Virus record (IMG/VR): IMGVR_UViG_3300031841_005609
Span: 42,203 to 106,202 of that record
Length of the DNA: 64,000 bases
Origin: a virus
Reading direction: 5' to 3' (one strand)
A model generated the notes under the pieces. It searched no databases and had not been told where the DNA came from. It saw nothing but the letters and a program-made list of their open reading frames with translations. The translations under genes were made by a program, and so were the position numbers. Of this stretch, positions 1 to 64,000 are shown in pieces. Within the stretch, counting starts at the first letter, position 1. Each line of letters begins with the position of its first letter.

Positions 1-1151
1 CTTTAAGGAACTCTGTTTATCAGGGGTGGATTGATGACTTTGACCCTTTTCCAGTCCCAAAGATCGATAGCCCTCTCTTAAGAGATGTCACCTTAGTACC
101 GGCAGGAGTTCCATCTCAAGAAGATTCAGTAAAGACAGACTATGATCTTTCTTTTGTCGGGTACATCATAGAGAGATATTCGGGATCATCAACTATTCTT
201 GACAATGAGCCCGATGCAATTTATAAAATAGACACACCGTCTGCCGGAGTATTCATAGATACAGAAGTCTTATACGGTATACCTTACACATACACCCTAA
301 GATACATTTTCAAGATCAGCTATGGAATACCTGACCAATTTTTGCCTGACAAGTCTACTAGGTATACTAATTTCTTAACAAGCGAATTAAGCGACCCTGC
401 TTCGACAAGCATTATCGACAGAGAACCGCCAGATGAACCTGAAGCTGTCTTTTATAGATTTAATTTTATGAATAAAAAAGGTCTCTTCATAACCTGGCAA
501 TTGCCGACAACACCGCAAAGAGACGTTAAATATTTTCAAATCTTTCGAAGATCCAGCATGGATGAACCTTTTACATGTATCGGCGAGATAGATTTTGATA
601 ACTCTTTCGTAAAGACTGCTCGAACAGAAAAAGTTAGAGAGGACAGAGTTATAAAGAAAAAAGGCTCGTTTTCTTTTTTTGAAGACCCGGACTTTAAGAA
701 TGACAGTTCTTTTATATACGCAGTCGCTGCAGTAGATGCTCATGGTTTTACGTCAGGTTATAGCGCACAAACTCGAGTTTCTTTTATAAAGCATTCAAAT
801 TCTTTGTCTTTGACTCCCATTTCCATAGGCGGAGCTCCAAAGCAGTATCCTAATTTTTACATGGATCCGGATGAAGATCCGAACACTTTTGTCAACACAA
901 TAACCCAGGATACCATAAAAACTAGCGGATTTAAAAAACTTACTATTTATTTCGATCCAGATGCACGATACATAAAGCAATCTGAGATTGAGGGAGTCAA
1001 GCACGTTTTTCCTTGTGAGAACGGAGGTTCTAACTTTTCTCCTAACTCTCCCGAAGGTGTCTTCAAAATGACTTTTCTAGATATAGATAGACAGAAGTCA
1101 AAAACTTTGGAGCTAGGAATCACAGAGGCACCAGAGGAAATCTTTAGTTAG
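1..1151 (+). CDS. Structural protein with fibronectin III-like region (5' truncated)
   Basis: The reading frame is open from base 3 to the TAG at 1149-1151, so the true start lies left of the window; the first in-window start codon (about 342) is internal. Alternating hydrophobic strands plus motifs such as YFQIFRRSS and FIYAVAAVDAHG resemble fibronectin type III domains, which are common in phage tail and fibre proteins. No enzyme motif is visible. It heads a run of large structural genes and is followed by an 80-base gap. A role as a tail, baseplate or fibre component is inferred from this context; the exact part is unknown. Confidence 0.6.
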   Translation, partial: LRNSVYQGWIDDFDPFPVPKIDSPLLRDVTLVPAGVPSQEDSVKTDYDLSFVGYIIERYSGSSTILDNEPDAIYKIDTPSAGVFIDTEVLYGIPYTYTLRYIFKISYGIPDQFLPDKSTRYTNFLTSELSDPASTSIIDREPPDEPEAVFYRFNFMNKKGLFITWQLPTTPQRDVKYFQIFRRSSMDEPFTCIGEIDFDNSFVKTARTEKVREDRVIKKKGSFSFFEDPDFKNDSSFIYAVAAVDAHGFTSGYSAQTRVSFIKHSNSLSLTPISIGGAPKQYPNFYMDPDEDPNTFVNTITQDTIKTSGFKKLTIYFDPDARYIKQSEIEGVKHVFPCENGGSNFSPNSPEGVFKMTFLDIDRQKSKTLELGITEAPEEIFS

Positions 1152-1175
1152 TAGTTTACCGATACTAGAGAAGCA

Positions 1176-1187
1176 ATATATTTATCA
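1176..1187 (+). promoter_or_regulatory. Candidate phage promoter motif ATATTTATC
   Basis: An AT-rich ATATATTTATC element lies about 50 bases before the ATG at 1234, in one of the few gaps of this region. The same core recurs at 22287, 25503, 37374 and 62541, each in a gap upstream of a gene. A promoter -10 role, possibly late, is inferred from this recurrence only. Confidence 0.3.
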
Positions 1188-1233
1188 GAGAGATTCGTTT
1201 TGAAAAACAGTTTTCAAAAATCAGGAGACATCA

Positions 1234-1935
1234 ATGGGATTTTTAGATCATTCCACTAACAACATTATAATAGACGCAGTTTTAACAGATAAGGGCAGAC
1301 AGCGTCTTGCTGAAAATAACGGACAATTTAGCATTCAGTTCTTCTCTCTTGCCGATGATGAAGTTGACTACGGAATCATAAAGAAGTTTGGAAGAATAGT
1401 CGGCAAAGAAAAGATCGTAAAAAACACTCCGATCTTCGAAGCGCAGACAAAACAAAATTCAGCGCTTAAGTACAGGATGCTCACTCTTCCTGACCCTACT
1501 ATCTTTAAGATGCCTTCTATGTCTCTGGTTACTGTCAACACCTCAAACGTAGTTTCTTTTTCTGGGACAGTAGTAGGTGGAAATTTAGCGACTCAAAACA
1601 TTGTAATAAAACAGGCTATCGGGAACGAACAGGATCTTCCTCCGAATCTAAACGATTCTTCTTACACTGTCTATGTCAACGACAGGTTTGTGTCCGTTTC
1701 GGGTAACCCTCTAGGATCTCCGGATCCGATGACGAAAATAAGAGCTTATACAGTCTTCTCTGAAGACACAGGCACTGTAAGCTTTGATATAGAACCAGTA
1801 CCAACAAATCAACTTACTTCTACTGTTTTTGCCACATATGGAGTTTCAGGAACAATAACAACACCGGTTTCTGTAGTAGGTGATCAAACAGGTCTTAGGC
1901 TTGATTTTAAAGTTGCAATAAGCCAAGGAAGCTGA
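1234..1935 (+). CDS. Conserved T4-type phage structural protein
   Basis: A 233-residue protein whose N-terminus (MGFLDHSTNNIIIDAVLTD) and following segment (SLADDEVDYGIIKKFGR) belong, from memory, to a family found in many large marine myoviruses next to tail and fibre genes. The rest is beta-rich with no catalytic motif, signal peptide or membrane segment. The ATG at 1234 has an AGGAGA ribosome site 7-8 bases upstream. It sits between the FN3-like protein and two proteins with a related C-terminal module. The family role has not, as far as I know, been determined; a virion component is most likely. Confidence 0.6.
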   Translation: MGFLDHSTNNIIIDAVLTDKGRQRLAENNGQFSIQFFSLADDEVDYGIIKKFGRIVGKEKIVKNTPIFEAQTKQNSALKYRMLTLPDPTIFKMPSMSLVTVNTSNVVSFSGTVVGGNLATQNIVIKQAIGNEQDLPPNLNDSSYTVYVNDRFVSVSGNPLGSPDPMTKIRAYTVFSEDTGTVSFDIEPVPTNQLTSTVFATYGVSGTITTPVSVVGDQTGLRLDFKVAISQGS

Positions 1936-1968
1936 TTTTTCTAAAGTCGAATTAGGAGCAAAAAAAAG

Positions 1969-3201
1969 ATGGCAATAGCAGGCGGCAGTTTTAAGAAGAT
2001 ATCGCCCAACGATATTAAAACCAGACAAACAACCTTGAATCAACTGGTTGATGTAATACAAGAAGATGTCTCAGGATCCAATACTCGACGAAAATACCAA
2101 GTCTTTGTTACTGGCGGCGTCGGCCCTGGAGTGACCAGCTCTCTTTATCAGACAGTTTACGACCAGAACTTTACTCTTCAGACAGCAAACCCAATATTTG
2201 ACATGACTGTGGGAATCAATGAAAACTCTTCTACAGTCACAGGAAATGCATCAGAGGATGGTTCAACGAAAAAGACTTTTCCTTCTTCTTCACTCATGAT
2301 GAGAGAAAAGATCGATATCTATCGACAGCACGCAGCATGGCTTCTTGGCAATGCAGATTCTCAGTTTAAAGCTCCGTTTGGAAATTCTGATGCTTCGACT
2401 ATAAATCACGCTCTCTTTCTCGACATAAAAAGGCTTTTCTCTAGAGATGGATTGAAGCAAAACACGTTTGCAGCAAAAATGTATAGATCTGCGTCACTGG
2501 TTCTTTCGGGAGGCATGCCTCCTAACCTATGGACCACTTCTGAGCTAGGATCTACGATCTTTACAGATAATCCTGCCGTTACAACAGACTACCAAGGTTC
2601 GAAAGTAGGAGACATCAAGAATTCAGCAAATGCTAGTGAAGAAGCAGTTGGATTGATCTTCTACGACAAGGGTGCGGTTGTCCTAGACATGGACAAGGTT
2701 TTCTCAGGATCTCAAAGAATGTCCGGCACTATGAAGGCCATGTCAAACGTATCATCTGTGAACGGAGACACAGTCTCTGCTGGATATACCATCCTAGGAG
2801 CTAAAGGCACTGCATCTCCTGCTGCGAAATTTATACCTGACTTTTTGGTTTCTGGATCCGTCGATCAGATAATTGATCACATTGCTTCTACCCGATTCTC
2901 TTCGGGAAGTTTGACTTCCATGACATTCCAAAACAAAACTAGTATTAACTCAACATTGATCTTCTGTAGAGCAACAGCCGACGAGTTTAACTACTCTTCG
3001 AACCCCACATTTACAGACGAGAACGGAAACATCGTCGTAATAGACGAGGCTCAAAATGAAATTCAGAGATCCTTTACTTTTCCAACAACTGTAGGTCTTC
3101 ACGATCAGTTTGGCGACACCCTCGCAGTTGCAAAATTCTCTAGACCAATAGAGAAGAATGACGAAAAAGACATAACTTTTAGAATTAGACTTGACTTCTA
3201 G
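1969..3201 (+). CDS. Large structural protein with C-terminal module shared with the next gene
   Basis: A 410-residue protein of mixed Ser, Thr and Gly-rich composition without enzyme motifs. Its last 65 or so residues (from SNPTFTD to the end in RIRLDF) resemble the C-terminus of the next protein (SNPTYKD to KLRMDF), with matching features such as an LHD step and a terminal R-x-R/K-L-x-x-DF pattern. This suggests a common attachment or oligomerisation domain. Start ATG 1969 follows an AGGAGC ribosome site. A tail, baseplate or fibre location is inferred from the neighbours. Confidence 0.55.
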   Translation: MAIAGGSFKKISPNDIKTRQTTLNQLVDVIQEDVSGSNTRRKYQVFVTGGVGPGVTSSLYQTVYDQNFTLQTANPIFDMTVGINENSSTVTGNASEDGSTKKTFPSSSLMMREKIDIYRQHAAWLLGNADSQFKAPFGNSDASTINHALFLDIKRLFSRDGLKQNTFAAKMYRSASLVLSGGMPPNLWTTSELGSTIFTDNPAVTTDYQGSKVGDIKNSANASEEAVGLIFYDKGAVVLDMDKVFSGSQRMSGTMKAMSNVSSVNGDTVSAGYTILGAKGTASPAAKFIPDFLVSGSVDQIIDHIASTRFSSGSLTSMTFQNKTSINSTLIFCRATADEFNYSSNPTFTDENGNIVVIDEAQNEIQRSFTFPTTVGLHDQFGDTLAVAKFSRPIEKNDEKDITFRIRLDF

Positions 3202-3254
3202 AAGTTTAACAAGAGACCTCTTCTCTATGCGAATCGCTTCTAGGAAAAAAGGCT

Positions 3255-5753
3255 ATGTCGATCATAAAATTTTCACGTGACAACTTCGAAAATTATGAAC
3301 TAGTCGCTCGACCTGAAAAAGTATTTAGATCATCTTCTGACGGAGGCCTAGAAGGAGATATTCTTCTCATGAAGGATGCTTCTCCGAGCCTGAAAGATAT
3401 TTCTAGAAAAGAAGTCGTAACAAGCTCCATAAAAAAGGGGAAGACCTGGAAAGGTCTAAATCAGTATGATGATTCTGTCTCCGATAGTTTCGTAGACCTT
3501 TTTTCTGCAGGAGGTCCTGCATCAGAAGAAGCCCTTAGACTTGTAAATCAGACAAAAACAGGTCTCAGATACAGAAAGCGTCAGGAGATTTTCAGGACTA
3601 TTCCAGGGACTCAGTTTAACAAAACTTATCTTAAGAAAAGAGTTGTCAAGAATAACTTAATGCCTTACTATAGAGCGTTCTACGAATCTATGGAGTGGGC
3701 TTATACAAACTATCATTGCTTAAACTTTTTTGAAAACACTAACGTTCCTTCTGAGTCTGCTTTGATCTATCCTGCTTTGACAGAATCGTCAGGAGAAAGT
3801 TCATACGCTCCTTCCTCCAGTTTTACGATAGAGTTTTACGTAAAACCGAGAGAAAACAGTGATGCTATAAGGGCAGGCTCAGAAGTTTCTCCTGGAACGA
3901 TACTTCACATGTCATCTTGCTATGCGGTCAGTCTTGTTACAGGTTCTTCTACTGGTCCGGACGGAAAGCCTGATGGGTATAGAGTATTACTTCAACTAAG
4001 TGAAAGCGCGGACATAAACCCATCTAATTGCATAGTCTCAAGTAATCAAGTGTCTGCGGGGAACACGAGCTGTGACAAGAGCTTCATATTCGCCTCATCA
4101 GACAACTCTCTTTCTAGAGATGTTTGGAGTCATGTTGCAATAAGGTGGCCCGGGTCGTCTAACAACATGGGATCGGGTTCTTTTGTAATTAACGGAAAGA
4201 AAGATTCTGATTTTGTAATAACATCTTCTATTGTCATGCAGACAACCACATCTATTGGCTCTAACCTAGGTAATCCTGATGCTGTTTTTATCGGAAACTA
4301 TTTTAGCGGAGAAAATTCAGGAAACTCTACAATCGCTAGGTTCTTTAACAATACTGCAGGAAGAGACGAAGGTGTTTCTCCGATCCTCAGTGGAGCACTA
4401 GGCGATATCGCAGATCCCGTTGGTTTCAAGTTCACTTCTCCTCTAAGGGCTGAGCTTCACGAAATAAAGATATTTGATAAATTTAGAAGCTTGCCCAATA
4501 TCAACAAAGATATGAAAACCGGCGTGAGCAAGATCGGATCAAGTCTTAAGTTTTATGTACCACCTTTCTTTATAAAGGAATCTAGAAGGAGAAACATTCT
4601 TCAGACTCCGTTTTTCACAGAGGTCGGTAAGACTGATGATCCTTTTAACATTCCTCTTTCTTTTGGACTTGGGTCTTTAGACATAAACGTCGAAAATTTC
4701 GTGAGAGAGATGGTTAAAAAAGAGTACCCAAGGCTCTGGAATTTAACAGCATCTGCTGACAACTCAGTAGCTTACGAAGAGGGGAAGACTTCAAACGATG
4801 TAATCTATGGTCGACAGGGTTCTGCTAGAAAAAGGTTGAGAACAGTAATGCCCTGTGATAACGGAATGTTCTATCCTGACTTTTCTTTTTTAAAGACTGG
4901 ATCGAACAGCTCGAGCAAGTTCACAGACAGCTATGGTTCTACTAGACTTGACCTAATAAGTCTGGAATCTATGGTGACTCCTAGCACTCTGTTAAAGGAT
5001 CTTGCCATCTTGGACGACTCTATATCTAGGACTCCCGGAGGAGATGGTTCTTTAGTGGGGGGACCTGCCTGGGGACAGATATCTGACGAAGGTTCCTCTC
5101 CTTTCGGCCCGAAATACTTTTTAAATGATCTTGTCGGAGCAAACCCACAGGACCCATCACTAGCCCCGGGAGCAATTCTTTCAGTCCTGCAAAGAACTGG
5201 AGACCCAAGCTCGAGTGAAGTTGTGATGTTTGATATATCCAATATGTTTTACGGAGATTCGATCACACCAGGCTCTCTTTTGATAGAAGATTTAGCACCA
5301 ACGGGATCTGAGGGAAGCTTTACTTTAAAGGTAAGAGATAACTCATATGGTAATCTATACAGGGCTGATGTGAAGAATCCCGAGAAGGCAGCAAGGTGGG
5401 CGTCTGTCGGTAACGTTTTTTACGAAGAAGGAATCGTGCTAATCAAGTCTCCTCATCTAGCTTTTTTCGGAAAAGAAGACTTTAGAATAACTTTCAAGGG
5501 AGAGAAAACTGTTTACGTTCTCGAGATAATTGTACCAGTCGAAGCTTCAAAGCATAATTCCTCATCAAACCCCACATACAAAGATCTGTCTCCCACAGAC
5601 TATTCTAACGAGACCTCCAGAAAATTTACGTACATATCGTCTATTAACTTACATGATGACAATCTTAATGTTATAGGGAAAGCAAATTTAAGTCAGCCTT
5701 TCTTGAAAAGAAACGAAGACAAAGTCGTCATAAAGTTAAGGATGGATTTTTGA
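3255..5753 (+). CDS. Large structural protein with LamG/concanavalin-like domain
   Basis: An 832-residue protein. Residues roughly 185-410 look like a LamG-type jelly roll: FTIEFYVKP at the start, then VWSHVAIRW, then a closing AELHEIKIFDKFRS typical of LamG-like folds. Such domains in phage virion proteins often bind carbohydrate, which suggests a fibre or adsorption role (inference). The last 65 or so residues resemble the C-terminus of the preceding protein. The stop overlaps the TTG start of the RuvC-like gene by 4 bases (TTGA), implying translational coupling between a structural and a DNA-processing gene. Confidence 0.6.
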   Translation: MSIIKFSRDNFENYELVARPEKVFRSSSDGGLEGDILLMKDASPSLKDISRKEVVTSSIKKGKTWKGLNQYDDSVSDSFVDLFSAGGPASEEALRLVNQTKTGLRYRKRQEIFRTIPGTQFNKTYLKKRVVKNNLMPYYRAFYESMEWAYTNYHCLNFFENTNVPSESALIYPALTESSGESSYAPSSSFTIEFYVKPRENSDAIRAGSEVSPGTILHMSSCYAVSLVTGSSTGPDGKPDGYRVLLQLSESADINPSNCIVSSNQVSAGNTSCDKSFIFASSDNSLSRDVWSHVAIRWPGSSNNMGSGSFVINGKKDSDFVITSSIVMQTTTSIGSNLGNPDAVFIGNYFSGENSGNSTIARFFNNTAGRDEGVSPILSGALGDIADPVGFKFTSPLRAELHEIKIFDKFRSLPNINKDMKTGVSKIGSSLKFYVPPFFIKESRRRNILQTPFFTEVGKTDDPFNIPLSFGLGSLDINVENFVREMVKKEYPRLWNLTASADNSVAYEEGKTSNDVIYGRQGSARKRLRTVMPCDNGMFYPDFSFLKTGSNSSSKFTDSYGSTRLDLISLESMVTPSTLLKDLAILDDSISRTPGGDGSLVGGPAWGQISDEGSSPFGPKYFLNDLVGANPQDPSLAPGAILSVLQRTGDPSSSEVVMFDISNMFYGDSITPGSLLIEDLAPTGSEGSFTLKVRDNSYGNLYRADVKNPEKAARWASVGNVFYEEGIVLIKSPHLAFFGKEDFRITFKGEKTVYVLEIIVPVEASKHNSSSNPTYKDLSPTDYSNETSRKFTYISSINLHDDNLNVIGKANLSQPFLKRNEDKVVIKLRMDF

Positions 5754-6301
5754 TAATACTTGGACTAGATATATCAACATCAGTGACAGCCTACACAGTC
5801 TTAGACTCAGAAAGACCTCCAGGGCAAAGGCTTGTCCTTTCTGAAGGAATACACCTTTCTAAAATAAAAGATTCTTACGCCAAGTCCTGCAAGGTCAGGG
5901 ATGAGTTTAGAAAGCTATCTGAGAAGTGGAAAGTTGACAAGATAATCGTAGAAGAGTCTTTACAGTCTTTTAGATCTGGTCTTTCTTCTGCGAAAACCCT
6001 TTCTGCCTTGACTAGATTTAATGGAATTGTAAGTTTTTTCGCTCAAGATATCTTTGAAGCCCCGTGTGAAAGAATAAACGTAAATTCAGCTCGCTCTAGA
6101 CTCGGAATTAAGATAGACCGAAAGTCTTCTGTCTCTAGTAAGGAACAGGTTAGAGACTGGGTCATGAACCACGAAGACTTTAAGAACTTTCCGTGGCCTA
6201 CAAAGACTTTGAAATCGGGACCAAGAAAAGGCCTTACAATATACGATGTTTCTTGTCAAGATATTGCAGATAGTGCCGTGATGGCTCTTTGTAGCACTTA
6301 A
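5750..6301 (+). CDS. RuvC-like Holliday junction resolvase
   Basis: A 183-residue RNase H-fold nuclease of the RuvC type. The N-terminal strand ILGLDISTSVTAY carries the first acidic residue, KIIVEESLQSF the second, and the C-terminal QDIADSAVMA the remaining acids of the D-E-D-D site. The length fits RuvC (about 170-190 residues). In T4-type phages branched DNA must be resolved before packaging; T4 uses the unrelated gp49, so a RuvC-type enzyme could fill that role. It starts at a TTG overlapping the upstream stop by 4 bases, with no nearby ATG that keeps the first catalytic Asp. Primase follows. Confidence 0.75.
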   Translation: MIILGLDISTSVTAYTVLDSERPPGQRLVLSEGIHLSKIKDSYAKSCKVRDEFRKLSEKWKVDKIIVEESLQSFRSGLSSAKTLSALTRFNGIVSFFAQDIFEAPCERINVNSARSRLGIKIDRKSSVSSKEQVRDWVMNHEDFKNFPWPTKTLKSGPRKGLTIYDVSCQDIADSAVMALCST

Positions 6302-6336
6302 TTGAACACTTCGCTCCTTAATCATATTATTCATTG

Positions 6337-7275
6337 ATGATTAGGGAAAAAGCAAAAAACACTTTGGTGCGAGCTTTCGGATCCGGATTCTTATCAAGAG
6401 ACGGAGTCAATTTTGCTGTCTCTTGTCCCGAGTGCGATTCCACTAGATCAAAGAAAAAGTTCTCTGTAAGGCTTGATGACTACAGATATCATTGTTGGGT
6501 CTGTGGAATCAAAGGCAAGAACGTTTGGCTTTACCTAAGAAAGAAACTCGGCTTTAGAGACATTGATGAAAGTCTGCTCAAGCCAATAAAAGATACTTCT
6601 GAAGAAGAAGTTAGCGAGTCTATCTACTTGCCTAAAGACTTTGTTCCTCTGTTTAGAAAGACTCGAGACCCTGACGTAAAAGCCGTTCTAAACTATATCA
6701 AAAAACGCGGCTACACTTCAGCTGACATATACAGGTGGAGAATAATGACCACAACCACAGGTAGGTTTAGAAGAAGGGCAATCATTCCTTCTTTCGACGA
6801 TCAAGGTGAGGTAAACTACTATGTTGGTAGATCCATCGATGACGGAAGTTTTAAGTATCTTAACGCTAAAGTACCTAAGCGGGAAATCGTATTTAATGAA
6901 ATAGATATTGACTGGTCTAAGCCAGTTGTGCTAGTAGAGGGCGTTTTTGACGCAATGAAGTGTCCGGACAACACAATACCAGTCCTGGGCTCTTCGCTGT
7001 CAGTTAAGTCTAGGCTTTTTAGAAAGCTCATGAAGCATCAGTCTGATGTAATTGTTTCTTTCGATCCGGATCTGAAGGAAAAAGCCCTTGTTTTGGCAAA
7101 CAACCTGTACGAAGCCGGATGCAAAGTAAGGGTTTGCTTTGCCCCTGAGGGTCACGACTTAGGATCTCAGACTAAGTCTCAAAACAAAGCGCTCTTGAGA
7201 TCATCTAAGATTTACACTCCTTATTCTAAGCTCGAGCATAGAATCAACCTAATAAGAAGCGGAACTATTATATGA
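6337..7275 (+). CDS. DNA primase (zinc-binding plus TOPRIM), DnaG-type
   Basis: A 312-residue primase. A zinc ribbon is formed by Cys30, Cys33, Cys53 and Cys56 (CPEC and CWVC). The TOPRIM region has VVLVEGVFDAMK with Glu201 and VSFDPD with Asp243 and Asp245. The length resembles T4 gp61 (about 340), and no helicase domain is fused; the gp41-like helicase is a separate gene at 54.5 kb, as in T4. The ATG at 6337 is preferred over the adjacent TTG at 6334. The 3' end overlaps the Mre11-Rad50 fusion by 4 bases (ATGA). Confidence 0.85.
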   Translation: MIREKAKNTLVRAFGSGFLSRDGVNFAVSCPECDSTRSKKKFSVRLDDYRYHCWVCGIKGKNVWLYLRKKLGFRDIDESLLKPIKDTSEEEVSESIYLPKDFVPLFRKTRDPDVKAVLNYIKKRGYTSADIYRWRIMTTTTGRFRRRAIIPSFDDQGEVNYYVGRSIDDGSFKYLNAKVPKREIVFNEIDIDWSKPVVLVEGVFDAMKCPDNTIPVLGSSLSVKSRLFRKLMKHQSDVIVSFDPDLKEKALVLANNLYEAGCKVRVCFAPEGHDLGSQTKSQNKALLRSSKIYTPYSKLEHRINLIRSGTII

Positions 7276-10200
7276 CTTATAAGTTTGCTCATTTTGCTGA
7301 TGTTCACTGGCGAGGTTTAACTCGCCACAAAGAATACAGGCGATCTTTCGAAGACGCTTTTGACAAAATGAGAAGAGAAAATCTCGACGGAATATTCATC
7401 GTAGGTGACATCGTCCATTCAAAAACCCAGGGAATCTCTCCTGAACTCATAGATAACCTTTGCTGGTGGTTTAATGAAATGGCCTCCATAGCTCCTGTCT
7501 ACGTGACTCTAGGAAATCATGACGGCCTAATCATGAACAAGGATAGAGAAGACGCTATAAGCCCTATAGTGAGAGCCATAAACAATCCGAACATCTTTCT
7601 TTCTAAGCATTCCGAAGTGTTCTTTGTAGGTGATGATATTGCCGTAACGAACTTTAGCTGTTTCGACGAAGAGAACTGGGAAAAATTTAAGCCGAAGAGA
7701 GGTAAGATAAACATAGCTCTTTTTCACGGAGCTGTTACTGGAAGTGAAACTGATATCAACTGGGAGCTAGACGGAGAAGTTGATGAAGGTTTTTTCAAAG
7801 GTTTTGACTTTGCTTTTCTCGGAGACATCCACAAGCATCAGTACCTTGACAAAGAAAAAAGAATATCTTATTGCGGAAGTACAATTCAGCAGAATTTTGG
7901 AGAAGACCCTGGAAAGGGTTTCATGATATGGGAGATAGACTCTAAGAAAAAGTTCTCTTCTAGACATGTTGAAGTCTTGCATGACATGCCTTATGTCACC
8001 ATAGATTGGAAAGGTAATGTAGGAGACACTTTAGACGAGGCAGAAAAGCACCCAGATCGAGCCAGGTTTAGAATTAGAACCAGTGTTCCGATAAGCCAGG
8101 GAGAGATAAAACAAATCTATTCTGCTCTCAAAGAGTTCAAGTCAGCCTCTGAAATCGTAATGAAGCAAGATTTCGCGAGACCAGAATTAGTGCTTGAGGA
8201 AAACACTCTGAGGAAGAAGATGAATCTCAGAGATCCAAGCTCAGTCTCAATGATGGTGAAGGAATACTATACTAAAGCTGGACTAAGTGACAGAGTGAAC
8301 ACGAAGCTGGAAGATCTAGTTCAGAGGTTCTGGAAGCATGTCTCTAAAGTAGAAGCGCCTCAAAGCGGACAGTGGTCGATAAGATCTCTAGAGTTTGATA
8401 ATCTTTTCGGATACGGAAAAGGAAACAAGATAAACTTTGATGAGATAGACGGCATTACCGGAATATTCGGGAAGAATAGGATAGGAAAGTCTTCTATATG
8501 TGGTGCAATCATGTACACTCTGTTCAATACAACAGACAGAGGCTCTATTTCAAATCTTCATGTCATAAACTCTAGAAAAGGTCATTGTAAGTCTTCTGCT
8601 ATCATCTCTAAAAGAGGAAAGTTTTATAAGATCGAGAGACAATCAATAAAGAAAGAGTCCAGGGCTGGAAAACTCTCTGTCTCAACACAGTTAAACTTGC
8701 TTGAAATAGATCAGGATGGAAACGTTATAAAAGATCTTTGTGGTGAACAAAGAAGAGAAACAGAAAAAACTCTTAAGAATCTTGTAGGTAACGCAGAAGA
8801 TTTTCTTCTAACCAGCTTTGCATCTCAAGGTGCTATGAATTCTTTTCTAAGCCAAAAAGCTTCTTCTAGAAAGTCAGTTCTTAGTAATTTTTTAGATCTT
8901 GACGTGTTTGATCAGCTTAATGACGCCGCTAAAGCTGAGTCTTCTGGAATTAAGCAAATGATAAAGAATGCTCCCGATAGAGATTACGATTTGTCGATTG
9001 TCGAGACTAAGAACAAGCTCAATGCTAAGATGGCTGAGAGAGATGGTCTTTATGAAAGCTTAGATCTTCTAAGGGGAAGGATAAGAGATCTAGATCTTAG
9101 TCTTGAAACAAGAGACGACAATAACCTGGTAACTCAACAAGACCTAGATGATCAAACAAAAAGAGTTCGATCCTTGCGAGACAGAAAAAAAGGTCTAGAA
9201 ATCAAAGTAGAAAAGCTTGAAAAAGATCTCGTTGAGATATCTTCGAAGACCGACCGAATCCAGGAGATTAAGTCAACTTTTCCGATAGAAGACTTGAAGG
9301 TAACGCTCGCTGAAGAGAAAAGCCTAGACGAATCATCAGTTCAGATAAAACATAAGCTTGACAAGGAAAAGCAGACACTCAAAATAATAAACAATCAGGT
9401 TGATGTTTTAAATCAAGTTCCCTGTGAAGACAAGTTTCCTGATTGTAAGTTTATAGTTGAGGCTCACAAAGCAAAGAAGAAATTAAAGGGAAAAGAGAAG
9501 ATAATAGAAAGTCTGTCAGAAGATCTAAAGGTCACGAAGGCTCAGTTAAGAAAACTTCAGGCAAAAGAGCTTGACAAAAAGCTTGACAAATACAATGACC
9601 TTATTTCTTCTTTCGGAGAGCTTTCTCTAGAGAAGAATGATATAACATTAAGCCTTTCTTCTGCTAAGAACGATCTTGAAAAGACAAATGATTCTCTTGT
9701 CAGAGAAGTTAAGGTTCTCGACGAAATGAAAGTCAATCTTTCCACTGATGACAAAGCCGAACAGATAAGTGAAATGAGAAGCAAGCTAAGGGATCTTAAG
9801 TCAGCTCAGGTAGACATGGAAGAAAAATATTCTCGTCTTTCTGAGGATGTAGGTTTGCTTCAAGCCAGAGTTTCAAAGCTTTCTGAAGAAAAAGAAGAGT
9901 ACGAAGCTCTCATAGAGAATTGGAGAGTTTACGAGCTTTTCCTTCAAGCCACTTCTAAAAATGGCCTGCCGCTAGAGATAATCAGATCTAGAATTCCTGA
10001 AATCAATCTTGAGATAGCCTCTATTCTGCAGGGAGTTACAGGGTTTACTGTTGAATTAGAATCTTTCGAAGGATCTAACGATATGGACATTTTTATTAAC
10101 TACGGAGACTCTAAGAGAATAATTGAATGTTGCAGCGGGATGGAAAAAATGATGTCCGCTCTTGCTATAAGAGTTGCACTAACGAACGTCTCAGAGCTTT

Positions 10201-10406
10201 CCAAGTCAAACATATTCATGATAGATGAGGGTTTTGGGGCTCTGGATTCTGGCAATGTAGAAGCATGCAGCAGATTTCTTGAGTCTCTAAAGAAGTGGTT
10301 CAGAACTATTATGATAATCTCTCACGTTGATGCCGTTAAAGACGCGGTCGACAACGTCTTGGAAATAGGTAAGGACGGAAAAGATGCGTTTATCAGACAG
10401 GAATGA
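7272..10406 (+). CDS. Mre11-Rad50 (SbcD-SbcC; gp47-gp46) single-chain fusion
   Basis: A 1044-residue protein joining two subunits normally made separately. Residues 1-340 are a calcineurin-type nuclease: Asp10 and His12 (FADVHW), Asp46 (VGDIVHS), Asn82-His83-Asp84 (LGNHDG), FHG and GDIHKHQ. From about 370 it is Rad50-like: Walker A GKNRIGKS at 400-407, long coiled coils on both sides of a hook with Cys718 and Cys725 (C-x6-C), a signature region CSGMEKMMSALAIR, and Walker B FMIDEG with Asp985-Glu986. The pair processes DNA ends for recombination-dependent replication. There is no internal stop or frameshift between the halves. UvsX is at 52.4 kb. Confidence 0.88.
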   Translation: MTYKFAHFADVHWRGLTRHKEYRRSFEDAFDKMRRENLDGIFIVGDIVHSKTQGISPELIDNLCWWFNEMASIAPVYVTLGNHDGLIMNKDREDAISPIVRAINNPNIFLSKHSEVFFVGDDIAVTNFSCFDEENWEKFKPKRGKINIALFHGAVTGSETDINWELDGEVDEGFFKGFDFAFLGDIHKHQYLDKEKRISYCGSTIQQNFGEDPGKGFMIWEIDSKKKFSSRHVEVLHDMPYVTIDWKGNVGDTLDEAEKHPDRARFRIRTSVPISQGEIKQIYSALKEFKSASEIVMKQDFARPELVLEENTLRKKMNLRDPSSVSMMVKEYYTKAGLSDRVNTKLEDLVQRFWKHVSKVEAPQSGQWSIRSLEFDNLFGYGKGNKINFDEIDGITGIFGKNRIGKSSICGAIMYTLFNTTDRGSISNLHVINSRKGHCKSSAIISKRGKFYKIERQSIKKESRAGKLSVSTQLNLLEIDQDGNVIKDLCGEQRRETEKTLKNLVGNAEDFLLTSFASQGAMNSFLSQKASSRKSVLSNFLDLDVFDQLNDAAKAESSGIKQMIKNAPDRDYDLSIVETKNKLNAKMAERDGLYESLDLLRGRIRDLDLSLETRDDNNLVTQQDLDDQTKRVRSLRDRKKGLEIKVEKLEKDLVEISSKTDRIQEIKSTFPIEDLKVTLAEEKSLDESSVQIKHKLDKEKQTLKIINNQVDVLNQVPCEDKFPDCKFIVEAHKAKKKLKGKEKIIESLSEDLKVTKAQLRKLQAKELDKKLDKYNDLISSFGELSLEKNDITLSLSSAKNDLEKTNDSLVREVKVLDEMKVNLSTDDKAEQISEMRSKLRDLKSAQVDMEEKYSRLSEDVGLLQARVSKLSEEKEEYEALIENWRVYELFLQATSKNGLPLEIIRSRIPEINLEIASILQGVTGFTVELESFEGSNDMDIFINYGDSKRIIECCSGMEKMMSALAIRVALTNVSELSKSNIFMIDEGFGALDSGNVEACSRFLESLKKWFRTIMIISHVDAVKDAVDNVLEIGKDGKDAFIRQE

Positions 10407-10635
10407 AGTATATTTTATCGAAGATGGAGACAGGGTGCATTCATTCTGCCCTGTTTGTGGTTTTCTGGCTAGAGATTCCGAAGACTTGGATATCATACAA
10501 AAAGAAAAAGCCTGTAGAGAATGTACTGGTAATTTCAAATACTTAGATCTAGAGTCCTGGGAAAGAGGAGATCGACCTACAAGAGAAGAAGCTAGGTCTA
10601 AAATACATTTTCATAGTGGAGAAAGTACAAAATGA
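10384..10635 (+). CDS. Small zinc-finger protein
   Basis: An 83-residue protein with two CxxC pairs (CPVC and CREC) about 25 residues apart, the layout of a small zinc ribbon. The function is not recognised; DNA or RNA binding, or a protein contact, is possible. Its start lies inside the 3' end of the Mre11-Rad50 fusion (23-base overlap), and its stop overlaps the next ATG (ATGA), so it is probably translated as part of the same coupled operon. Confidence 0.6.
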   Translation: MRLSDRNEVYFIEDGDRVHSFCPVCGFLARDSEDLDIIQKEKACRECTGNFKYLDLESWERGDRPTREEARSKIHFHSGESTK

Positions 10636-10997
10636 ATAAACTAGAATTAGTTGCAAGACTTGTTGATAACACATACAACCCAGTGTCAAAGTCGGGTACG
10701 TATTCAATTAAGACTTCCATGCAGGGAAGCAGGCTTGTTGTAAAGTTTAGCACGATAGTTAACTTTGCTTCTGAGGCATCTTTAAGACCTCAAGTTCAAT
10801 CATCAAAAGAACACGCCGTTCAGCTTATAAAAGACTTTATTGCAAACCTTAAGAAAAACTACAAGGCAGAGACAGGAGAAGCTCTAAAGGTTGAAGATGA
10901 AGGCGGAGATGACAACATAGAGATGATTCAAGCAACTTCAAATTCACTCAGAAAAATAGCTTATTACAGATATAATCAGACTTTAGAGATATCTTAA
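10632..10997 (+). CDS. Conserved hypothetical protein upstream of terminase
   Basis: A 121-residue protein starting in an ATGA overlap with the zinc-finger gene and ending 6 bases before the terminase start. It looks like an alpha/beta fold: beta-rich N-terminal half (YSIKTSMQGSRLVVKFSTIV), a helix (HAVQLIKDFIANLKKNY), an acidic stretch and a C-terminal helix. Position directly before the large terminase would suit a small terminase subunit, but I see no helix-turn-helix or other TerS signature, so that is only a guess. Confidence 0.5.
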   Translation: MNKLELVARLVDNTYNPVSKSGTYSIKTSMQGSRLVVKFSTIVNFASEASLRPQVQSSKEHAVQLIKDFIANLKKNYKAETGEALKVEDEGGDDNIEMIQATSNSLRKIAYYRYNQTLEIS

Positions 10998-11003
10998 CAG
11001 ACT

Positions 11004-12569
11004 ATGAACAAAAATCTTCAGGTCAAAGAGATAATAAAATGCGGAAAAGATCCGTCTTACTTTCTCAAAAAGTACATAAAGATTCAGCACCCTACTAAAG
11101 GTCTGGTCAACTTTGACACTTATGACTTTCAAGACGAGTGCCTGAAAGATTTCGTAGATCATAGATTCAATATCATCTTGAAGTCCAGGCAGCTAGGTAT
11201 ATCTACTTTGTCTGCTGCTTACGCCGTCTGGTTAGCTTATTTCTATAGAGACAAAAACATACTGATCATCGCAACCAAGCTTGCAGTTGCCCAGAACTTT
11301 ATCAAAAAAGTAAAAACAGCCCTTAGAGGTCTTCCCGGGTGGATGAACCTCACTGAAGTAGTAGGATCCAACAAGCAGGGCGTAGAGTTTAGTAACGGTT
11401 CTCAAATCAAAGCAGTACCCACTTCAGATGATGCAGGTCGCTCTGAAGCTTTGAGCCTCTTGATAATTGACGAAGCTGCGTTCATTAGAAACTTTGATGA
11501 ACTCTGGATGGGTTTGTATTCTACTCTATCCACAGGCGGTAGATCAATAATTCTTTCCACGCCGAATGGAGTCGGAGACAAGTACCATGAACTCTGCACA
11601 GACGCTCAGGCAGGAGAGAACGAGTTCAATCTAATCAAGCTTATGTGGGATGTCCACCCAGACAGAGACGAAGAGTGGTTCGCCACTGAGACTCGAAACA
11701 TGAGCAAGAAGCAAATAGCACAAGAGCTTATGTGTGACTTTGCAGCTTCAGGAGATACGTTTTTAAACGCTCCTGACCTTGAAACTCTGGCTCTTAGGGT
11801 AAAGACCCCTATTGAGAGATGGGGCCCTGATATGAATGTCTGGGTCTGGAAGTATTCTCTTACTGAGCACAAATATGTAGTCAGCGCCGATGTGTCAAGA
11901 GGTGACGCCGCCGACTATTCTACTTTTCACGTTTTAGATGTCAATTCAGGTGAGCAGGTAGCTGAATATAAGGGAAAGATTCCGCCTGACCAGTTTGCTG
12001 TTTTGCTAGCAGAGGCCGGAAAGAGGTATAATAATGCCTTAGTTTGTCCAGAAAACAACACGTATGGCTATGCAGTCATAATGAAGCTTGTCGAACTAGG
12101 GTACACAAACCTGTATTACAAGAACGAAAAGGACAAACTTAGTGCCCTCTACACAGGAAACAACCAGATATCTAAGATAGGCTTCTCCACAAACGCCCAA
12201 TCGAGAGGACAGATACTTACTAAACTAGAAGAGGTGCTAAGAAACAACTCAGTAGCTTTTTATTCTTCTCGTCTCGTTGACGAATTGAAGACTTTTGTCT
12301 GGAAGGGACAGAAAGCGCAGGCTCAAAAAGGCAAAAATGACGATCTTGTCATGGCAGCTGCAATTGGAACGTGGCTTTTCGATTCAGATCCCAAGGTAAA
12401 TTCTCAAACAACGGATCTTAACAAGGCTATGCTTGATGGCTTTGCTGTCAACAGAAGAGAGTACGGTCAAAAGAAAAGTCCGTGGAGCCGATTCGGGTGG
12501 AACAATCCGAATCGAACGTATCCTTCGAAGTCCGGACCTCACGGCGATGATTTTGACTGGATTTTATAG
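11004..12569 (+). CDS. Terminase large subunit (gp17-like)
   Basis: A 521-residue packaging motor and nuclease. The ATPase has a degenerate Walker A, SRQLGIST (61-68), and Walker B LLIIDEAAF with Asp156-Glu157, followed by the coupling region ILSTPNG. The C-terminal RNase H-like nuclease starts with the strand carrying Asp296 (SADVSRGDAADYS); further acids include those in CPENN and the late KNDDLVMAAAIGTW. Length matches T4 gp17-type TerL proteins (about 500-610), indicating headful packaging. The portal gene follows after 55 bases, the usual T4-type neighbour. Confidence 0.92.
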   Translation: MNKNLQVKEIIKCGKDPSYFLKKYIKIQHPTKGLVNFDTYDFQDECLKDFVDHRFNIILKSRQLGISTLSAAYAVWLAYFYRDKNILIIATKLAVAQNFIKKVKTALRGLPGWMNLTEVVGSNKQGVEFSNGSQIKAVPTSDDAGRSEALSLLIIDEAAFIRNFDELWMGLYSTLSTGGRSIILSTPNGVGDKYHELCTDAQAGENEFNLIKLMWDVHPDRDEEWFATETRNMSKKQIAQELMCDFAASGDTFLNAPDLETLALRVKTPIERWGPDMNVWVWKYSLTEHKYVVSADVSRGDAADYSTFHVLDVNSGEQVAEYKGKIPPDQFAVLLAEAGKRYNNALVCPENNTYGYAVIMKLVELGYTNLYYKNEKDKLSALYTGNNQISKIGFSTNAQSRGQILTKLEEVLRNNSVAFYSSRLVDELKTFVWKGQKAQAQKGKNDDLVMAAAIGTWLFDSDPKVNSQTTDLNKAMLDGFAVNRREYGQKKSPWSRFGWNNPNRTYPSKSGPHGDDFDWIL

Positions 12570-12624
12570 TTTAGGTTTGAATCCTTCTGAATACAATAAT
12601 TATGAAGTGCAATAGGAGTGTTTC

Positions 12625-14553
12625 ATGTCTGAGCAGGCAAGTTTATTTACTAGACTAACAAAACTTTTTAGATCAGGCCCCGTTGTAAAAAGAAGAGTTA
12701 GAAACGTTAAGACAGCTGGAGCTTCTACAGCCCTAGAGGTTTTTAAAAGAGCACACAGCGATGTATACAATAGCACGCTAAGTGCTTACGGAGCTTTCGA
12801 TAGAATGGCTCGCTATAGCGACTTCAGTGAAATGGAGTCAACTCCAGAAATAGCATCTGCTCTTGACATCTACGCAGAAGAGACCGTTTCTTCCGACGAA
12901 AAAGGACAAGTCCTACACATCTATTCAGAGAACAGAAAGGTTCAAGAAATCCTGGAGAACCTTTTTCACGACGTCCTTAACGTAGAATTCAATTTAGTAA
13001 TGTGGGTAAGAAATCTTTGTAAGTACGGAGACTTTTTTCTTTTTAACGACATACATCCTGATTATGGTGTGATCAATGCTTACCCAATATCGATAAGCGA
13101 AATGGAAAGAGAAGAGGGGTTCGACACGAAAGATCCCTCTGCAGTTCGATTCCGATGGGTGACTCAAGGAAATCAAGTTTTAGAAAACTGGCAAGTATCA
13201 CACTTCAGGCTCTTGGGCAACGACGCTTTTCTTCCCTATGGATCCTCCGTGTTAGAGGCCGCCAGAAGAATTTGGAGACAGTTAATCCTCATTGAAGATG
13301 CCATGCTCGTTTACAGAGTAATTAGAGCTCCGGAAAGAAGAGTATTTTATTTAGATGTAGGTAATGTACCGCCAGAAGATGTTTCGAACTATATCGAACA
13401 GGCTCAAACAAGCTTAAAAAGAAACCAAGTCGTAGACAAGTCTAACGGACAGGTCGACATAAGATACAACCCGCTTTCTGTAGATGAAGATTACTTCTTG
13501 CCCGTTAGAGGTGGTGAAAGCGGAACGAGAATTGATACTCTTGCTGGCGGCCAAAATACAGCTGCCATAGAAGATGTCGAATACATACAGAAGAAGCTGT
13601 TTGCAGCTCTCAAAATACCCAAAGCTTATCTGGGATATGACGAGGAAGTCGGAGCCAAGGCTACGCTTGCCCAAGAAGATATAAGGTTTAGCAGGTCAAT
13701 CCAGCGGATTCAAAAGACAATATTGTCTGAGCTTAACAAGCTCGCGATGATTCACCTCTATTGTCATGGTTACGAAGGAGAAGATCTCGTTGAGTTTGAT
13801 CTAAGGCTGTCTAATCCCTCATCGATCGCCCAACAACAAAAGCTCGAGCTTATAAGATCTAGATTTGAGATAGCAGGTTCAGCACCTGAAGGATCTGTCG
13901 ACAGGTCCTGGATTCAAAAAAATGTTTTAGGTCTTACTGACGAAGAGATAGAAAAAATTCACGAAGGACGTCTCGAAGACAAGCTTAGAGATCTCGAGGT
14001 CGAAGCAGTTCAAGCACCTGAAGCTGAAGGCGCTCCCGCCGGCGAAGCTGGTGATGAAGGCGGAGAAGAACCCGCCGAAGACGAAGGAGAAGATCTCTTC
14101 GCCGGCGATAGAAAAGATGATGAACTTTTGACCGCTTTGCCCGCAAGAAAAGACAAAAAAGAAGAGTCTGAAGATGATGATCACCCTGTCCTTTCTATAC
14201 AGGATCTAGATGCTCCTGTTAAAGCAGACAGACAGATTCGAAATGCCTTTGGCCAGAAGATAAAAAAGTCTAGAAAGGTAACAGCTGGACCTGGGTCTAC
14301 TCACATGCCGGATTTTGTTAAAATGACTTCAACTGGAAAAGCAGGCAGAAAACAAGACACGATGAACAAACCTTTTGATAACGATTTTCTAAAAGATCCA
14401 TTTTCAGAATCAATGTCGAGTTTTTCTCCTCCGAGGCTTACTTATGATTTAGTAAACACTCTTAACTCGATGGGAGACAAAATACAGGTTAAGAGACAAA
14501 AGCTATTGTCAGAAATTGATGAAAAACAAGGAGACCCTAATGGCGAAGCATAA
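12625..14553 (+). CDS. Portal protein (gp20-like)
   Basis: A 642-residue protein placed between terminase and prohead protease, as in T4. Portal-type features include DFSEMESTPEIASALDIYAEE near the N-terminus, the conserved RAPERRVFYLDVGNVP segment, and AALKIPKAYLGYDEE in the clip/stem region. The C-terminal 190 residues add an acidic, low-complexity Glu/Asp/Ala/Gly tract (about 465-530), probably an exposed extension. Start ATG 12625 follows AGGAG. The 3' end overlaps the next gene by 14 bases. Confidence 0.9.
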   Translation: MSEQASLFTRLTKLFRSGPVVKRRVRNVKTAGASTALEVFKRAHSDVYNSTLSAYGAFDRMARYSDFSEMESTPEIASALDIYAEETVSSDEKGQVLHIYSENRKVQEILENLFHDVLNVEFNLVMWVRNLCKYGDFFLFNDIHPDYGVINAYPISISEMEREEGFDTKDPSAVRFRWVTQGNQVLENWQVSHFRLLGNDAFLPYGSSVLEAARRIWRQLILIEDAMLVYRVIRAPERRVFYLDVGNVPPEDVSNYIEQAQTSLKRNQVVDKSNGQVDIRYNPLSVDEDYFLPVRGGESGTRIDTLAGGQNTAAIEDVEYIQKKLFAALKIPKAYLGYDEEVGAKATLAQEDIRFSRSIQRIQKTILSELNKLAMIHLYCHGYEGEDLVEFDLRLSNPSSIAQQQKLELIRSRFEIAGSAPEGSVDRSWIQKNVLGLTDEEIEKIHEGRLEDKLRDLEVEAVQAPEAEGAPAGEAGDEGGEEPAEDEGEDLFAGDRKDDELLTALPARKDKKEESEDDDHPVLSIQDLDAPVKADRQIRNAFGQKIKKSRKVTAGPGSTHMPDFVKMTSTGKAGRKQDTMNKPFDNDFLKDPFSESMSSFSPPRLTYDLVNTLNSMGDKIQVKRQKLLSEIDEKQGDPNGEA

Positions 14554-15361
14554 CAAGAAGCGCAACGTCGGTCTACTACATGAACAGCTTATTAGGCATG
14601 CTAGTAGAATGACAGTCGAGGGCAGTGTCGAAAAAGCTCAAGATGCAGTCGACATTGTGACTAGGCATTTTAAAAGAGGATCTGAGACCCTGAGAGAATT
14701 CAGGCTTTTTAGCTCTCTTATCCACACTAAGGTTGATTCCAAAGACCTTGCTCAAAGAATCGTTGCTGAAAGCAGAAGAGCATGCATGGATCATGACTCC
14801 GAAAAGCTCCGAAGAGAAAAATCTTTGCTCATAAAAGATATCAATCATCTTTTGAACGAGGAGAGCTTTTACGATCAAAGGATTCCGACCTATAGAATAT
14901 TCGCAACAGTTCAGGCTCTACTCAATGAGTGGCGAGGAGCATCAAGACTCACACCTGCCGAAATTGTAAAGTATGAATCACGGTTGGTTGATCACTTGAC
15001 TCGGCAGGAAGCTGAGAATGAACTCCAGAGATCAGAAAACGCCGATCCTTTAGTACTAAACATAATGATCGAGAAGTTCAACAAGAAGTATGGAAAGACA
15101 CTCTCAGAAGATCAAAGAAAGATTCTTGAGCTCAGGCTTATGAACAAAAACGAAGAAGCTGTTGTTTTGATGGAGTCTGTCAAGAAAAAGACGCTAGCAT
15201 CAATCGATCGATTCTATGAATCTCTTGAAAACGAATATCTTGGAAAGAAAAGAGATGTTCTCGTTGAGAGAGTTACAAATTTTCAGCCAGACGAAACAGA
15301 TGAATCAGTGGCAAAAGCTCTTTCTCTGGCAAATCTTTTATCAGAACTGGAGGCGGAATAA
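14540..15361 (+). CDS. Hypothetical head-cluster protein
   Basis: A 273-residue, highly charged and mostly helical protein with no recognised domain. The ATG at 14540 is chosen over an upstream in-frame ATG because AAGGAGA stands 7 bases before it. It lies between portal and prohead protease, where T4 keeps small core genes (67, 68), so an internal core or head-assembly role is plausible. Helical segments such as LRREKSLLIKDINHLL and DQRKILELRLMNKNEEAV would suit a scaffold-like fold. Its stop overlaps the protease start (TAATG). Confidence 0.55.
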   Translation: MAKHNKKRNVGLLHEQLIRHASRMTVEGSVEKAQDAVDIVTRHFKRGSETLREFRLFSSLIHTKVDSKDLAQRIVAESRRACMDHDSEKLRREKSLLIKDINHLLNEESFYDQRIPTYRIFATVQALLNEWRGASRLTPAEIVKYESRLVDHLTRQEAENELQRSENADPLVLNIMIEKFNKKYGKTLSEDQRKILELRLMNKNEEAVVLMESVKKKTLASIDRFYESLENEYLGKKRDVLVERVTNFQPDETDESVAKALSLANLLSELEAE

Positions 15362-15972
15362 TGGGCGACAGAAAACTACTGACAGAATGGTTGGCATTTG
15401 ATTACTCTCCTGAGATGATCAAAGAGTCAAGAGAGGCCAATGGCGGGAAACTAATGATGAAAGGTATTTTGCAAAAAGCAGATACTCTTAATCAGAACGG
15501 AAGAATCTATCCCATTGAAATACTTGACAGAGAAGTGAGAAACTACCAGAAGTTTATTAAGGAAAATCGCGCTCTTGGAGAATGTGATCATCCCGACAGC
15601 TCTGTGGTCGAACTTAAGAACGCATCACACATCGTTCGAGAAGCTTACATGAATGATGGTGTATGTTACGGAGTTGTGGAACTGCTGGATACACCAAGCG
15701 GAAAGATATTACAAAGTCTGGTAGAATCAGGCGTAACTTTGGGAATCTCATCAAGAGGCGTTGGATCAACTCGCCGTGAAGGTGATTACGATGTGGTTCA
15801 AGACGATTTTCAATTGATTTGCTGGGATTTCGTTTCAGAACCTTCTACACCAGGCGCCTTCATGATGAAAGAAGGAAAAGATTTTACGCGCGAAGATCTG
15901 AACAGACACTTTACTAAAACCGATAGAGTTGATAGGTTGGTCAACGATATCATTTCTTGGGAGAATGACTAA
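15361..15972 (+). CDS. Prohead core maturation protease (gp21-like)
   Basis: A 203-residue serine protease of the T4 gp21/herpesvirus assemblin type. The conserved region runs ILQKADTLNQNGRIYP (about 36-51), then GECDHPDS with candidate catalytic His77, then LGISSRGVGS with candidate Ser130/131. It should process the prohead core and capsid proteins during head maturation. Length matches T4 gp21 (about 212). Start and stop both overlap neighbours by one base (TAATG), a coupled head operon. Confidence 0.88.
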   Translation: MGDRKLLTEWLAFDYSPEMIKESREANGGKLMMKGILQKADTLNQNGRIYPIEILDREVRNYQKFIKENRALGECDHPDSSVVELKNASHIVREAYMNDGVCYGVVELLDTPSGKILQSLVESGVTLGISSRGVGSTRREGDYDVVQDDFQLICWDFVSEPSTPGAFMMKEGKDFTREDLNRHFTKTDRVDRLVNDIISWEND

Positions 15973-16328
15973 TGGGACATTGGGTAGGACCAGGTATCGG
16001 AGATGTGGGATCTTATCAGGTCTCAGGAACTCCTTTTGTTTTTAATGCAACACAGAATCAGACCAAAACAGCAACTTTAGACTATGTGACGTCAGAGATA
16101 CAAGTCAATGTAGTTGGCACTGGTAACACAATATCTTTTGGAGATGCCGATACAACTACGTACACTTTACCTGCAGGTCTTTCTACCTTTCGTGTTAGGT
16201 GTAAGTCAATTCAAGTTATAGTTGCTAACACTTTGAACAACACAGTTTCTGTTTGTGCTTCTCTAACAGGCATCGAAGCAAAACACCTTGACCAGCATGA
16301 TCAGGACGATTACGGAACAGTCGCGTAA
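15972..16328 (+). CDS. Small beta-rich structural protein
   Basis: A 118-residue protein starting GHWVGPGIGDVGSYQVSGTP, a signature I recall from small virion proteins of large marine myoviruses. The remainder alternates short hydrophobic strands (LDYVTSEIQVNVV, FRVRCKSIQVIV) and ends in a His/Asp-rich tail. It fits a capsid decoration or accessory head protein, but that role is inferred from position in the head cluster. No transmembrane or enzymatic motif is seen. Confidence 0.6.
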   Translation: MGHWVGPGIGDVGSYQVSGTPFVFNATQNQTKTATLDYVTSEIQVNVVGTGNTISFGDADTTTYTLPAGLSTFRVRCKSIQVIVANTLNNTVSVCASLTGIEAKHLDQHDQDDYGTVA

Positions 16329-16337
16329 GGATAGAAA

Positions 16338-16766
16338 ATGGCTAAGTTAACCAAAACTGCACTTAAGTCTCTTGTGAAGGAATGTTTGGTCGAGATTCTC
16401 GCTGAAGGAATCGGGTCAACAGCAACTTTGCAAGAAGGTGTGAAAAAATCATCTGTAAGCGTTGAAGCAAGAAGACGAGCAGAAGAGAAAAGATTGGAAC
16501 AACATCGGAAAAAATTTGAAGTAAAAGTTGACAACACTGTCTCCGACCTAACAGATGATCCGATCATGCAGTCTATTTTTGCTGAGACAGCTAAAACCAC
16601 ACTCCAAGAGCAGATGCAGCACGATTCAAGACCGGGAGCCACCACAGCTCAGCCAACCCCGGAAATGATGTCTGGCAAAGCATCAGGGATAGATCTTGGT
16701 AATATATTTGACGGAGCTTCTTCAAATTGGTCTGAGCTTGCTTTCGCAGAAAAGAAAGCTCGATAA
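16338..16766 (+). CDS. Head-cluster protein with targeting-like N-terminal helix
   Basis: A 142-residue protein. The first 25 residues (TKTALKSLVKECLVEILAEG) form a basic amphipathic helix ending in L-A-E followed by G, which matches the L/I-x-E cleavage consensus of T4 gp21. T4 internal proteins carry similar removable capsid-targeting sequences, so this may be a core or internal protein processed by the protease encoded just upstream. The C-terminal end (DLGNIFDGASSNWSELAFAEK) is another conserved-looking segment. No other domain is recognised. Confidence 0.55.
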   Translation: MAKLTKTALKSLVKECLVEILAEGIGSTATLQEGVKKSSVSVEARRRAEEKRLEQHRKKFEVKVDNTVSDLTDDPIMQSIFAETAKTTLQEQMQHDSRPGATTAQPTPEMMSGKASGIDLGNIFDGASSNWSELAFAEKKAR

Positions 16767-16828
16767 CTGAGTTAACGAATACCTATAGAATAGAGAGGCA
16801 TCTCTCTAAAAGTCTAGGAGAAAACAAG

Positions 16829-17116
16829 ATGGCAAAAAGAGTAAGAAAGCTCACAGCGGAATCCCTCAGAAGAATGATTCAGCAAGAAGCTCGTAAGCTT
16901 CAAAAAGAATCATCAGATCCTTTCGCTGCCGGAGTTGAGAAAATAGAAAAGGTTTCAGCAGAAGAAGTTGATGCTGATGAGATCGCTGGATCTCTTGAAA
17001 AAGATATCGATTATGTCAAGGCTCTTAAGATTCATGAGAAAAGATTGACCGATAAGCTTAAGAAGATTCAAGAAGCTAAAAACCTTCTTTCAAAAAGAAT
17101 TTCTAAAAACATATAA
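16829..17116 (+). CDS. Small charged helical head-cluster protein
   Basis: A 95-residue, Lys/Glu-rich helical protein starting with a basic helix (KRVRKLTAESLRRMIQQEAR) of the recurrent type seen in several small proteins of this phage. The C-terminal half looks like a coiled coil (KIHEKRLTDKLKKIQEAKNLL). Start ATG 16829 follows AGGAGA. A core-type or internal head protein is the likeliest role, from context only. Confidence 0.5.
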   Translation: MAKRVRKLTAESLRRMIQQEARKLQKESSDPFAAGVEKIEKVSAEEVDADEIAGSLEKDIDYVKALKIHEKRLTDKLKKIQEAKNLLSKRISKNI

Positions 17117-17132
17117 GTTCGAGGAGTAGAAA

Positions 17133-17606
17133 ATGCCAACACACAAGCAAGGAACAGTAAGCCCACCGATAACTGAAAGAGGTTTGGGAAAAGCCGGCTC
17201 AAACGATCACTCTGCGATGTTCGGCACTAGTCCAATTCACTCCGGTGAAATGACTCCTGAATCAATAGCTCAGCAATACCAGCAAGAGATTCTGGACGGC
17301 ACAATTAATGACGGCGGTCACACTTTCGGAACCTATGATCCAAATTATCCAGATGCTCCTAACATGGATGATGTTGAGACAGGCGGAGGAGGTCTTCCGG
17401 CCAGCCCATACGTTCCAAACCCTGTGTCCCCCGGGGAGGGATCTGTCGATCCTTCTGATCAAGCTGAGGCTCCTGACGGTTTCGGTGAAACTCCAAGCGC
17501 CACACCCTTCGTAGGTGTAGGATCTCAGCTCTCACCAAAAGCATCTTCAGAGGCTATTGCAAGACAGACTCTTGGAGACTACGGCTTAGGCAAGAGCTCC
17601 AACTAA
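17133..17606 (+). CDS. Pro/Gly/Ser-rich head-cluster protein A
   Basis: A 157-residue, low-complexity protein rich in Pro, Gly, Ser and Asp with no predicted helix-rich core. It shares a layout with the next gene: a TYDPNYPDAPN-like centre and a C-terminus ending LGKSSN (next gene MGKSSE), so the two may be diverged duplicates. Start ATG 17133 has a GAGGAG ribosome site. The function is unknown; location suggests a virion or assembly protein. Confidence 0.5.
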   Translation: MPTHKQGTVSPPITERGLGKAGSNDHSAMFGTSPIHSGEMTPESIAQQYQQEILDGTINDGGHTFGTYDPNYPDAPNMDDVETGGGGLPASPYVPNPVSPGEGSVDPSDQAEAPDGFGETPSATPFVGVGSQLSPKASSEAIARQTLGDYGLGKSSN

Positions 17607-17617
17607 AAGAGAGATAA

Positions 17618-18121
17618 ATGCCCACAGGAAACCAAAACGTTCTTGAGAATGAATTTCCAAACTACGGAAAGACTGGCATTCATTCGAGATCAAATCAAGA
17701 ACGTTTGGCTTCTGCTTTCCCCGACAGCCCTGTACACGACCCGTCTGTTACTTCTTCAACCATAAGAGAATACTACTTTTATGAAGTTCTCTCCGGAGAA
17801 TACGATCCTGACTCTGGTTTTACTCAAAGCAATTACGACTACTCAGAGGCTCCCGAAATTCCTAATACAACGGCTCCTGATGGCGAATCATCTCCCGGAA
17901 ATCCAGGGTCTACAATAGTCTCCTCCGGAAAAGGTCCGAATGTAGCTACTCTCAATAGAAACAATTTACAAACCAATACCTCTCCGATGGTTGAGATAGA
18001 AAACGCTTCTGAGCCTCCCTTTTCAGGTCTTGGTTCTGGAGAAGATCCGAGCGAAACATCTTCTAGAATATCTTCACAAAATTTTGTCACGGGCTTACCG
18101 ATGGGCAAATCATCTGAGTAG
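17618..18121 (+). CDS. Pro/Gly/Ser-rich head-cluster protein B
   Basis: A 167-residue low-complexity protein resembling the preceding one in composition and in two short landmarks (YDYSEAPEI and the terminal MGKSSE). It lies 11 bases downstream. Probably unstructured or a flexible accessory protein. Its length is open through an unbroken frame, so it is unlikely to be a random ORF. Confidence 0.5.
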   Translation: MPTGNQNVLENEFPNYGKTGIHSRSNQERLASAFPDSPVHDPSVTSSTIREYYFYEVLSGEYDPDSGFTQSNYDYSEAPEIPNTTAPDGESSPGNPGSTIVSSGKGPNVATLNRNNLQTNTSPMVEIENASEPPFSGLGSGEDPSETSSRISSQNFVTGLPMGKSSE

Positions 18122-18124
18122 CCC

Positions 18125-18712
18125 ATGCCTTCTACGAAAATACCAAAGTCAGTAGGTGAACCTTCTATATCACGGCATGATTCAAGATCAGATCTAGGGT
18201 ATGGTAGAATATCAAATAAATTTCACAAGCCCAGAAAAGAGTCTGGAACATTTCCTTACCTAGTAGACCAATACTCAGAAATAGACTGGGAAGACGAAGA
18301 AACTCACGCCGCTATTGAAAAAAAGATTCAGAAGCATCAAAGGTCAGATCCTTTCATGAAGAAGTCAACAAGTCCTTTTTACTTTGCTGCTGGAAATACT
18401 AAACTTTCTGATTGTTTCCAAAGAACAGAAGAAGTCTTGGAAGAAATTCACTCTCTTGGAGATTCAATGTCCCCGATTCCTCATTTGACAAAAAAGAGAA
18501 GAGAGATGTCAGGTGGCTCCAGTGTCCATTCAGGCGGAATTAGCAGCTCAAGCGCCAAAAGAACCGGTTCTGAAAAGGGATATGCGTCAGCTCCTCCTGA
18601 TATAAAATATGACAAAAATGACAACGATCATAACGAAGTAATATTTAATCTAGAAGACCTCGTCAAAAAATTGCAATTAAAGACTGGGAATTTTAGGTAC
18701 CGAAAAACATAG
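18125..18712 (+). CDS. Hypothetical head-cluster protein C
   Basis: A 195-residue hydrophilic protein starting 3 bases after the previous stop, which argues for coupled translation since no clear ribosome site precedes it. It contains a Ser/Gly-rich linker (about 133-150) and a short C-terminal helical region (FNLEDLVKKLQLKTG). Nothing catalytic is seen. It is the last of the small genes between protease and scaffold. Confidence 0.5.
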   Translation: MPSTKIPKSVGEPSISRHDSRSDLGYGRISNKFHKPRKESGTFPYLVDQYSEIDWEDEETHAAIEKKIQKHQRSDPFMKKSTSPFYFAAGNTKLSDCFQRTEEVLEEIHSLGDSMSPIPHLTKKRREMSGGSSVHSGGISSSSAKRTGSEKGYASAPPDIKYDKNDNDHNEVIFNLEDLVKKLQLKTGNFRYRKT

Positions 18713-18737
18713 TTAACGACAGACAAGGTGATCATAG

Positions 18738-20342
18738 ATGAGCAAAACGTTGTTTGAAGAGGCGGTCGCAGACGCCAATAAACTTAGAGAGCTAGCTGAA
18801 GAAACCGCTAAAAATAAAGTGGTCGAAGCAGTCATGCCTCAAATTAGAGACATGATAAATAAAAAGATCTTAGGTGAAGACCTCGACGTTGAGCAAGATA
18901 TCGATGATCTAGATCTTTCTCTAGAGCCTGAGCCTGAAGCAGATGCTTCTGAGCCTGTAAAGGTAGGGTTAGACACTGGGGGCGAAGGATCTGCTGTTAG
19001 CATCAACGTAGATGGTGACGTTGAGATTGATCTCGAAGTAGATGCAGGTGAAAAAGAGGAAGAATTAGTTATGGATCAAGCCATGGCTGAAGCTTTGACT
19101 CGTCTCATTAGAGGTGAGGCCTCTGAAAAGTCCGAACTGGAAGTTAAAATTGACAAACTTTCCGAAAACGTAAACAAACTTGCAAGCGTTTTAAAAATAG
19201 TTAAAAGATCAGATTTAAATGAAAGTCAAGTTAGCAGACTTAAAATAAGCTATCTTTATTGTCTTAGAGAGGCGATAAAATTAAAATCAGGGATAATACT
19301 TACAGAAGATACGACTCAAGAGAGGCTTGAGCGAAGACTGACAGAAACAATTAAGGAGATAAGGAACATGTCGAAGTCAAATCGTCGCAATATTTTCGAC
19401 TTCCTCTTCGAAGGTGAAGATGAGAAGAAGAAAATGGAGGAACTCGAAGAGGCCGAGCTTTCCCTTGAGCTTTCGGCCGATGAACAAGAAGAGCTCGCAG
19501 ATGCAGAGGATGCAGATGCAGTTGGTGATGCCTTAGAAGATATCTTAGGGGATATTGAACTTTCTTTAGGTGGTGGCGAAGAAGAAGCTGCTGAAGAAGA
19601 AGAAGGCGAAGAAGAAGGTGAAGAAGAAGCTGAAGACGAGGAAGTCGAAGTAGCTGAAGACGAAGACCTTGAGGAAGCCGATCACATGGAAGGCGCTTAC
19701 ATGGATGAGGGCGAAGACATGGATGAAGTTTACGAAATAGACGAGAACATGTTGAGAGCTGAGCTTTCTAAGATGCTCAACGAAGACGATGCAGTTGATG
19801 CTGATCCTGCACTCGCTCACGGTGGCGAAGAAATAGGCGATGTTCTTCTTGATGTTTCCGAAGACGATTTGATTAACGCTCTTGCTGATGAGCTTGGGTC
19901 TGTTGCTGATAACGGAGCTGCAGCACCTGCAGTTGCAGAAGGTAGACAGATGAGAAAGCTTCGAAGAGCTCTTAAGGAATCTCAAAATCAGAACGCTCAG
20001 TACAAGAGAGCAGTAACAGAGCTTAAGGGGCAACTTGTTGAAATGAATCTTTTCAACGCAAAGCTTCTTTATGCCAACAAGCTGATGCAGAATAAGGACC
20101 TTTCAATGAAGCAGCAAAAGGCTATCGTTGAGGCACTTGATAACGCACAGACACTTCGAGAGGCGAAGCTTCTTTTCAAGAGCTTGACTGAATCTCTCAA
20201 CAGAAGATCTAAGAAGACTATGAACGAAGGTTCTTTGCGAACAAGCGGTTCATCTTCTAGAACTACTCGATCTTCTGCACCTAAGAACACTAACAATGCC
20301 GAAGCGGATCGATGGGCGATCCTCGCTGGCTTAGCTAAATAA
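18738..20342 (+). CDS. Prohead scaffold/core protein (gp22-like)
   Basis: A 534-residue, strongly acidic helical protein directly before the major capsid gene, the gp22 position in T4. The C-terminal third has scaffold-type helices (MRKLRRALKESQNQNAQYKR, VEMNLFNAKLLYANKLMQ, EALDNAQTLREAKLLF). The centre holds a long Glu/Asp tract (about 275-335), and several L-x-E sites are potential protease targets. It is larger than T4 gp22 (about 270), mostly because of the acidic middle and N-terminal region. It should form the core on which the capsid assembles and be degraded on maturation. Confidence 0.8.
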   Translation: MSKTLFEEAVADANKLRELAEETAKNKVVEAVMPQIRDMINKKILGEDLDVEQDIDDLDLSLEPEPEADASEPVKVGLDTGGEGSAVSINVDGDVEIDLEVDAGEKEEELVMDQAMAEALTRLIRGEASEKSELEVKIDKLSENVNKLASVLKIVKRSDLNESQVSRLKISYLYCLREAIKLKSGIILTEDTTQERLERRLTETIKEIRNMSKSNRRNIFDFLFEGEDEKKKMEELEEAELSLELSADEQEELADAEDADAVGDALEDILGDIELSLGGGEEEAAEEEEGEEEGEEEAEDEEVEVAEDEDLEEADHMEGAYMDEGEDMDEVYEIDENMLRAELSKMLNEDDAVDADPALAHGGEEIGDVLLDVSEDDLINALADELGSVADNGAAAPAVAEGRQMRKLRRALKESQNQNAQYKRAVTELKGQLVEMNLFNAKLLYANKLMQNKDLSMKQQKAIVEALDNAQTLREAKLLFKSLTESLNRRSKKTMNEGSLRTSGSSSRTTRSSAPKNTNNAEADRWAILAGLAK

Positions 20343-20351
20343 GGAGAAAAA

Positions 20352-22220
20352 ATGTCTACATTTTCACTCGAACAGCTGACAGAGGGGATCCGTCAGAGGC
20401 ATCTAGGATCTCAGAACCGTGAGCTGACAGAAAAATGGGCGAGAACTGGTCTTCTCAAGGGTCTTGACGGTGTCAAGCGTGAGAACATGGCTCGCCTCAT
20501 GGAGAACCAGGCCGCCCAGGTTCTTAAGGAGCAGTCATCCCTTTCAAACGGCGGTGGTGGTCTTGCCAACAGCGGCGACATGCGTGGTTTCACGAACATC
20601 GCATTCCCAATTGTTCGTCGCGTATTCGGTGGTTTGATCGCAAATGACCTAGTTTCAATCCAGCCAATGAGCCTTCCGTCCGGACTCTTGTTCTACTTGG
20701 ATTACACACGTCCAGGTTTGACAAGCATCCACGAAGACGGAGTGCATGTAATAAGCTCAGGTTCTTCTGCTTACGGAGATCCAGTTGGAAGCTCAGTCCA
20801 GACAGGTGCCGATGGAAAAGGAGGTCTCTACGACCTTGCTGGAAGCGCCTATTCTAGAGTTCACAGTGCCCAAGACGGGATAACCATATCAAACTCAGGT
20901 TCATTCTCAGGCGCCGACGGCGCATGGAGAGATCACCCAGGCGATGATGCAGCCACTCACCATGAAAGAGTAGTTGCGGCCACCGGTTCTGACGGAAAGG
21001 CGATCCAGTTTGATCCCCAGCTTACTAGCTTGATTGAAGCAAGAACGCACGCTTTTGACATTAAGTTTATCTCTCTTGCGACGGGTTACACAAATGCAGA
21101 CACATCTCTTGTCAAGGAGTGGGGATTGGACGGCGGTACTTGTGGAGCTATCGATAGTGCAATTCAGACAGGGAACAGCAAGAACGTTCGTAGATTAAAT
21201 CAGCTGGTTACCTGGGATGGAACGAATTATGAGCCTGCCCCTCTAGGTGTACCTGGAGAAACAGCGAACCTTCACTTGTTGACAGTATGTTCTTCATCAA
21301 TTCGTACTGCTCCAGGTCTTGGAAACGCTGCAAACGACACGCCTCCTACGAAACTTACTTTCCCGATCAAAGATTCTCTCACATCAGGAAACGGAAGCTC
21401 AGTTGTTGTTCCTTCTTTCGAGTCGGACTTCGGATCAACTCCATCGCCGGCGATTCCAGAGATCGACATCAAGGTTGAGGCTCTTCCTGTTGTAGCTCAG
21501 TCCAGAAAGCTTCGAGCTCGATGGTCACCAGAGCTCGCTCAGGATCTCAATGCATACCACAGTCTTGATGCAGAAGTAGAGCTCACTCAAATTCTCTCAG
21601 AGCAGATCGCTCTTGAGATCGACAGAGAGGTTCTTAACGATCTTCTCACACAAGCTGGTGCAGCTAACTACTACTGGTCAAGAGCTCCTGGTCGATTCCT
21701 CAACAAGGAGACAGGTGCTGTTCAAGACTCTGGTTTCGCTTCTTTCACAGGAACAGTTCGCGAATGGTATGAGACACTTGTTGAAACCATCATTGATGTC
21801 GCTAACCAGATCCACAGAAAGACGCTTAGAGGATCTGCTAACTTCATTGTTGTTGGTCCGGATGTTGCAACAATTCTCGAAGCCTCAGTTCTCTACAAGC
21901 CATCATACAGCTTGGACGGCGACGGCCAGGTGAGCGGAATGGTTATTGGTGCAGAAAAGGTTGGTACTTTGAGCAACCGATTCACAGTCTACAAGGACCC
22001 ATACTTCCCAAGAAATAAGGTTCTCGTAGGTTACAAGGGCGGAAGCTACTTGGAGACAGGCTATGTCTATGCTCCTTATGTACCTTTGATTGTTACACCA
22101 ACAATCTTCGCTCCTGAAGATTTCACTCCTCGTAAGGGCGTTATGACTCGTTACGGCAAGAAGATGGTTCGAGCCGACTTCTACGGAACAGTTACGTGCG
22201 CTGACATGAGCGTGATCTAA
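20352..22220 (+). CDS. Major capsid protein (gp23-like), copy 1
   Basis: A 622-residue HK97-fold capsid protein of the T4 gp23 family. The N-arm leads to the conserved PIVRRVFGGLIANDLVSIQP and MSLPSGLLFYLDYT; the C-terminal half carries WSPELAQDLNAYHSLDAEVE and the end region APEDFTPRKGVMTRYGKK. A possible maturation cut is after L-K-E at residue 60, close to the position in T4 gp23 (65). The middle (about 120-370) is variable and differs from copy 2. Start ATG 20352 follows AAGGAG. A terminator follows. Confidence 0.92.
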   Translation: MSTFSLEQLTEGIRQRHLGSQNRELTEKWARTGLLKGLDGVKRENMARLMENQAAQVLKEQSSLSNGGGGLANSGDMRGFTNIAFPIVRRVFGGLIANDLVSIQPMSLPSGLLFYLDYTRPGLTSIHEDGVHVISSGSSAYGDPVGSSVQTGADGKGGLYDLAGSAYSRVHSAQDGITISNSGSFSGADGAWRDHPGDDAATHHERVVAATGSDGKAIQFDPQLTSLIEARTHAFDIKFISLATGYTNADTSLVKEWGLDGGTCGAIDSAIQTGNSKNVRRLNQLVTWDGTNYEPAPLGVPGETANLHLLTVCSSSIRTAPGLGNAANDTPPTKLTFPIKDSLTSGNGSSVVVPSFESDFGSTPSPAIPEIDIKVEALPVVAQSRKLRARWSPELAQDLNAYHSLDAEVELTQILSEQIALEIDREVLNDLLTQAGAANYYWSRAPGRFLNKETGAVQDSGFASFTGTVREWYETLVETIIDVANQIHRKTLRGSANFIVVGPDVATILEASVLYKPSYSLDGDGQVSGMVIGAEKVGTLSNRFTVYKDPYFPRNKVLVGYKGGSYLETGYVYAPYVPLIVTPTIFAPEDFTPRKGVMTRYGKKMVRADFYGTVTCADMSVI

Positions 22221-22240
22221 AAGAAGTACGACTTCTAACT

Positions 22241-22269
22241 AAAGGGAGGCTTTTTGCCTCCCTTTTTTT
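22241..22269 (+). terminator. Rho-independent terminator after capsid copy 1
   Basis: A 10-bp perfect stem (22241-22250 with 22256-22265), loop TTTTT, followed by a T run to 22269. It lies 20 bases after the capsid stop, so copy 2 probably depends on its own promoter or on readthrough. Confidence 0.85.
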
Positions 22270-22286
22270 ATTTTTGAAATCGAGTT

Positions 22287-22299
22287 CATATTTATTAAC
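22287..22299 (+). promoter_or_regulatory. Candidate phage promoter between capsid genes
   Basis: The 13 bases ATATTTATTAACA (22288-22300 in outline) recur exactly before the neck gene at 25504. Being directly after a terminator and before the second capsid gene, it is well placed to be a promoter. A perfect 8-bp inverted repeat (22303-22310 with 22315-22322) follows at once. Confidence 0.4.
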
Positions 22300-22302
22300 A
22301 TG

Positions 22303-22322
22303 CTAGTGAAAAGTTTCACTAG
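22303..22322. repeat. Perfect 8-bp inverted repeat CTAGTGAA/TTCACTAG
   Basis: CTAGTGAA at 22303-22310 pairs with TTCACTAG at 22315-22322 around a 4-base loop. Position just downstream of the candidate promoter suggests an operator or a 5' RNA hairpin at the start of the copy 2 transcript. Confidence 0.5.
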
Positions 22323-22324
22323 AA

Positions 22325-22490
22325 AGTGCTTTGCGAAATGGCTGATGAGAATCTGATGCCGCGAGCTTTTGGTGGTTTGAGCATGGTGCAAAAGCCACAA
22401 AACAGAGGATGGATAACCCTGGAATGTCGCCCCGGCAAAAAGCCTAGTGGGGTCGGTCGATGAGTTTTGAACATCCGCTGAAACGATGAT
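22325..22490 (+). ncRNA. Structured intergenic RNA candidate upstream of capsid copy 2
   Basis: About 165 bases without a clear gene hold three nested or adjacent helices. GCTTTTG 22365-22371 pairs with CAAAAGC 22389-22395. CAGAGGATG 22403-22411 pairs with CATCCGCTG 22472-22480 (one A-G mismatch), and encloses a hairpin CCCC-GGC/GCC-GGGG (22430-22436 with 22442-22452, TAGT bulge). It could be a leader controlling capsid copy 2 or an independent RNA. An alternative reading is a 41-codon ORF, 22338-22463, without a convincing ribosome site. Confidence 0.4.
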
Positions 22491-22518
22491 AAAGACATTA
22501 CTTATTAAGGAGAAAAAA

Positions 22519-24435
22519 ATGTCAACATTTTCATTGGAGCAGCTGACGGAAGGAATCCGAAGCCGACACCTCGGGTCACAAAACCGACAGCTTGTTGAAA
22601 AGTGGGCGAGAACTGGTCTTCTCAAGGGTCTTGACGGTGTCAAGCGTGAGAACATGGCTCGTCTTATGGAGAATCAGGCGTCACAGGTTCTTAAGGAACA
22701 ATCAAGCCTTTCAAACGGCGGTGGTGGTCTTGCCAACAGCGGCGACATGCGTGGTTTCACAAACATCGCATTCCCGATCGTAAGAAGAGTTTTCGGCGGC
22801 CTTATTGCTAACGATCTCGTAAGCATTCAGCCCATGAGCCTTCCTTCAGGTCTCTTGTTCTACTTGGATTACACAAGAGGAACCGAAGTTGGATCTTCTG
22901 ACAACCCAGTATATAGCAGTGGCGACTCAGTATACAACAGCCCAGTTGGCAAAGGCGTTCAGAGTGGATCTCTCGCAGTTGGTGGACAGTATGACTTGGC
23001 TGGAAGTGGTTACACCAGAGTTCATGAAACAAACGAAGACGTCGACTTAGGCACCGATGGTCTTGCTGCTCTTTCAAGAATTTTTACCATGGACGCAAAC
23101 GGTGATGCTACAGTAGCAACTGCTGCTCAGCTGGATCCAGTCGCGACCACAGGTCGTGCGGGTAAGCTTCTTCAGTTTGATCCACAGATCATAAAGCAGC
23201 TTGACGAAGGAACTGCTGAATATCACTTCATGCTTATTCCTCTGACCACTGACTGCTTCGGCTCAAACTTTGACACGACTCTTGTGAAGGAAGTTGGACT
23301 AGTTGTTCACACCGCCCTGCCGTCAGATGTTCTTCTCAACGTAGACAGCTCTGTACAAAGCGGTTCAACTAGAAACGTTAGACGTTTGAATCAGCTTGTT
23401 ACAGTTACTGGTGGAACTGACGCCGCCGCACTTACTACTGATAACATCGAGGCTCTGACTTCTACCCCGCTTGCTCAAGTTGGCGACACCGGTGCATGTT
23501 TGCTCATGGTTGTTCGACACAAGCCAGGTTCAACGTTCGCTGCTAGCGATCTTAACGATGGCGATCACATCGGAATCACCTATCCTGTTGCAGACAAGTT
23601 AGAGTCAGGAAGCGGCAGCTCAGTTGTTGTTCCTTCTTTCGAGTCTAACTTCGGAGCAACTCCATCACCTGAGATCCCAGAGATCGACATTAAGGTTGAG
23701 GCTTTGCCAGTTGTAGCTCAGTCACGTAAGTTGCGAGCACGTTGGTCACCAGAGCTTGCTCAGGATCTTAATGCATACCACAGCCTTGACGCTGAGGTTG
23801 AGTTGACACAGATCCTTTCAGAGCAGATCGCTCTTGAGATCGATAGAGAAGTTCTTAACGACCTTCTTACCCAGGCGGGAGCTGCTAACTACTACTGGTC
23901 ACGTGCACCAGGTCGTTTCTTGAACAAGGAGACAGGTTCAGTTTCAAGCATCGGTACTTTCACCGGTACGGTTCGTGAGTGGTATGAGACTCTCGTAGAG
24001 ACGATTATCGACGTTGCAAACCAGATCCACAGAAAGACACTGCGTGGTTCCGCAAACTTCATCGTTGTTGGACCAGACGTTGCTACTATCCTTGAAGCAA
24101 GCGTTCTCTACAAGCCATCATACAGCCTCGACGGTGACGGACAGGTTAGTGGTATGGTGATCGGAGCTGAGAAGGTTGGTACCCTTTCAAATCGTTTCAC
24201 GGTTTACAAGGATCCTTACTTCCCACGCAACAAGGTTCTTGTTGGATACAAGGGCGGAAGCTACCTTGAGACTGGTTACGTATACGCTCCATACGTACCT
24301 CTCATCGTTACTCCAACGATCTTCGCACCTGAGGACTTCACCCCACGTAAGGGTGTCATGACTCGCTACGGTAAGAAGATGGTTCGAAGTGACTTCTACG
24401 GTACCGTTACATGCGCCGACATGAGCGTGATCTAA
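22519..24435 (+). CDS. Major capsid protein (gp23-like), copy 2
   Basis: A 638-residue paralogue of the preceding capsid protein. The first 115 or so residues and the last 250 or so are nearly identical in amino acids to copy 1; the central insertion (about 120-385) is clearly different. Many synonymous changes separate the C-terminal halves, yet two N-terminal stretches are identical at DNA level. ATG 22519 is preferred over the in-frame 22486 because it has AAGGAG and matches the copy 1 N-terminus (MSTFSLEQLTEG). It is too similar to be a typical gp24-like vertex protein, but it could play that part. Confidence 0.9.
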   Translation: MSTFSLEQLTEGIRSRHLGSQNRQLVEKWARTGLLKGLDGVKRENMARLMENQASQVLKEQSSLSNGGGGLANSGDMRGFTNIAFPIVRRVFGGLIANDLVSIQPMSLPSGLLFYLDYTRGTEVGSSDNPVYSSGDSVYNSPVGKGVQSGSLAVGGQYDLAGSGYTRVHETNEDVDLGTDGLAALSRIFTMDANGDATVATAAQLDPVATTGRAGKLLQFDPQIIKQLDEGTAEYHFMLIPLTTDCFGSNFDTTLVKEVGLVVHTALPSDVLLNVDSSVQSGSTRNVRRLNQLVTVTGGTDAAALTTDNIEALTSTPLAQVGDTGACLLMVVRHKPGSTFAASDLNDGDHIGITYPVADKLESGSGSSVVVPSFESNFGATPSPEIPEIDIKVEALPVVAQSRKLRARWSPELAQDLNAYHSLDAEVELTQILSEQIALEIDREVLNDLLTQAGAANYYWSRAPGRFLNKETGSVSSIGTFTGTVREWYETLVETIIDVANQIHRKTLRGSANFIVVGPDVATILEASVLYKPSYSLDGDGQVSGMVIGAEKVGTLSNRFTVYKDPYFPRNKVLVGYKGGSYLETGYVYAPYVPLIVTPTIFAPEDFTPRKGVMTRYGKKMVRSDFYGTVTCADMSVI

Positions 24436-24460
24436 TAAAAATTTAGATCAAAATGTATCT

Positions 24461-24494
24461 GGGGCGTCCTGAAAAGGACGCCCCTTTTTTTTTT
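24461..24494 (+). terminator. Rho-independent terminator after capsid copy 2
   Basis: GGGGCGTCC (24461-24469) pairs perfectly with GGACGCCCC (24476-24484) around TGAAAA, followed by ten Ts. It closes the head operon. Confidence 0.92.
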
Positions 24495-24532
24495 GAAGCG
24501 ACCTTGAAATTCTTTAGATACTTAAAAGAGTT

Positions 24533-25081
24533 ATGTCTAAAAAGTCAAAAAAATCAAGCAGTCTAGAAAGTCTTCGAAAACTTGTTGATAATCTAACTGA
24601 TAGAGACGTTCAGATCAAAAGAGACTTTCGACTTTTCGAGTCGTTTCTTGAGAACTTCCCCATCCCAGTCACCATGTGGTCTGCAAACTTAGACGGACTA
24701 GTCTTGAACAAAAAAGACAGAGGTTTCTTTTGCAAGACGGGAGACAAGATTGAAGATCTGTTTTCTTGTGAGTCTCTTGCAGACACTGTTTTCAAAAAAC
24801 ACAAGGAAGCTCTTTCCGGAGAGCCTAACAGCACTTTGATTCAAAAGATGGAAAAAACTTTCTATGTAACAGTTGCTCCTCGACATGATAACGATAACAT
24901 TGTCATAGGAGTTTCTGGAATTGCGTGGGATGTATCTTCTAACAGTTTCATATTAGATACATTGATCGACATTAAAAATGTCACAGAGACGAAATCTGGG
25001 ACTTTTGAAGAGATTAATGAAAAAGCTTCTAAAGCTATTGAAAAGAGTAGACTTTTTCTTCTAGCAAAGGAGGGCAAGTAA
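24533..25081 (+). CDS. Stand-alone PAS-domain protein
   Basis: A 182-residue soluble protein. Residues about 40-145 read as a PAS domain: FLENFPIPVTMWSANLDG at the start, HKEALSGEPNSTLI in the middle, FYVTVAPR and VIGVSGIAWDVSSN at the end. Helical segments flank it, and there is no kinase, cyclase or DNA-binding output domain. PAS domains bind ligands or mediate protein contacts; the partner here is unknown. It sits directly after the capsid terminator and 1 base before a coiled-coil membrane protein, with an atypically short leader and no strong ribosome site. Similar proteins occur, from memory, in other marine phages without known function. Confidence 0.7.
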   Translation: MSKKSKKSSSLESLRKLVDNLTDRDVQIKRDFRLFESFLENFPIPVTMWSANLDGLVLNKKDRGFFCKTGDKIEDLFSCESLADTVFKKHKEALSGEPNSTLIQKMEKTFYVTVAPRHDNDNIVIGVSGIAWDVSSNSFILDTLIDIKNVTETKSGTFEEINEKASKAIEKSRLFLLAKEGK

Positions 25082-25082
25082 G

Positions 25083-25415
25083 ATGTCATCTGATTCAAAC
25101 CAAAATGGATGGAATGAATATTCTAGACTGGTTTTAAAAGAACTTGAAAATCTTGCAGACAACATTGACGGTCTCAAGGAAGAGCTTCAAGAAGTCAAGC
25201 AAGAAATTGCCAAGATGCAAGTTCGAGAAGACAAGGTAGATGAGCTTAAGACCTGGAAAGAGAAAGTAGACGAAGTAGTTTCTCCAACCCAGCTGTCCAA
25301 TCTTGTCAAAGAAGTCGAAGAGCTTAAGATGTTCAAGACCAAGGCAATCACCACATTTGCAGTCGTTCAGTTCTTGATGGCTCTTTGGGCTTGGTCTCAA
25401 AAATTTATGCAATAA
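25083..25415 (+). CDS. Coiled-coil protein with C-terminal membrane anchor (XhlA-like layout)
   Basis: A 110-residue protein: a long heptad-like helix (about 20-85, for example DNIDGLKEELQEVKQEIAKM) followed by one hydrophobic segment near the end (ITTFAVVQFLMALWAW). The layout resembles the haemolysin/XhlA family, some of which help phage lysis, but the match is by architecture only. AAAGGAGGG precedes the ATG, and the gene follows the PAS gene by one base, so the two are probably made together. Confidence 0.6.
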   Translation: MSSDSNQNGWNEYSRLVLKELENLADNIDGLKEELQEVKQEIAKMQVREDKVDELKTWKEKVDEVVSPTQLSNLVKEVEELKMFKTKAITTFAVVQFLMALWAWSQKFMQ

Positions 25416-25502
25416 ATTTCTTAAGCATAGGTTGAACTAATCAGCCCAGCGATCATGCGAAATCTTTCAACAATTAAAGACCCAGATAATTGCAAGTCGA
25501 CT

Positions 25503-25516
25503 CGATATTTATTAAC
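25503..25516 (+). promoter_or_regulatory. Candidate phage promoter before the neck genes
   Basis: The 13 bases ATATTTATTAACA also found at 22288 lie 15 bases before the ATG at 25531, at the end of a 115-base gap. It probably drives the neck and tail operon. Confidence 0.4.
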
Positions 25517-25530
25517 AGTGAGGTGTGTAA

Positions 25531-26700
25531 ATGTCTAGATTTGTCGACATATTGAATCCAACTCCTTTTGGATTTTTTGACTCTGAGATTGCTTTTCAAA
25601 ACGAAGCCGATTCTGTCGTCACTTTCATAAAGAGAAAGCTTGGTGATGATATCCTTAGTGTTGAACTAACCAAGCGACAGATCTGGGCCTGCCTTGAAGA
25701 ATCCGCTTTGGAATACAGCTCGATCATAAATCAGTATCAGGCAAAGTCTCAGCTTGCGAATCTTCTAGGGGGACCAACAGGTTCACTGGATGGTGTAGAG
25801 CAAAAGTTTCCAAGAGAAAATCTAGAGTTTATGCTTCGAAGAGCTGAACCCTATTCTATGGAAGCGGGTCTCGGCGGTGTTTATAACATGCTTTCCGGAT
25901 CTATTGCTCTCGAAAAAGGAAAGCAGGACTACGATCTGTATTCAGATCTCAAAGGAGCCGATGGCAACGCTCTATTCGATAATGCTGCTAACAATCCGAA
26001 AACTAAGATGAAAGTGATGGAAGTTTTTCACTTCAGCCCACAGGCTGCATATCGATTTTTCGATACAACTTCTGCTATCAACTATCTTAACAACGAATTT
26101 AGCTTTGAGTCATTTACACCAGAGACAGTCTTTTATGTGCTACCAGTTTTTGAGGATGTTCTCCGAGGCGGAATGCTTGATATGTCCTCGAGAGTTAGAA
26201 GAAGTAACTTTTCATATAAAATAACTGGAACAAAGATAAGAATCTTTCCGATTCCCACGAGTACAAACCCACAGAATCTTTTTATAAGAGTTCACTTTTC
26301 GCCTGATCCACTTAAGCCGGCTTTTAAAGATGCCTCTATTGAGGGCATTAGCAATCTTTCCAACATTCCGTATGGAAGACTTGAATATTCTAGAATTAAT
26401 TCTATTGGAAGGCAATGGATCAGACAGTATGCCCTTGCTCTTTCTCGAGAGTTACTAGGGTTGGTTAGATCTAAATTTTCAACAGTACCTATTCCTGGTT
26501 CTGATCTTCAGTTGAACGGAACAGAGTTAATATCCCAGGGAAGAGAGGACAAAGAAAACTTAAAGACAAAACTAGGAGAAATGCTAGACGAGCTAACATA
26601 TGACAAGATGCTTGAGTCAGAAGCGGCAGCTAGCGAAAATCTTACCAGAATTCTTAAAGCTATTCCGATGCCAAACGGAAAAGCAATTTCAATGGGTTAA
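25531..26700 (+). CDS. Neck/head-tail connector protein (gp13-like)
   Basis: A 389-residue protein heading the neck-tail block. The N-terminus (MSRFVDILNPTPFGFFDSE) and the helix LTKRQIWACLEESALEYSS resemble phage head-tail adaptor proteins, and its order before gp14-, gp15- and gp18-like genes matches T4 13-14-15-18. It is longer than T4 gp13 (about 309). The identification rests mostly on gene order. It should help close the head and bind the tail. Confidence 0.65.
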   Translation: MSRFVDILNPTPFGFFDSEIAFQNEADSVVTFIKRKLGDDILSVELTKRQIWACLEESALEYSSIINQYQAKSQLANLLGGPTGSLDGVEQKFPRENLEFMLRRAEPYSMEAGLGGVYNMLSGSIALEKGKQDYDLYSDLKGADGNALFDNAANNPKTKMKVMEVFHFSPQAAYRFFDTTSAINYLNNEFSFESFTPETVFYVLPVFEDVLRGGMLDMSSRVRRSNFSYKITGTKIRIFPIPTSTNPQNLFIRVHFSPDPLKPAFKDASIEGISNLSNIPYGRLEYSRINSIGRQWIRQYALALSRELLGLVRSKFSTVPIPGSDLQLNGTELISQGREDKENLKTKLGEMLDELTYDKMLESEAAASENLTRILKAIPMPNGKAISMG

Positions 26701-26706
26701 CAATAG

Positions 26707-27375
26707 ATGGCTAGACTTTTTATAACCCCACGAGAAATAGATCTGATATCAGACTTGACCAAAGAGGTCATCAAAGATGTCGCTGGTCAAAAAGTCTATT
26801 ACTACAGGGTTAGAGAAGACTTAAGCAACGTTCATGACGTGTACGAAGAGTCACCTGACAAAGTTTTTGACCCTCCTATCGAAGTTGAAGCAAGAGTTGA
26901 ATATCTACCAGAAGAAATAAGAACGAATCGTTTTGGCGGAGAAGAGTTTTACTCTATTAACGTTTTCTTTCATGAACGAGATCTCCTAGACAGAGATATT
27001 GATGTTCGAACCGGTGATTACTTTAGCTACGGAGACACTTTTTTCGAAATAACCAGTGCTATCGTTGAGTCAAACGTTTACGGACAGATTGAGCATGCTA
27101 TTGGAGTTAAAGTAACCGGAAAGCAGGCGAGAATCGGACAAATAGATAAGACTCCTAACGGACCTACTAGCGAGCAATACACCGATGAGGATGCTGTTCA
27201 AGAGACTTTCGTTCAACAGAGAGGCTTCGAGGAGAACAGGCTTGGGCCCACCGAAGACAAGAGACAACTTCAGGAAGACGGAAAGCTTGACAAGCCTTTG
27301 ACGGGACCTCAAGAAGTTTCACCTCGAGCAGACAAAGAAGATGAAGTGAAGTCTTCTTTTTATGATGAGATTTAA
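26707..27375 (+). CDS. Neck protein (gp14-like)
   Basis: A 222-residue protein starting 6 bases after the gp13-like gene. The start (MARLFITPREIDLISDLTKE) and the core REDLSNVHDVYEES, IEVEARVEY and FHERDLLDRDIDVRTGDYF fit gp14-type neck proteins of T4-like phages (T4 gp14 about 256 residues). The last 70 residues are Gln/Glu/Asp-rich and probably disordered. It should complete the neck with the gp13-like protein. Confidence 0.7.
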   Translation: MARLFITPREIDLISDLTKEVIKDVAGQKVYYYRVREDLSNVHDVYEESPDKVFDPPIEVEARVEYLPEEIRTNRFGGEEFYSINVFFHERDLLDRDIDVRTGDYFSYGDTFFEITSAIVESNVYGQIEHAIGVKVTGKQARIGQIDKTPNGPTSEQYTDEDAVQETFVQQRGFEENRLGPTEDKRQLQEDGKLDKPLTGPQEVSPRADKEDEVKSSFYDEI

Positions 27376-27377
27376 AA

Positions 27378-28664
27378 ATGTCGACTCGATACTATAAAAA
27401 CAAAAACGATGGGACTTCAAGATCTGCTGGATACGAAGGTTCGAACATACCTGACGACTTTAATGTTCCTTCGTGTACTATAGAGGATGTTGACAGAGCT
27501 CTTTTCGATCTCTTTGACAAGCAGCTTCCGTTTACATACAAGCATAAAGAAGGTACTAAAAGAGCTCCGGTTATATTCGCATCAGGCGAAAGATTTGCCG
27601 TCCTTAGGAGAAAAGAACCCTTAAGGGACAAGTCAGGGGCTCTTGTTCTTCCGCTTGTCTCTATAATGAGAACAGGAATATCTCAGGTTCCTACGATGGG
27701 AGCTGGAACATCTCAGAATACTCCTCACGTCGTGAAGAGAAAGCTTTCAAAAGATGACCCTGAGTATCAAAGGCTTCTAAACAAAAGGGGACTAAGAAAC
27801 TCCGACGACCTTCCGTCTAAGAATTCTCTTGCTGATCCTGAGAATCCCGTAAAAGAAAAGGCTGCTCCTGGAAAGAACGCTTCCAGAAGAGACATACCTT
27901 CTAGGAGAGACACGAACGATATCGGAAATCCTCTAGGTCAGAACATCTATGAGATCATTGAGATACCGCCGCCGAAATATTTTACTGCATCTTACGAGAT
28001 AACACTCTGGTCACAGTACACTCTTCAGATGAACGATATGATAACGGCTCTCATGTCCCTATATCAGTCGTATTCTCAGAGAACCTTTCAGCTTGAGACA
28101 GACAAGGGATACTGGTTTGTAGGCTACGCCGGAGAGGACCTCAATCCTGGTAACAACTTTGATGATTTCACAGATAGTGAAAGAATAGTCAGGTACACAT
28201 TTACTATGACAGTCCCGGGCTATCTTGTCAATCCCCAGTTCCCCGGAAGTCAAAACGGAGTGAGAAGATATGTTTCTGCTCCTGAGATATCTTTTGATGC
28301 AATCCTCTCTGCTGGAGAGTTTGAACCTTTCACCCAGGAAGGACCAATTTCCGGAAATCCTTCTGATCATGTCCTTGAGGACTTGAGAACTGTTGATGAA
28401 CCGCTCCCTGGCCAGCAAATAGGGTCGACAAATTTTGCAGCTTCAGATTCTCGTGGCATATTTAGAAAAAGACAAGGTTCTCAATCGGTCGATTCAGCTC
28501 TAAAGCAAACGTCGATTGGGGGCACTTTCACTGACGATAATAGGACAAAAATTATTCAATATGATAGAGATCCTTTCACCGGAAAGAAGATTAGAAAATC
28601 TCTCCATGTCAAAAACAGAACGAATAGAATGGGAGAGACGGTTTTGAGAGAGACTCTTGATTAG
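27378..28664 (+). CDS. Tail sheath terminator/completion protein (gp15-like)
   Basis: A 428-residue protein directly before the sheath genes, the gp15 position. Characteristic stretches are AVLRRKEPLRDKSGALVLPL and PKYFTASYEITLWSQYTLQM followed by MITALMSLYQS and a YTFTMTVPGYL strand, as in T4-type tail terminators. It is longer than T4 gp15 (about 272) because of a hydrophilic insertion (about 120-190) and a Ser/Arg-rich C-terminal extension. It should cap the tail end of tube and sheath. Confidence 0.75.
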   Translation: MSTRYYKNKNDGTSRSAGYEGSNIPDDFNVPSCTIEDVDRALFDLFDKQLPFTYKHKEGTKRAPVIFASGERFAVLRRKEPLRDKSGALVLPLVSIMRTGISQVPTMGAGTSQNTPHVVKRKLSKDDPEYQRLLNKRGLRNSDDLPSKNSLADPENPVKEKAAPGKNASRRDIPSRRDTNDIGNPLGQNIYEIIEIPPPKYFTASYEITLWSQYTLQMNDMITALMSLYQSYSQRTFQLETDKGYWFVGYAGEDLNPGNNFDDFTDSERIVRYTFTMTVPGYLVNPQFPGSQNGVRRYVSAPEISFDAILSAGEFEPFTQEGPISGNPSDHVLEDLRTVDEPLPGQQIGSTNFAASDSRGIFRKRQGSQSVDSALKQTSIGGTFTDDNRTKIIQYDRDPFTGKKIRKSLHVKNRTNRMGETVLRETLD

Positions 28665-28719
28665 AATTTTGAAACGAACATGATAATTAAAAGATGCATA
28701 GAACGTTCTAGGAGATACA

Positions 28720-31700
28720 ATGGCTGAGCAAACATTTAGATCACCCGGGTTTTTTGAACAGGAAATTGACCTTTCTGCTAGGCAAATAGCTCCTGTCGGA
28801 ACACCCGCTGGAGTCATAGGTACATCAGAATTTGGACCCGCATTTGTTCCAGTAACGGTAGGATCTTTCGCCGATTTTGAATCACGTTTTGGTACGCTAC
28901 ACCCAGACAGATTCGGACCTTATGCCGTAAGAGAATTTTTAAAGCACAGATCAGCTTTAACCTATCTTAGAGTTTTGGGAGCTGGAGCCAATGAGACCTC
29001 CACAGACATCCAGAACACTGAGCAGTACGGTTACGTTAAAAACGCCGGCTTCCGACTTACCGGTTCTTTGATGACTGACACTGATGGCGAAGGCGCTGAT
29101 GATCTTGCATTTCAGGGCGGTGTTGCTATTATATCTGCTAAACACACGCCCGTTGCTCACGAAGCGGCCAGCTATAGCTTATATACAGATAATGCTAGTA
29201 TTAGTAACAACACTGACGCTCATCTGGTCAGAGGCGTTGTCTTCTTAACAACTGGTTCTAAGCTCCAGATTCTTGATCACGATCAAAACTGGTCAATCGT
29301 AAATTCAAGAGCCGCCGGCGCTGAGGTCGGTGCCATTGGTGGTCTTTCAGATCAGAAATATTTTAAGCTTGCGATCAGCTCTTCTGCTGGAGCTTCTTTT
29401 TCAAATGATGAAGGAGTCCCGGGAATTAGAATTCTTACCGCATCCCTTGATCCGAACGACGGACAGTACATCGGCAAAGTTCTAAACACAAATCCACAGA
29501 ATTTTCAGAAGGAGCAACACCTTCTCTACTTAGACTATGCAGTTGAGCACGAACTCGCTCCTGTTACTGTAACCCCAGGAACAGACACAGTTGCAGTTCT
29601 TTCTGGTACGATAAATACTTCTACTAGAAACTCACTAAGATATGACAACATTGTAGGTCGTTACGACACGAGATACACAACTCCTCGAACTACAAGCTTT
29701 ATATCACAACCTTTCGGAAAGAAGGAGTTTGATCTCTTTCACTTTGAGACAATTTCTGATGGTGCTTATGCAAACGATAAATTTAAGGTCTCTATAGCTA
29801 ATCTTCGGGCTTCGACGGATCCGAACGATGCTTACGGAACTTTTGAAGTCCAGGTAAGACTCTTCGATGACAAAGATACATCTACTGAGATCATCGAGAG
29901 ATATCCTGAATGTAGTCTCAACCCAAGAAGCGATAGATACGTTGCTAGAGTTATTGGTGACAAAAAGGTTAGATACGATTTCGATCAGGAAGATCCTTCG
30001 GAAAGACGTCTTGTAATAACAGGAAAATATCCAAACCTTTCTTCTAGAATTAGAATCCAAATGAACGCTGGGATAGAAGCCGGCGAAGTTCCTGCAACTG
30101 CGCTTCCTTTTGGTTTTAGAGGAATACCGGTTCTAAAGACCAACAATTCTTTGACTGATGGTCTTACTGGACTCACCGACTCTGAGTCAAGAGCTTTGGG
30201 GGAAACAGTCCCAGACAATAGAAAGACACACAGGCTTAATTCTAACACTGATGCTGTTGCGCTAACAAGAGCAATAGTTCCTCCGATGCCGTATAGATTT
30301 AAGGTAACTAGAGGGGAAGCATCTTCTGATTCTACACCTGGTTTCGTTGGAACTCCTGGAACAAACGAAAGAGTTGACGGAAGATATTATTGGGGTGTTA
30401 ATTCATTAAGAATTCCAACTGCAGGATCTACTACAAATCCTGTCCTCAATTCAAACGCAGGAAACACGGTTAATCCTCTCGTTAGGGCTTATACCAAGTT
30501 CCAAGGAATTGAGAAGCTGGATGCACTTGTTTCTGGTTCTGCTGCTGATGAATTTAACTCAAACAAGTTCACGCTTGCAAGAGTTGCCTTCTCAAACAAA
30601 ACGGCAAACAACTCTCTATATGATGTTTTCTCAGCCTTTACTGGATCAGCTCCGGAGCACATGCTTGAAGCTGCTTACATCAGAGACGGACAGCCGGATA
30701 GAAACACGTATGTTGTGGATGATAGAGTCGCCGCAGGAAATAGATTTACTCTCGCTTCTTTGATTCACACTAGCTCGGTTCTCTTTAACAGATTCACCTC
30801 TTACGCTAAGTTTACCAACGTGTTCCACGGCGGATTCGACGGGCTTAATATCCTAGACAGAGATCTCTCGCTATTCAGGGATAAGGCGTTCTCAGTAGAC
30901 GCCGGAGGTAAATCAGTTGAAACAGGAATGAATATCGGTCTCGCTGATGTTGATTCAAAGAACCAGGGTGGTTCCGGAAGAAGAAGCAACAGTAACGCAT
31001 CTATGAGAAGAGCTGTTGATATCATGACTGATCCGATGTCTTCGAACATCAACATCCTTGCAATACCGGGCGTAAGAGAAACATTCGTATCGGATCACGC
31101 CCTTGAGAAGACCAGAGATTATTCGAAGGCTATGTACTTGCTAGATACTCTAAAGTACGATGAAAACGGAAATAGACTTTACGACGACAGCAAGGCTCGA
31201 GTGGATGTGAGAGAAACATCAGAGCAGTTCGAGAGCAGAGCTATCGACAACAACTACGCAGCTACATACTTCCCAGATGTTTTTATACAGGATCCTATTA
31301 ACAACAGAAATGTTAAGGTTCCTGCTTCGGTAGCGGCTTTGGGAACGTTGGCTTTCAACGACAGAGTTTCTTTCCCTTGGTTCGCACCTGCTGGTTTTAA
31401 TCGAGGTGGAATGGACTTCGTTGTAAATGTCGAAAACAGACTCACTTCTGGAGACAGAGACACACTGTATGATGCAAGAATGAATCCTATAGCTGTTTTC
31501 CCGAACACTGGTTTCGTTATCTTCGGGCAGAAAACTCTGCAGTTTACAAAGTCTGCTCTCGACAGAGTCAACGTTAGACGCCTGATGCTAGAGATTAAAC
31601 GACAGGTTACTGGAGTGGCTGAAAGATTCTTGTTCGAGCCGAACAACGCTACGACTCGATCTAGGTTCGTAAGCCAGATAACTCCACTTCTTGGACTCAT

Positions 31701-31875
31701 CCAGTTGCAGGCAGGTATAGAGCAATTTAAGGTTATCTGTGATGCTTCCAATAACACCTCTGAAGAGGTCGAGCAAAACAGAATGAATGGACGAATCGTT
31801 GTTGTACCTACTAGAGCGGTTGAATTTATCTCAATCGACTTTATCATAACAAATAGCGGCGTGTCCTTTGAGTAA
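28720..31875 (+). CDS. Tail sheath protein (gp18-like), copy 1
   Basis: A 1051-residue contractile sheath protein. The N-terminus (RSPGFFEQEIDLSAR, PVGTPAGVIGTSEFGPAFVP) and the C-terminal domain (ALDRVNVRRLMLEIKR, FEPNN, AVEFISIDFIITNSG) are conserved sheath features. It exceeds T4 gp18 (659 residues) through large inserted central domains that should decorate the tail surface. It is 41 bases upstream of a second sheath gene with the same plan. The start ATG 28720 follows AGGAG. Confidence 0.88.
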   Translation: MAEQTFRSPGFFEQEIDLSARQIAPVGTPAGVIGTSEFGPAFVPVTVGSFADFESRFGTLHPDRFGPYAVREFLKHRSALTYLRVLGAGANETSTDIQNTEQYGYVKNAGFRLTGSLMTDTDGEGADDLAFQGGVAIISAKHTPVAHEAASYSLYTDNASISNNTDAHLVRGVVFLTTGSKLQILDHDQNWSIVNSRAAGAEVGAIGGLSDQKYFKLAISSSAGASFSNDEGVPGIRILTASLDPNDGQYIGKVLNTNPQNFQKEQHLLYLDYAVEHELAPVTVTPGTDTVAVLSGTINTSTRNSLRYDNIVGRYDTRYTTPRTTSFISQPFGKKEFDLFHFETISDGAYANDKFKVSIANLRASTDPNDAYGTFEVQVRLFDDKDTSTEIIERYPECSLNPRSDRYVARVIGDKKVRYDFDQEDPSERRLVITGKYPNLSSRIRIQMNAGIEAGEVPATALPFGFRGIPVLKTNNSLTDGLTGLTDSESRALGETVPDNRKTHRLNSNTDAVALTRAIVPPMPYRFKVTRGEASSDSTPGFVGTPGTNERVDGRYYWGVNSLRIPTAGSTTNPVLNSNAGNTVNPLVRAYTKFQGIEKLDALVSGSAADEFNSNKFTLARVAFSNKTANNSLYDVFSAFTGSAPEHMLEAAYIRDGQPDRNTYVVDDRVAAGNRFTLASLIHTSSVLFNRFTSYAKFTNVFHGGFDGLNILDRDLSLFRDKAFSVDAGGKSVETGMNIGLADVDSKNQGGSGRRSNSNASMRRAVDIMTDPMSSNINILAIPGVRETFVSDHALEKTRDYSKAMYLLDTLKYDENGNRLYDDSKARVDVRETSEQFESRAIDNNYAATYFPDVFIQDPINNRNVKVPASVAALGTLAFNDRVSFPWFAPAGFNRGGMDFVVNVENRLTSGDRDTLYDARMNPIAVFPNTGFVIFGQKTLQFTKSALDRVNVRRLMLEIKRQVTGVAERFLFEPNNATTRSRFVSQITPLLGLIQLQAGIEQFKVICDASNNTSEEVEQNRMNGRIVVVPTRAVEFISIDFIITNSGVSFE

Positions 31876-31916
31876 AGAATAAGTAAGAATATGCAGCAAT
31901 TTCAGGAGAAAGCTCA

Positions 31917-34900
31917 ATGGCAGAGTTAACATTTAAGAGCCCGGGCGTAAGCACCAGAGAAATAGATCTCAGCGGTCCAACAGCGATCCAACCTACAGGA
32001 GTTCCTGCAGGAGTTATCGGAACCGCCGTTAGAGGACCTGCTTTCGTTCCAGTTACTGTGGCAACCTTTCAGGACTTCGTTGCCAAGTTCGGAAACACAG
32101 ACGGAGAGAAATTTGGACCTCTAGCCATGAACGAATGGTTGCGAAGTGCAAACGCCGGAACATACGTTAGAATCCTAGGTATCGGTGATGGTAAGAAGAG
32201 AACTTCTGCAGGCGCCAATGCAGGTAAGGTTACCAACGCAGGGTTCGTCGTCGGCGGACAAACCGTCCAAGGCAACGGGTTTATGGGGAACAATCCATAC
32301 TCTGATCACGCAACGTCTGATAAAGCTGGTCCCTTAGGAAGAACTTACTTCTTAGGAGCATTTCACTCTGCTTCAGCCGGAAGCTCTTTTCTCTCAGAAG
32401 CAGGTCTTCAAGGCGGCACAAGAGGCACCCCGGCATCTGCTACCTTTGCTGCTCTCGGCGGCGGAGCCGATCGAATTAAGATAATCTGGAGAGATCCTAA
32501 TACAAAGGCCGGAAACGGAAAGCGAATAGAGCTTAGGGTCAACGCCGCGGCCGCTCAAGGCGCCGGCGCATTCGCAGTCGATTTCGACAGCCCACAAGAC
32601 AAGCTTCGAATAACTGTTAGATTGAACTCCGACGAACTCGGATTTGGAACAATAGCTGAGCTCGTTGAGCTTATCAACACCGGTGACATCGCCACTCCCG
32701 GCATGACTGCTTTAACTGTAGACGATACAGAAGGCTTAAGACAGAAGATCCGAGCTGAAATCGTTGGTGATGACGGATCTGAAGTTCTTCTAGATGGAGA
32801 TGATGAAATTATTACTCTCTCGGGCGGAACGGCTGGTAACTTTGCTGCTTCTCCTATAATCAGAGGCGTCTTGATGGCACCTTCTGGCGTCAACATCACA
32901 ATGAGTACTTCTACTGTTGCAGATGCTAACAATATAGTGAAATCAGACGCCAACGAGGCCGGCGGCGGACCTTTCGGAGATGTTAATGTAGGATCAGCAA
33001 AACAGGAATTTGCTCTCTTGCTTAATGGGCACAAGAAGTCAGATCTTTCTACAAACGTGATCACTGCTTCTTTTGATCCGAGCGCACCGAACTACATCAC
33101 TAAGGTCATCAATACTGATCCTACCAAGATAGAAGAGCAGGGAATATACCTTCACTCTGCTTACGACATCTATCAAACTCAGGCTATAATCACAGGATCA
33201 GGTGTGACAGGCCACCTTGACACCGACAAGATTCGATACGAATCTGCGTTCTTGCTGTCGGGATCTGGGGGAAGAGACTCGGGTACAGCAGCTACGTCTA
33301 CTTCGATCGGCGTGCCAAACTTTGAAAACTTTCAAGATAGATTTACAACTGCTTTCTCTCCTTTTGTCATGTCACAGAAGTTCGGCGGAAAGAATGAAAA
33401 TCTCTTTAGAATCCACGCGTTAGATGACGGAAGAGCTGGGTCTGATGCATTCAAGATTACGATTGATGGAATACAGGCATCAACAAACGAAAATGATCCA
33501 TACGGTAAGTTTAACCTACAGGTTCGCTTCTTATCAGACTCTGATGCTGAGCCTGTCGTTCTAGAGTCGTTCCGAGGCCTGGATCTTAATCCTTCAAGTG
33601 AGAACTTCATTGGAAGAAGAATCGGTGATCGACATACATTCTACGATTTCGATAAATCGGCAGGAGCTCAAAAGATTGTTGTTGACGGAACTTATCCAAA
33701 CGTTTCAAACTACATTAGAGTAGAACTTGATCCTTCGGTGAGCGATGGAACAGCTAACAAGGAATCAGTCCCTGTCGGTTTCCGAGGCTTACATCACCTT
33801 GTGACTTCTGGATCAACGATATCTGTCGGAGACGCAAATACAGCTACGGGCGGTCTTGCAATCTTGACGGGATCTCACATCAATGCCAAGGCTGCTGGTT
33901 TCCAGCTATATAATTCTCCGAATTCACCAGCGCTTCAGAAAATAAATCAACCACCTGTCCCGATGCGTGAATCTGTTGCTGTAGGCGTCTCACCAAAGAA
34001 GACCGTTAATGCCAAGCTCACGTGGGGTGTTCAGTTCGAAAAGAAAGATTCGATCACAGAACCCAACAGAAGCCAGGTGCTGAATGATTCAATTAGAAGT
34101 TTTACCAAGTATTTCCCGTCTTTCCACACTGTTGATCAAAACGCGATCGTAGGAGACAATGAGGGAACACCTGATGTTGCTGGTTGCGTTCTTGACGCAG
34201 ACAGATATAACAACAATGCCTTCAGTCTTGAGAAGATTCAAATCGTCACGACTGCTGCTGATAAGCCTGATGCACAACAATGGGCTGCAGCCCTCTATAG
34301 AAGAAACGGACAGGCTTCGGATTCAATTCTTGATGTCGATGGTGTTTCTACCACAGACACCAGGCTCATAAATCCTGCAGTTGACTTTAAGGTTCTTTCC
34401 GCTCGAAAGTTCCTCAAGTTTACCTTCCCACTCCAGGGTGGATTCGATGGTGTAAACATTTTCGACAAGGATAAGTCAAAGTTCACTGACGCAGCTCTCA
34501 GAAGAGAGATGGACGATTCTTCAAACCAGGGCGGAAAAGAAGGACCAACTGTTGGAGCTTACAGAAAAGCGATATCAGTCATGGAAGAAAAGACTGATGT
34601 CGACATCCAGCTTCTTGCAATTCCAGGCGTTAGACACGAATCAGTCACAGACTTTGCAATAGACTCTGTTGAAAGAAGATTTGATGCACTTTACATTATG
34701 GATCTTGAGGAACGAGACACACTCAATAATCCGATCACAGGATCAGGTTCCGTAATTAACGTGAAGAATACTGTTGATAGACAAGCTGCGAGAAACATGG
34801 ATTCTTCTTTCGCTGCAACTTACTTCCCGGATGTTGTTATAACTGATCCTGCAACGCAGACAAACGTACAATGTCCGCCTTCTGTTGCGGTTCTTGGTGC

Positions 34901-35435
34901 TTTTGCTTTCAACGATTCAGTGGCACATCCTTGGTTCGCTCCGGCTGGTTTCAACCGCGGTGCTCTTTCAACGACAATAGAGTCGCAGGTTAAGCTTAAT
35001 AGAGACAATCTTGATGATCTCTACGAAGTAGATATCAATCCGATCACCGCATTCCCATCAACACCGGGAGTTATCGTTTTCGGACAGAAGACCCTGTTAG
35101 CTGCACAAAGTGCTCTTGACAGAGTCAACGTAAGAAGACTGCTGATTGACGTTAGAAGAAAAGTTAAGAACGTCGCCAACTCACTTCTCTTCGAACCAAA
35201 CAGAGAAGATACATTGGCCAAGTTCAGCAACGCTGTTACACCAATTCTTTCGAGAATCCAGCAACAGCAAGGTCTTGATAGATTTAGAGTTCAGATAGAC
35301 ACCACAACAACTACGCAGGCTGACGTTGAGAACAACACGATAAGAGGAAAGATCTTCTTACAGCCTACGAGATCTGTTGAGTTCATCTCACTCGATTTCG
35401 TTGTTACCAACGCTGGACAATTTGAACAGGCTTAA
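31917..35435 (+). CDS. Tail sheath protein (gp18-like), copy 2
   Basis: A 1172-residue sheath paralogue. N-terminal KSPGVSTREIDLSGP and GVPAGVIGTAVRGPAFVP and C-terminal ALDRVNVRRLLIDVRR and SVEFISLDFVVTNAG align with copy 1, while the central region differs strongly and carries extra Gly/Ala-rich domains. Both copies look intact. Two sheath genes may give a mixed tail or alternative surface domains; which one dominates cannot be told. The start ATG 31917 follows AGGAG. Confidence 0.88.
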   Translation: MAELTFKSPGVSTREIDLSGPTAIQPTGVPAGVIGTAVRGPAFVPVTVATFQDFVAKFGNTDGEKFGPLAMNEWLRSANAGTYVRILGIGDGKKRTSAGANAGKVTNAGFVVGGQTVQGNGFMGNNPYSDHATSDKAGPLGRTYFLGAFHSASAGSSFLSEAGLQGGTRGTPASATFAALGGGADRIKIIWRDPNTKAGNGKRIELRVNAAAAQGAGAFAVDFDSPQDKLRITVRLNSDELGFGTIAELVELINTGDIATPGMTALTVDDTEGLRQKIRAEIVGDDGSEVLLDGDDEIITLSGGTAGNFAASPIIRGVLMAPSGVNITMSTSTVADANNIVKSDANEAGGGPFGDVNVGSAKQEFALLLNGHKKSDLSTNVITASFDPSAPNYITKVINTDPTKIEEQGIYLHSAYDIYQTQAIITGSGVTGHLDTDKIRYESAFLLSGSGGRDSGTAATSTSIGVPNFENFQDRFTTAFSPFVMSQKFGGKNENLFRIHALDDGRAGSDAFKITIDGIQASTNENDPYGKFNLQVRFLSDSDAEPVVLESFRGLDLNPSSENFIGRRIGDRHTFYDFDKSAGAQKIVVDGTYPNVSNYIRVELDPSVSDGTANKESVPVGFRGLHHLVTSGSTISVGDANTATGGLAILTGSHINAKAAGFQLYNSPNSPALQKINQPPVPMRESVAVGVSPKKTVNAKLTWGVQFEKKDSITEPNRSQVLNDSIRSFTKYFPSFHTVDQNAIVGDNEGTPDVAGCVLDADRYNNNAFSLEKIQIVTTAADKPDAQQWAAALYRRNGQASDSILDVDGVSTTDTRLINPAVDFKVLSARKFLKFTFPLQGGFDGVNIFDKDKSKFTDAALRREMDDSSNQGGKEGPTVGAYRKAISVMEEKTDVDIQLLAIPGVRHESVTDFAIDSVERRFDALYIMDLEERDTLNNPITGSGSVINVKNTVDRQAARNMDSSFAATYFPDVVITDPATQTNVQCPPSVAVLGAFAFNDSVAHPWFAPAGFNRGALSTTIESQVKLNRDNLDDLYEVDINPITAFPSTPGVIVFGQKTLLAAQSALDRVNVRRLLIDVRRKVKNVANSLLFEPNREDTLAKFSNAVTPILSRIQQQQGLDRFRVQIDTTTTTQADVENNTIRGKIFLQPTRSVEFISLDFVVTNAGQFEQA

Positions 35436-35444
35436 AACTAAGCT

Positions 35445-35456
35445 ATAGAATATTTA
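35445..35456 (+). promoter_or_regulatory. Candidate AT-rich promoter before tail tube
   Basis: TATAGAATATTTAAT (within 35443-35458) lies about 35 bases before the tube ATG in a 50-base gap. The AATATTTAA core resembles the AT-rich boxes elsewhere in the window. Weak evidence. Confidence 0.25.
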
Positions 35457-35487
35457 ATTAAGAAATCGCTCTCAAGGAGACAATAAA

Positions 35488-35976
35488 ATGGCAGAGACAC
35501 TATCAGTTACCGACATGCTCCCAAATAAGTTCGAGCCCAAGCGAAAGTTCAGATGGGTTTTCGCTATAGAGGGAATCGACTCATTTTTGATGAAAACGGC
35601 AGCACGACCTTCAATCACAACAGAAGAGGTCGAGGTACCTTTTATTAACCACACCCGATACGTTGCAGGAAAGACAAAGTTTGAAGCGTTGTCAGTAACT
35701 CTGCACGACCCAATCGCTCCATCAGGCGCACAGCAGGTTATGGAATGGGTAAGAACTCACTTCGAATCTGTGTCAGGTCGTGGCGGATATGCAGATTTCT
35801 ACAAGAGAGATTGCCAGCTTAAGCTTCTCGATCCTGTTGGAACTGTTGTTGAGCTTTGGGACATCAAAGGCGCTTTCTTGACCGCTGCATCTTTCGGGGA
35901 TCTTGACTACGGTGCTTCGGATCCAACCGAAATCTCTTTGACTATCCGATTCGATAACTGCGTACTTCAGTACTAA
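35488..35976 (+). CDS. Tail tube protein (gp19-like)
   Basis: A 162-residue protein of exactly the T4 gp19 length class (163). It has the tube pattern NKFEPKRKFRWVFAIEGID near the N-terminus, RPSITTEEVEVPFINHTRYV, the ALSVTLHDPIAPSG strand, and a closing GDLDYGASDPTEISLTIRFD. It stacks as hexamers to form the inner tube under the sheath. A strong terminator follows, consistent with high-level expression. Confidence 0.92.
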   Translation: MAETLSVTDMLPNKFEPKRKFRWVFAIEGIDSFLMKTAARPSITTEEVEVPFINHTRYVAGKTKFEALSVTLHDPIAPSGAQQVMEWVRTHFESVSGRGGYADFYKRDCQLKLLDPVGTVVELWDIKGAFLTAASFGDLDYGASDPTEISLTIRFDNCVLQY

Positions 35977-35985
35977 TTTCCTCCA

Positions 35986-36012
35986 AGCCCGGCTCTGCCG
36001 GGCTCTTATTTT
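35986..36012 (+). terminator. Rho-independent terminator after tail tube
   Basis: AGCCCGGC (35986-35993) pairs with GCCGGGCT (35997-36004) around TCT, followed by a T-rich tract. The remaining gap to 36225 (about 210 bases) holds a weaker hairpin AGCTGA/TCAGCT (36097-36102 with 36114-36119) and AT-rich sequence that may include the next promoter; no gene is seen in it. Confidence 0.88.
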
Positions 36013-36225
36013 CTTCTTAGCTTCTAGTTTTGTCTCTAGAGCTGTTTTTTAGAAGTCTATGTAAGAAAACCTTTCTTTTCTAGAAAATCACACCAGAGCT
36101 GAACCTTTAGCCCTCAGCTGTAAGAAAGTATCAACTCGTAATATTTTATATTCGATGATCAAATTTCATTTACAACAAAAATATCGATACTAAACTTAGT
36201 AATATAAAAATCGCGAGGTAAAAAC

Positions 36226-37083
36226 GTGTCAAACGAACAACGTCAAAACAATGAAGTCTTTAGCGCTGCTCAAGCTAGTCAAACAGGCTTCAGAACATCT
36301 AACGTCATGAAAGACGACTTCGGCTACGAAGTTCCAACCGAAGCAGTTCCGCTTCCTTCTGCTGGAAAGGTCTATCCTCCAGAATCAGGTTTGTACTCTC
36401 AGGAAATGATCGAGATCAAAGCAATGACAGCAAAGGAAGAAGATATTCTTACTTCTAGAGCTTTGATTAAAAAAGGTACTGTTATCACTGAGCTCATTAA
36501 GTCTTGCTTGATTGACAAGACAGTTGATGTAGACACGATGATCGCCGGCGACCGAAACGCAGTTATGACAGCTCTTAGAGTTACGGGGTACGGATCAGAG
36601 TATAATGCTCAAGTTTCTTGTCCTGAGTGTGGAGAATCTTCAAAACAAGACTTTAGCTTGACAGATCTTCCGATTAAGCGACTTAATATTTCTCCGGTTG
36701 CCGAAGGAGCAAACCTCTTCGAGTTTAAGTTGCCCCTTACTCAAAAAACAGTTCAGTTTAAGTTCCTGACCGGTAAGGACGAAACCGAAATGGCGACCAT
36801 CGCAGAGCGCCGCAAGAAGCAAGGTCAAAAAACCGACAGTTTGGTTACATCAAGACTTGTTCATTCAATCGTTTCAATTGAAGGGATAACCGATAGAAAC
36901 AAGATTGGAATGTTTATAAAGAACATGCCTGCTAGAGATTCTCTTGCTCTTCGACGTCACATCGACGACAATGAACCTGGCATTTCAATGAAGTCATGGA
37001 TGGAATGCCCACACTGTGATGAACACTCGGAGGTAAATTTGCCCTTAGGGGCTTCGTTTTTTTGGCCTGACGCCGAACGATAA
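36226..37083 (+). CDS. Tail assembly/baseplate hub protein (gp26-like, T4_baseplate family)
   Basis: A 285-residue protein starting at GTG 36226 (ribosome site GAGG). The core MIEIKAMTAKEEDILTSRAL, KSCLIDKTVD, ALRVTGYGSEY is typical of the T4_baseplate/gp26 family. Two CxxC pairs (CPECGESS and CPHCDEH) suggest a bound zinc. Position just before the tape measure is where tail chaperones such as lambda gpG or P2 gpE lie, so an assembly chaperone role is equally possible. A run of seven Ts near the 3' end (37057-37063) may cause a +1 shift into the next frame. Confidence 0.8.
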   Translation: MSNEQRQNNEVFSAAQASQTGFRTSNVMKDDFGYEVPTEAVPLPSAGKVYPPESGLYSQEMIEIKAMTAKEEDILTSRALIKKGTVITELIKSCLIDKTVDVDTMIAGDRNAVMTALRVTGYGSEYNAQVSCPECGESSKQDFSLTDLPIKRLNISPVAEGANLFEFKLPLTQKTVQFKFLTGKDETEMATIAERRKKQGQKTDSLVTSRLVHSIVSIEGITDRNKIGMFIKNMPARDSLALRRHIDDNEPGISMKSWMECPHCDEHSEVNLPLGASFFWPDAER

Positions 37084-37327
37084 AGAAGTTTATCTGGAGC
37101 AGATATGGGGGCTCATGTACTATATGGGCTTCACATACTCTGATGCGTACAACTTACCTGTATGGAAAAGAATCTGGTTCATCAACAGAACGGTTGAGGA
37201 ATTTAAAAAGTCCTCTGAGAACGGAAGCCCACCAGCTTCTAAAGCCGCCCACCAAAACACACCTGATCAAAGAGCTTTAATGGGCTTGAGGCCCGATGCA
37301 CCCGCCAGGCTGAGAAGGTTTACGTGA
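37049..37327 (+). CDS. Probable +1 frameshift extension of the gp26-like protein
   Basis: This frame is open from 37049 (after a TAG at 37046-37048) to 37327. Its first ATG is at 37115, giving 70 residues, but protein-like sequence already precedes it (EVYLEQIWGLMYYMGF), in a pattern typical of short proteins after gp26 homologues. The 0-frame stop is at 37081-37083, so a shift must occur within 37049-37083, where TTTTTTT lies at 37057-37063. This mimics G/GT-type tail chaperones upstream of the tape measure. The alternative is separate initiation at 37115 or at a non-ATG codon. Confidence 0.55.
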   Translation, partial: GLRFFGLTPNDKEVYLEQIWGLMYYMGFTYSDAYNLPVWKRIWFINRTVEEFKKSSENGSPPASKAAHQNTPDQRALMGLRPDAPARLRRFT

Positions 37328-37373
37328 GACCTACTTTAAGCAGAATCTCTTCTGTAGCAAAGTGCGATACTCG

Positions 37374-37385
37374 CATATTTATCAC
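37374..37385 (+). promoter_or_regulatory. Candidate phage promoter before tape measure
   Basis: CATATTTATCAC lies 30 bases before the tape measure ATG in an 87-base gap, with the same ATATTTAT core as at 1178, 22288, 25504 and 62543. Confidence 0.35.
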
Positions 37386-37414
37386 AGAACAGTCGTAAAC
37401 TTTCCGGGAAGAGC

Positions 37415-40400
37415 ATGGCAGATCTAAACGAACAATTGAGACTACAAACTGAGCTAAACAAAGTAATAGCTCAGAGACAAGCTCTCATTGACAAGCAGTC
37501 TGCATCCCTTCGACAGCAAGCTCAGATATCAAAAGAGATATGCAAAGCCCTTGAGTGCGGCAGTCTTGAAGACGGAATTAAAAAAAGCAGAGACTTTGGA
37601 AGCTCTCTTGATCAAGCTGCAGAAAAAGCCGAAAAAGCCTCCCAGAAGAACCAGGGTTTCGCGGATTCTATAAAGCAATCTGGTGAGAACGCCAAAGGTG
37701 CTACGAGTCGGTTTAAAAGACTTTTCAAAGCCATTTCCAACAATGCAGTCAAGATAGGTTTTACTCTTGGGCTCATGAAGGGCTTCGGAAATGCGTTTAA
37801 GTCCATTACCAACCTTGGAAAAGGTTTGGTTCGCGGCTTCATGGCGATAACTAGAGGTGCATTCAATCTAGGCAAAGCTATCATTAAGATTCCGTTCCAG
37901 ATAATGGGAAATCTTATGCAGATGGCCCAGCAAGGTGGGATATCTCCTTTCAGGCAAGCACTAGAAAAACTCAGAGGAGAAATGGGTGACCTTGCGTCTG
38001 GTCCTGCGAGAGATGTCGTCAACTCTGTTTATAACATAAGAAAGACTTTCAACGACTCTTCTCAGAGTGCAGTTGGTTTTGGAAGAATCTTTGGGTATGG
38101 TCAGGAAGGTCTGGCCAAGGCTCTAGAGTTCTCCATGGAAGCTGCCAAGGGTATAGGCCCTGTTTTCCATACAATGACAGAGGAGTTTAAGGAGAACGCC
38201 GGCAAACTCGCGATGTTCCAGAAAGGTCTGGGTCTTACGTCTGAGCAAATGGGTGATGTTGTAGCAAGAGCAAAAGCCGCAGGAGAAGACTATAACAAAG
38301 TTTTCGCTGAGATGGAACACTACTCTCACCATCTAGGAAAAGCTTTTAACATCTCCTCAAAGGCAATCAGCCGAGACGTTGGCGAGATGAGAATGGATAT
38401 TGAGCGATTCGGCTTTGCCAGCGTTAAGTCTCTCACAGAGACCGCTGTTCAAACCAAGCGCTTGGGCATCACGATGAAGACCCTTCAGGGCGTTATCGAT
38501 AAGTTTGACAATTTCGAAGATGCTGCTCGATCTGCTGCACGCCTAAGAAGGCAGTTCGGAATCATGATTGACGCTCGCAAGATGGTCGGCATGTCTGGTA
38601 TCGAAAGACTCGAGTACATAAAGAAGCAGTTTGCTGCTTCTGGAAAAGATATCACCAAGATGGGCCGAATTGAGATGAAATACCTCAAAGAAGCCACCGG
38701 CATGGATGCAGCTCAACTTGCTGCTCTTACTGGAAAAGCGAACAAGAATAAATCTCTTAACGATGTCAAGAAAGCAGGCGCAAAAGCACAGGCGAAGGAA
38801 ATAAGTCAAGCTAAGTCGATGCTCCGACTTTCAAAGGCAATCGAGAAGCAGCTGCAGTCAGGCAACACGTCCTACAGGAGTTTCTTTGGAGCATTCTTAG
38901 GAGGATTCCAGAAGGGCGTTATGAGAGCTGGTCCGTTCCGAAAGATGCTAAGAAATCTTGCCAAGTCAATCAGGGTCGTTGAAATGTCCGGACGCCGGGT
39001 AGGTAGAATGTTCGTCAGAATGTTCCCTGGGATGAAGGACATGGTCGAGGGCCTGCAAAAGCTTTTTAATCCCGGAAGATTCAGGCCTTTCATGGGAGAG
39101 ATTGAGTCTCACTTTAAGACTCTGTTTACTGCTCTTAGCGCTTCTCCTACCGAAGTTTCCGCTGCAATGGAGAACTTCTTCTCCGGGATCACCGAATCTT
39201 ATAAGAAATTCTTCAAGTCAGGCGGCCCCGGGGCAAAACAGTTTGCAAGCGGTTTTGATACATTCGTGACCGTCATAGGAAATGTCGGTCTTAAGCTTGT
39301 TGCAAAAACATCGGAAATTGCTGCAAACATGATCAACGCTCTTGCTGATGGCCTTCAGAAGATCAACACTTCGAAAATCATGTCGGGAGGGGAGACAGCG
39401 GCAGAGATCGCCGGCGAAGGTCTATCTAGCAGGTTCGGAGCAGGCTTTTCAAACTTGTTTACTGTTCTAAAGGACAAGCTGTTTCCTGCACTCGGAAGAA
39501 TATTCTCAGAGATGATCCCGTTTGTCATGCGAGGCCTCTTTAACCTCATGGACAAAGTCAAGCAATATTTCAAAGACAACTCAAAGGAGCTAGGTAAAAA
39601 GATTGGAGAGGCTCTTAAAAGCACATTTTTTGTCTTGATAGAGCTCTTCAAAAATATGCCTTGGGAAGCTCAAGCTCTGATCATAGCTAAGATCTTCGGA
39701 GGAGCTCTTCTCGCAGCGCTCATTGCGTCACTTCCAGGATTGTTAGCCTCCGGCTTCAGTATGATCGCTCCAGCTATCGGAGCTGCCCTTACTGGCCCAA
39801 TCGGTATCGGTGTAGCAATGGCACTTGCAGGTGCTGCCATGGAAACCAAGATAAAAGAGCACACCGGAAAACTGGAAAAAGAATATGGAACACAAATAGG
39901 AAGAGTCGCCGGAGGGCTTACAGCTCTCGTGGATACAGTTACTTTCGGATTGATCCCAGAATCTGCGATGACCTCAATCGGAACCTTCCTCGGTGACAGT
40001 TTGGGGTCTATAAAAAATGTCATGGACTCTCTTGGTTTGGGTGTGCTCTTCGATGGAGCCGCAGATGCCGCTAGCGGCTTTTTTAAGACTGTTGAGGGCC
40101 TAGGAGAGGTTCTAAAGGGAATTTTTACCCTCGACTTCGAAAAGGTCGTGAGCGGCTTTAAAAACATCGGCCGCGGAGTCACTCGCTACTTTATCGGCTC
40201 CATTAAGTTTGCTATCGGTAAAATACTGGCAATTCCAGGCGTACTCTGGGCTGCAGTCAAGCAGATACCAAACGTCATTTCTGCAATCCCAGATATGATA
40301 TTCGGCGTAATCAAATCAGCCGGAGCATTCATTTACGGATTCTTTGATGAGCTAGGAATATTTCCTAAGGAGACCCTCGATCAAGTCGCAGGCTTCTTTT

Positions 40401-41755
40401 CTTCTGCTTTTGACACCATATACTCAATAGTCAGCGGAGTTTTCGACGGAATAGCACTTATTTTTGAAGGTCTCATAAAAGTAGTGTCTTGGGTTGGTTC
40501 GGGAATCTGGTCGGGTCTTAGCTGGGTTTTTGAAAAGCTCTGGGGAGCAGTTAAGTGGGTTGGAGGCCTCATCGGGGACATGATAGGCGGCCTTTTTGGT
40601 TTTTTCAAGAAAATCGGAAGTGCTATATGGTCCGTCTTCGAAGCACCTATCAATTGGATATCAGAGAAAGTCAAGTACTGGCTTAACAAGCTTCCTGGCT
40701 GGGCCAAGAAAAGGCTGGGAATAGGATCAGAGCTTGAGGAAGCAGCCTCAGAGGCTGCTGAACCCGTTGCTAAAAACGCTACAAAGGCAATCAAAGACGA
40801 GGTTCCAAACATGGTTGGAGCTTATAGCGGAGGCCTCGACCAAATGCAGTCACTGGCTTCGGGAGCAGATCTCGGGATGTCCATTGAGGTCACTCCGGAG
40901 TTCAAGGGCAACATGACAACCGACGCCAGGACTTTGATGTCTCTAGACCCGAGTGATAAGCTTGCAGTTAAGGTCGAAAAACTAGAGGACATGAAGAAGG
41001 TAGTCGATAACCTAAAAAAGCTTCAGGGGCTTCCCAAAGAGCTCGAGACAATGAAGAAGAAGTTTGACAAGATCGATCCGGACAAAATTGGGGCCTCTAT
41101 CATCAACCTCTTTGGCAAGATTGACGAGATCATGTATTACATCACGAATGAGATCACAACAAGAGGATACTCAACTGCAGGTGTAACTTTCGATACTTCG
41201 ATTATCGAAACTTTTGAGGGTATAAAGAAGCTAAGAGAATCACTGGACAAGGTGCTTGGCAAGGGCACCTTAAGTCAAAAGACTATAAACCTTAGAAAAG
41301 AAAACATCTCAAACGCTATAGACGCTGTGAGCGAACTAACCTACAAGGTATCGGGAGCGACAATTTACGGGGAAATGAACCCGTTTATAGAAGCCACAAT
41401 GGCTCTTCAGGGAACTCTAGAGGGAATACACGGTGAAGGAGGTCTTCTGTCTTCTGTTCCGAAGTCTATTGCAAGGAAAGTAAAGACAGCCAAGAAATCT
41501 ATAGACGAGGTTGGGAATATGATCGCCAAGATAAATAAGAGCAAGAACCTTAAGATAGCGGTTGCACTTGGTGACAAGATGTCTCAGAACGGAAAAGTAG
41601 CGATCACGATTGACAAGACTCAAATAAACTTGAACCTCAAGGTTGATATAAATGCTAGGAAGTTCGCACAAAAGCTTATTCAGGCTGATCTTAAGCCTTC
41701 ACAAAAAGGTAAGCAACGACTTGCCACGACTGACGACATCAAGGCTGCTAAGTAA
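37415..41755 (+). CDS. Tail tape measure protein
   Basis: A 1446-residue protein, the longest in the window, located after the tube and chaperone-like genes. The N-terminal 130 residues are a coiled coil (ELNKVIAQRQALIDKQSASL). The middle is helical, with a marked hydrophobic block (about 755-810, including LLAALIASLPGLL and AIGAALTGPIGIGVAMALAG) that could insert in the host membrane during injection; further hydrophobic helices lie around 870-1070. By the usual 1.5 angstrom per residue rule this would suit a tail of roughly 200 nm (inference). No lysozyme or peptidase motif was recognised. Confidence 0.82.
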   Translation: MADLNEQLRLQTELNKVIAQRQALIDKQSASLRQQAQISKEICKALECGSLEDGIKKSRDFGSSLDQAAEKAEKASQKNQGFADSIKQSGENAKGATSRFKRLFKAISNNAVKIGFTLGLMKGFGNAFKSITNLGKGLVRGFMAITRGAFNLGKAIIKIPFQIMGNLMQMAQQGGISPFRQALEKLRGEMGDLASGPARDVVNSVYNIRKTFNDSSQSAVGFGRIFGYGQEGLAKALEFSMEAAKGIGPVFHTMTEEFKENAGKLAMFQKGLGLTSEQMGDVVARAKAAGEDYNKVFAEMEHYSHHLGKAFNISSKAISRDVGEMRMDIERFGFASVKSLTETAVQTKRLGITMKTLQGVIDKFDNFEDAARSAARLRRQFGIMIDARKMVGMSGIERLEYIKKQFAASGKDITKMGRIEMKYLKEATGMDAAQLAALTGKANKNKSLNDVKKAGAKAQAKEISQAKSMLRLSKAIEKQLQSGNTSYRSFFGAFLGGFQKGVMRAGPFRKMLRNLAKSIRVVEMSGRRVGRMFVRMFPGMKDMVEGLQKLFNPGRFRPFMGEIESHFKTLFTALSASPTEVSAAMENFFSGITESYKKFFKSGGPGAKQFASGFDTFVTVIGNVGLKLVAKTSEIAANMINALADGLQKINTSKIMSGGETAAEIAGEGLSSRFGAGFSNLFTVLKDKLFPALGRIFSEMIPFVMRGLFNLMDKVKQYFKDNSKELGKKIGEALKSTFFVLIELFKNMPWEAQALIIAKIFGGALLAALIASLPGLLASGFSMIAPAIGAALTGPIGIGVAMALAGAAMETKIKEHTGKLEKEYGTQIGRVAGGLTALVDTVTFGLIPESAMTSIGTFLGDSLGSIKNVMDSLGLGVLFDGAADAASGFFKTVEGLGEVLKGIFTLDFEKVVSGFKNIGRGVTRYFIGSIKFAIGKILAIPGVLWAAVKQIPNVISAIPDMIFGVIKSAGAFIYGFFDELGIFPKETLDQVAGFFSSAFDTIYSIVSGVFDGIALIFEGLIKVVSWVGSGIWSGLSWVFEKLWGAVKWVGGLIGDMIGGLFGFFKKIGSAIWSVFEAPINWISEKVKYWLNKLPGWAKKRLGIGSELEEAASEAAEPVAKNATKAIKDEVPNMVGAYSGGLDQMQSLASGADLGMSIEVTPEFKGNMTTDARTLMSLDPSDKLAVKVEKLEDMKKVVDNLKKLQGLPKELETMKKKFDKIDPDKIGASIINLFGKIDEIMYYITNEITTRGYSTAGVTFDTSIIETFEGIKKLRESLDKVLGKGTLSQKTINLRKENISNAIDAVSELTYKVSGATIYGEMNPFIEATMALQGTLEGIHGEGGLLSSVPKSIARKVKTAKKSIDEVGNMIAKINKSKNLKIAVALGDKMSQNGKVAITIDKTQINLNLKVDINARKFAQKLIQADLKPSQKGKQRLATTDDIKAAK

Positions 41756-41776
41756 AACTAGGGACTGATACTAGAT

Positions 41777-42070
41777 ATGGAAATAAACGAAGCGATTAAA
41801 AAGTTAAGGGCTCAAAAAAACGAGGAAGGAACTCCCGGTTTCATGATATACAGGCTTCTCGAGAACGCTCATCCAGTTGTCAGAGAGGTCATAGAATACC
41901 AGGCTGCCCAGGCTCTTCGAGCCGGCGAAACTGTAGGTGAAGCATTCAGAGAAGCTTCTGCTACAAAAGAAGGCAGAGACTTTTTAGAAAAGAAGTTTTC
42001 TGAGCTTTCATCAAAAATAAACGCAGCTACTTCTTTTGAAAATGAAGAAACTGGAGATGAAGATGACTGA
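41777..42070 (+). CDS. Small acidic tail-cluster protein
   Basis: A 97-residue helical protein with a Glu/Asp-rich C-terminus, placed between the tape measure and a large tail protein, whose start it overlaps by 8 bases. The segment HPVVREVIEYQAAQALRAGE looks like a stable helix pair. No domain is recognised. A tail assembly role is suggested only by position. No clear ribosome site precedes the ATG at 41777. Confidence 0.5.
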   Translation: MEINEAIKKLRAQKNEEGTPGFMIYRLLENAHPVVREVIEYQAAQALRAGETVGEAFREASATKEGRDFLEKKFSELSSKINAATSFENEETGDEDD

Positions 42071-45000
42071 GAGCAGTAAAAGAGAGACTCTAGGAAACCT
42101 TATGAAACGTCCTGAAGAGTCTGAGTCTTCTGCTGCATCTAGAGCGTATGCTAATTCTTCTATTCCGGGAGGTCCCGATCAAGATCTTGTCGAGGAACAT
42201 CTCGACACTCTGAGAAAATATGCTGAGTCTCAAACAGAAGGAAACACGTTTAGACCGAGCACTGCAGAGATAGTCGCACCAGACCTTTCATCAGGCGTTC
42301 TCTCACAGACAACATCAGGCTTTCTTGTCAGAGCAAGCTCAATTGATCCCGATACCAAAGCCTACTATGAGTCTTCTGATTCTGGTATTTTCGTATCAAC
42401 CGATTCATTAATAGACTTCGGTGGAAAAAAGTTCTCGAAAAATTCTCAAGCCCAATCAGGGCCCGATGTTCTCACAGGTCACGACCTTCTTATCAGCGAG
42501 GCTGAAAGCAAACACAAATCTCCTCGGCCAGGCAGCGCCTATCGAGATCTCACTCGAATCGACCCAGCGACGACTCCGAATCGTCCAATTGCAGCTGCAG
42601 TATATCAGAGCCTGATTAATCACAATGTGTATCACCCTTCTGACAGTTCTCCGTTTTTGGATTATAGACCGTCTGTCGAAGGAGAAGGAGCTTTTTCAAA
42701 CGGAATATTCTCTTTTCAAAAAGAGCTAGGTGTTTTTAATAAAAATGCCGACAGAATATCAATTAAGGAATTGAGAAAAGTTGCAGGAGACCTTCTACTC
42801 AAGGCTCAATCGATATCAGACGGAGACGCGAAAACTGTCATTGACAGTTTCGCTGATAATGGTTTTTTCGGAAGCACACTTGATAAGTTAGTTCTACTTC
42901 CTCACACAACTCAGGTAGGTTCCGGGCAAATATCTGTAGAGAAATTGCGGGCAAGAGTTAGAAAAGCCGAAGAAATGTCATCAGGATTCGACGAAGCCGG
43001 AACATATAGCGGACAGGACGATTTATTGCTTGTTCAGACATTTAAAACAGGCATGGCGGATCAAGGAAAAGATCCGTTCATTAGCTCTCTTACGAAAGCA
43101 GATTCCGCAAGCTCTTATGGTACATTAAACTCTCCCGCAGAGCCTTTCAACGGACCCTTTCCTGCTGGTATGATAATGCCCGTAGTATACTCTATAGTTG
43201 CGGTAGGTATATTCGGCTTGATGCTTCCAGGCGTCATTTCTACTTTGTCTGATGGCCACCCTGAGCATGTAAGGGATCCAGAAAGCCCCCAGACTCTAGC
43301 CCTAGGAAGAAACTACACCACCGACGCCGGCATCGGGACAAAGACTCTTGAGCTTTTTGGGTTTCCTAGAATGGAAAACACTGGATTCTTTAGCAACATT
43401 GCTGCGGGCATGATGTCGTTTTACGGATTTCCTGATCCTATAACTCCTTTCTCTCTGTTTGGGCCTGACTTTATAGACAGTCTTGTCAATGTTCTCTTTG
43501 CTCCTGGGTACTATCTGGTTATCACGAAAGGAATTCTCAGAGATATCTCAAAGATAACTGAGGCTTTTTCCAACATCAATACGTCTTCTGGAGTTTTCGG
43601 TGCTGTGACTTCTTTTTTTGTTGCAGTAGAGTCAATATTCACTTCTTTTACGTTTAAGTTTTTCGTCACGATGGCAAAGACGGGCCAGCAAATTATGAAA
43701 GGTCTGTTGCAGCCCGGAAGAGACGGACATGGTGGTTTGGTTCCGACATACAACGATCAGAAAAATACTCGACCTGAGTCTCTCACGGGAAGAAACAGGC
43801 TTGCTTATTCTAGGATTCATACCTCTCGAGAGGATGCCGAGTCGCCATTATCCCTCAGGAAACACATGGCTGCTTGGCTTTCAAACGAAGTTCACGCAGC
43901 TCTCTCAACACAAAAGCTTCCGGCGTCTCCGGAAGGTGAAGGTGAGCCTGTCAAAGTTCTCGAGTCTCATGTTGCTGAAAAAACCCCGATCAGACTTACT
44001 GCAAAGCAAGTTGAGTACGTAGAAGATATCATTGATGCCGAATATGTTCCGTTTTCAATACAGGACTTGAGAACGAACGAAATATTCAGCATGCCTGCTT
44101 TTATAACTAGCATATCTGATGATTTTGCAGTCCAGCATGGTACTTCTCACGGATACGGAAGAACTGATCCCGTCTATTCTTACGCAAAAACTGTGAGAAG
44201 CATAAATCTTGTTTTTGACATGATAGCAATGAACGAGAGAGATCATAACTATCTCTATATTCTTTTAAATAAACTCACTGCGATGTGCTATCCGCAGAGA
44301 GATGCTGGCCTGATAAGAGCCCAGGAGAACGGACAGTTTTTCTCTCAGCCGTTTTCACAGACTCCAACTGCTTCTCCTGTCGTTAGAATAAGACTAGGTG
44401 ATCTCCTTGCTTCGAATAAGTCCGCTCGAGCAATGGAAAATATCTTCGGCGGACCCGATATTCTAGGCTTAAAAGCTGAAAAGACCGCCAACTTGAGTCA
44501 AAAGTCACAAGATCTTACTGCAAAAAGAAGAGAAAACCTCTTAAAGGTAGGAGAAGAAAAAGCAAAGCTCTATAAGCAGTTCGCTGAAGGTCAAATTGAC
44601 CCCGGGACTGAGATAGTGATCCCTGCAGGAACAACTTTAGCACTTAGGGGATCTGATAAGTTTGCCACCTTTAGAACTCTTTTACCCGCTCAGGTCAAGA
44701 TCAAGGGTACTGAAGAGTTTTCTGGCTCCCCTGACAATGTCAATCTAGGACAAAAAGCTGGTGACGGAGAGGCCAAAGAAGCTCTCTATCAAATAGAGCT
44801 CCCGAAAGAAATTACCGAAAACCGAAAGCAGGCATATAATTTCGGAGGAGTCACGCTTGCTGCTCTCGTCAACAACTCAGAAGGCGGTGGATTACTAGGA
44901 GGGCTTCTAGGCAACGACTCCGGACCAACAGTCTTCATAAAGAAGTCTACAAAGATTGATATCTTTGATGAAGATGTCCTGAAATCACTCCAGCTTAATG

Positions 45001-45422
45001 ACGAAGACCGCCGACCCTTTGACGAAGTTCAGAAATTTCTTGATCCCGAGACCAATCCTGTTGTTAGATCCATAAATAACGGATCTCCGGGAAGAGGCTT
45101 AGCGGGCGTAATAACTCAGCTTTCTCTTTCTTATGAAGGCTCCATTTGGGGAACTGGAGAAGAATCCAGGCTGCAGGGTTTAAAAGCTCCCAAAAGAATT
45201 CAAGTCACTTTAGCATTCGCTCCCATTCATGATCTTCCGTTGGGTCTTACATCAACGGGTGATCTTTTTGCACCTTCACATCCCGTCGGATCTTATTCCA
45301 GAAAGACGTTCGACGGAAAGAAAGCTGCTCATGAAAAGTACTTCAAAGAAAATATAAAAAAGGCTAATAATTTAAACGAGAAGAAACTTAAAGATCCGAC
45401 TGAGACTTCTCTTTCTTTTTAG
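42063..45422 (+). CDS. Large tail/baseplate structural protein
   Basis: A 1119-residue protein starting at ATG 42063 (GGAG 6 bases upstream), preferred to the in-frame ATG 42036, which lies inside the preceding gene. It has a hydrophobic segment near 370-390 (MIMPVVYSIVAVGIFGLMLPG) and a second hydrophobic helix near 520. The region around 665-760 (IQDLRTNEIFSMPAFITSIS, SINLVFDMIAMNERDHNYLY) looks like a beta-rich baseplate or hub domain that I recall from other phage tail proteins after the tape measure. Exact role unknown. It ends 15 bases before the LysM gene. Confidence 0.6.
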   Translation: MTESSKRETLGNLMKRPEESESSAASRAYANSSIPGGPDQDLVEEHLDTLRKYAESQTEGNTFRPSTAEIVAPDLSSGVLSQTTSGFLVRASSIDPDTKAYYESSDSGIFVSTDSLIDFGGKKFSKNSQAQSGPDVLTGHDLLISEAESKHKSPRPGSAYRDLTRIDPATTPNRPIAAAVYQSLINHNVYHPSDSSPFLDYRPSVEGEGAFSNGIFSFQKELGVFNKNADRISIKELRKVAGDLLLKAQSISDGDAKTVIDSFADNGFFGSTLDKLVLLPHTTQVGSGQISVEKLRARVRKAEEMSSGFDEAGTYSGQDDLLLVQTFKTGMADQGKDPFISSLTKADSASSYGTLNSPAEPFNGPFPAGMIMPVVYSIVAVGIFGLMLPGVISTLSDGHPEHVRDPESPQTLALGRNYTTDAGIGTKTLELFGFPRMENTGFFSNIAAGMMSFYGFPDPITPFSLFGPDFIDSLVNVLFAPGYYLVITKGILRDISKITEAFSNINTSSGVFGAVTSFFVAVESIFTSFTFKFFVTMAKTGQQIMKGLLQPGRDGHGGLVPTYNDQKNTRPESLTGRNRLAYSRIHTSREDAESPLSLRKHMAAWLSNEVHAALSTQKLPASPEGEGEPVKVLESHVAEKTPIRLTAKQVEYVEDIIDAEYVPFSIQDLRTNEIFSMPAFITSISDDFAVQHGTSHGYGRTDPVYSYAKTVRSINLVFDMIAMNERDHNYLYILLNKLTAMCYPQRDAGLIRAQENGQFFSQPFSQTPTASPVVRIRLGDLLASNKSARAMENIFGGPDILGLKAEKTANLSQKSQDLTAKRRENLLKVGEEKAKLYKQFAEGQIDPGTEIVIPAGTTLALRGSDKFATFRTLLPAQVKIKGTEEFSGSPDNVNLGQKAGDGEAKEALYQIELPKEITENRKQAYNFGGVTLAALVNNSEGGGLLGGLLGNDSGPTVFIKKSTKIDIFDEDVLKSLQLNDEDRRPFDEVQKFLDPETNPVVRSINNGSPGRGLAGVITQLSLSYEGSIWGTGEESRLQGLKAPKRIQVTLAFAPIHDLPLGLTSTGDLFAPSHPVGSYSRKTFDGKKAAHEKYFKENIKKANNLNEKKLKDPTETSLSF

Positions 45423-45437
45423 TGAGGCAAACAAGAT

Positions 45438-45728
45438 ATGGTCTCTAGATATACAAACGATGATCCCATAAGGGATGGGAAAGTAAGAAGAACAGCCACA
45501 GCTGTCGACAGAATTAGAACTGCTGTCCGACGGGGCTCCTTTCAAACAACTGAAAGAGTACTAAAAGAGGGAGAACGTCTCGATCAAATAGCAGGCCAGC
45601 TTTACGGGGATGGATCTCTTTGGTGGGTAATAGCTGCTACTTCGAACATAGGCTGGCACCTTCAGGCACCCCCGGGAACAATTCTAAGAGTCCCCTTAAA
45701 CATTTCTGATGTCCTGAGGTATGTCTAA
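45438..45728 (+). CDS. LysM-like baseplate protein (gp53/gpX-like)
   Basis: A 96-residue protein whose second half is a LysM-type fold: ERLDQIAGQLYGDGSLWWVI followed by PPGTILRVPL. Such small LysM proteins occur in baseplates of many contractile tails (P2 gpX, part of T4 gp53) where they fasten hub and wedge. It lies between two large tail proteins and its stop overlaps the next start (TAATG). In a virion the LysM fold probably makes protein contacts rather than binding peptidoglycan. Confidence 0.75.
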   Translation: MVSRYTNDDPIRDGKVRRTATAVDRIRTAVRRGSFQTTERVLKEGERLDQIAGQLYGDGSLWWVIAATSNIGWHLQAPPGTILRVPLNISDVLRYV

Positions 45729-48700
45729 TGGATCCAATGTCAAAGGTTAGAAGAGCCCGACTAGATCAAGCTGTCAAAGAGTTGTTAGACTTTCAGGGCT
45801 CTAGGGGACCTATTCTTCAGGCGACAGATGGAGTTGACGTAGAGACTGCTAAGAAAAAAAGACAAAGCAATACTGCTGCAAGCAAGATAGCAAGAGATTT
45901 CTTGAGGCAAGGAGAGATTATTGAGACCGTAGGCAGACTTGTTGAAAAGTGCGAAGAAACTTTAGGGAAAGATCTCGCTGCTTATGAAGAGCTTGGAATA
46001 ATAATCACTCCAAGCAGTGAAGATTCTAAGTCAGGAGATAGATCAGCAGCGTCAGGGTCAGGAAAACCCGGGATCAACATAATAGATTCAATGCTATGTA
46101 ACAGCAATACGGATCAAGGGGTTGACAAGCCCACATCAGGAAAAGCATACACGGTTCTTAACGATCTCACTCCTACGAACACGAAGGGCTCGAAGACAGT
46201 TGATGACGGAGTTCCTGAGTTTCACATAATTCAGGTGATGAACCCAGAGCATACTCCGGCTTCTCTAAACACTGAAATATGTACCGTTGCAATGAATCAG
46301 CTTCCAACTGTCGAGCTCTCTAAGGCAGTTCCTTTTCTAAACATAGAGTTTCTTGCGAACGAGGGCGTTAAAGCGGCTGGTAAAGCAAACAAAACGAGAG
46401 GTATAACAACTAGTAGATTTCTTCTTGGAAAGAACTTAGGTGAAAAAAGTAAGTACAGAGATTTTGTTCTAGCTGAATTCTTGCCCGTTACAGACTTTGC
46501 AGAGTCTGATCCTGAAAGTGAATCTGTGATCGCCGGCATGGATCTTTTCACTTCTCCTCAAACGATGGTGCCCGTTGACGCTTTTGAAGTTGGGACTAAG
46601 TCTTATAAAGATCCCTTTAGACCTTTTATGTCCATTGATAGCTTTGTTTTGACTGCTAATTCTCCAAAGTACGGAATGGATCCCAATGCAGCAGATGTAA
46701 GTGCTACTATAGAAATAATTCTTCATGACAGAGCTAGGCTACAAGATATTCAAGAGCTCGTAACTCCTGGTGGATTCTCCGCCGGCGGAAGAATGAGGAT
46801 AACATATGGGTTTGCTCATCCTGACGGAAGCTTTGCAAGACCTTCAGACGCTCAAAAGCAAAAAGCCCTTTACGGTCAAATAATAGACGGTCTGAGAGTT
46901 TCTGAGCTTTTTAATGTTTACAGCTCAGAGTTTAATATGACAGAAGACGGAGAAGTGAAGATAACAGTCTCGGCTATGTCAAACTCTTCTGAGACAGGAT
47001 TCGCAGCTTTGAATATCACAGATGCCTGGGACGGATCAGCTACTTTTACCGAGATAGCTAGAAAGTTTAAAGAGCTCAAATATCTCATAACGGATTTGAG
47101 CGCTAGAGATAATATGAAAGAGATCGTCGTCCCCACTATTTTTGGAACCAATGGTGATATCGGGGGCTCTGCGATAGACAAAAAGACTCTAGCAACGATC
47201 ACATCATACATCAACGCTATAGTAGCAAAAACCGCAGATACAGAAGCAACCCAGACCACGGCAAAGATCAAAGAAATCTCAGATGCTCTCTTTAAAGATA
47301 CAAAAGGTGATCTTTCTATTGCAAAGGCATCCACGAACAGGGAATCTGTTCTCAAGTCTATTCTGACTTATTTAAGGTATTCCCCAGATCCTTTCGGTCG
47401 ACCGATGATGAAAGGAACCCCTTCTGTCACGAACATCAAACCTACACGAGGATTCACAGACAAGCAAGTCCAGACCGGTAAAGCAAAGACCAGAAAAGAA
47501 ACTCAGAAAAAGCATGTTACTTTTGGAAAGGCGTTGGCTGCTTTGATCGGAATACCTATGCAGAAGGCATATGCTGGGAAAGCTTACGAAATCCAGATGA
47601 TATTCTATGGTTTTAACGATTCAGCGGGAGGAGTTCAAGACTATAACATAGCTTCGTTTCCCATTCAATATGATGACCTTGAGAAAGTTTTGACTAGTGA
47701 GTTTAAGAAAAATACCACTCTAAGCTTGGGCCAAGTTCTCTCTCTTTTAAATTCTAACTTTCTACAAAAAGAAGATTCTCCTGCTTACGGAGTTGGAAAC
47801 ATCCCCAAGAACGTAACTCAGCAACAGGCTCTGAACGAGATGTACGGTCTTAAGCCTATTTTTCCACATTCAGAATTTAGACTTCCTCAGATAGGTGTTT
47901 CCCTTAGGTCTTTTACTGGAACTGCAGATGGAAACAATCCGAACAAGACTATCATAAGGATAGAAATCTATGATGCTCGCTGTGGTGTCTTAAGTGCCTC
48001 TAGAAGACTTCTTAAGGCAGCCTCTAGAGATGGCTTTTTCTATAGTTTTTCAAGGCAAACTCAAAAACCGTCACCTGGGAAGCACAGCGCTGGAATGAAT
48101 CACGAGAAACGAATAGCTGAAGCCGAGAAGGTGATAGAACCCTATCTTGCTGACGTGTCCAAGACTGAGATCGAAAAAGCACTGAAAAAAGCCGAGCCTG
48201 GAACAACCCTTGAAGCTCTCATCAAAGCCATCGCAGAAGATGTCAAGACTGTAAAGCTCACAAAACATGGTGTGGTAAGTCTGTTAAAAGAAACTTTTCC
48301 GTCTCTTGTTTATGGCTCTGATTCAACAGGAATAATATCTGCAGACGTCTCCTCTTTTAAAGATGAAGGTGCAGTTGAGCTGGCGATCGCTAGAGAAAAC
48401 GACGCCGTAAAAAAAACCAAAGTAGCATCTTCTGAAATCGTCTCCCAGGTCTATCCTGTTGAGTGTAAATTAAATACTCTTGGTTGCCCATTTTTTAATT
48501 TTTCCCAACAGTATTTTATTGATTTTGGAACAGGCACCTCTATCGACAACATATACGGTGTCAATACAGTTGAGCATACCCTCTCAGCAGGAGAGTTTAA
48601 AACTAGCTTAAGCCTCATGCAGGAAGACACATTTCCTGTTCTTATAACTCCGGAGTCTGGAATTGCTGATCTTCTAGTTGCTTCCCTTCTTGCTCTTCCC

Positions 48701-48730
48701 ATAGAAAAAGCTCAAGACGAGAAAAAATAG
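45728..48730 (+). CDS. Large baseplate hub-like protein
   Basis: A 1000-residue protein after the LysM gene, where many contractile phages have the hub (gp27/gpD-type). A region around 295-420 (SIDSFVLTANSPKYGMDP, IEIILHDRARLQDIQEL, GRMRITYGFAHPDGS, EFNMTEDGEVKITVSAM) reads like a hub beta-barrel domain. The C-terminal 180 residues contain VYPVECKLNTLGCPFFNFSQQ, also hub-like. No lysozyme domain is recognised. Translational coupling with the LysM protein (one-base overlap) supports a shared complex. Confidence 0.6.
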   Translation: MDPMSKVRRARLDQAVKELLDFQGSRGPILQATDGVDVETAKKKRQSNTAASKIARDFLRQGEIIETVGRLVEKCEETLGKDLAAYEELGIIITPSSEDSKSGDRSAASGSGKPGINIIDSMLCNSNTDQGVDKPTSGKAYTVLNDLTPTNTKGSKTVDDGVPEFHIIQVMNPEHTPASLNTEICTVAMNQLPTVELSKAVPFLNIEFLANEGVKAAGKANKTRGITTSRFLLGKNLGEKSKYRDFVLAEFLPVTDFAESDPESESVIAGMDLFTSPQTMVPVDAFEVGTKSYKDPFRPFMSIDSFVLTANSPKYGMDPNAADVSATIEIILHDRARLQDIQELVTPGGFSAGGRMRITYGFAHPDGSFARPSDAQKQKALYGQIIDGLRVSELFNVYSSEFNMTEDGEVKITVSAMSNSSETGFAALNITDAWDGSATFTEIARKFKELKYLITDLSARDNMKEIVVPTIFGTNGDIGGSAIDKKTLATITSYINAIVAKTADTEATQTTAKIKEISDALFKDTKGDLSIAKASTNRESVLKSILTYLRYSPDPFGRPMMKGTPSVTNIKPTRGFTDKQVQTGKAKTRKETQKKHVTFGKALAALIGIPMQKAYAGKAYEIQMIFYGFNDSAGGVQDYNIASFPIQYDDLEKVLTSEFKKNTTLSLGQVLSLLNSNFLQKEDSPAYGVGNIPKNVTQQQALNEMYGLKPIFPHSEFRLPQIGVSLRSFTGTADGNNPNKTIIRIEIYDARCGVLSASRRLLKAASRDGFFYSFSRQTQKPSPGKHSAGMNHEKRIAEAEKVIEPYLADVSKTEIEKALKKAEPGTTLEALIKAIAEDVKTVKLTKHGVVSLLKETFPSLVYGSDSTGIISADVSSFKDEGAVELAIARENDAVKKTKVASSEIVSQVYPVECKLNTLGCPFFNFSQQYFIDFGTGTSIDNIYGVNTVEHTLSAGEFKTSLSLMQEDTFPVLITPESGIADLLVASLLALPIEKAQDEKK

Positions 48731-48732
48731 CT

Positions 48733-48760
48733 TTGTAAAAAACAAATATTTTTTTATACT
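48733..48760 (+). promoter_or_regulatory. Sigma70-like promoter with start at the ATG
   Basis: TTGTAA (48733-48738), a 16-base spacer and TATACT (48755-48760) precede the polymerase gene. The expected transcription start falls at about the ATG at 48767, and no ribosome site exists, so the mRNA could be leaderless. Confidence 0.45.
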
Positions 48761-48766
48761 CTGAGT

Positions 48767-49903
48767 ATGGATCTAATATACAGACAGTCAGATGGGTTCG
48801 AGTGCTCTCTCGGAGAGTTCGACAGTGGAGAAGAAAGAATTTATTTTTCTCTTGATGAAAGGCTAGACGACGTCAAAGACTTTCTCAGAATAGTAAAGGA
48901 GTCTGTTGATACTCTCGATTTTCCCTATCTTAAGATGCAAGAGACTTTGTCCCTAAGCGGGTCTGAGATCTTTAGAGCTTTACCAGCTCAGAAAAGAAAC
49001 GCGATGTGTGAAAGAGTATATCAGGCTCTTAAAAAGTCGCTGGCTGTCAAAGAAAATGAAGTCTATCTCTCTTCTTACATTGAGCAAAAGAACTTTCTAA
49101 GAAGCTTGAAAATGCCAGTTTTCTGCCCAGAAAAGACAAAGGTTTTGTGCAGTAAAATAGATCACGAAAACACCCGAAAAAGAGTTGCTTCCATAGATAA
49201 GGCAGATCAAAAGACTCAGTATAGCATGTCTGGGACTGTGACAGGTCGTCTTGTTGTAACTAAAGGACCAAATATATTGACTCTTCCGTCGTCAGTCAGA
49301 GGATGCATCAAATCGATGTATTCATCTGGAAAAATTCTTCAGATCGATCTAACAGCGGCAGAACCTTTTCTCGCCCTTCTCAGGGCTGGAAAAGAGCCGC
49401 CCGAAGATATCTATTCGCATGTAGCAGATCACGTCCTAGAAGGAAAAGTCTCTAGATCTGAAGCTAAGCTAGTAACCCTTTCAGCACTGTATGGACAGTC
49501 TTCTTCTAACTTGTCTAAAAAGCTTCCTGAGTCTATAAACGCTAGAGACGTAATATCTCGAACAAAAGAATATTTTGAGTCAAAAAGATTAGCCTCAGAG
49601 TTGTCTCATGCAAACAGATCCGGAAATTTTAGAAATATACTCGGACGACCAATTTTTCTAGAAGATGCTCGAGATAGCCTTCTTATAAGCTACTATCTTC
49701 AGAGTTCCATAGCTGAATGCTCTATTCTTCTCTTTTCTGATTTTTACAAGAAGTTTAGATCAGTCATGAAACCGTACTATGTCATACACGATGCTCTTAT
49801 CTTCGATGCAGAAGAAGAGTTTAGCCGGCGCCTCCTTCAAAAAGAGTCCATAACTCTTTCTCTTGGTACATGGAAATTTAAAGCTAAAGTGTCTGAGGTC
49901 TAG
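48767..49903 (+). CDS. Compact family A DNA polymerase-like protein (no exonuclease)
   Basis: A 378-residue protein covering only the polymerase fold of family A. A TGRL motif (GTVTGRL) precedes motif A with Asp194 (LQIDLTAAEP), motif B with Arg230-x3-Lys234-x7-Tyr242-Gly243, and motif C YVIHDALIFD with Asp342. The usual HDE is HDA, and motif A differs from DYSQIELR. No 3'-5' or 5'-3' exonuclease domain is present; the 5' nuclease is a separate gene at 53.6 kb. From memory, Rhodothermus phage RM378 also separates polymerase and exonuclease domains. Whether it is the replicative enzyme is unknown. Confidence 0.78.
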   Translation: MDLIYRQSDGFECSLGEFDSGEERIYFSLDERLDDVKDFLRIVKESVDTLDFPYLKMQETLSLSGSEIFRALPAQKRNAMCERVYQALKKSLAVKENEVYLSSYIEQKNFLRSLKMPVFCPEKTKVLCSKIDHENTRKRVASIDKADQKTQYSMSGTVTGRLVVTKGPNILTLPSSVRGCIKSMYSSGKILQIDLTAAEPFLALLRAGKEPPEDIYSHVADHVLEGKVSRSEAKLVTLSALYGQSSSNLSKKLPESINARDVISRTKEYFESKRLASELSHANRSGNFRNILGRPIFLEDARDSLLISYYLQSSIAECSILLFSDFYKKFRSVMKPYYVIHDALIFDAEEEFSRRLLQKESITLSLGTWKFKAKVSEV

Positions 49904-49919
49904 AATATTTAAGAAAGAT

Positions 49920-50462
49920 ATGAAAAAGCACTACGAAAAAATCATTAAAGAGTCTATTAGAAGAATTCTTCTAGAAGAAACTGAAGCTTCCCAAGAAGAA
50001 AAAGCTTCTGAGCCGAAAGAGAAAAAGTCTTCATCTTCTGCTGATATTCTAACAAAAGGAGCTTTTGGTTCTGGGGGAAGATCTAAGTCGTTCGTAGCTG
50101 GTGCTAAGGCTCGAGCAGAAAAAGATCCAAAGGGTTTGCTTAAAGATCTTGGGATAACTGGCCCTCCTGGGGGATCTTCTGATTTAGATAGAGTCCTGAG
50201 AATACTAAACGGTGCTATTCACTCAAACAGTGTGATGTCACAAGCCTACGCCGGCGCTTCTCTTGGGAAAGATGTTCCTTCCGGGGGAGATAAATCTGTA
50301 AGAGTCATAGGTGTCAACTTAGGAGAGTTAGACCGAAAAAATGGGGTAAGGTTTCTTGCTCACACTCTTAGAGCAGCCAAAAACGCCGGATTTCTCTCCC
50401 TGAGCAAATCAGTTCAGTTCGGTCAGGGTGATTCTTTTCCAATTATCATCTCTTCTGTTTGA
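49920..50462 (+). CDS. Protein with targeting-like N-terminal helix
   Basis: A 180-residue protein. The ATG at 49920 is preferred to an in-frame ATG at 49863 that lies inside the polymerase gene. The first 20 residues (KKHYEKIIKESIRRILLEET) form the basic amphipathic helix repeated in several proteins here and contain an L-L-E site. A charged, disordered linker follows, then a folded C-terminal part (SSDLDRVLRILNGAIHSNSV to the end). Possibly a packaged or core protein; the role of the folded domain is not recognised. Confidence 0.5.
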   Translation: MKKHYEKIIKESIRRILLEETEASQEEKASEPKEKKSSSSADILTKGAFGSGGRSKSFVAGAKARAEKDPKGLLKDLGITGPPGGSSDLDRVLRILNGAIHSNSVMSQAYAGASLGKDVPSGGDKSVRVIGVNLGELDRKNGVRFLAHTLRAAKNAGFLSLSKSVQFGQGDSFPIIISSV

Positions 50463-50506
50463 ACATCTTCTATTCCTTTCTTACATTTGTCTGGAAAGGA
50501 ATAAAA

Positions 50507-51076
50507 ATGGATACAGAAAAACTTCTCTCTAATTTCGAAAAATTTGCCTCGCTTCTTAAAAAGTATTTCCCTGAAGAGGGAACAGAAAGATTTCTGGAAG
50601 ACTTTGGTGTAAGATTAACTACTTGTCCTCGAGGCTTAACTTCAAAAGATGGAGGAGATCATGGCGGTCTTATATCTCACGCTTTGAGGACTGCTTTAGT
50701 GGCATCAAGTCATTCGAAGCTCGTCGAAGACTCTCTTCCTGATCATGATCTAGATAGAAAAAGCGTCGCAAGGGTATGTCTGGTTCATGAGCTAGGGAAG
50801 CTAGGAACTCAAGAAAAAGAACTGTATATAGTCCAGGAATCTCAATGGCACAAAGAGAAGCTAGGACAAAATTTTAAGTACAACGATGAGTGTCCAAAGA
50901 TGACGTCATCTCACAGGACGCTGTTTCTTCTTCAGAGCTATGGAATGACCTTGACCGACGAGGAGTGGATAGCTGTTTTAACAAGTCAGGGCATGCAATA
51001 TACAGAAAACAGCTTTTACGGTAACTCACTTCCGACTGTTGCAAAAATTCTTCATTTTGCAAAGTCTATGGCCTAG
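50507..51076 (+). CDS. HD-domain-like phosphohydrolase
   Basis: A 189-residue protein from ATG 50507 (AAAGGA 6-7 bases upstream), preferred to the in-frame 50459. It contains an HD-type pattern: His52 (DHGGLISHALR) and His58, then VCLVHELGKLG with His94-Glu95 and Lys98. The classic HD doublet is HE, which could still bind metal or mark altered activity. HD proteins act on nucleotides such as dNMPs or ppGpp; the substrate cannot be told. Neighbours are a polymerase-like gene and small proteins. Confidence 0.6.
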   Translation: MDTEKLLSNFEKFASLLKKYFPEEGTERFLEDFGVRLTTCPRGLTSKDGGDHGGLISHALRTALVASSHSKLVEDSLPDHDLDRKSVARVCLVHELGKLGTQEKELYIVQESQWHKEKLGQNFKYNDECPKMTSSHRTLFLLQSYGMTLTDEEWIAVLTSQGMQYTENSFYGNSLPTVAKILHFAKSMA

Positions 51077-51085
51077 CTAGATAAT
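51057..51085 (+). promoter_or_regulatory. Sigma70-like promoter before small protein at 51096
   Basis: TTGCAA (51057-51062), 17-base spacer, GATAAT (51080-51085). The expected start lies only about 4 bases before the ATG at 51096, which has no ribosome site. Confidence 0.35.
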
Positions 51086-51095
51086 ACTTAAAGAT

Positions 51096-51353
51096 ATGGA
51101 AAAGCTTCGAGAGATAATTAGAAAAATCCTGATAGAAAACTATCTTGAAGAAAAAGAAGAGCTCTTGACTGAGCCCGATGAGGCAGAAGGAAGAGAAGAA
51201 GAAGAAGTTTCATCGGGAGGAGTTGCAGGAGTATCTGTACCTCTCGGAGCTGGACCGAATTTTCCAAACAAGACTAAGAGAAAAAAGGGCGTTAAGTCAC
51301 CTTTGGCATCTGCAATGTCTTCGTTTGGAAATGCCCGGTCATCTAAAAAATAA
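51096..51353 (+). CDS. Small protein with recurrent N-terminal helix and PLGAGP motif
   Basis: An 85-residue protein: a basic/acidic helix (MEKLREIIRKILIENYLEE), an acidic linker, then GGVAGVSVPLGAGPNFPNK and a Lys/Ser-rich tail. The N-terminal helix resembles those of the products at 16338, 49920 and 62575. A similar GAGP feature occurs in the 62575 product. The function is unknown; internal head or virion-associated protein is a possibility. Confidence 0.5.
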   Translation: MEKLREIIRKILIENYLEEKEELLTEPDEAEGREEEEVSSGGVAGVSVPLGAGPNFPNKTKRKKGVKSPLASAMSSFGNARSSKK

Positions 51354-51402
51354 AACTACTTGAACATTTCGTCGTAGGACGTTAAACTAGAAACACAACT
51401 GC

Positions 51403-51423
51403 CAAATTGCACATTGCAAATTG
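51403..51423 (+). promoter_or_regulatory. Repeat/hairpin in the gp32 leader
   Basis: CAAATTG occurs twice with a 14-base period (51403-51409 and 51417-51423), and TTGCA-CAT-TGCAA forms a 5-bp hairpin between them, ending just before the GGAGGT ribosome site. T4 gp32 represses its own mRNA by binding the leader, so an operator role is plausible but untested. Confidence 0.35.
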
Positions 51424-51440
51424 AAAAACTGGAGGTAAAC

Positions 51441-52268
51441 ATGGCAATTGACCTAGATGCTATTCGTAACAAGCTAAACCAGCTTTCTGGTAACAACTCA
51501 AAAAGAAGCACAATGTGGCGTCCCCAGGAGGGCGAAGAAGTCACAGTTCGACTTCTTTCATTTCCTGATAATGATGGACAGCCCTTCCAAGAACGATGGT
51601 TCTATTATAACATCGGCAACAACCCAGGCCTTCTCGCCCCGTACCAGTTCGGAAAGAACGACCCTATTCAAGAGCTTATTACGAAGCTGCGTGATGACGG
51701 ATCTAAAGAGTCTTACGAGCTTGCAAAGAAACTGTACCCGAAAATGCGGTGTTATGCTCCTGTCATAGTCAGAGGTGAGGAAGAAAAAGGTGTTAGAATC
51801 TGGGCATTCGGGAAAACGGTATATCAGTCTCTTCTCAACATCATGCTTGATGAGGACTATGGTGATATCACCGATCCATCTCACGGGAGAGACGTAAAGG
51901 TAATCTGCACGAAAGCTCCTGGTCGTATGTGGGCTTCCACAGAAGTCCGACCAAGAGGAAAGAGCAGCAAGCTTTCAGAGAGCTCCGCCGAGGCAAAAGA
52001 CTGGATTAAGAACATTCCCAATCTTGATGAAGTGTTCACGCTGAAGACATACGAAGAGCTTGAGCAGATTGTCACCAGCTGGCTGAATGGATCAGATGAA
52101 TCTGACCAAGAATCAGGCCTTGGTACTTCTAGAGGAGGATCAACTTCTTCTACTCCTTCTTCTGCTCCCACGACCTCCGACGATTTCGACGACACTCCTT
52201 CCTCTTCTACGGATACAAAAAAGTACAAAAGTCTAGATGAAGCTTTTGCTGATCTAGAAGATCTCTAA
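51441..52268 (+). CDS. Single-stranded DNA-binding protein (gp32-like)
   Basis: A 275-residue protein from ATG 51441 (GGAGGT ribosome site), preferred over in-frame 51414. The OB-fold region has MWRPQEGEEVTVRLL, RWFYYN and RIWAFGKTVYQSLLNIM. The C-terminal 60 residues are a Ser/Thr/Asp-rich linker ending in the acidic tip DEAFADLEDL, as in T4 gp32, where it contacts replication partners. The T4 zinc cysteines are not evident. A strong terminator follows; UvsX is next. Confidence 0.85.
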   Translation: MAIDLDAIRNKLNQLSGNNSKRSTMWRPQEGEEVTVRLLSFPDNDGQPFQERWFYYNIGNNPGLLAPYQFGKNDPIQELITKLRDDGSKESYELAKKLYPKMRCYAPVIVRGEEEKGVRIWAFGKTVYQSLLNIMLDEDYGDITDPSHGRDVKVICTKAPGRMWASTEVRPRGKSSKLSESSAEAKDWIKNIPNLDEVFTLKTYEELEQIVTSWLNGSDESDQESGLGTSRGGSTSSTPSSAPTTSDDFDDTPSSSTDTKKYKSLDEAFADLEDL

Positions 52269-52280
52269 GAAACATATTAA

Positions 52281-52308
52281 AAAGCGGCTTCGGCCGCTTT
52301 ATTTTTTT
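52281..52308 (+). terminator. Rho-independent terminator after gp32
   Basis: AAAGCGGC (52281-52288) pairs with GCCGCTTT (52293-52300) around a TTCG tetraloop, followed by ATTTTTTT. Confidence 0.93.
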
Positions 52309-52374
52309 ATTTGCTGTACACTTATAGTGTCGTGAATATGATCTATATGCTACCTTTTTAAACTAGGATAACAA

Positions 52375-53571
52375 ATGGCTAAGAAAAATAATTTGAAGAA
52401 ATCTGATAACTTTACGTCTGACCTTATTTCTTCTCTTAACAAAGAGCATGGTTCTAAGGTTGCATATAACCTAGCTTACGATGATTCACCTACTCACGTT
52501 AAGAGATGGATAAGCACTGGCTCGAGGCTTCTCGACTACATTGTTGCCAACAGAAACGAAGGTGGACTTCCTGAAGGAAGAATAGTTGAGATCTTTGGTC
52601 CTCCCTCTATTGGAAAATCTCACATAGCAATACAGATCGCCAGGTCAACCCAGACAATGGGCGGAATTGTTGTTTACATCGACACAGAAAACGCAACATC
52701 TGTGGAAAACCTTTCTCTTTTAGGTGTAGACATCACTAAGAGGTTTGTCTATGTTGATACTCATTGTACTGAAGAAGTACTCTCTATCGCTGAGTCTACT
52801 ATCTTAAAAGCCAAGGCCATGGACAAGGATGTACCAATTACTATCATATGGGATTCTGTTGCGGCTTCTTCCCCGAAAGCTGAGCTCATAGGTGACTATG
52901 ATAAGGAGTCGATAGGTCTTCAAGCTCGAGCAATCTCAAAGGGCATGAGGAAGATAACAGGTGTTATTGCAAATCAAAACGTCCTGTTTATCTGTCTCAA
53001 CCAGATCAGAACAAATGTGGGTGTGATGTACGGTGATCCAACAACTACACCTGGAGGTAAAGCAATTCCTTTTCATTCATCTGTTCGAATCAAGCTTGGC
53101 GCCGGACAGCAAATAACCAATAAAGACAAGGAAGTTGTAGGTATCAACGTAAGAGCAAAGACTATAAAGAACAAAGTGTCGCCACCTTTTAGAGAGTGTA
53201 TGTTTGAAATTCACTTTGGAAAAGGAATAGTTGAGCATGAACAGATCTTCGACGTTCTTAGAAAGAACGGTCCCGAAACCACAGATGACGGAAAAGTAGT
53301 TCAGGTTGGAGGAAACGGAGCTTGGAAGACTCTTACGGTTCACGATGAAAAAACCGGGGAAGTATCAATCGAGAAAAAGTTCTACAAAAATGACTTTGGC
53401 GATATCTTAAGAGATCCTGAATACTCAGCTTTCTGTGACTTTTTACTTGAAAGAGCTATGGTTAAAATCATGAGAAACAATGATCACATGTCTATTGATC
53501 ACGAGTCTTATGAAGAAGTAAGAGCTATCGCGATGGACCTTGAGTCTGAGATTTTAGACCCGGAGGCCTGA
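52375..53571 (+). CDS. uvsX: UvsX/RecA-like recombinase
   Basis: A 398-residue strand-exchange ATPase. The core starts at RWISTGSRLLDYIV; Walker A is GPPSIGKS (75-82) and Walker B is TIIWDSVAA near 150; FICLNQIRTNVGVMYG and TTTPGGKAIPFHSS carry the DNA-binding loop region. Length matches T4 UvsX (about 390). It pairs with gp32 and Mre11-Rad50 in recombination-dependent replication. Its stop overlaps the next start by one base (TGATG). Confidence 0.9.
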   Translation: MAKKNNLKKSDNFTSDLISSLNKEHGSKVAYNLAYDDSPTHVKRWISTGSRLLDYIVANRNEGGLPEGRIVEIFGPPSIGKSHIAIQIARSTQTMGGIVVYIDTENATSVENLSLLGVDITKRFVYVDTHCTEEVLSIAESTILKAKAMDKDVPITIIWDSVAASSPKAELIGDYDKESIGLQARAISKGMRKITGVIANQNVLFICLNQIRTNVGVMYGDPTTTPGGKAIPFHSSVRIKLGAGQQITNKDKEVVGINVRAKTIKNKVSPPFRECMFEIHFGKGIVEHEQIFDVLRKNGPETTDDGKVVQVGGNGAWKTLTVHDEKTGEVSIEKKFYKNDFGDILRDPEYSAFCDFLLERAMVKIMRNNDHMSIDHESYEEVRAIAMDLESEILDPEA

Positions 53572-54530
53572 TGTCTTCTCGACCCATTCTCCTTGTGGAT
53601 GGATTAAATCTTTTCATGCAGCATTTCGTTGCAAACCCTACCATGAGCTCTCATGGAAATCACGTCGGCGGCGTCGTCGGTTTTATGAAAGCACTGGGTC
53701 ATCTTTCCGATAGAACAGGACCGAAGAAGATCGTAGTAGTCTGGGAAGGTGGAGGTTCTTCTAGAAAAAGAGCCATCTACAAAAACTACAAATCAGGAAG
53801 AAGACCTCAGAAGCTCAATAGATATTATGGCGGTGAAATACCGGACACAGTTCAAAACAGAGACGATGAATTGTCAATGCTGATATCACTTCTAGGTCAC
53901 ACGCCCATAGAACAGATGTATATACCTGACTGTGAGGCTGACGATGTCATAGGCTATATATCTAGATACTGCTTCCCAGATGATAGAATAGTTATAGTCT
54001 CTTCCGACAAAGATCTATATCAGCTTCTCTCTTCTAGGGTGATTCAATGGTCTCCAGGACAAAAGTCATTCATAAATCTTAAAGACGTGAAAGAGAAGTT
54101 TGGCATTCATGTAAATAACTTTTGTACAGCTCGATCATTTATAGGAGATCCCTCAGACAACTTGAAAGGAGTTCCTCGAGTTGGGTTTGCTTCACTCTCT
54201 AAGAGGTTTCCAGAGCTTCAGGAAAAAGAACATGTAAGTGTTCTAGACATAGTGAAATCTTCTGAAAAAATGCTTGAAAAAAGCAGCCTGAAGATATACA
54301 CTAACATAGTTGAGAATTCTGAGGTAGCTAGAAGGAATTGGAGAATAATGTTTCTTGATATAAACAACCTTTCAGCGTCTCAGATCCAGAAAATAACATC
54401 AGGGCTTGAGAGCAAAGAAAGCTCTTTGAGTAAGATGGATTTAATAAGAGACATGATCCGATACGGGATCAATAACTTTGATGTTGACAAATTTTTCGCT
54501 TCTTTAAGAGCATCTATTCGGAGAAACTAA
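53571..54530 (+). CDS. 5'-3' exonuclease/RNase H (FEN family)
   Basis: A 319-residue flap endonuclease similar to T4 rnh. Metal-site motifs include ILLVDGLNLF (Asp10), the Arg/Lys-rich region RKRAIYKNYKSGRRP, IPDCEADDVIGYI, and VSSDKDLYQLL, followed by the H3TH region FIGDPSDNLKGVPRVG. It should remove RNA primers. It overlaps UvsX by one base and ends immediately before the helicase ATG. Confidence 0.87.
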   Translation: MSSRPILLVDGLNLFMQHFVANPTMSSHGNHVGGVVGFMKALGHLSDRTGPKKIVVVWEGGGSSRKRAIYKNYKSGRRPQKLNRYYGGEIPDTVQNRDDELSMLISLLGHTPIEQMYIPDCEADDVIGYISRYCFPDDRIVIVSSDKDLYQLLSSRVIQWSPGQKSFINLKDVKEKFGIHVNNFCTARSFIGDPSDNLKGVPRVGFASLSKRFPELQEKEHVSVLDIVKSSEKMLEKSSLKIYTNIVENSEVARRNWRIMFLDINNLSASQIQKITSGLESKESSLSKMDLIRDMIRYGINNFDVDKFFASLRASIRRN

Positions 54531-55931
54531 ATGGAAGACCACTACGGCAGCACTGAACATCATTTTGCTAAATACGGAAAAGCTTTCCAAGAGAAGATTT
54601 TCCAAAGCTTGATGACTGACAAAGAATGGGCTGCTCAGATGATCGAAATCATGAACCCCATGTTTTTTGACATAAAGTACTTGCAATATTTGAGTGAAAA
54701 GTTCTATGCTTATTATATGAAGTATAAGTGCTTTCCTACACTTGGTCTTCTTGTCACCATAATAAAGGATGATCTAGGTCAGAAAGACGACACCATACTT
54801 CGAGATCAAATAATAGAGTTTCTTCACAGGGTAAAAGCGAGTCCAAGTCTTTCTGATCTTGAATATGTCAAGGACAAGACGCTTGACTTTTGCAGAAAGC
54901 AGGCGTTTAAAGACGCGCTAGAACAATCTGTTGAGCTAATTCAGACTGAAAAGTTTGACTCTGTTTTGACTATCATGAGGAAAGCAGTTTCCGTAGGACT
55001 TCCATCGAGTACAGGTCATGATTTTTTCGAAGATGTAGAAGCCAGGTTTGTCAAGATCAATCGACAGGTTTGCCCAACAGGTCTTGCAAAGCTAGATGAC
55101 AAGGATATTCTTCGAGGCGGTCTAGGAAGAGGTGAAATAGGTGTTGTCACAGCCAACACCGGCGTTGGCAAGTCTCACTGGTTGGTTGCTATGGGTGCTA
55201 ACGCAATGAGGGTCGGGAAAAACGTCCTTCACTATACGTTTGAGCTTACTGAGCATGCTGTTGGTCTAAGATATGATGCTAACTTGTGCGGAATACCTGC
55301 AAACGAAGTCCAAGACAGGAAAGATGAAGTTGTAAGCAAATACAAAGACATGGATCTAGGGAGGCTTATCATCAAAGAGTATCCCACAGGGTCAGCTACT
55401 ACGCTTACTATAAGGAACCACGTTGAAAAGCTCATGCTCAAAGGCTTCATTCCCTCGATAATAGTGATTGACTATGCTGACATTATGAGGTCTACAAAGT
55501 CATATGATTCTCTTCGTCATGAGCTTAAGCTTATCTACGAGGAACTTAGAAATCTTGCGATGGAGCTCAACATACCGGTTTGGACTGCATCACAAGCCAA
55601 CAGAGACTCAGCAAAGTCCGATATTGTCGGGCTTGAAAACATGTCGGAAGCATATGGAAAAGCAATGGTTGCGGACTGTGTTATCTCTTTGTCTAGAAAG
55701 CCGACTGAGAAAGCCACGGGAGCTGGCCGACTTTTTGTTGCAAAGAATAGAGCGGGAAGAGATGGAATAGTTTTTCCGTTACACATAGATACTGCAATGA
55801 GTAGATTTCAAATACTTGACGAGTCTGCTTTAACACTTGACGAAGCAGTAAAACAAACAAACTCAGAAATGAAAGACCTCTTAAAAAAGAAGTGGGCCGA
55901 AGTAAACGGAGGAAAAGAAGATGAAAATTAA
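54531..55931 (+). CDS. Replicative DNA helicase (gp41/DnaB-like)
   Basis: A 466-residue hexameric helicase. An N-terminal domain (TLGLLVTIIKDDLGQ) is followed by the RecA-like core: GEIGVVTANTGVGKSHWLVA with Walker A ANTGVGKS near 207-214, HYTFELTE, Walker B IIVIDYADIM, and VWTASQANRDS. It partners the primase at 6.3 kb. It starts directly after the FEN stop and overlaps dUTPase by 11 bases. Confidence 0.9.
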   Translation: MEDHYGSTEHHFAKYGKAFQEKIFQSLMTDKEWAAQMIEIMNPMFFDIKYLQYLSEKFYAYYMKYKCFPTLGLLVTIIKDDLGQKDDTILRDQIIEFLHRVKASPSLSDLEYVKDKTLDFCRKQAFKDALEQSVELIQTEKFDSVLTIMRKAVSVGLPSSTGHDFFEDVEARFVKINRQVCPTGLAKLDDKDILRGGLGRGEIGVVTANTGVGKSHWLVAMGANAMRVGKNVLHYTFELTEHAVGLRYDANLCGIPANEVQDRKDEVVSKYKDMDLGRLIIKEYPTGSATTLTIRNHVEKLMLKGFIPSIIVIDYADIMRSTKSYDSLRHELKLIYEELRNLAMELNIPVWTASQANRDSAKSDIVGLENMSEAYGKAMVADCVISLSRKPTEKATGAGRLFVAKNRAGRDGIVFPLHIDTAMSRFQILDESALTLDEAVKQTNSEMKDLLKKKWAEVNGGKEDEN

Positions 55932-56421
55932 AATGACCCTTTCCCAGCAAGCTGTAGATATTTTTGGAAAAATAGGAATTGACCCATTCAAGTACGGGCC
56001 TGCGTACAACGGTGAATCAGTCGGTCTCGATCTTTATAATACAGGCCCAGAAGTGAAGCTTCCGGGAAGAAATAAGTGGACGGCTTTTGGAGAGCCTGCT
56101 ATTATGATCCCGACGGGAGTCCGCGTAGTTCTTCCGAAGGGTACTGTCGGCTTGATCAAAGAGCGAGGATCTGTTACTAAAACAGGCCTGGTTGCAAGAG
56201 CAGGCGTTATTGATCCGGGATACACAGGTGAAATTTTTGTTAACCTAATAAATGTAGGGGAAAAAGATACAATTTTACCTCCTGGCGCAAAACTGCCAGT
56301 ACAATTAGTGACCATGTTGTGCTTCCATGATTACGAAACTGTTTCTTATCCTGAATACTTAAAACTTACCGAAGACAGTTCACGAGCGCAAGGAAGTCTA
56401 GGCAGCTCAGACAAGCAATAA
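55921..56421 (+). CDS. dut: dUTPase (dUTP diphosphatase)
   Basis: A 166-residue trimeric-type dUTPase. Motif I is VGLDLYNTG, motif II is KERGSVTKTGL, motif III is AGVIDPGYTGEI with the catalytic Asp, motif IV is KLPVQLVTM, and motif V is ARAQGSLGSSD, near the end. It lowers dUTP and supplies dUMP for ThyX, encoded 4 kb downstream. It overlaps the helicase end by 11 bases. Confidence 0.9.
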   Translation: MKIKMTLSQQAVDIFGKIGIDPFKYGPAYNGESVGLDLYNTGPEVKLPGRNKWTAFGEPAIMIPTGVRVVLPKGTVGLIKERGSVTKTGLVARAGVIDPGYTGEIFVNLINVGEKDTILPPGAKLPVQLVTMLCFHDYETVSYPEYLKLTEDSSRAQGSLGSSDKQ

Positions 56422-56431
56422 AGGATAAGAA

Positions 56432-57406
56432 ATGACCAATTTTGTTGAACCAATTTTGACACCAAACCCAAAGAGATTCGTAATCTATCCAATTCAGCAT
56501 GATGGAATCTGGACAGAGTTTAAAAGACAAGAAGCAAGTTTTTGGACAGCCGAAGAGATCGATCTTTCACAAGACATGATCGATTGGCAAAAGTTGTCTG
56601 ATGACGAAAGACATTTTATAAAACATGTTCTTGCTTTTTTCGCTGCAAGCGATGGAATTGTAAACGAAAATCTCTGCTATAGGTTTGCAAATGAGGTTCA
56701 ATATCCTGAGGCTCGTGCATCATATACGTTTCAGGCGGCCATGGAAACCATTCATAGCGAAACCTATAGCCTTCTGATTGACACTTACGTTAACGACGAA
56801 GAAGAAAAGCTGACCTTGCTAAATGCTCTCGAGACTCTTCCTTCTGTAAGAAAGAAAGCGGACTGGGCTCTTAAATGGATCGACAGTTCAGACTCATTCG
56901 CGGAGAGGTTGATTGCTTTCTCAGCAGTTGAAGGAATCTTTTTTAGCGGAAGTTTCTGTGCGATTTACTGGCTCAAGCATAGAGGATTAGGCATGCCAGG
57001 CTTGACTTTCTCAAATGAGTTAATCAGTCGAGATGAAGCGATGCATACAGATTTTGCTGTAATGCTATATAGGGATCACATCCTTGATAAGCTGTCAACT
57101 GAAAGAATCACAGAGATCATCACAAACGCCGTTGAGATCGAGAAAGAATTTATCTGCGAGTCACTACCAGTTTCTCTAATTGGTATGAATTCTAGGATGA
57201 TGTCGGAATACATTGAGTTCGTAGCCGATAGACTTTTATCAGATCTCGGCGTTCCCAAGCACTTCGGAACAAAGAATCCTTTTCCGTGGATGGAAATGCT
57301 GGGTCTTGAAGGAAAAACAAATTTCTTCGAAAGAAGAGTTTCTGAATACGCAAAAGCCGGTGTAACAACTGGTAACAATGACCTGAATTGGAATGAGGAC
57401 TTTTAA
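56432..57406 (+). CDS. nrdB: Ribonucleotide reductase, class I beta subunit
   Basis: A 324-residue ferritin-like subunit. Metal ligands are visible in [25 protein letters not shown] (E-x-x-H), VEGIFFSGS and [11 protein letters not shown] (E-x-x-H), with ICESLP later. It generates the radical for NrdA. Length is slightly under the usual 340-375. NrdB precedes NrdA with a one-base overlap (TAATG), the reverse of the common nrdA-nrdB order. Confidence 0.92.
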
Positions 57407-59760
57407 TGGACCAGTACGTTATCAAGAGTGATGGATCTAAAGAAAGAATCAAGTTCGATAAAATAACGTCAAGAATCAAGAATCAGTGCAAAGGGTTAAA
57501 CAACAAGTTTGTTGTACCTACTGAGGTCACAAGAAGAGTTGCAGAATCTGTAGTTGATGGTATCACTACGGAACAGATCGATGGTATCATCGCAAACGAA
57601 GCGGCTCGACTTGTAACCACACACCCAGATTACTCGATCTTGGCGGCTCGGATCTTGATTTCTCGATGGCAGAAGAACATACCCTTAAGTTTTTCTGATA
57701 ACATCGAGAGTTTATATGATCACATCGATCCATCAACCGGCAAGCACGCACCTCTCGTCAGTAGAGAGATAAGAGATCTGGTATCCAAGCCAGCGATCGC
57801 CAGGCGTGTTGATCGCGCAATCGTGCATGACCGAGATTTTGACATCGATTACTTTGGAATCGTTACTCTGAAAAGAGGATATCTGAAGCAAGATGACAAG
57901 AACATGCTTGAAACACCGCAGTTCATGTGGATGCGAGTTGCGTTAGGTATCCACGGTGAGGATATTCAGGCTGCAATTAGGTGTTACGATTCGATGTCCA
58001 CTGGCTTGTACACACACGCAACACCAACTCTGTTCAACGCCGGAACACCTCGACCTCAGATGTCCTCTTGTTTCTTGCAATCGATGAGAGGTGATTCTAT
58101 AAAGGGAATCTTCGAAACCTTTCTGGACATGGCGGAGATCTCTAAGCACGCTGGTGGAATCGGTGTTCACATCCATGATATCCGCGCGAAGGGAACTTAC
58201 ATCGCAGGTACAGGTGGAAAGAGTAACGGAATCGTCCCCATGCTGCGCGTAATGAACGAAGAAGCGCGTTATGTAGATCAAGGTGGAGGAAAGAGAAAAG
58301 GTTCTTTCGCTGTGTATCTGGAACCCTGGCATGCCGATATTCAGGACTTCCTTGAGTTGAAGAAGAACCACGGTAAAGAAGAGATGCGCGCTCGCGACCT
58401 TTTCTACGCCCTTTGGGTTCCTGATCTCTTCATGGAACGTGTTAAGAACGATGAACAATGGACACTTATGTGTCCAAAACAATCGCCTGGCCTTTCAGAT
58501 TGTTGGGGTGATGCGTTCAATACTCTTTACAAGAAGTACGAAGAAGAAGGAAAGTACGTTCAGCGTGTTTCTGCCCGCGAGTTGTGGGTCCAGATCATCA
58601 AGGCGCAAATCGAAACGGGAACACCTTACATTCTTTACAAAGATGCGGCAAACGCTAAATCAAATCAGAAGAATTTAGGAACAATCAAGTCCTCGAATCT
58701 TTGTACTGAGATCATCGAATACTCGGCACCTGATGAAACGGCTGTTTGTAACCTCGCTTCTATCGCCCTCTCAAAATTTGTGGTGAGAGGAAAAGTAGAT
58801 TACGAGAAGTTGAAAGATACTGCGTACGAAGTAACCCAGAATCTGAATCGAGTGATTGATAGAAACTATTACCCAACCGAATCTGCGAAACGTTCAAACA
58901 TGCGGCATCGACCAATTGGTATCGGTGTTCAAGGTTTAGCGGATGTGTTCGCCTTGATGAAGATAGATTTTGATTCTGAAGAGGCGAAAGAGATCAACAG
59001 AAGGATGTTTGCTGCAATTTACTATGGTTCATTGGATGCAAGCGCGGATTTCTCTAAGGCCAATTCTCCGTACGAAACGTATGAGGGTTCACCCGCATCT
59101 GAAGGTATCCTACAGTTCGATCTTTGGGGTGTGGAACCCGTTTCTGATTGGGATTGGGGTAAACTCAAGAACAAGATCAAGAAGAACGGATTGGCCAATT
59201 CTCTTCTTCTGGCACCCATGCCAACAGCGAGTACAAGCCAGATCCTTGGAAACAACGAATGTTTCGAACCGTTCACATCGAATCTTTACGTTCGAAGAGT
59301 TCTGTCCGGAGAATTCGTACTGGTAAACAAACACCTTGTTCGTGATCTTATCGATGTTGGAATCTGGGATGAAAACCTCAAGGATGAAATCATTCTGAAC
59401 AACGGTTCCGTTCAAGGAATCAACAGAATTCCAGAAGAGATTCGAAACAGATATCGAACGGTTTGGGAAATGTCCATGAAATCGATCATTGATATGGCGG
59501 CTGATCGTGGACCTTACATTTGTCAATCTCAATCGATGAACCTTTTCTTACCAGAACCTACTGTGGGTAAGGTAAACTCCATGCACTTCTACGCATGGGA
59601 AAAGGGATTAAAAACAGGAATGTACTATCTCAGGTCGAAACCTGCGGGAAGTGCGAAGAAAATTACAGTTGAAAAGAAACCAGAAAACACGCAACAAGAA
59701 GTTGATGCAGTTGCATGTTCTATCGAAAACCCAGATGATTGCCTGATGTGCGGGAGTTAA
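57406..59760 (+). CDS. nrdA: Ribonucleotide reductase, class I alpha subunit
   Basis: A 784-residue catalytic subunit. It begins with an ATP-cone (VIKSDGSKERIKFDKITSRI). The barrel has TPTLFNAGTPRPQMSSCFL, CNLASIALSKFV and PMPTASTSQILGNNECFEPF. The C-terminal redox tail ends CLMCGS. It converts NDPs to dNDPs for phage DNA synthesis. From this gene onward codon choice changes visibly (more CGN Arg and GCG) compared with the structural genes, a possible sign of different origin. Confidence 0.93.
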   Translation: MDQYVIKSDGSKERIKFDKITSRIKNQCKGLNNKFVVPTEVTRRVAESVVDGITTEQIDGIIANEAARLVTTHPDYSILAARILISRWQKNIPLSFSDNIESLYDHIDPSTGKHAPLVSREIRDLVSKPAIARRVDRAIVHDRDFDIDYFGIVTLKRGYLKQDDKNMLETPQFMWMRVALGIHGEDIQAAIRCYDSMSTGLYTHATPTLFNAGTPRPQMSSCFLQSMRGDSIKGIFETFLDMAEISKHAGGIGVHIHDIRAKGTYIAGTGGKSNGIVPMLRVMNEEARYVDQGGGKRKGSFAVYLEPWHADIQDFLELKKNHGKEEMRARDLFYALWVPDLFMERVKNDEQWTLMCPKQSPGLSDCWGDAFNTLYKKYEEEGKYVQRVSARELWVQIIKAQIETGTPYILYKDAANAKSNQKNLGTIKSSNLCTEIIEYSAPDETAVCNLASIALSKFVVRGKVDYEKLKDTAYEVTQNLNRVIDRNYYPTESAKRSNMRHRPIGIGVQGLADVFALMKIDFDSEEAKEINRRMFAAIYYGSLDASADFSKANSPYETYEGSPASEGILQFDLWGVEPVSDWDWGKLKNKIKKNGLANSLLLAPMPTASTSQILGNNECFEPFTSNLYVRRVLSGEFVLVNKHLVRDLIDVGIWDENLKDEIILNNGSVQGINRIPEEIRNRYRTVWEMSMKSIIDMAADRGPYICQSQSMNLFLPEPTVGKVNSMHFYAWEKGLKTGMYYLRSKPAGSAKKITVEKKPENTQQEVDAVACSIENPDDCLMCGS

Positions 59761-59761
59761 A

Positions 59762-60364
59762 TTGAAATACACAACAACGATATCAAATCTAATCAAAGAA
59801 GTAGAACTAAGGAAGAACCCAGTAATCATTCGAGTGAATAAGTTTACTGAGGAATCCGCAAAGGAATTCGCACTCCAGATGGCGCAAGCACACAACACTG
59901 GACAGAAGGTGATTCCTGTGGTAATCGATTCGTACGGTGGACAAGTTTATTCTCTCATGTCCATGATCGCTGCGATCAAGGATTCTGAACTTCCAGTTGC
60001 AACTATCGTTGAAGGCAAAGCGATGAGTTGTGGTGCGGTTCTCTTTTCTTTTGGTAAAGAAGGTTACCGTTTCATGGATCGAAACGCAACTGTGATGATC
60101 CACGATGTAAGTTCAATGGATTTTGGCAAGGTTGAAGAACTCAAAGCGGGTGCGAAAGAAGCGGATCGTTTGAATACAATCATCTACACAATGATGGCGC
60201 AAAACTGCGGCAAGAAAGATGATTACTTCATGAAGATTGTAGATAAGAAGAAGCACGCAGATTGGTTCCTCGATGCGGATGAGGCGCAAAAACACAACAT
60301 GGCGAATCACCTCAGAATCCCAACACTTCGAATCAATGTAAACGTGGAGTACGATTTTGATTGA
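59762..60364 (+). CDS. ClpP-like serine protease
   Basis: A 200-residue protein of the ClpP/crotonase fold. Features are VIDSYGGQVYSLMSMIAAI, catalytic Ser89 in KAMSCGAVLFSFG, His114 in ATVMIHDVSS, and an Asp near 167-171 in HADWFLDADEA. No Clp ATPase is encoded in the window, so it may act alone, use host ClpA/X, or process a phage target. Start is TTG 59762 (GGGAG upstream), one base after nrdA. It overlaps ThyX by 8 bases. Confidence 0.85.
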   Translation: MKYTTTISNLIKEVELRKNPVIIRVNKFTEESAKEFALQMAQAHNTGQKVIPVVIDSYGGQVYSLMSMIAAIKDSELPVATIVEGKAMSCGAVLFSFGKEGYRFMDRNATVMIHDVSSMDFGKVEELKAGAKEADRLNTIIYTMMAQNCGKKDDYFMKIVDKKKHADWFLDADEAQKHNMANHLRIPTLRINVNVEYDFD

Positions 60365-61097
60365 AACTAAACTCGTAAACCATGTAGATCTTTATGGCGA
60401 TGAGATCGGATCTGTTGAGTACGTTCAACACATGGGAACTGATCTCACAATCGTGAACAGTGCGAGAGTTAGTTTTGGTAAAGAGAAAGAAATTCTCGAC
60501 GATCGCGATGAGAAGTTAATCAAGTACTTGGCGGAACACAAACACACATCAACGTTTGAACACAACGTGATCACCTTTAGATTTAAGGTACCGCTGTTTG
60601 TGCGATCTCAACATCACCGCCATCGAACTTGGTCATACAACGAGATCAGCCGAAGGTACACCGATGTGAACATAGAGTTCTACGAACCACACCAGTTTAG
60701 AACTCAACACAAATCGAATCGGCAAGCCAGTAACGAAGAGTACGTAAATCCGAATCTGAACACTTCGATCGTGGGTAAAACTACGGTTCCGGTTTCACCT
60801 AATCTGGCTGCCGATGCGGTTCGGTTTCACCACCAAAGAAGTTTGCGGTTGTTTGAACAGTTGATCGAGAACGGTGTGTGTAGAGAACAAGCACGAGGAG
60901 TTCTACCTCAGAACCTCTACACAGAGTACTACGGAACCACAAATCTTTCGAATCTCTTGAAGTTTATCGAACTGAGAGTTCACGAAGGCGCCCAGTGGGA
61001 GATCCAACAAGTTGCGATGGCTTGTTTAGAAATCGCAAAATCACGTTGGCCGATTGCGGTTCAAGCGTACCAGGATGCGTTGTTCGAACATAATTAA
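60357..61097 (+). CDS. thyX: Flavin-dependent thymidylate synthase
   Basis: A 246-residue ThyX with the signature RHRTWSYNEISRRY at 88-101 (family RHRxxSxNExSxRY). It makes dTMP from dUMP using FADH2 and methylene-tetrahydrofolate. It starts at TTG 60357 inside the end of the ClpP-like gene. The T4 counterpart is the unrelated ThyA-type enzyme, so this is a replacement. Confidence 0.93.
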   Translation: MIETKLVNHVDLYGDEIGSVEYVQHMGTDLTIVNSARVSFGKEKEILDDRDEKLIKYLAEHKHTSTFEHNVITFRFKVPLFVRSQHHRHRTWSYNEISRRYTDVNIEFYEPHQFRTQHKSNRQASNEEYVNPNLNTSIVGKTTVPVSPNLAADAVRFHHQRSLRLFEQLIENGVCREQARGVLPQNLYTEYYGTTNLSNLLKFIELRVHEGAQWEIQQVAMACLEIAKSRWPIAVQAYQDALFEHN

Positions 61098-61101
61098 GTT
61101 C

Positions 61102-61890
61102 ATGGAAAAGAAAGTTCAAGGTTACATCAAGCCCGATTCAGCGTTTAAAACCCTCGACCAGTGGGAAGAAATCGCGTACTACCTCTTGGATCTACAGGGA
61201 AGAGGTTTGGATACTCGGGGAGGTTCCATCGGATGTAAGGTCCAACCCTGTTCACAAGAAGATATCGATATTTTCCTCGCGATGGTGAAGGAAAACTTCA
61301 TGTATCTAGAAACTGATGTGGATCGATACGATCTCTTAACGATGAAGAACGTATTGGATTTCATCGAAGATTTCGTGAATCACAGGGTTTGGTCCTTCAG
61401 AAGAGAATACGGTTCGTACTTCCCGGCGATTTCAAAACTGAGGTTCGCGTTCTTTTATTCCCGCGGCGATATGGAACCTTACGTTCTTTTGGATGATGAA
61501 TTTACCACTCAGATCTACGGATCCACGTACAATCCGAAAACAGTTACACACTACACCTCAGAGGATGGATTACAGAGGTTGATCGATTCGATCGCATCAG
61601 GTCCTGAGTTTGATATCTCGGCGTTTACCACTATGGAACGGCCGTTTTTCCGTAAGGAATCCAATGTACTGGTAACTCTGATTGGAAACGTACGGGCGGG
61701 ATTCCGTAGTGATGTCAAATCTTACGCAACTGATACGGGCCGCCGCGCTTGTAACATGTACAGAATGGAATACCCAGGCGCGAAGATAAACCTCTGTTAT
61801 GATCTTTCAGATTGTGATGAACCCACCGAAACGAGTTTATGGAACGAGTACATCGTTACCCCCATCAAAATTTTGGCTGTTAAAAAATAG
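61102..61890 (+). CDS. Unknown protein, possibly ADP-ribosyltransferase-like
   Basis: A 262-residue protein from ATG 61102, preferred to an in-frame ATG at 61054 inside thyX. The family is not recognised. The C-terminal half has VTHYTSEDGLQRLID with His150, and ends SLWNEYIVTPIKILAV with Glu249; an H-Y-T/S start and terminal E-Y/V-I pattern are seen in many H-Y-E type ADP-ribosyltransferases. A middle segment ESNVLVTLIGNVRAGFRSD looks conserved. The match is by motif only and may be coincidence. It lies between ThyX and a DNA glycosylase. Confidence 0.45.
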   Translation: MEKKVQGYIKPDSAFKTLDQWEEIAYYLLDLQGRGLDTRGGSIGCKVQPCSQEDIDIFLAMVKENFMYLETDVDRYDLLTMKNVLDFIEDFVNHRVWSFRREYGSYFPAISKLRFAFFYSRGDMEPYVLLDDEFTTQIYGSTYNPKTVTHYTSEDGLQRLIDSIASGPEFDISAFTTMERPFFRKESNVLVTLIGNVRAGFRSDVKSYATDTGRRACNMYRMEYPGAKINLCYDLSDCDEPTETSLWNEYIVTPIKILAVKK

Positions 61891-61911
61891 AAATGTAAAT
61901 TCCATCTATTT

Positions 61912-61920
61912 TGATACAAT
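61912..61920 (+). promoter_or_regulatory. Extended -10 promoter candidate before the glycosylase
   Basis: TGATACAAT (61912-61920) fits an extended -10 element; no good -35 is seen. It ends 7 bases before the ATG at 61928, which lacks a ribosome site, so the transcript may be leaderless. Confidence 0.35.
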
Positions 61921-61927
61921 CTTATAG

Positions 61928-62386
61928 ATGTATCGAGTAGAAAACAAATGGAAACCACCCCGATCTCCTATCGGCATGCTGCAAGAAGATATGTGGCCCG
62001 ATGAGTGGAAGATCCTTGTTGTGTGTTCACTTCACAACCAAACTTCACGCAAGCAAGTAGACAAGGTTTACGAAGAACTATTCGAAACATACCCAAATCC
62101 CACGGCGATGTCCGAAGCGGTTCATGAAGAACTAGTCCAGATCATTCGCCCACTGGGGTTCTATAATCGTAGGGCCCGCGCCCTCGTTCGCATGTCCAAA
62201 GATTTCCTGGAAAAAGATTGGAACCGCGCTTCCGAACTTTACGGGTGCGGAAAGTACGCGGATGATTGTTACCGAGTTTTTTGTACGGGTGAGTGGCAAT
62301 CTGTAGAACCAACAGATCACTCTCTCAATGATTACGTTGATTGGATGAGAAAGAATCACGATAAACAATGCAGGGAACTAAGATAG
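61928..62386 (+). CDS. HhH-GPD DNA glycosylase, MBD4-like
   Basis: A 152-residue base-excision glycosylase. The helix-hairpin-helix and following site read LYGCGKYADDCYRVF with probable catalytic Asp113; upstream are CSLHNQTSRKQVDKV and IIRPLGFYNRRARAL, and downstream EWQSVEPTDHSLNDYVDW. This matches the glycosylase domain of eukaryotic MBD4 along nearly its whole length. No iron-sulfur cysteines follow, unlike EndoIII. MBD4 removes T or U mispaired with G; the same role is inferred here, alongside dUTPase and ThyX. Confidence 0.78.
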   Translation: MYRVENKWKPPRSPIGMLQEDMWPDEWKILVVCSLHNQTSRKQVDKVYEELFETYPNPTAMSEAVHEELVQIIRPLGFYNRRARALVRMSKDFLEKDWNRASELYGCGKYADDCYRVFCTGEWQSVEPTDHSLNDYVDWMRKNHDKQCRELR

Positions 62387-62395
62387 GACTAAAAC

Positions 62396-62517
62396 AGGAG
62401 TGAGGCGGTATTACGCAGGGTTCTACTGAGACGATATACGACCCGGTCCGAGGAATGAGAGTCTTACAAGGGAATACTCGGCCACTTGCAGGTGAGAACC
62501 CTGTCACTCCTTCTTTT
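62396..62517 (+). ncRNA. Highly structured RNA candidate with terminal T run
   Basis: A gene-free stretch folds into four helices. P1: AGGAGTGA 62396-62403 with TCACTCCT 62504-62511 (8 bp). P2: CAGGGTTCT 62416-62424 with AGAACCCTG 62495-62503 (9 bp, contiguous with P1 on the 3' strand, 12-base bulge on the 5' strand). P3: GG-CCGAG 62445-62452 (one bulged T) with CTCGGCC 62477-62483. P4: CACT/GGTG hairpin 62483-62494. TTCTTTTT follows, like a terminator. No RNA family was recognised. Confidence 0.7.
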
Positions 62518-62540
62518 TGGTATATTTGCATGCTGCGTTC

Positions 62541-62552
62541 GATATATTTATC
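62541..62552 (+). promoter_or_regulatory. Candidate phage promoter after the structured RNA
   Basis: GATATATTTATC lies 23 bases before the ATG at 62575, matching the ATATTTAT motif found before virion genes. A GGAGGT ribosome site follows. Confidence 0.4.
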
Positions 62553-62574
62553 TTTACGATCCGGAGGTTAAACG

Positions 62575-62880
62575 ATGAAAATCACAAAGCGACAACTTAG
62601 AAATATTATCAGAGAAGCAATGGACTACGATCCGCTTGGAGATGGTGGCGTTCCTCATGTCGGCGCTGGTCCCAAGTATGCCTTGGCCTTTGTCGATGCC
62701 GCATATGGTGACCGAAGAATGGAATTGGTCGTCAGAGAAGAGGATATGGAACTGGCTCGCGAGGTGATGAAAAAGATGCGAAAGCAAGGCCAGGTATCAG
62801 GTGTGCAACCGACTCGACAAAAGTTTGATCCACGTGATGTCACCACTAGAGAAGATTTGGAGAGAATGCTAAGAACATGA
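62575..62880 (+). CDS. Small protein with KRQLRNIIRE N-terminal helix
   Basis: A 101-residue protein beginning MKITKRQLRNIIREAM, a motif I recall at the N-terminus of many small proteins in large marine phages. GGVPHVGAGPKY follows, then a small alpha/beta part (FVDAAYGDRRMELVVREEDM) and a C-terminal helix. It shares the basic helix with the products at 16829, 49920 and 51096. A GGAGGT ribosome site and candidate promoter precede it. The function is unknown; a virion-associated or internal head protein is possible. Confidence 0.6.
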   Translation: MKITKRQLRNIIREAMDYDPLGDGGVPHVGAGPKYALAFVDAAYGDRRMELVVREEDMELAREVMKKMRKQGQVSGVQPTRQKFDPRDVTTREDLERMLRT

Positions 62881-62942
62881 AAATCATGCGCTAAAGTACT
62901 CTCCCCCTTTTGTCAAATAAAACCCTTCAAAACACTTTTCTC

Positions 62943-62972
62943 TTGTAAATACATCTACTCCCGAAATATAAT
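62943..62972 (+). promoter_or_regulatory. Sigma70-like promoter
   Basis: TTGTAA (62943-62948), 18-base spacer, perfect TATAAT (62967-62972), in a 229-base gap before the 63110 gene. Probably an early promoter read by host polymerase. Confidence 0.6.
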
Positions 62973-62984
62973 TTTATCAAATGA

Positions 62985-63105
62985 AGTTACCCCGATTGTA
63001 AGGATGAAGCGGGAGAGGGATAAACTCCATGATTGCTAATCTGCGGGTGGGGCTGGAAACAGTCAGTTAGGTGGTCTGGTTGCCTAACACCTTTTTGGGA
63101 GAGAA
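62985..63105 (+). ncRNA. Structured 5' leader of the 63110 gene
   Basis: Downstream of the sigma70-like promoter the leader holds several hairpins: GGAG/CTCC (63012-63015 with 63025-63028), GGCTG-GAAA-CAGTC with a GNRA loop (63051-63064), and GTTAGG/CCTAAC (63066-63071 with 63083-63088) followed by ACCTTTTT, which looks like an attenuator 13 bases before the ribosome site region. It may be a regulatory leader or a terminator of an upstream small RNA. Confidence 0.4.
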
Positions 63106-63109
63106 GAAA

Positions 63110-63523
63110 ATGAGCGGAGTATTATCATGGCGGGAAAAACAAGCTAACGAAATTAAAGAACTCAAAAAGCAAGTAGAAGAACTCAAGAAAGAGAATACAG
63201 AACTACAACGAGAGGTGTCAGTCCATAATTTTCTTGATACTGGTGTTCCACAAGAGCGACTTGATTATCAGCGAGAGTTAAAAAAAGAAATCATTCGCTT
63301 GAAATCACTTAATCGCAGAGCAGCAGACGAGATTAGAGATTTAGACAACATTATTATTGATTTTGTTGAAGGTAATGCTTTTCCTCAGAAGAACGAAGAT
63401 GACCTATGGGCAGGCGAAGCGTCAATCAACCTCCTAAACCGACTTGACGGGCGAACCAAAGGTGGTTATGTTGAGAACTATGAAGACCTTCTTTCAGAAA
63501 TGAAGGCGATTGACGGAGGGTAA
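63110..63523 (+). CDS. Coiled-coil hypothetical protein
   Basis: A 137-residue protein from ATG 63110 (GGGAGAG upstream), preferred to an in-frame GTG at 63071 that lies within the leader hairpin. The first 35 residues form a strong heptad coiled coil (EIKELKKQVEELKKENTELQ), and further helices follow. Function unknown. Its C-terminal coding DNA contains one copy of a 26-base repeat seen again at 63778. Codon use here (CAA, CGA, GAG mix) differs from the structural region. Confidence 0.55.
   Translation: MSGVLSWREKQANEIKELKKQVEELKKENTELQREVSVHNFLDTGVPQERLDYQRELKKEIIRLKSLNRRAADEIRDLDNIIIDFVEGNAFPQKNEDDLWAGEASINLLNRLDGRTKGGYVENYEDLLSEMKAIDGG
63494..63518 (+). repeat. Gene-end repeat, copy 1
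   Basis: CTTTCAGAAATGAAGGCGAT plus TGACGGAG, at the 3' end of the 63110 gene, recurs with one change near 63779-63808. The two copies are read in different frames and each is followed within 10 bases by a new ATG. Confidence 0.6.
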
Positions 63524-63524
63524 A

Positions 63525-63803
63525 ATGAAAATAAAAACCACACCAGAATATGGAGTATCCAGAACCAGAAAGAAATTTCTGTGGCTTCCCAAAAAATTCT
63601 ACATCATTGAAAAAAGAGAGACAGGAAACAAAGAGGGAGCAACTCACATTACAAAATGCTGGGGGAAGACTGAAACCCTTTGGCTTGAAACAATTGAGAT
63701 TGATGAAGAGTGGAAAGAGGGCGGGGCACCAGAGGGTGTTGATTATTGGCAAATGACAGATTATCGAAGGCTTAATTTCGCTTTCAGAAATGAAAGCGAT
63801 TGA
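63525..63803 (+). CDS. Small hypothetical protein
   Basis: A 92-residue protein from ATG 63525 (GGAGGG ribosome site at the end of the previous gene), preferred to an in-frame ATG at 63510. The composition is aromatic and charged (KKFLWLPKKFYIIEKR, TLWLETIEIDEEWKE, DYWQMTDYRRLNF), suggesting a small beta-rich domain. No family is recognised. The end of the coding region carries the second copy of the repeat. Confidence 0.5.
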   Translation: MKIKTTPEYGVSRTRKKFLWLPKKFYIIEKRETGNKEGATHITKCWGKTETLWLETIEIDEEWKEGGAPEGVDYWQMTDYRRLNFAFRNESD

Positions 63804-63808
63804 CGGAG
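63779..63808 (+). repeat. Gene-end repeat, copy 2
   Basis: CTTTCAGAAATGAAAGCGAT plus TGACGGAG, nearly identical to copy 1 at 63494. Here the frame reads to a TGA inside the repeat, and the next ATG is at 63817. Confidence 0.6.
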
Positions 63809-63816
63809 AATAAAGA

Positions 63817-64000
63817 ATGAAACAATGTCAGTTCATAAGAACCAATAACGAAGTAGGCTCTATTTTTGTTCCTATGCCTAACTCTTGGGAACGGCATCAG
63901 TGGCTGAAAGGTTATTTTGGAAAAGAGTGTTCTGTTGCTGGAAAAGAGTTGTGGAGCATCCTCACCAATAAATACGAAGTTATGGTTCTTACTGAAGAGA
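63817..64000 (+). CDS. Hypothetical protein (3' truncated by window)
   Basis: The frame is open from ATG 63817 to the window end (61 codons), beginning MKQCQFIRTNNEVGSIFV. GGAGAATAAAG precedes it. It follows the second repeat copy in the same way as the 63525 gene follows the first. No domain is recognised in the visible part. Confidence 0.5.
   Translation, partial: MKQCQFIRTNNEVGSIFVPMPNSWERHQWLKGYFGKECSVAGKELWSILTNKYEVMVLTEE

Follow-up and report, generated by a model that had tools for sequence, protein, structure and literature searches.

A marine phage locus very probably makes its tail assembly chaperone (TAC) pair by programmed +1 frameshifting, with a gp26-like protein as the predicted short form and a fusion of this protein to a C-terminal extension as the predicted long form. 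The DNA examined, here called the window, is a 64-kb stretch of a 106,202-base virus record, and the genes and signals of the locus, with the neighbouring tail tube and tape measure genes, lie on its plus strand. The gp26-like gene (36226-37083) has a GTG start and a TAA stop (37081-37083), and its 285-aa product, the putative short form (TAC-N or G-like), is encoded in the 0 frame and is akin to a known TAC through its matches to PF12322 (E 3e-17) and phrog_150 (baseplate hub, E 4.6e-22). The 0 frame ends with the codons GAG GTA AAT TTG CCC TTA GGG GCT TCG TTT TTT TGG CCT GAC GCC GAA CGA TAA. The overlapping frame is +1 and is open from 37049, after a TAG (37046-37048), until the TGA at 37325-37327; the candidate extension (TAC-C or T-like, 37064-37327) comprises 87 codons from GGC, followed by this TGA. 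The predicted fusion, TAC-NC, would be 366 aa long, with its first 279 residues from the 0 frame.

The two overlapping ORFs lie directly 5' of the tape measure gene, the placement that marks a TAC pair. The tape measure protein (37415-41755, 1446 aa) matches phrog_58, tail length tape measure, with E 5.2e-14 and follows directly 3' of the extension, and a tail tube protein (35488-35976, phrog_4542, E 1.4e-32) is encoded 5' of the gp26-like gene. Further 5' lie two very long coding regions in tandem, 28720-31875 (1051 aa) and 31917-35435 (1172 aa), whose products have similar N-termini; the latter product matches tail sheath domains, and the two are possibly duplicated sheath genes. In many relatives (L007, L009, L010 and others) the next long ORF begins approximately 300-380 nt past the extension stop, and elsewhere it is nearer; a misplaced tape measure start or a further small ORF in between may account for this spacing. 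An earlier note on this DNA had described the downstream frame as +1, opening at 37049, with a run of seven T at 37057-37063 and a first ATG at 37115, and the geometry is as described. The same note spoke of a gp26-like extension; the likeness to gp26 belongs to the 0-frame product, and the extension resembles the gp51 C-terminus in its position.

The predicted slip site is TTT_TTT_TGG (37057-37065), and TTTTTTTGGCC occurs once in the 64-kb window, with 0.04 occurrences expected. Two scans of viral contigs yielded 96 loci; 95 records, including the window, match the +1 extension, and 94 sites were located, 76 of which are non-redundant (L060 gave no site because the contig end cuts the locus). 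At all 76 non-redundant loci the extension lies in the +1 frame and the codon following the P site is TGG, with TTT in the P site at 74 loci and CTT at two. The site reads TTTTTTTGG at 70 loci, TTCTTTTGG at three, TTTCTTTGG at two and TGGTTTTGG at one, and the 0-frame stop comes 3-6 codons past the slip. Such recurrence of the +1 arrangement and its site in 76/76 loci is far above chance, and with the downstream ORF in +1 throughout, the locus falls outside the class of canonical -1 slippery heptamers (X XXY YYZ). The proposal in the earlier note of a +1 shift at the T run, following the logic of G and GT, thus gains comparative support: the alignment of relatives that it had recommended as a check shows the T7 run at 70/76 loci beside the invariant +1 frame, and the junction it had predicted, SFF joined to GLTPND, is what the relatives conserve.

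A second, wider set comprises 136 loci, two of which are cut off, leaving 134 in which the 0-frame end could be scored. The +1 frame stays open for at least 40 codons beyond the 0-frame stop in 132 of these (the other frame is open too in 11), and for 28 and 32 codons in the remaining two. Among 100 non-redundant loci of this set we found TTT_TTT_TGG at 59, TTT_CTT_TGG at 34, CTT_TTT_TGG at three and another +1 site at four. All 34 TTT_CTT_TGG sites are of the immuto type and mutually close, and therefore represent few independent events. Streptomyces-type loci have the extension in +1 in 12/12 non-redundant cases. In one set of eight loci from named genomes, seven carry a +1 site (immuto, Mel-JY01, SP-15, LIS04, vB_SagM-GXN1, LuckySocke and BRock), and the eighth, P-HM1, is -1. 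A homopolymer sequencing error was considered and rejected, as many independent contigs, sites without a long T run, and both immuto and Mel-JY01 all agree. Existing annotations of SP-15 (L100) and immuto (L098) show the extension as a small hypothetical gene that begins at an internal start, and in LIS04 (L101) it is not annotated.

Selection at the RNA level extends upstream of the site, to a GGAGG and a hairpin that the earlier note had not pointed out. Out of 172 codon columns scored across 75 loci, eight stand out with the highest excess of synonymous conservation: TCG and GAG of the sequence TCGGAGG, together with the site codons for S, F, F, P, D and A. Dual coding accounts for the constraint on P, D and A, where +1 is read as well; it does not explain the constraint on TTT_TTT and TCGGAG, because both lie upstream of the slip. 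At the two F positions of the site the codons are TTT and TTC in a ratio of 145 to 3, compared with 314 to 168 elsewhere. The SD-like GGAGG (37029-37033), within the codons TCG GAG GTA, is a putative stimulator with conserved spacing: its 3' end is exactly 29 nt 5' of TGG, and 26 nt from the P-site codon, in 60/76 loci, the other 16 having no GGAGG at that distance. Other clades have an SD-like stretch approximately 29-31 nt upstream although the amino acids encoded there differ (Mel type, AAG GAG; immuto type, GGA GGG). Within the stretch 18-51 nt upstream, SD-like sequences are present in 36/62 Mel-type loci (17.7 ± 3.6 expected) and in 34/34 immuto-type loci (18.7 ± 2.8 expected).

Between GGAGG and the site, a small hairpin, GCCC-UUAG-GGGC (37041-37052), ends 7 nt before the P-site codon and is a second candidate stimulator. 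In the window sequence alone it is not exceptional (-7.7 kcal/mol, z -1.37 by shuffling). Across 75 loci, codons -10 to -3 have a mean folding energy of -7.74 kcal/mol, against -3.93 for synonymous shuffles, the native sequence being lower in 93% of the loci, and eight control windows further upstream give z from -0.46 to +0.09. When codons were permuted column-wise among loci, which keeps the composition of each column, none of 300 permutations reached the native fold, and none of 200 was as good after thinning to 48 loci with less than 70% nucleotide identity. The signal is repeated in the relatives of Mel-JY01 (0/200 permutations) and in Streptomyces-type loci (z -1.87, n=10; core CCCAC-N5-GUGGG, with its 3' end 7 nt before UUU), and is weak in the immuto type (z -0.31, n=34). 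A gap of 7 nt between hairpin and site is the commonest value in the window family (22/75 loci), and is kept in only 2/75 once the segment given for folding takes in GGAGG and competing pairings arise; the exact hairpin geometry thus varies with the segment chosen. In the alignment of sites, RNAalifold finds only two invariant pairs, because the hairpin register varies. Downstream of the site, the segment 37066-37140 folds strongly in the window (z -3.52), and the corresponding fold in the family is at most mild (codons 10-34, z -1.23, compared with -0.93, -0.78 and -0.53 in three equally long stretches elsewhere).

Related phages with -1 sites provide a control for direction. In cyanophage-type gp26 genes, T_TTT_TTC is present in 77/77 non-redundant loci and the -1 frame is open in 76; these 77 sites show no hairpin signal (z 0.01) and no excess of SD-like sequences (13 observed, 16.3 expected). 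A further set of 13 loci includes nine with the -1 heptamer form and one with +1 (LR756508). The -1 heptamer form occurs in P-HM1 (already counted among the eight loci above), syn9, S-SM2, S-SKS1, phiM19, Ah1, QD01, Pseudomonas phage 30-3 and Atu_ph07, and IME-SM1, K483 and LR756511 (L112, L115 and L103) have gp26-type genes without a clear slip site for an overlapping frame.

Could the 70-residue ORF be a separate gene, translated from the ATG at 37115-37117 either independently or by reinitiation after the TAA at 37083? This ATG, the first of the +1 frame and codon 17 after the slip, is conserved in 65/76 loci, as a start would be. However, an SD-like sequence precedes it in only 2/75 loci, so that the independent ribosome site, without a slippery run, that the earlier note had named as evidence against frameshifting is not what the relatives show. 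Moreover, the 16 codons 5' of the ATG show coding-type conservation in the +1 frame, and codon positions 1 and 2 are more conserved than position 3 past the 0-frame stop as well (70 loci). A separate gene would also leave the conserved T run, GGAGG and hairpin unexplained. We consider it very improbable and judge the ATG to encode an internal Met. The extension has no significant family in Pfam, PHROGs or NCBIfam; profile comparison (hhalign) gives 96% to the immuto/Mel type, 63% to the SP-15 type and a weak 22% to gp51-type C-termini.

Loss of one T by transcriptional slippage on the T7 run would yield an mRNA with the same fusion, and is about as improbable as a separate gene. It would fit the T7 run at 70/76 and 59/96 loci and the first F codon of the site, which is TTT in 72/75 loci though slipping in the P site has no need of it; yet the same frame is conserved where the run has three or four T (5/76) or three T (34/96), and GGAGG and the hairpin would have no role. 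Even less likely is the -2 ribosomal shift that the earlier note had left as an alternative, which reaches the same downstream frame and for which UUU can re-pair on T7: at TTT_CTT_TGG sites it would place tRNA-Leu on UUC, whereas a +1 shift places it on UUU, as in prfB. A GC hairpin followed by T7 also looks like an intrinsic terminator or attenuator that would lower downstream transcription. We give this reading equally little weight, as the terminator scan does not list the hairpin (its 4-bp stem and 4-nt gap miss the scan criteria), Streptomyces-type sites combine the hairpin with no more than TTT, and codon phase and reading frame are conserved.

For the +1 ribosomal shift, we infer from the comparisons both that it occurs and that its efficiency is partial. 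The majority of ribosomes would complete the 285-aa gp26-like protein, and a minority would slip at the point where the second UUU holds the peptidyl-tRNA and UGG occupies the A site, as tRNA-Phe on UUU (37060-37062) re-pairs one base forward on UUU (37061-37063). The shifted ribosomes would read on in +1 to produce the 366-aa fusion with its 87-residue C-terminal domain, and both forms, as predicted chaperones, would have as their client the tape measure protein, whose gene follows. The upstream signal probably promotes the slip: GGAGG would pair with the anti-SD of the 16S rRNA, and the hairpin between GGAGG and the site would refold behind the ribosome as a duplex by the E site and/or shorten the distance from GGAGG to the site. 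We give about even odds to a natural composite +1 signal in phage tail chaperone genes, formed by the SD-like motif and the hairpin immediately 5' of the slip codon and working jointly behind the ribosome; on this reading an upstream hairpin marks +1 sites, and related phages lack it at their -1 sites.

Similar to the T4-like TACs gp26 and gp51, the locus has a short and a long form beside the tape measure gene, and its 0-frame protein is of the same family. The predicted +1 shift at YTT_TGG, preceded by GGAGG and a hairpin, sets it apart from T4, which has two separate genes, 26 and 51, on opposite strands. In T4 gp51 the match to phrog_150 runs along the protein and that to phrog_634 lies at the C-terminus, and by these matches gp51 is a long form that naturally needs no shift; phrog_634 is also matched by the -1 products of P-HM1, phiM19 and QD01. 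Vladimirov, Gautam and Davidson reportedly found in 2022 that frameshifting is conserved in several T4-like groups and that T4 uses genes 26 and 51. According to two later papers, which cite this work, some T4-like phages have a short chaperone gene beside a long, fused one (PMC10885494), and poly-T -1 signals are present in TAC-N genes of T4-like phages (PMC12846349); a poly-T site is shared with other T4-like phages, theirs being -1. A 2016 review describes G-T frameshifting as conserved, with T4 excepted (PMC5009743). Chaperone frameshifting in T4-like phages has already been published, and the +1 form with an upstream signal looks like a new variant of it.

As in lambda gpG/gpGT, a short and an extended chaperone are encoded in overlapping frames 5' of the tape measure gene (PMC5009743), although the lambda shift is -1 at another site. 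The site resembles that of prfB (RF2) in its YTT_T slip and upstream SD-like sequence, and the slip codon fits the prfB class; it differs in having the sense codon TGG rather than UGA in the A site, in the 26 nt between the SD-like sequence and the slip codon, where the much shorter prfB spacing is given as three bases (PMC12421855), and in the intervening hairpin. Shifts to +1 in phage structural or tail genes are described for the Listeria phages PSA, A118 and A500 and for haloarchaeal HSTV-2, the latter only as very likely +1 (PMC5009743); PSA-type shifts, in contrast, occur at proline codons of genes for the capsid and the tail shaft. In reporter systems with 70S ribosomes in vitro, refolding of a hairpin upstream of the site was found to stimulate +1 and attenuate -1 shifting (PMC6321510). 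Within the accessible parts of the open-licence literature we found no report of this +1 site in gp26-type genes, nor of a phage +1 site with an upstream hairpin of natural origin.

The AlphaFold2 model of the gp26-like protein is good (pLDDT 85.9) and that of the extension is modest and helical (pLDDT 72.1). Searched against the PDB, the gp26-like model has no match at a significant level; the HK97 TAC (2ob9) has an insignificant Foldseek E of 1.7 and a VIA Z of 4.6 (rmsd 3.9, 93 residues) that is tied with unrelated rows. Two CPxC motifs stand apart from each other in the gp26-like protein, where zinc-ribbon profiles match weakly near residues 124-144 and 257-279, and these motifs perhaps form one zinc site.

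The predicted shift would add a +1 form, spread over several phage groups, to the frameshifting of tail chaperones in the T4 superfamily. It would supply the missing long product for genomes whose annotation gives the small ORF a doubtful start or omits it, and the related proteins with -1 and +1 sites are test material for how a duplex behind the ribosome may set the direction of the slip.

Follow-up and report, generated by a model that had tools for sequence, protein, structure and literature searches.

The question raised by the short interval between a glycosylase gene and a small protein gene of an uncultured marine phage is whether it holds a simple transcription terminator or an RNA in its own right, and if so of what kind. 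The window analysed is a stretch of 64,000 nucleotides (positions 42,203 to 106,202 of IMG/VR record IMGVR_UViG_3300031841_005609), which forms the right-hand part of a 106-kb contig.

Locus and family

The RNA, here called RNA A, occupies positions 62396-62511 of the window, from the 5' end to the 3' end of a tRNA-like acceptor stem, and is encoded on the plus strand, as are its flanking genes and all other elements of the locus given below. It scores 139.5 bits with CM R1, a covariance model built from 15 members with the window copy among them. Upstream lies an HhH-GPD base-excision glycosylase gene (61928-62386; Pfam PF00730, 47.4 bits), the stop codon of which is 9 nt from the start of RNA A. 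A small gene (MKITKRQLRNIIREA...; 62575-62880), an open reading frame with the Shine-Dalgarno sequence GGAGG, follows about 60 nt downstream, and the same order is found in the 280.9-kb contig L048. Large marine phages carry the N-terminal motif MKITKRQLRxIIREA in many different small genes (window 62575-62880; L012-L027), sometimes with many copies at one locus, and it is perhaps a shared targeting signal. The phage of the window is T4-like and far from any isolate, with capsid matches to isolates all below 60% identity and best terminase matches about 42-43% identical. Two adjacent major capsid protein genes (20352-22220 and 22486-24435), 77% identical to each other, are present in the window; two such genes are also found in G021 and G024.

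The segment belongs to a conserved RNA family. An exact 18-mer taken from it matched 11 IMG/VR contigs, in which the whole element is conserved, and two additional sequence patterns led to 11 more contigs with RNA A. The family includes 23 further copies, which lie in no fewer than 22 other contigs of uncultured marine viruses, with two copies in L048. The window copy and L048 copy 1 have 93% nucleotide identity (112 of 120 columns), and the terminase of the window phage is 49% and 64% identical to those of two other carriers. Where relatives of either flanking gene (glycosylase or small gene) were compared, RNA A is missing at that place. A search of 40 records with the covariance model, several of them large contigs (185-293 kb) with a capsid protein related to that of the window, added no other strong copy, so the distribution of RNA A within these phages is patchy. 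Among 50,697 phage records Blast gave only a chance-level match, and no copy was found in those records, in the PLSDB plasmids or in 84,980 prokaryote genomes covered by two exact-pattern scans, which diverged members could escape. Rfam searches of the window at gathering and relaxed thresholds gave no match, and a description of RNA A was not found in the literature. RNA A is a previously unlisted small RNA family without an Rfam entry. This agrees with the first-pass annotation, which had suggested a phage small RNA of no recognised family: the segment has homologues, its stems covary, and no family exceeds the Rfam cut-off. A guanidine (ykkC) riboswitch, suspected from AGGGUUC...GGUCCGAG, was rejected, as the Rfam scans gave no such match and the fold is a cloverleaf. 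A TPP-like CUGAGA in a loop has no Rfam support and was judged to be chance, as was a 34-nt similarity to folE of Pseudomonas phages, which lies within a coding gene.

Cloverleaf fold and loop-loop pseudoknot

When relatives are folded singly, a tRNA cloverleaf is obtained; of the 13 other ungapped members, 12 have it as their lowest-energy fold, and in the 13th (L036) it lies within 0.1 kcal/mol of the minimum. The elements follow one another as an acceptor stem of 7 bp, a 2-nt link, a D-like arm of 3 bp with a 6-nt loop, a 1-nt link, an anticodon-like arm of 5 bp with a 17-nt loop, a class-II-like variable arm of 7 bp with a 24-nt loop, and a T arm of 5 bp with a 7-nt loop that leads straight into the acceptor 3' strand. 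Both connector lengths (acceptor to D, 2 nt; D to anticodon, 1 nt) are exactly those of tRNA. In the window copy, the acceptor stem pairs 62396-62402 with 62505-62511 (99% of cells paired among the members). The D-like arm (62405-62416) reads GCG / GUAUUA / CGC, is invariant in 15/15 sequences and is part of the relatives' predicted fold. The anticodon-like arm (62418-62444) pairs GGGUU with GACCC around the conserved loop 62423-62439, with a change from U-G to U-A in one member. The variable arm (62446-62483) consists of a stem, 62446-62452 with 62477-62483, and a conserved loop; in the window copy it is better drawn with 62445-62446 paired to 62482-62483 and U62447 bulged (-34.7 kcal/mol). 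The T arm (62488-62504) reads GCAGG / UGAGAAC / CCUGU, and its loop positions 55-57 vary in relatives.

The cloverleaf is supported by covariation. Among 15 distinct sequences, 99.6% of cells are paired and nine pairs have two-sided changes: two in the acceptor stem, four in the variable arm, two in the T arm and one in a pseudoknot. The covariation score is 0.249, against 0.129 +/- 0.012 for shuffles, with 0/500 shuffles as high, although the sequences are fairly close relatives, so that these shuffle figures are not probabilities. Slid versions of the cloverleaf score at most 0.096. The D stem is invariant, and the anticodon stem shows a one-sided change at a single pair; because they hardly vary, these two stems are placed by folding and analogy. 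The loop sequences of RNA A are nearly invariant and the stems variable. RNA A is conserved as a tRNA cloverleaf in which the anticodon-like and variable loops are enlarged. The overall architecture drawn earlier from the window alone, in which two long helices share one 3' strand, was a misreading.

The pseudoknot is of 4 bp and joins the anticodon-like loop (AGAC, 62429-62432) to the variable loop (GUCU, 62461-62464). This pairing had been proposed from the window sequence, and it is kept in all of the 15 sequences aligned, one of which has a compensatory change. At the last pair, 10 sequences have C-G, four have U-G and L058, the one sequence that provides the two-sided change, has U-A. The alternative that had been offered, ACCC with GGG, fails, as one G reads A in many relatives.

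The two helices of the earlier drawing are P1 (62396-62403 with 62504-62511) and P2 (62416-62424 with 62495-62503), with a contiguous 17-nt 3' strand and then a T run. Both helices are in the window sequence, and the predicted minimum-energy fold of the window segment holds P1, most of P2 and the P4 hairpin also described at that time. The exact geometry (8 + 9 bp, contiguous 3' strand) is found a single time in the window and in none of 20 dinucleotide shuffles; the folding energy of the segment is unremarkable (z -0.67, 49/200 shuffles as good). P1 corresponds to the acceptor stem and is conserved, but P2 is broken in relatives. Across the 15 sequences, 79.9% of the P2 cells are paired, no two-sided changes occur, and four of its nine pairs are broken in 5, 5, 10 and 7 sequences; pairs are lost where the T arm is GUGGG-UUUAAAC-CCCAC, and the full 9-bp P2 is present in a minority of copies. 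The window copy alone prefers P1/P2 (-36.3 kcal/mol, against -34.7 kcal/mol for the cloverleaf with its bulged variable stem). On these computed energies it would be either bistable or slightly decayed.

Relationship to tRNA and other stable RNAs

With tRNA (RF00005), class II especially, RNA A shares the cloverleaf, the connector lengths, the 7-bp acceptor stem, the 5-bp/7-nt T arm and the long variable arm. It differs in its 17-nt, nearly invariant anticodon-like loop (7 nt in tRNA), in its 24-nt variable loop with the pseudoknot, and in having no elbow of T-loop U55 C56 and D-loop G18 G19. The T loops among the copies are UGAGAAC, UGAAAAU, UAAAAAU and others, without a conserved UUC; the D loop GUAUUA has no GG, CCA is not conserved and the first acceptor pair is variable. 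The resemblance is no artefact of drawing, since a covariance model made only from RNA A finds genuine tRNAs and the Rfam tRNA model aligns a member of the family. The former matches phage tRNA-Leu (23.0 and 22.6 bits), tRNA-Pro (20.1) and tRNA-Arg (18.0), with E values of 1e-4 to 3e-3, and the tRNA-Ser of T4 (24.8 bits, E 2e-6). The latter spans the whole of copy L033 in an alignment of 23.1 bits (E 0.005), which is short of the cut-off of 29 for that model. The Rfam tRNA model gave no match to the window, and neither the window nor the copies checked yielded a tRNA call with ARAGORN. RNA A and a phage tRNA-Pro share the acceptor GGAGTG/CACTCC and the D stem GCG/CGC (only 17 tRNAs compared), and the likeness is suggestive of a descent from phage tRNA-Pro.

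A functional tRNA for phage translation, with or without an intron in its anticodon loop, would account for the cloverleaf geometry and the similarity to tRNA models; relatives carry tRNA genes, and the 17-nt loop starts CUACUGA, like a normal anticodon loop. It is nonetheless quite improbable in view of the varying T-loop positions 55-57, the D loop without GG, the unconserved CCA and the changing first acceptor pair; moreover, the 17-nt loop is too nearly invariant to be intron-like, and ARAGORN rejects the copies. As it has neither the elbow nucleotides nor a 7-nt anticodon loop nor CCA, RNA A is probably no decoding tRNA and unlikely to work in translation.

Pieces of other RNA genes are found beside two copies. 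In L055 (reverse strand) a tRNA is broken at its anticodon stem: the 5' half lies a few bases upstream of RNA A, and a tRNA 3' half with an acceptor strand matching it is located about 2.9 kb downstream. In L053 the 5' part of a phage tmRNA (717-938; tag ANNNYFYDSARLAA) immediately precedes RNA A; this contig stops just after RNA A, and no tmRNA 3' end is seen in it. These two positions, together with the two copies in L048 and the many contigs that end near a copy, could be taken for a piece of a mobile DNA element or a recombination site spreading in the neighbourhood of tRNA and tmRNA genes, the RNA fold being incidental. This is improbable, as the compensatory stem changes and the strand-specific promoter described below argue for selection at the RNA level.

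Comparable stable RNAs are known from T4, a T4-like myovirus in which species 1 RNA (rnaC, 139 nt) and species 2 RNA (rnaD, 119 nt) are located at the tRNA cluster. By analogy, species 1 RNA is the closest precedent, comparable in kind: like RNA A, it combines a T arm, here a perfect one, with a long variable-like hairpin (L089:1409-1547). The RNA A model matches rnaC weakly, through these two elements (16.0 bits, E 7e-4, in an unfiltered 4.5-kb search). However, rnaC is longer, has a different 5' half and has no clear sequence similarity to RNA A beyond the T arm. The predicted fold of rnaD has no clear tRNA features. Neither rnaC nor rnaD was assigned to a family when the T4 tRNA cluster was scanned with Rfam, and to our knowledge no function has been assigned to the T4 small stable RNAs. 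With tmRNA (RF00023), RNA A shares tRNA-like ends and a pseudoknot, but it has no tag reading frame, possesses D-like and anticodon-like stems and is less than half as long. No tmRNA match (tag frame, four pseudoknots) was obtained in the window or L048 copy 2, and no tag frame lies between the stems.

Transcription and probable role

Most other copies are preceded by a sigma-70-like promoter that ends about 7 nt before the acceptor stem (e.g., TTGACA-17-TATAAT and TTGACA-17-TATACT); in L049, L050, L054 and L057 the elements are TTGACT and TATAGT, placed further upstream. No clear promoter is seen for the window copy, nor for those of L055 and L053 behind the tRNA and tmRNA pieces. From the promoter position, the transcript is predicted to start at the acceptor stem or one base before it. 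Given the lack of a good promoter, the flaw in its variable stem and the rival fold, the window copy could be decaying, or could be co-transcribed with the glycosylase gene.

The 3' side of RNA A is occupied by a T run (window and L048:3212) or by a second conserved structured RNA, RNA B; most copies have no T run. In the window the run (62512-62518) directly follows the acceptor stem, as had been noted, is the same in the syntenic copy L048:3212, and is likely the tail of a terminator. RNA B is found directly behind RNA A in most relatives; in the window (62979-63095) it has its own promoter, TTGTAA-18-TATAAT (62943-62972; 10/12 consensus matches), in a region conserved in L048. Besides its closing stem it has a second hairpin, in which compensatory changes occur, and a terminator hairpin (63066-63088), after which comes a T run; its members differ by the loss of whole sub-hairpins. 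The window and L048 agree in the arrangement of RNA A, small MKITKRQLR-type gene(s), promoter and RNA B, in that order. A conserved mini reading frame in RNA B, MKLPRL, is shortened in L028 and L031 and is not claimed.

An ordinary intrinsic terminator behind the glycosylase gene would suit the paired 17-nt 3' strand and TTCTTTTT, yet it is highly improbable, and as a full explanation it is refuted by the conservation of RNA A without a T run and by its other structure. The earlier judgement that the pairing goes far beyond a simple terminator was sound: about 118 nt of sequence and structure are conserved in differing gene contexts, mostly with their own promoter and no T run. The T run of the window copy may still end transcription there. 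The main rival of the interpretation favoured here, a protein-binding tRNA mimic, is a cis-acting leader (riboswitch or attenuator), in which the cloverleaf would alternate with the P1/P2 helix and T run as an intrinsic terminator controlling the next gene. Such a leader would explain why the T run follows directly in the window and L048:3212, why cloverleaf and P1/P2 are nearly equal in energy (in L048:3212, -37.2 and -37.1 kcal/mol; the window values are given above), and why the layout of promoter, RNA, terminator, ribosome-binding site and gene recurs. It is unlikely all the same, as P2 neither is conserved nor covaries, RNA A mostly has no T run, the downstream genes vary between copies, and L058 has a new promoter between the terminator and the next gene. 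A bistable window copy with its T run could matter for termination.

The best reading of RNA A as a whole, held with about even confidence, is a phage-encoded, tRNA-derived noncoding RNA gene of about 118 nt, a probable protein-binding mimic and possible decoy. Transcription would start at the acceptor 5' end, which would then be sealed in the acceptor stem to give a stable RNA. The constant, docked loops would present a fixed surface to a protein; with nearly invariant loops on varying stems, that surface may be recognised as a whole. Antisense targets of the loops within the window were no longer than expected by chance. A protein-binding tRNA mimic is considered the most likely role, and the leading specific guess is a decoy for a tRNA-handling host enzyme: a tRNase, a synthetase or a processing enzyme would most likely be the protein occupied by RNA A. 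More tentatively, and at present doubtfully, RNA A may represent a new class of phage tRNA mimic whose docked, near-invariant loops capture a host tRNA-targeting nuclease or another tRNA enzyme.

RNA A is a covariation-supported family of large marine T4-like phages with a tRNA fold and expanded loops locked by a pseudoknot. Beside the example of T4, it offers a second and clearly conserved one, by which the reason why phages keep non-decoding tRNA-like RNAs becomes testable, on a compact sequence with defined loops to mutate. If true, the capture of a tRNA enzyme by docked loops would be an RNA-based form of counter-defence.
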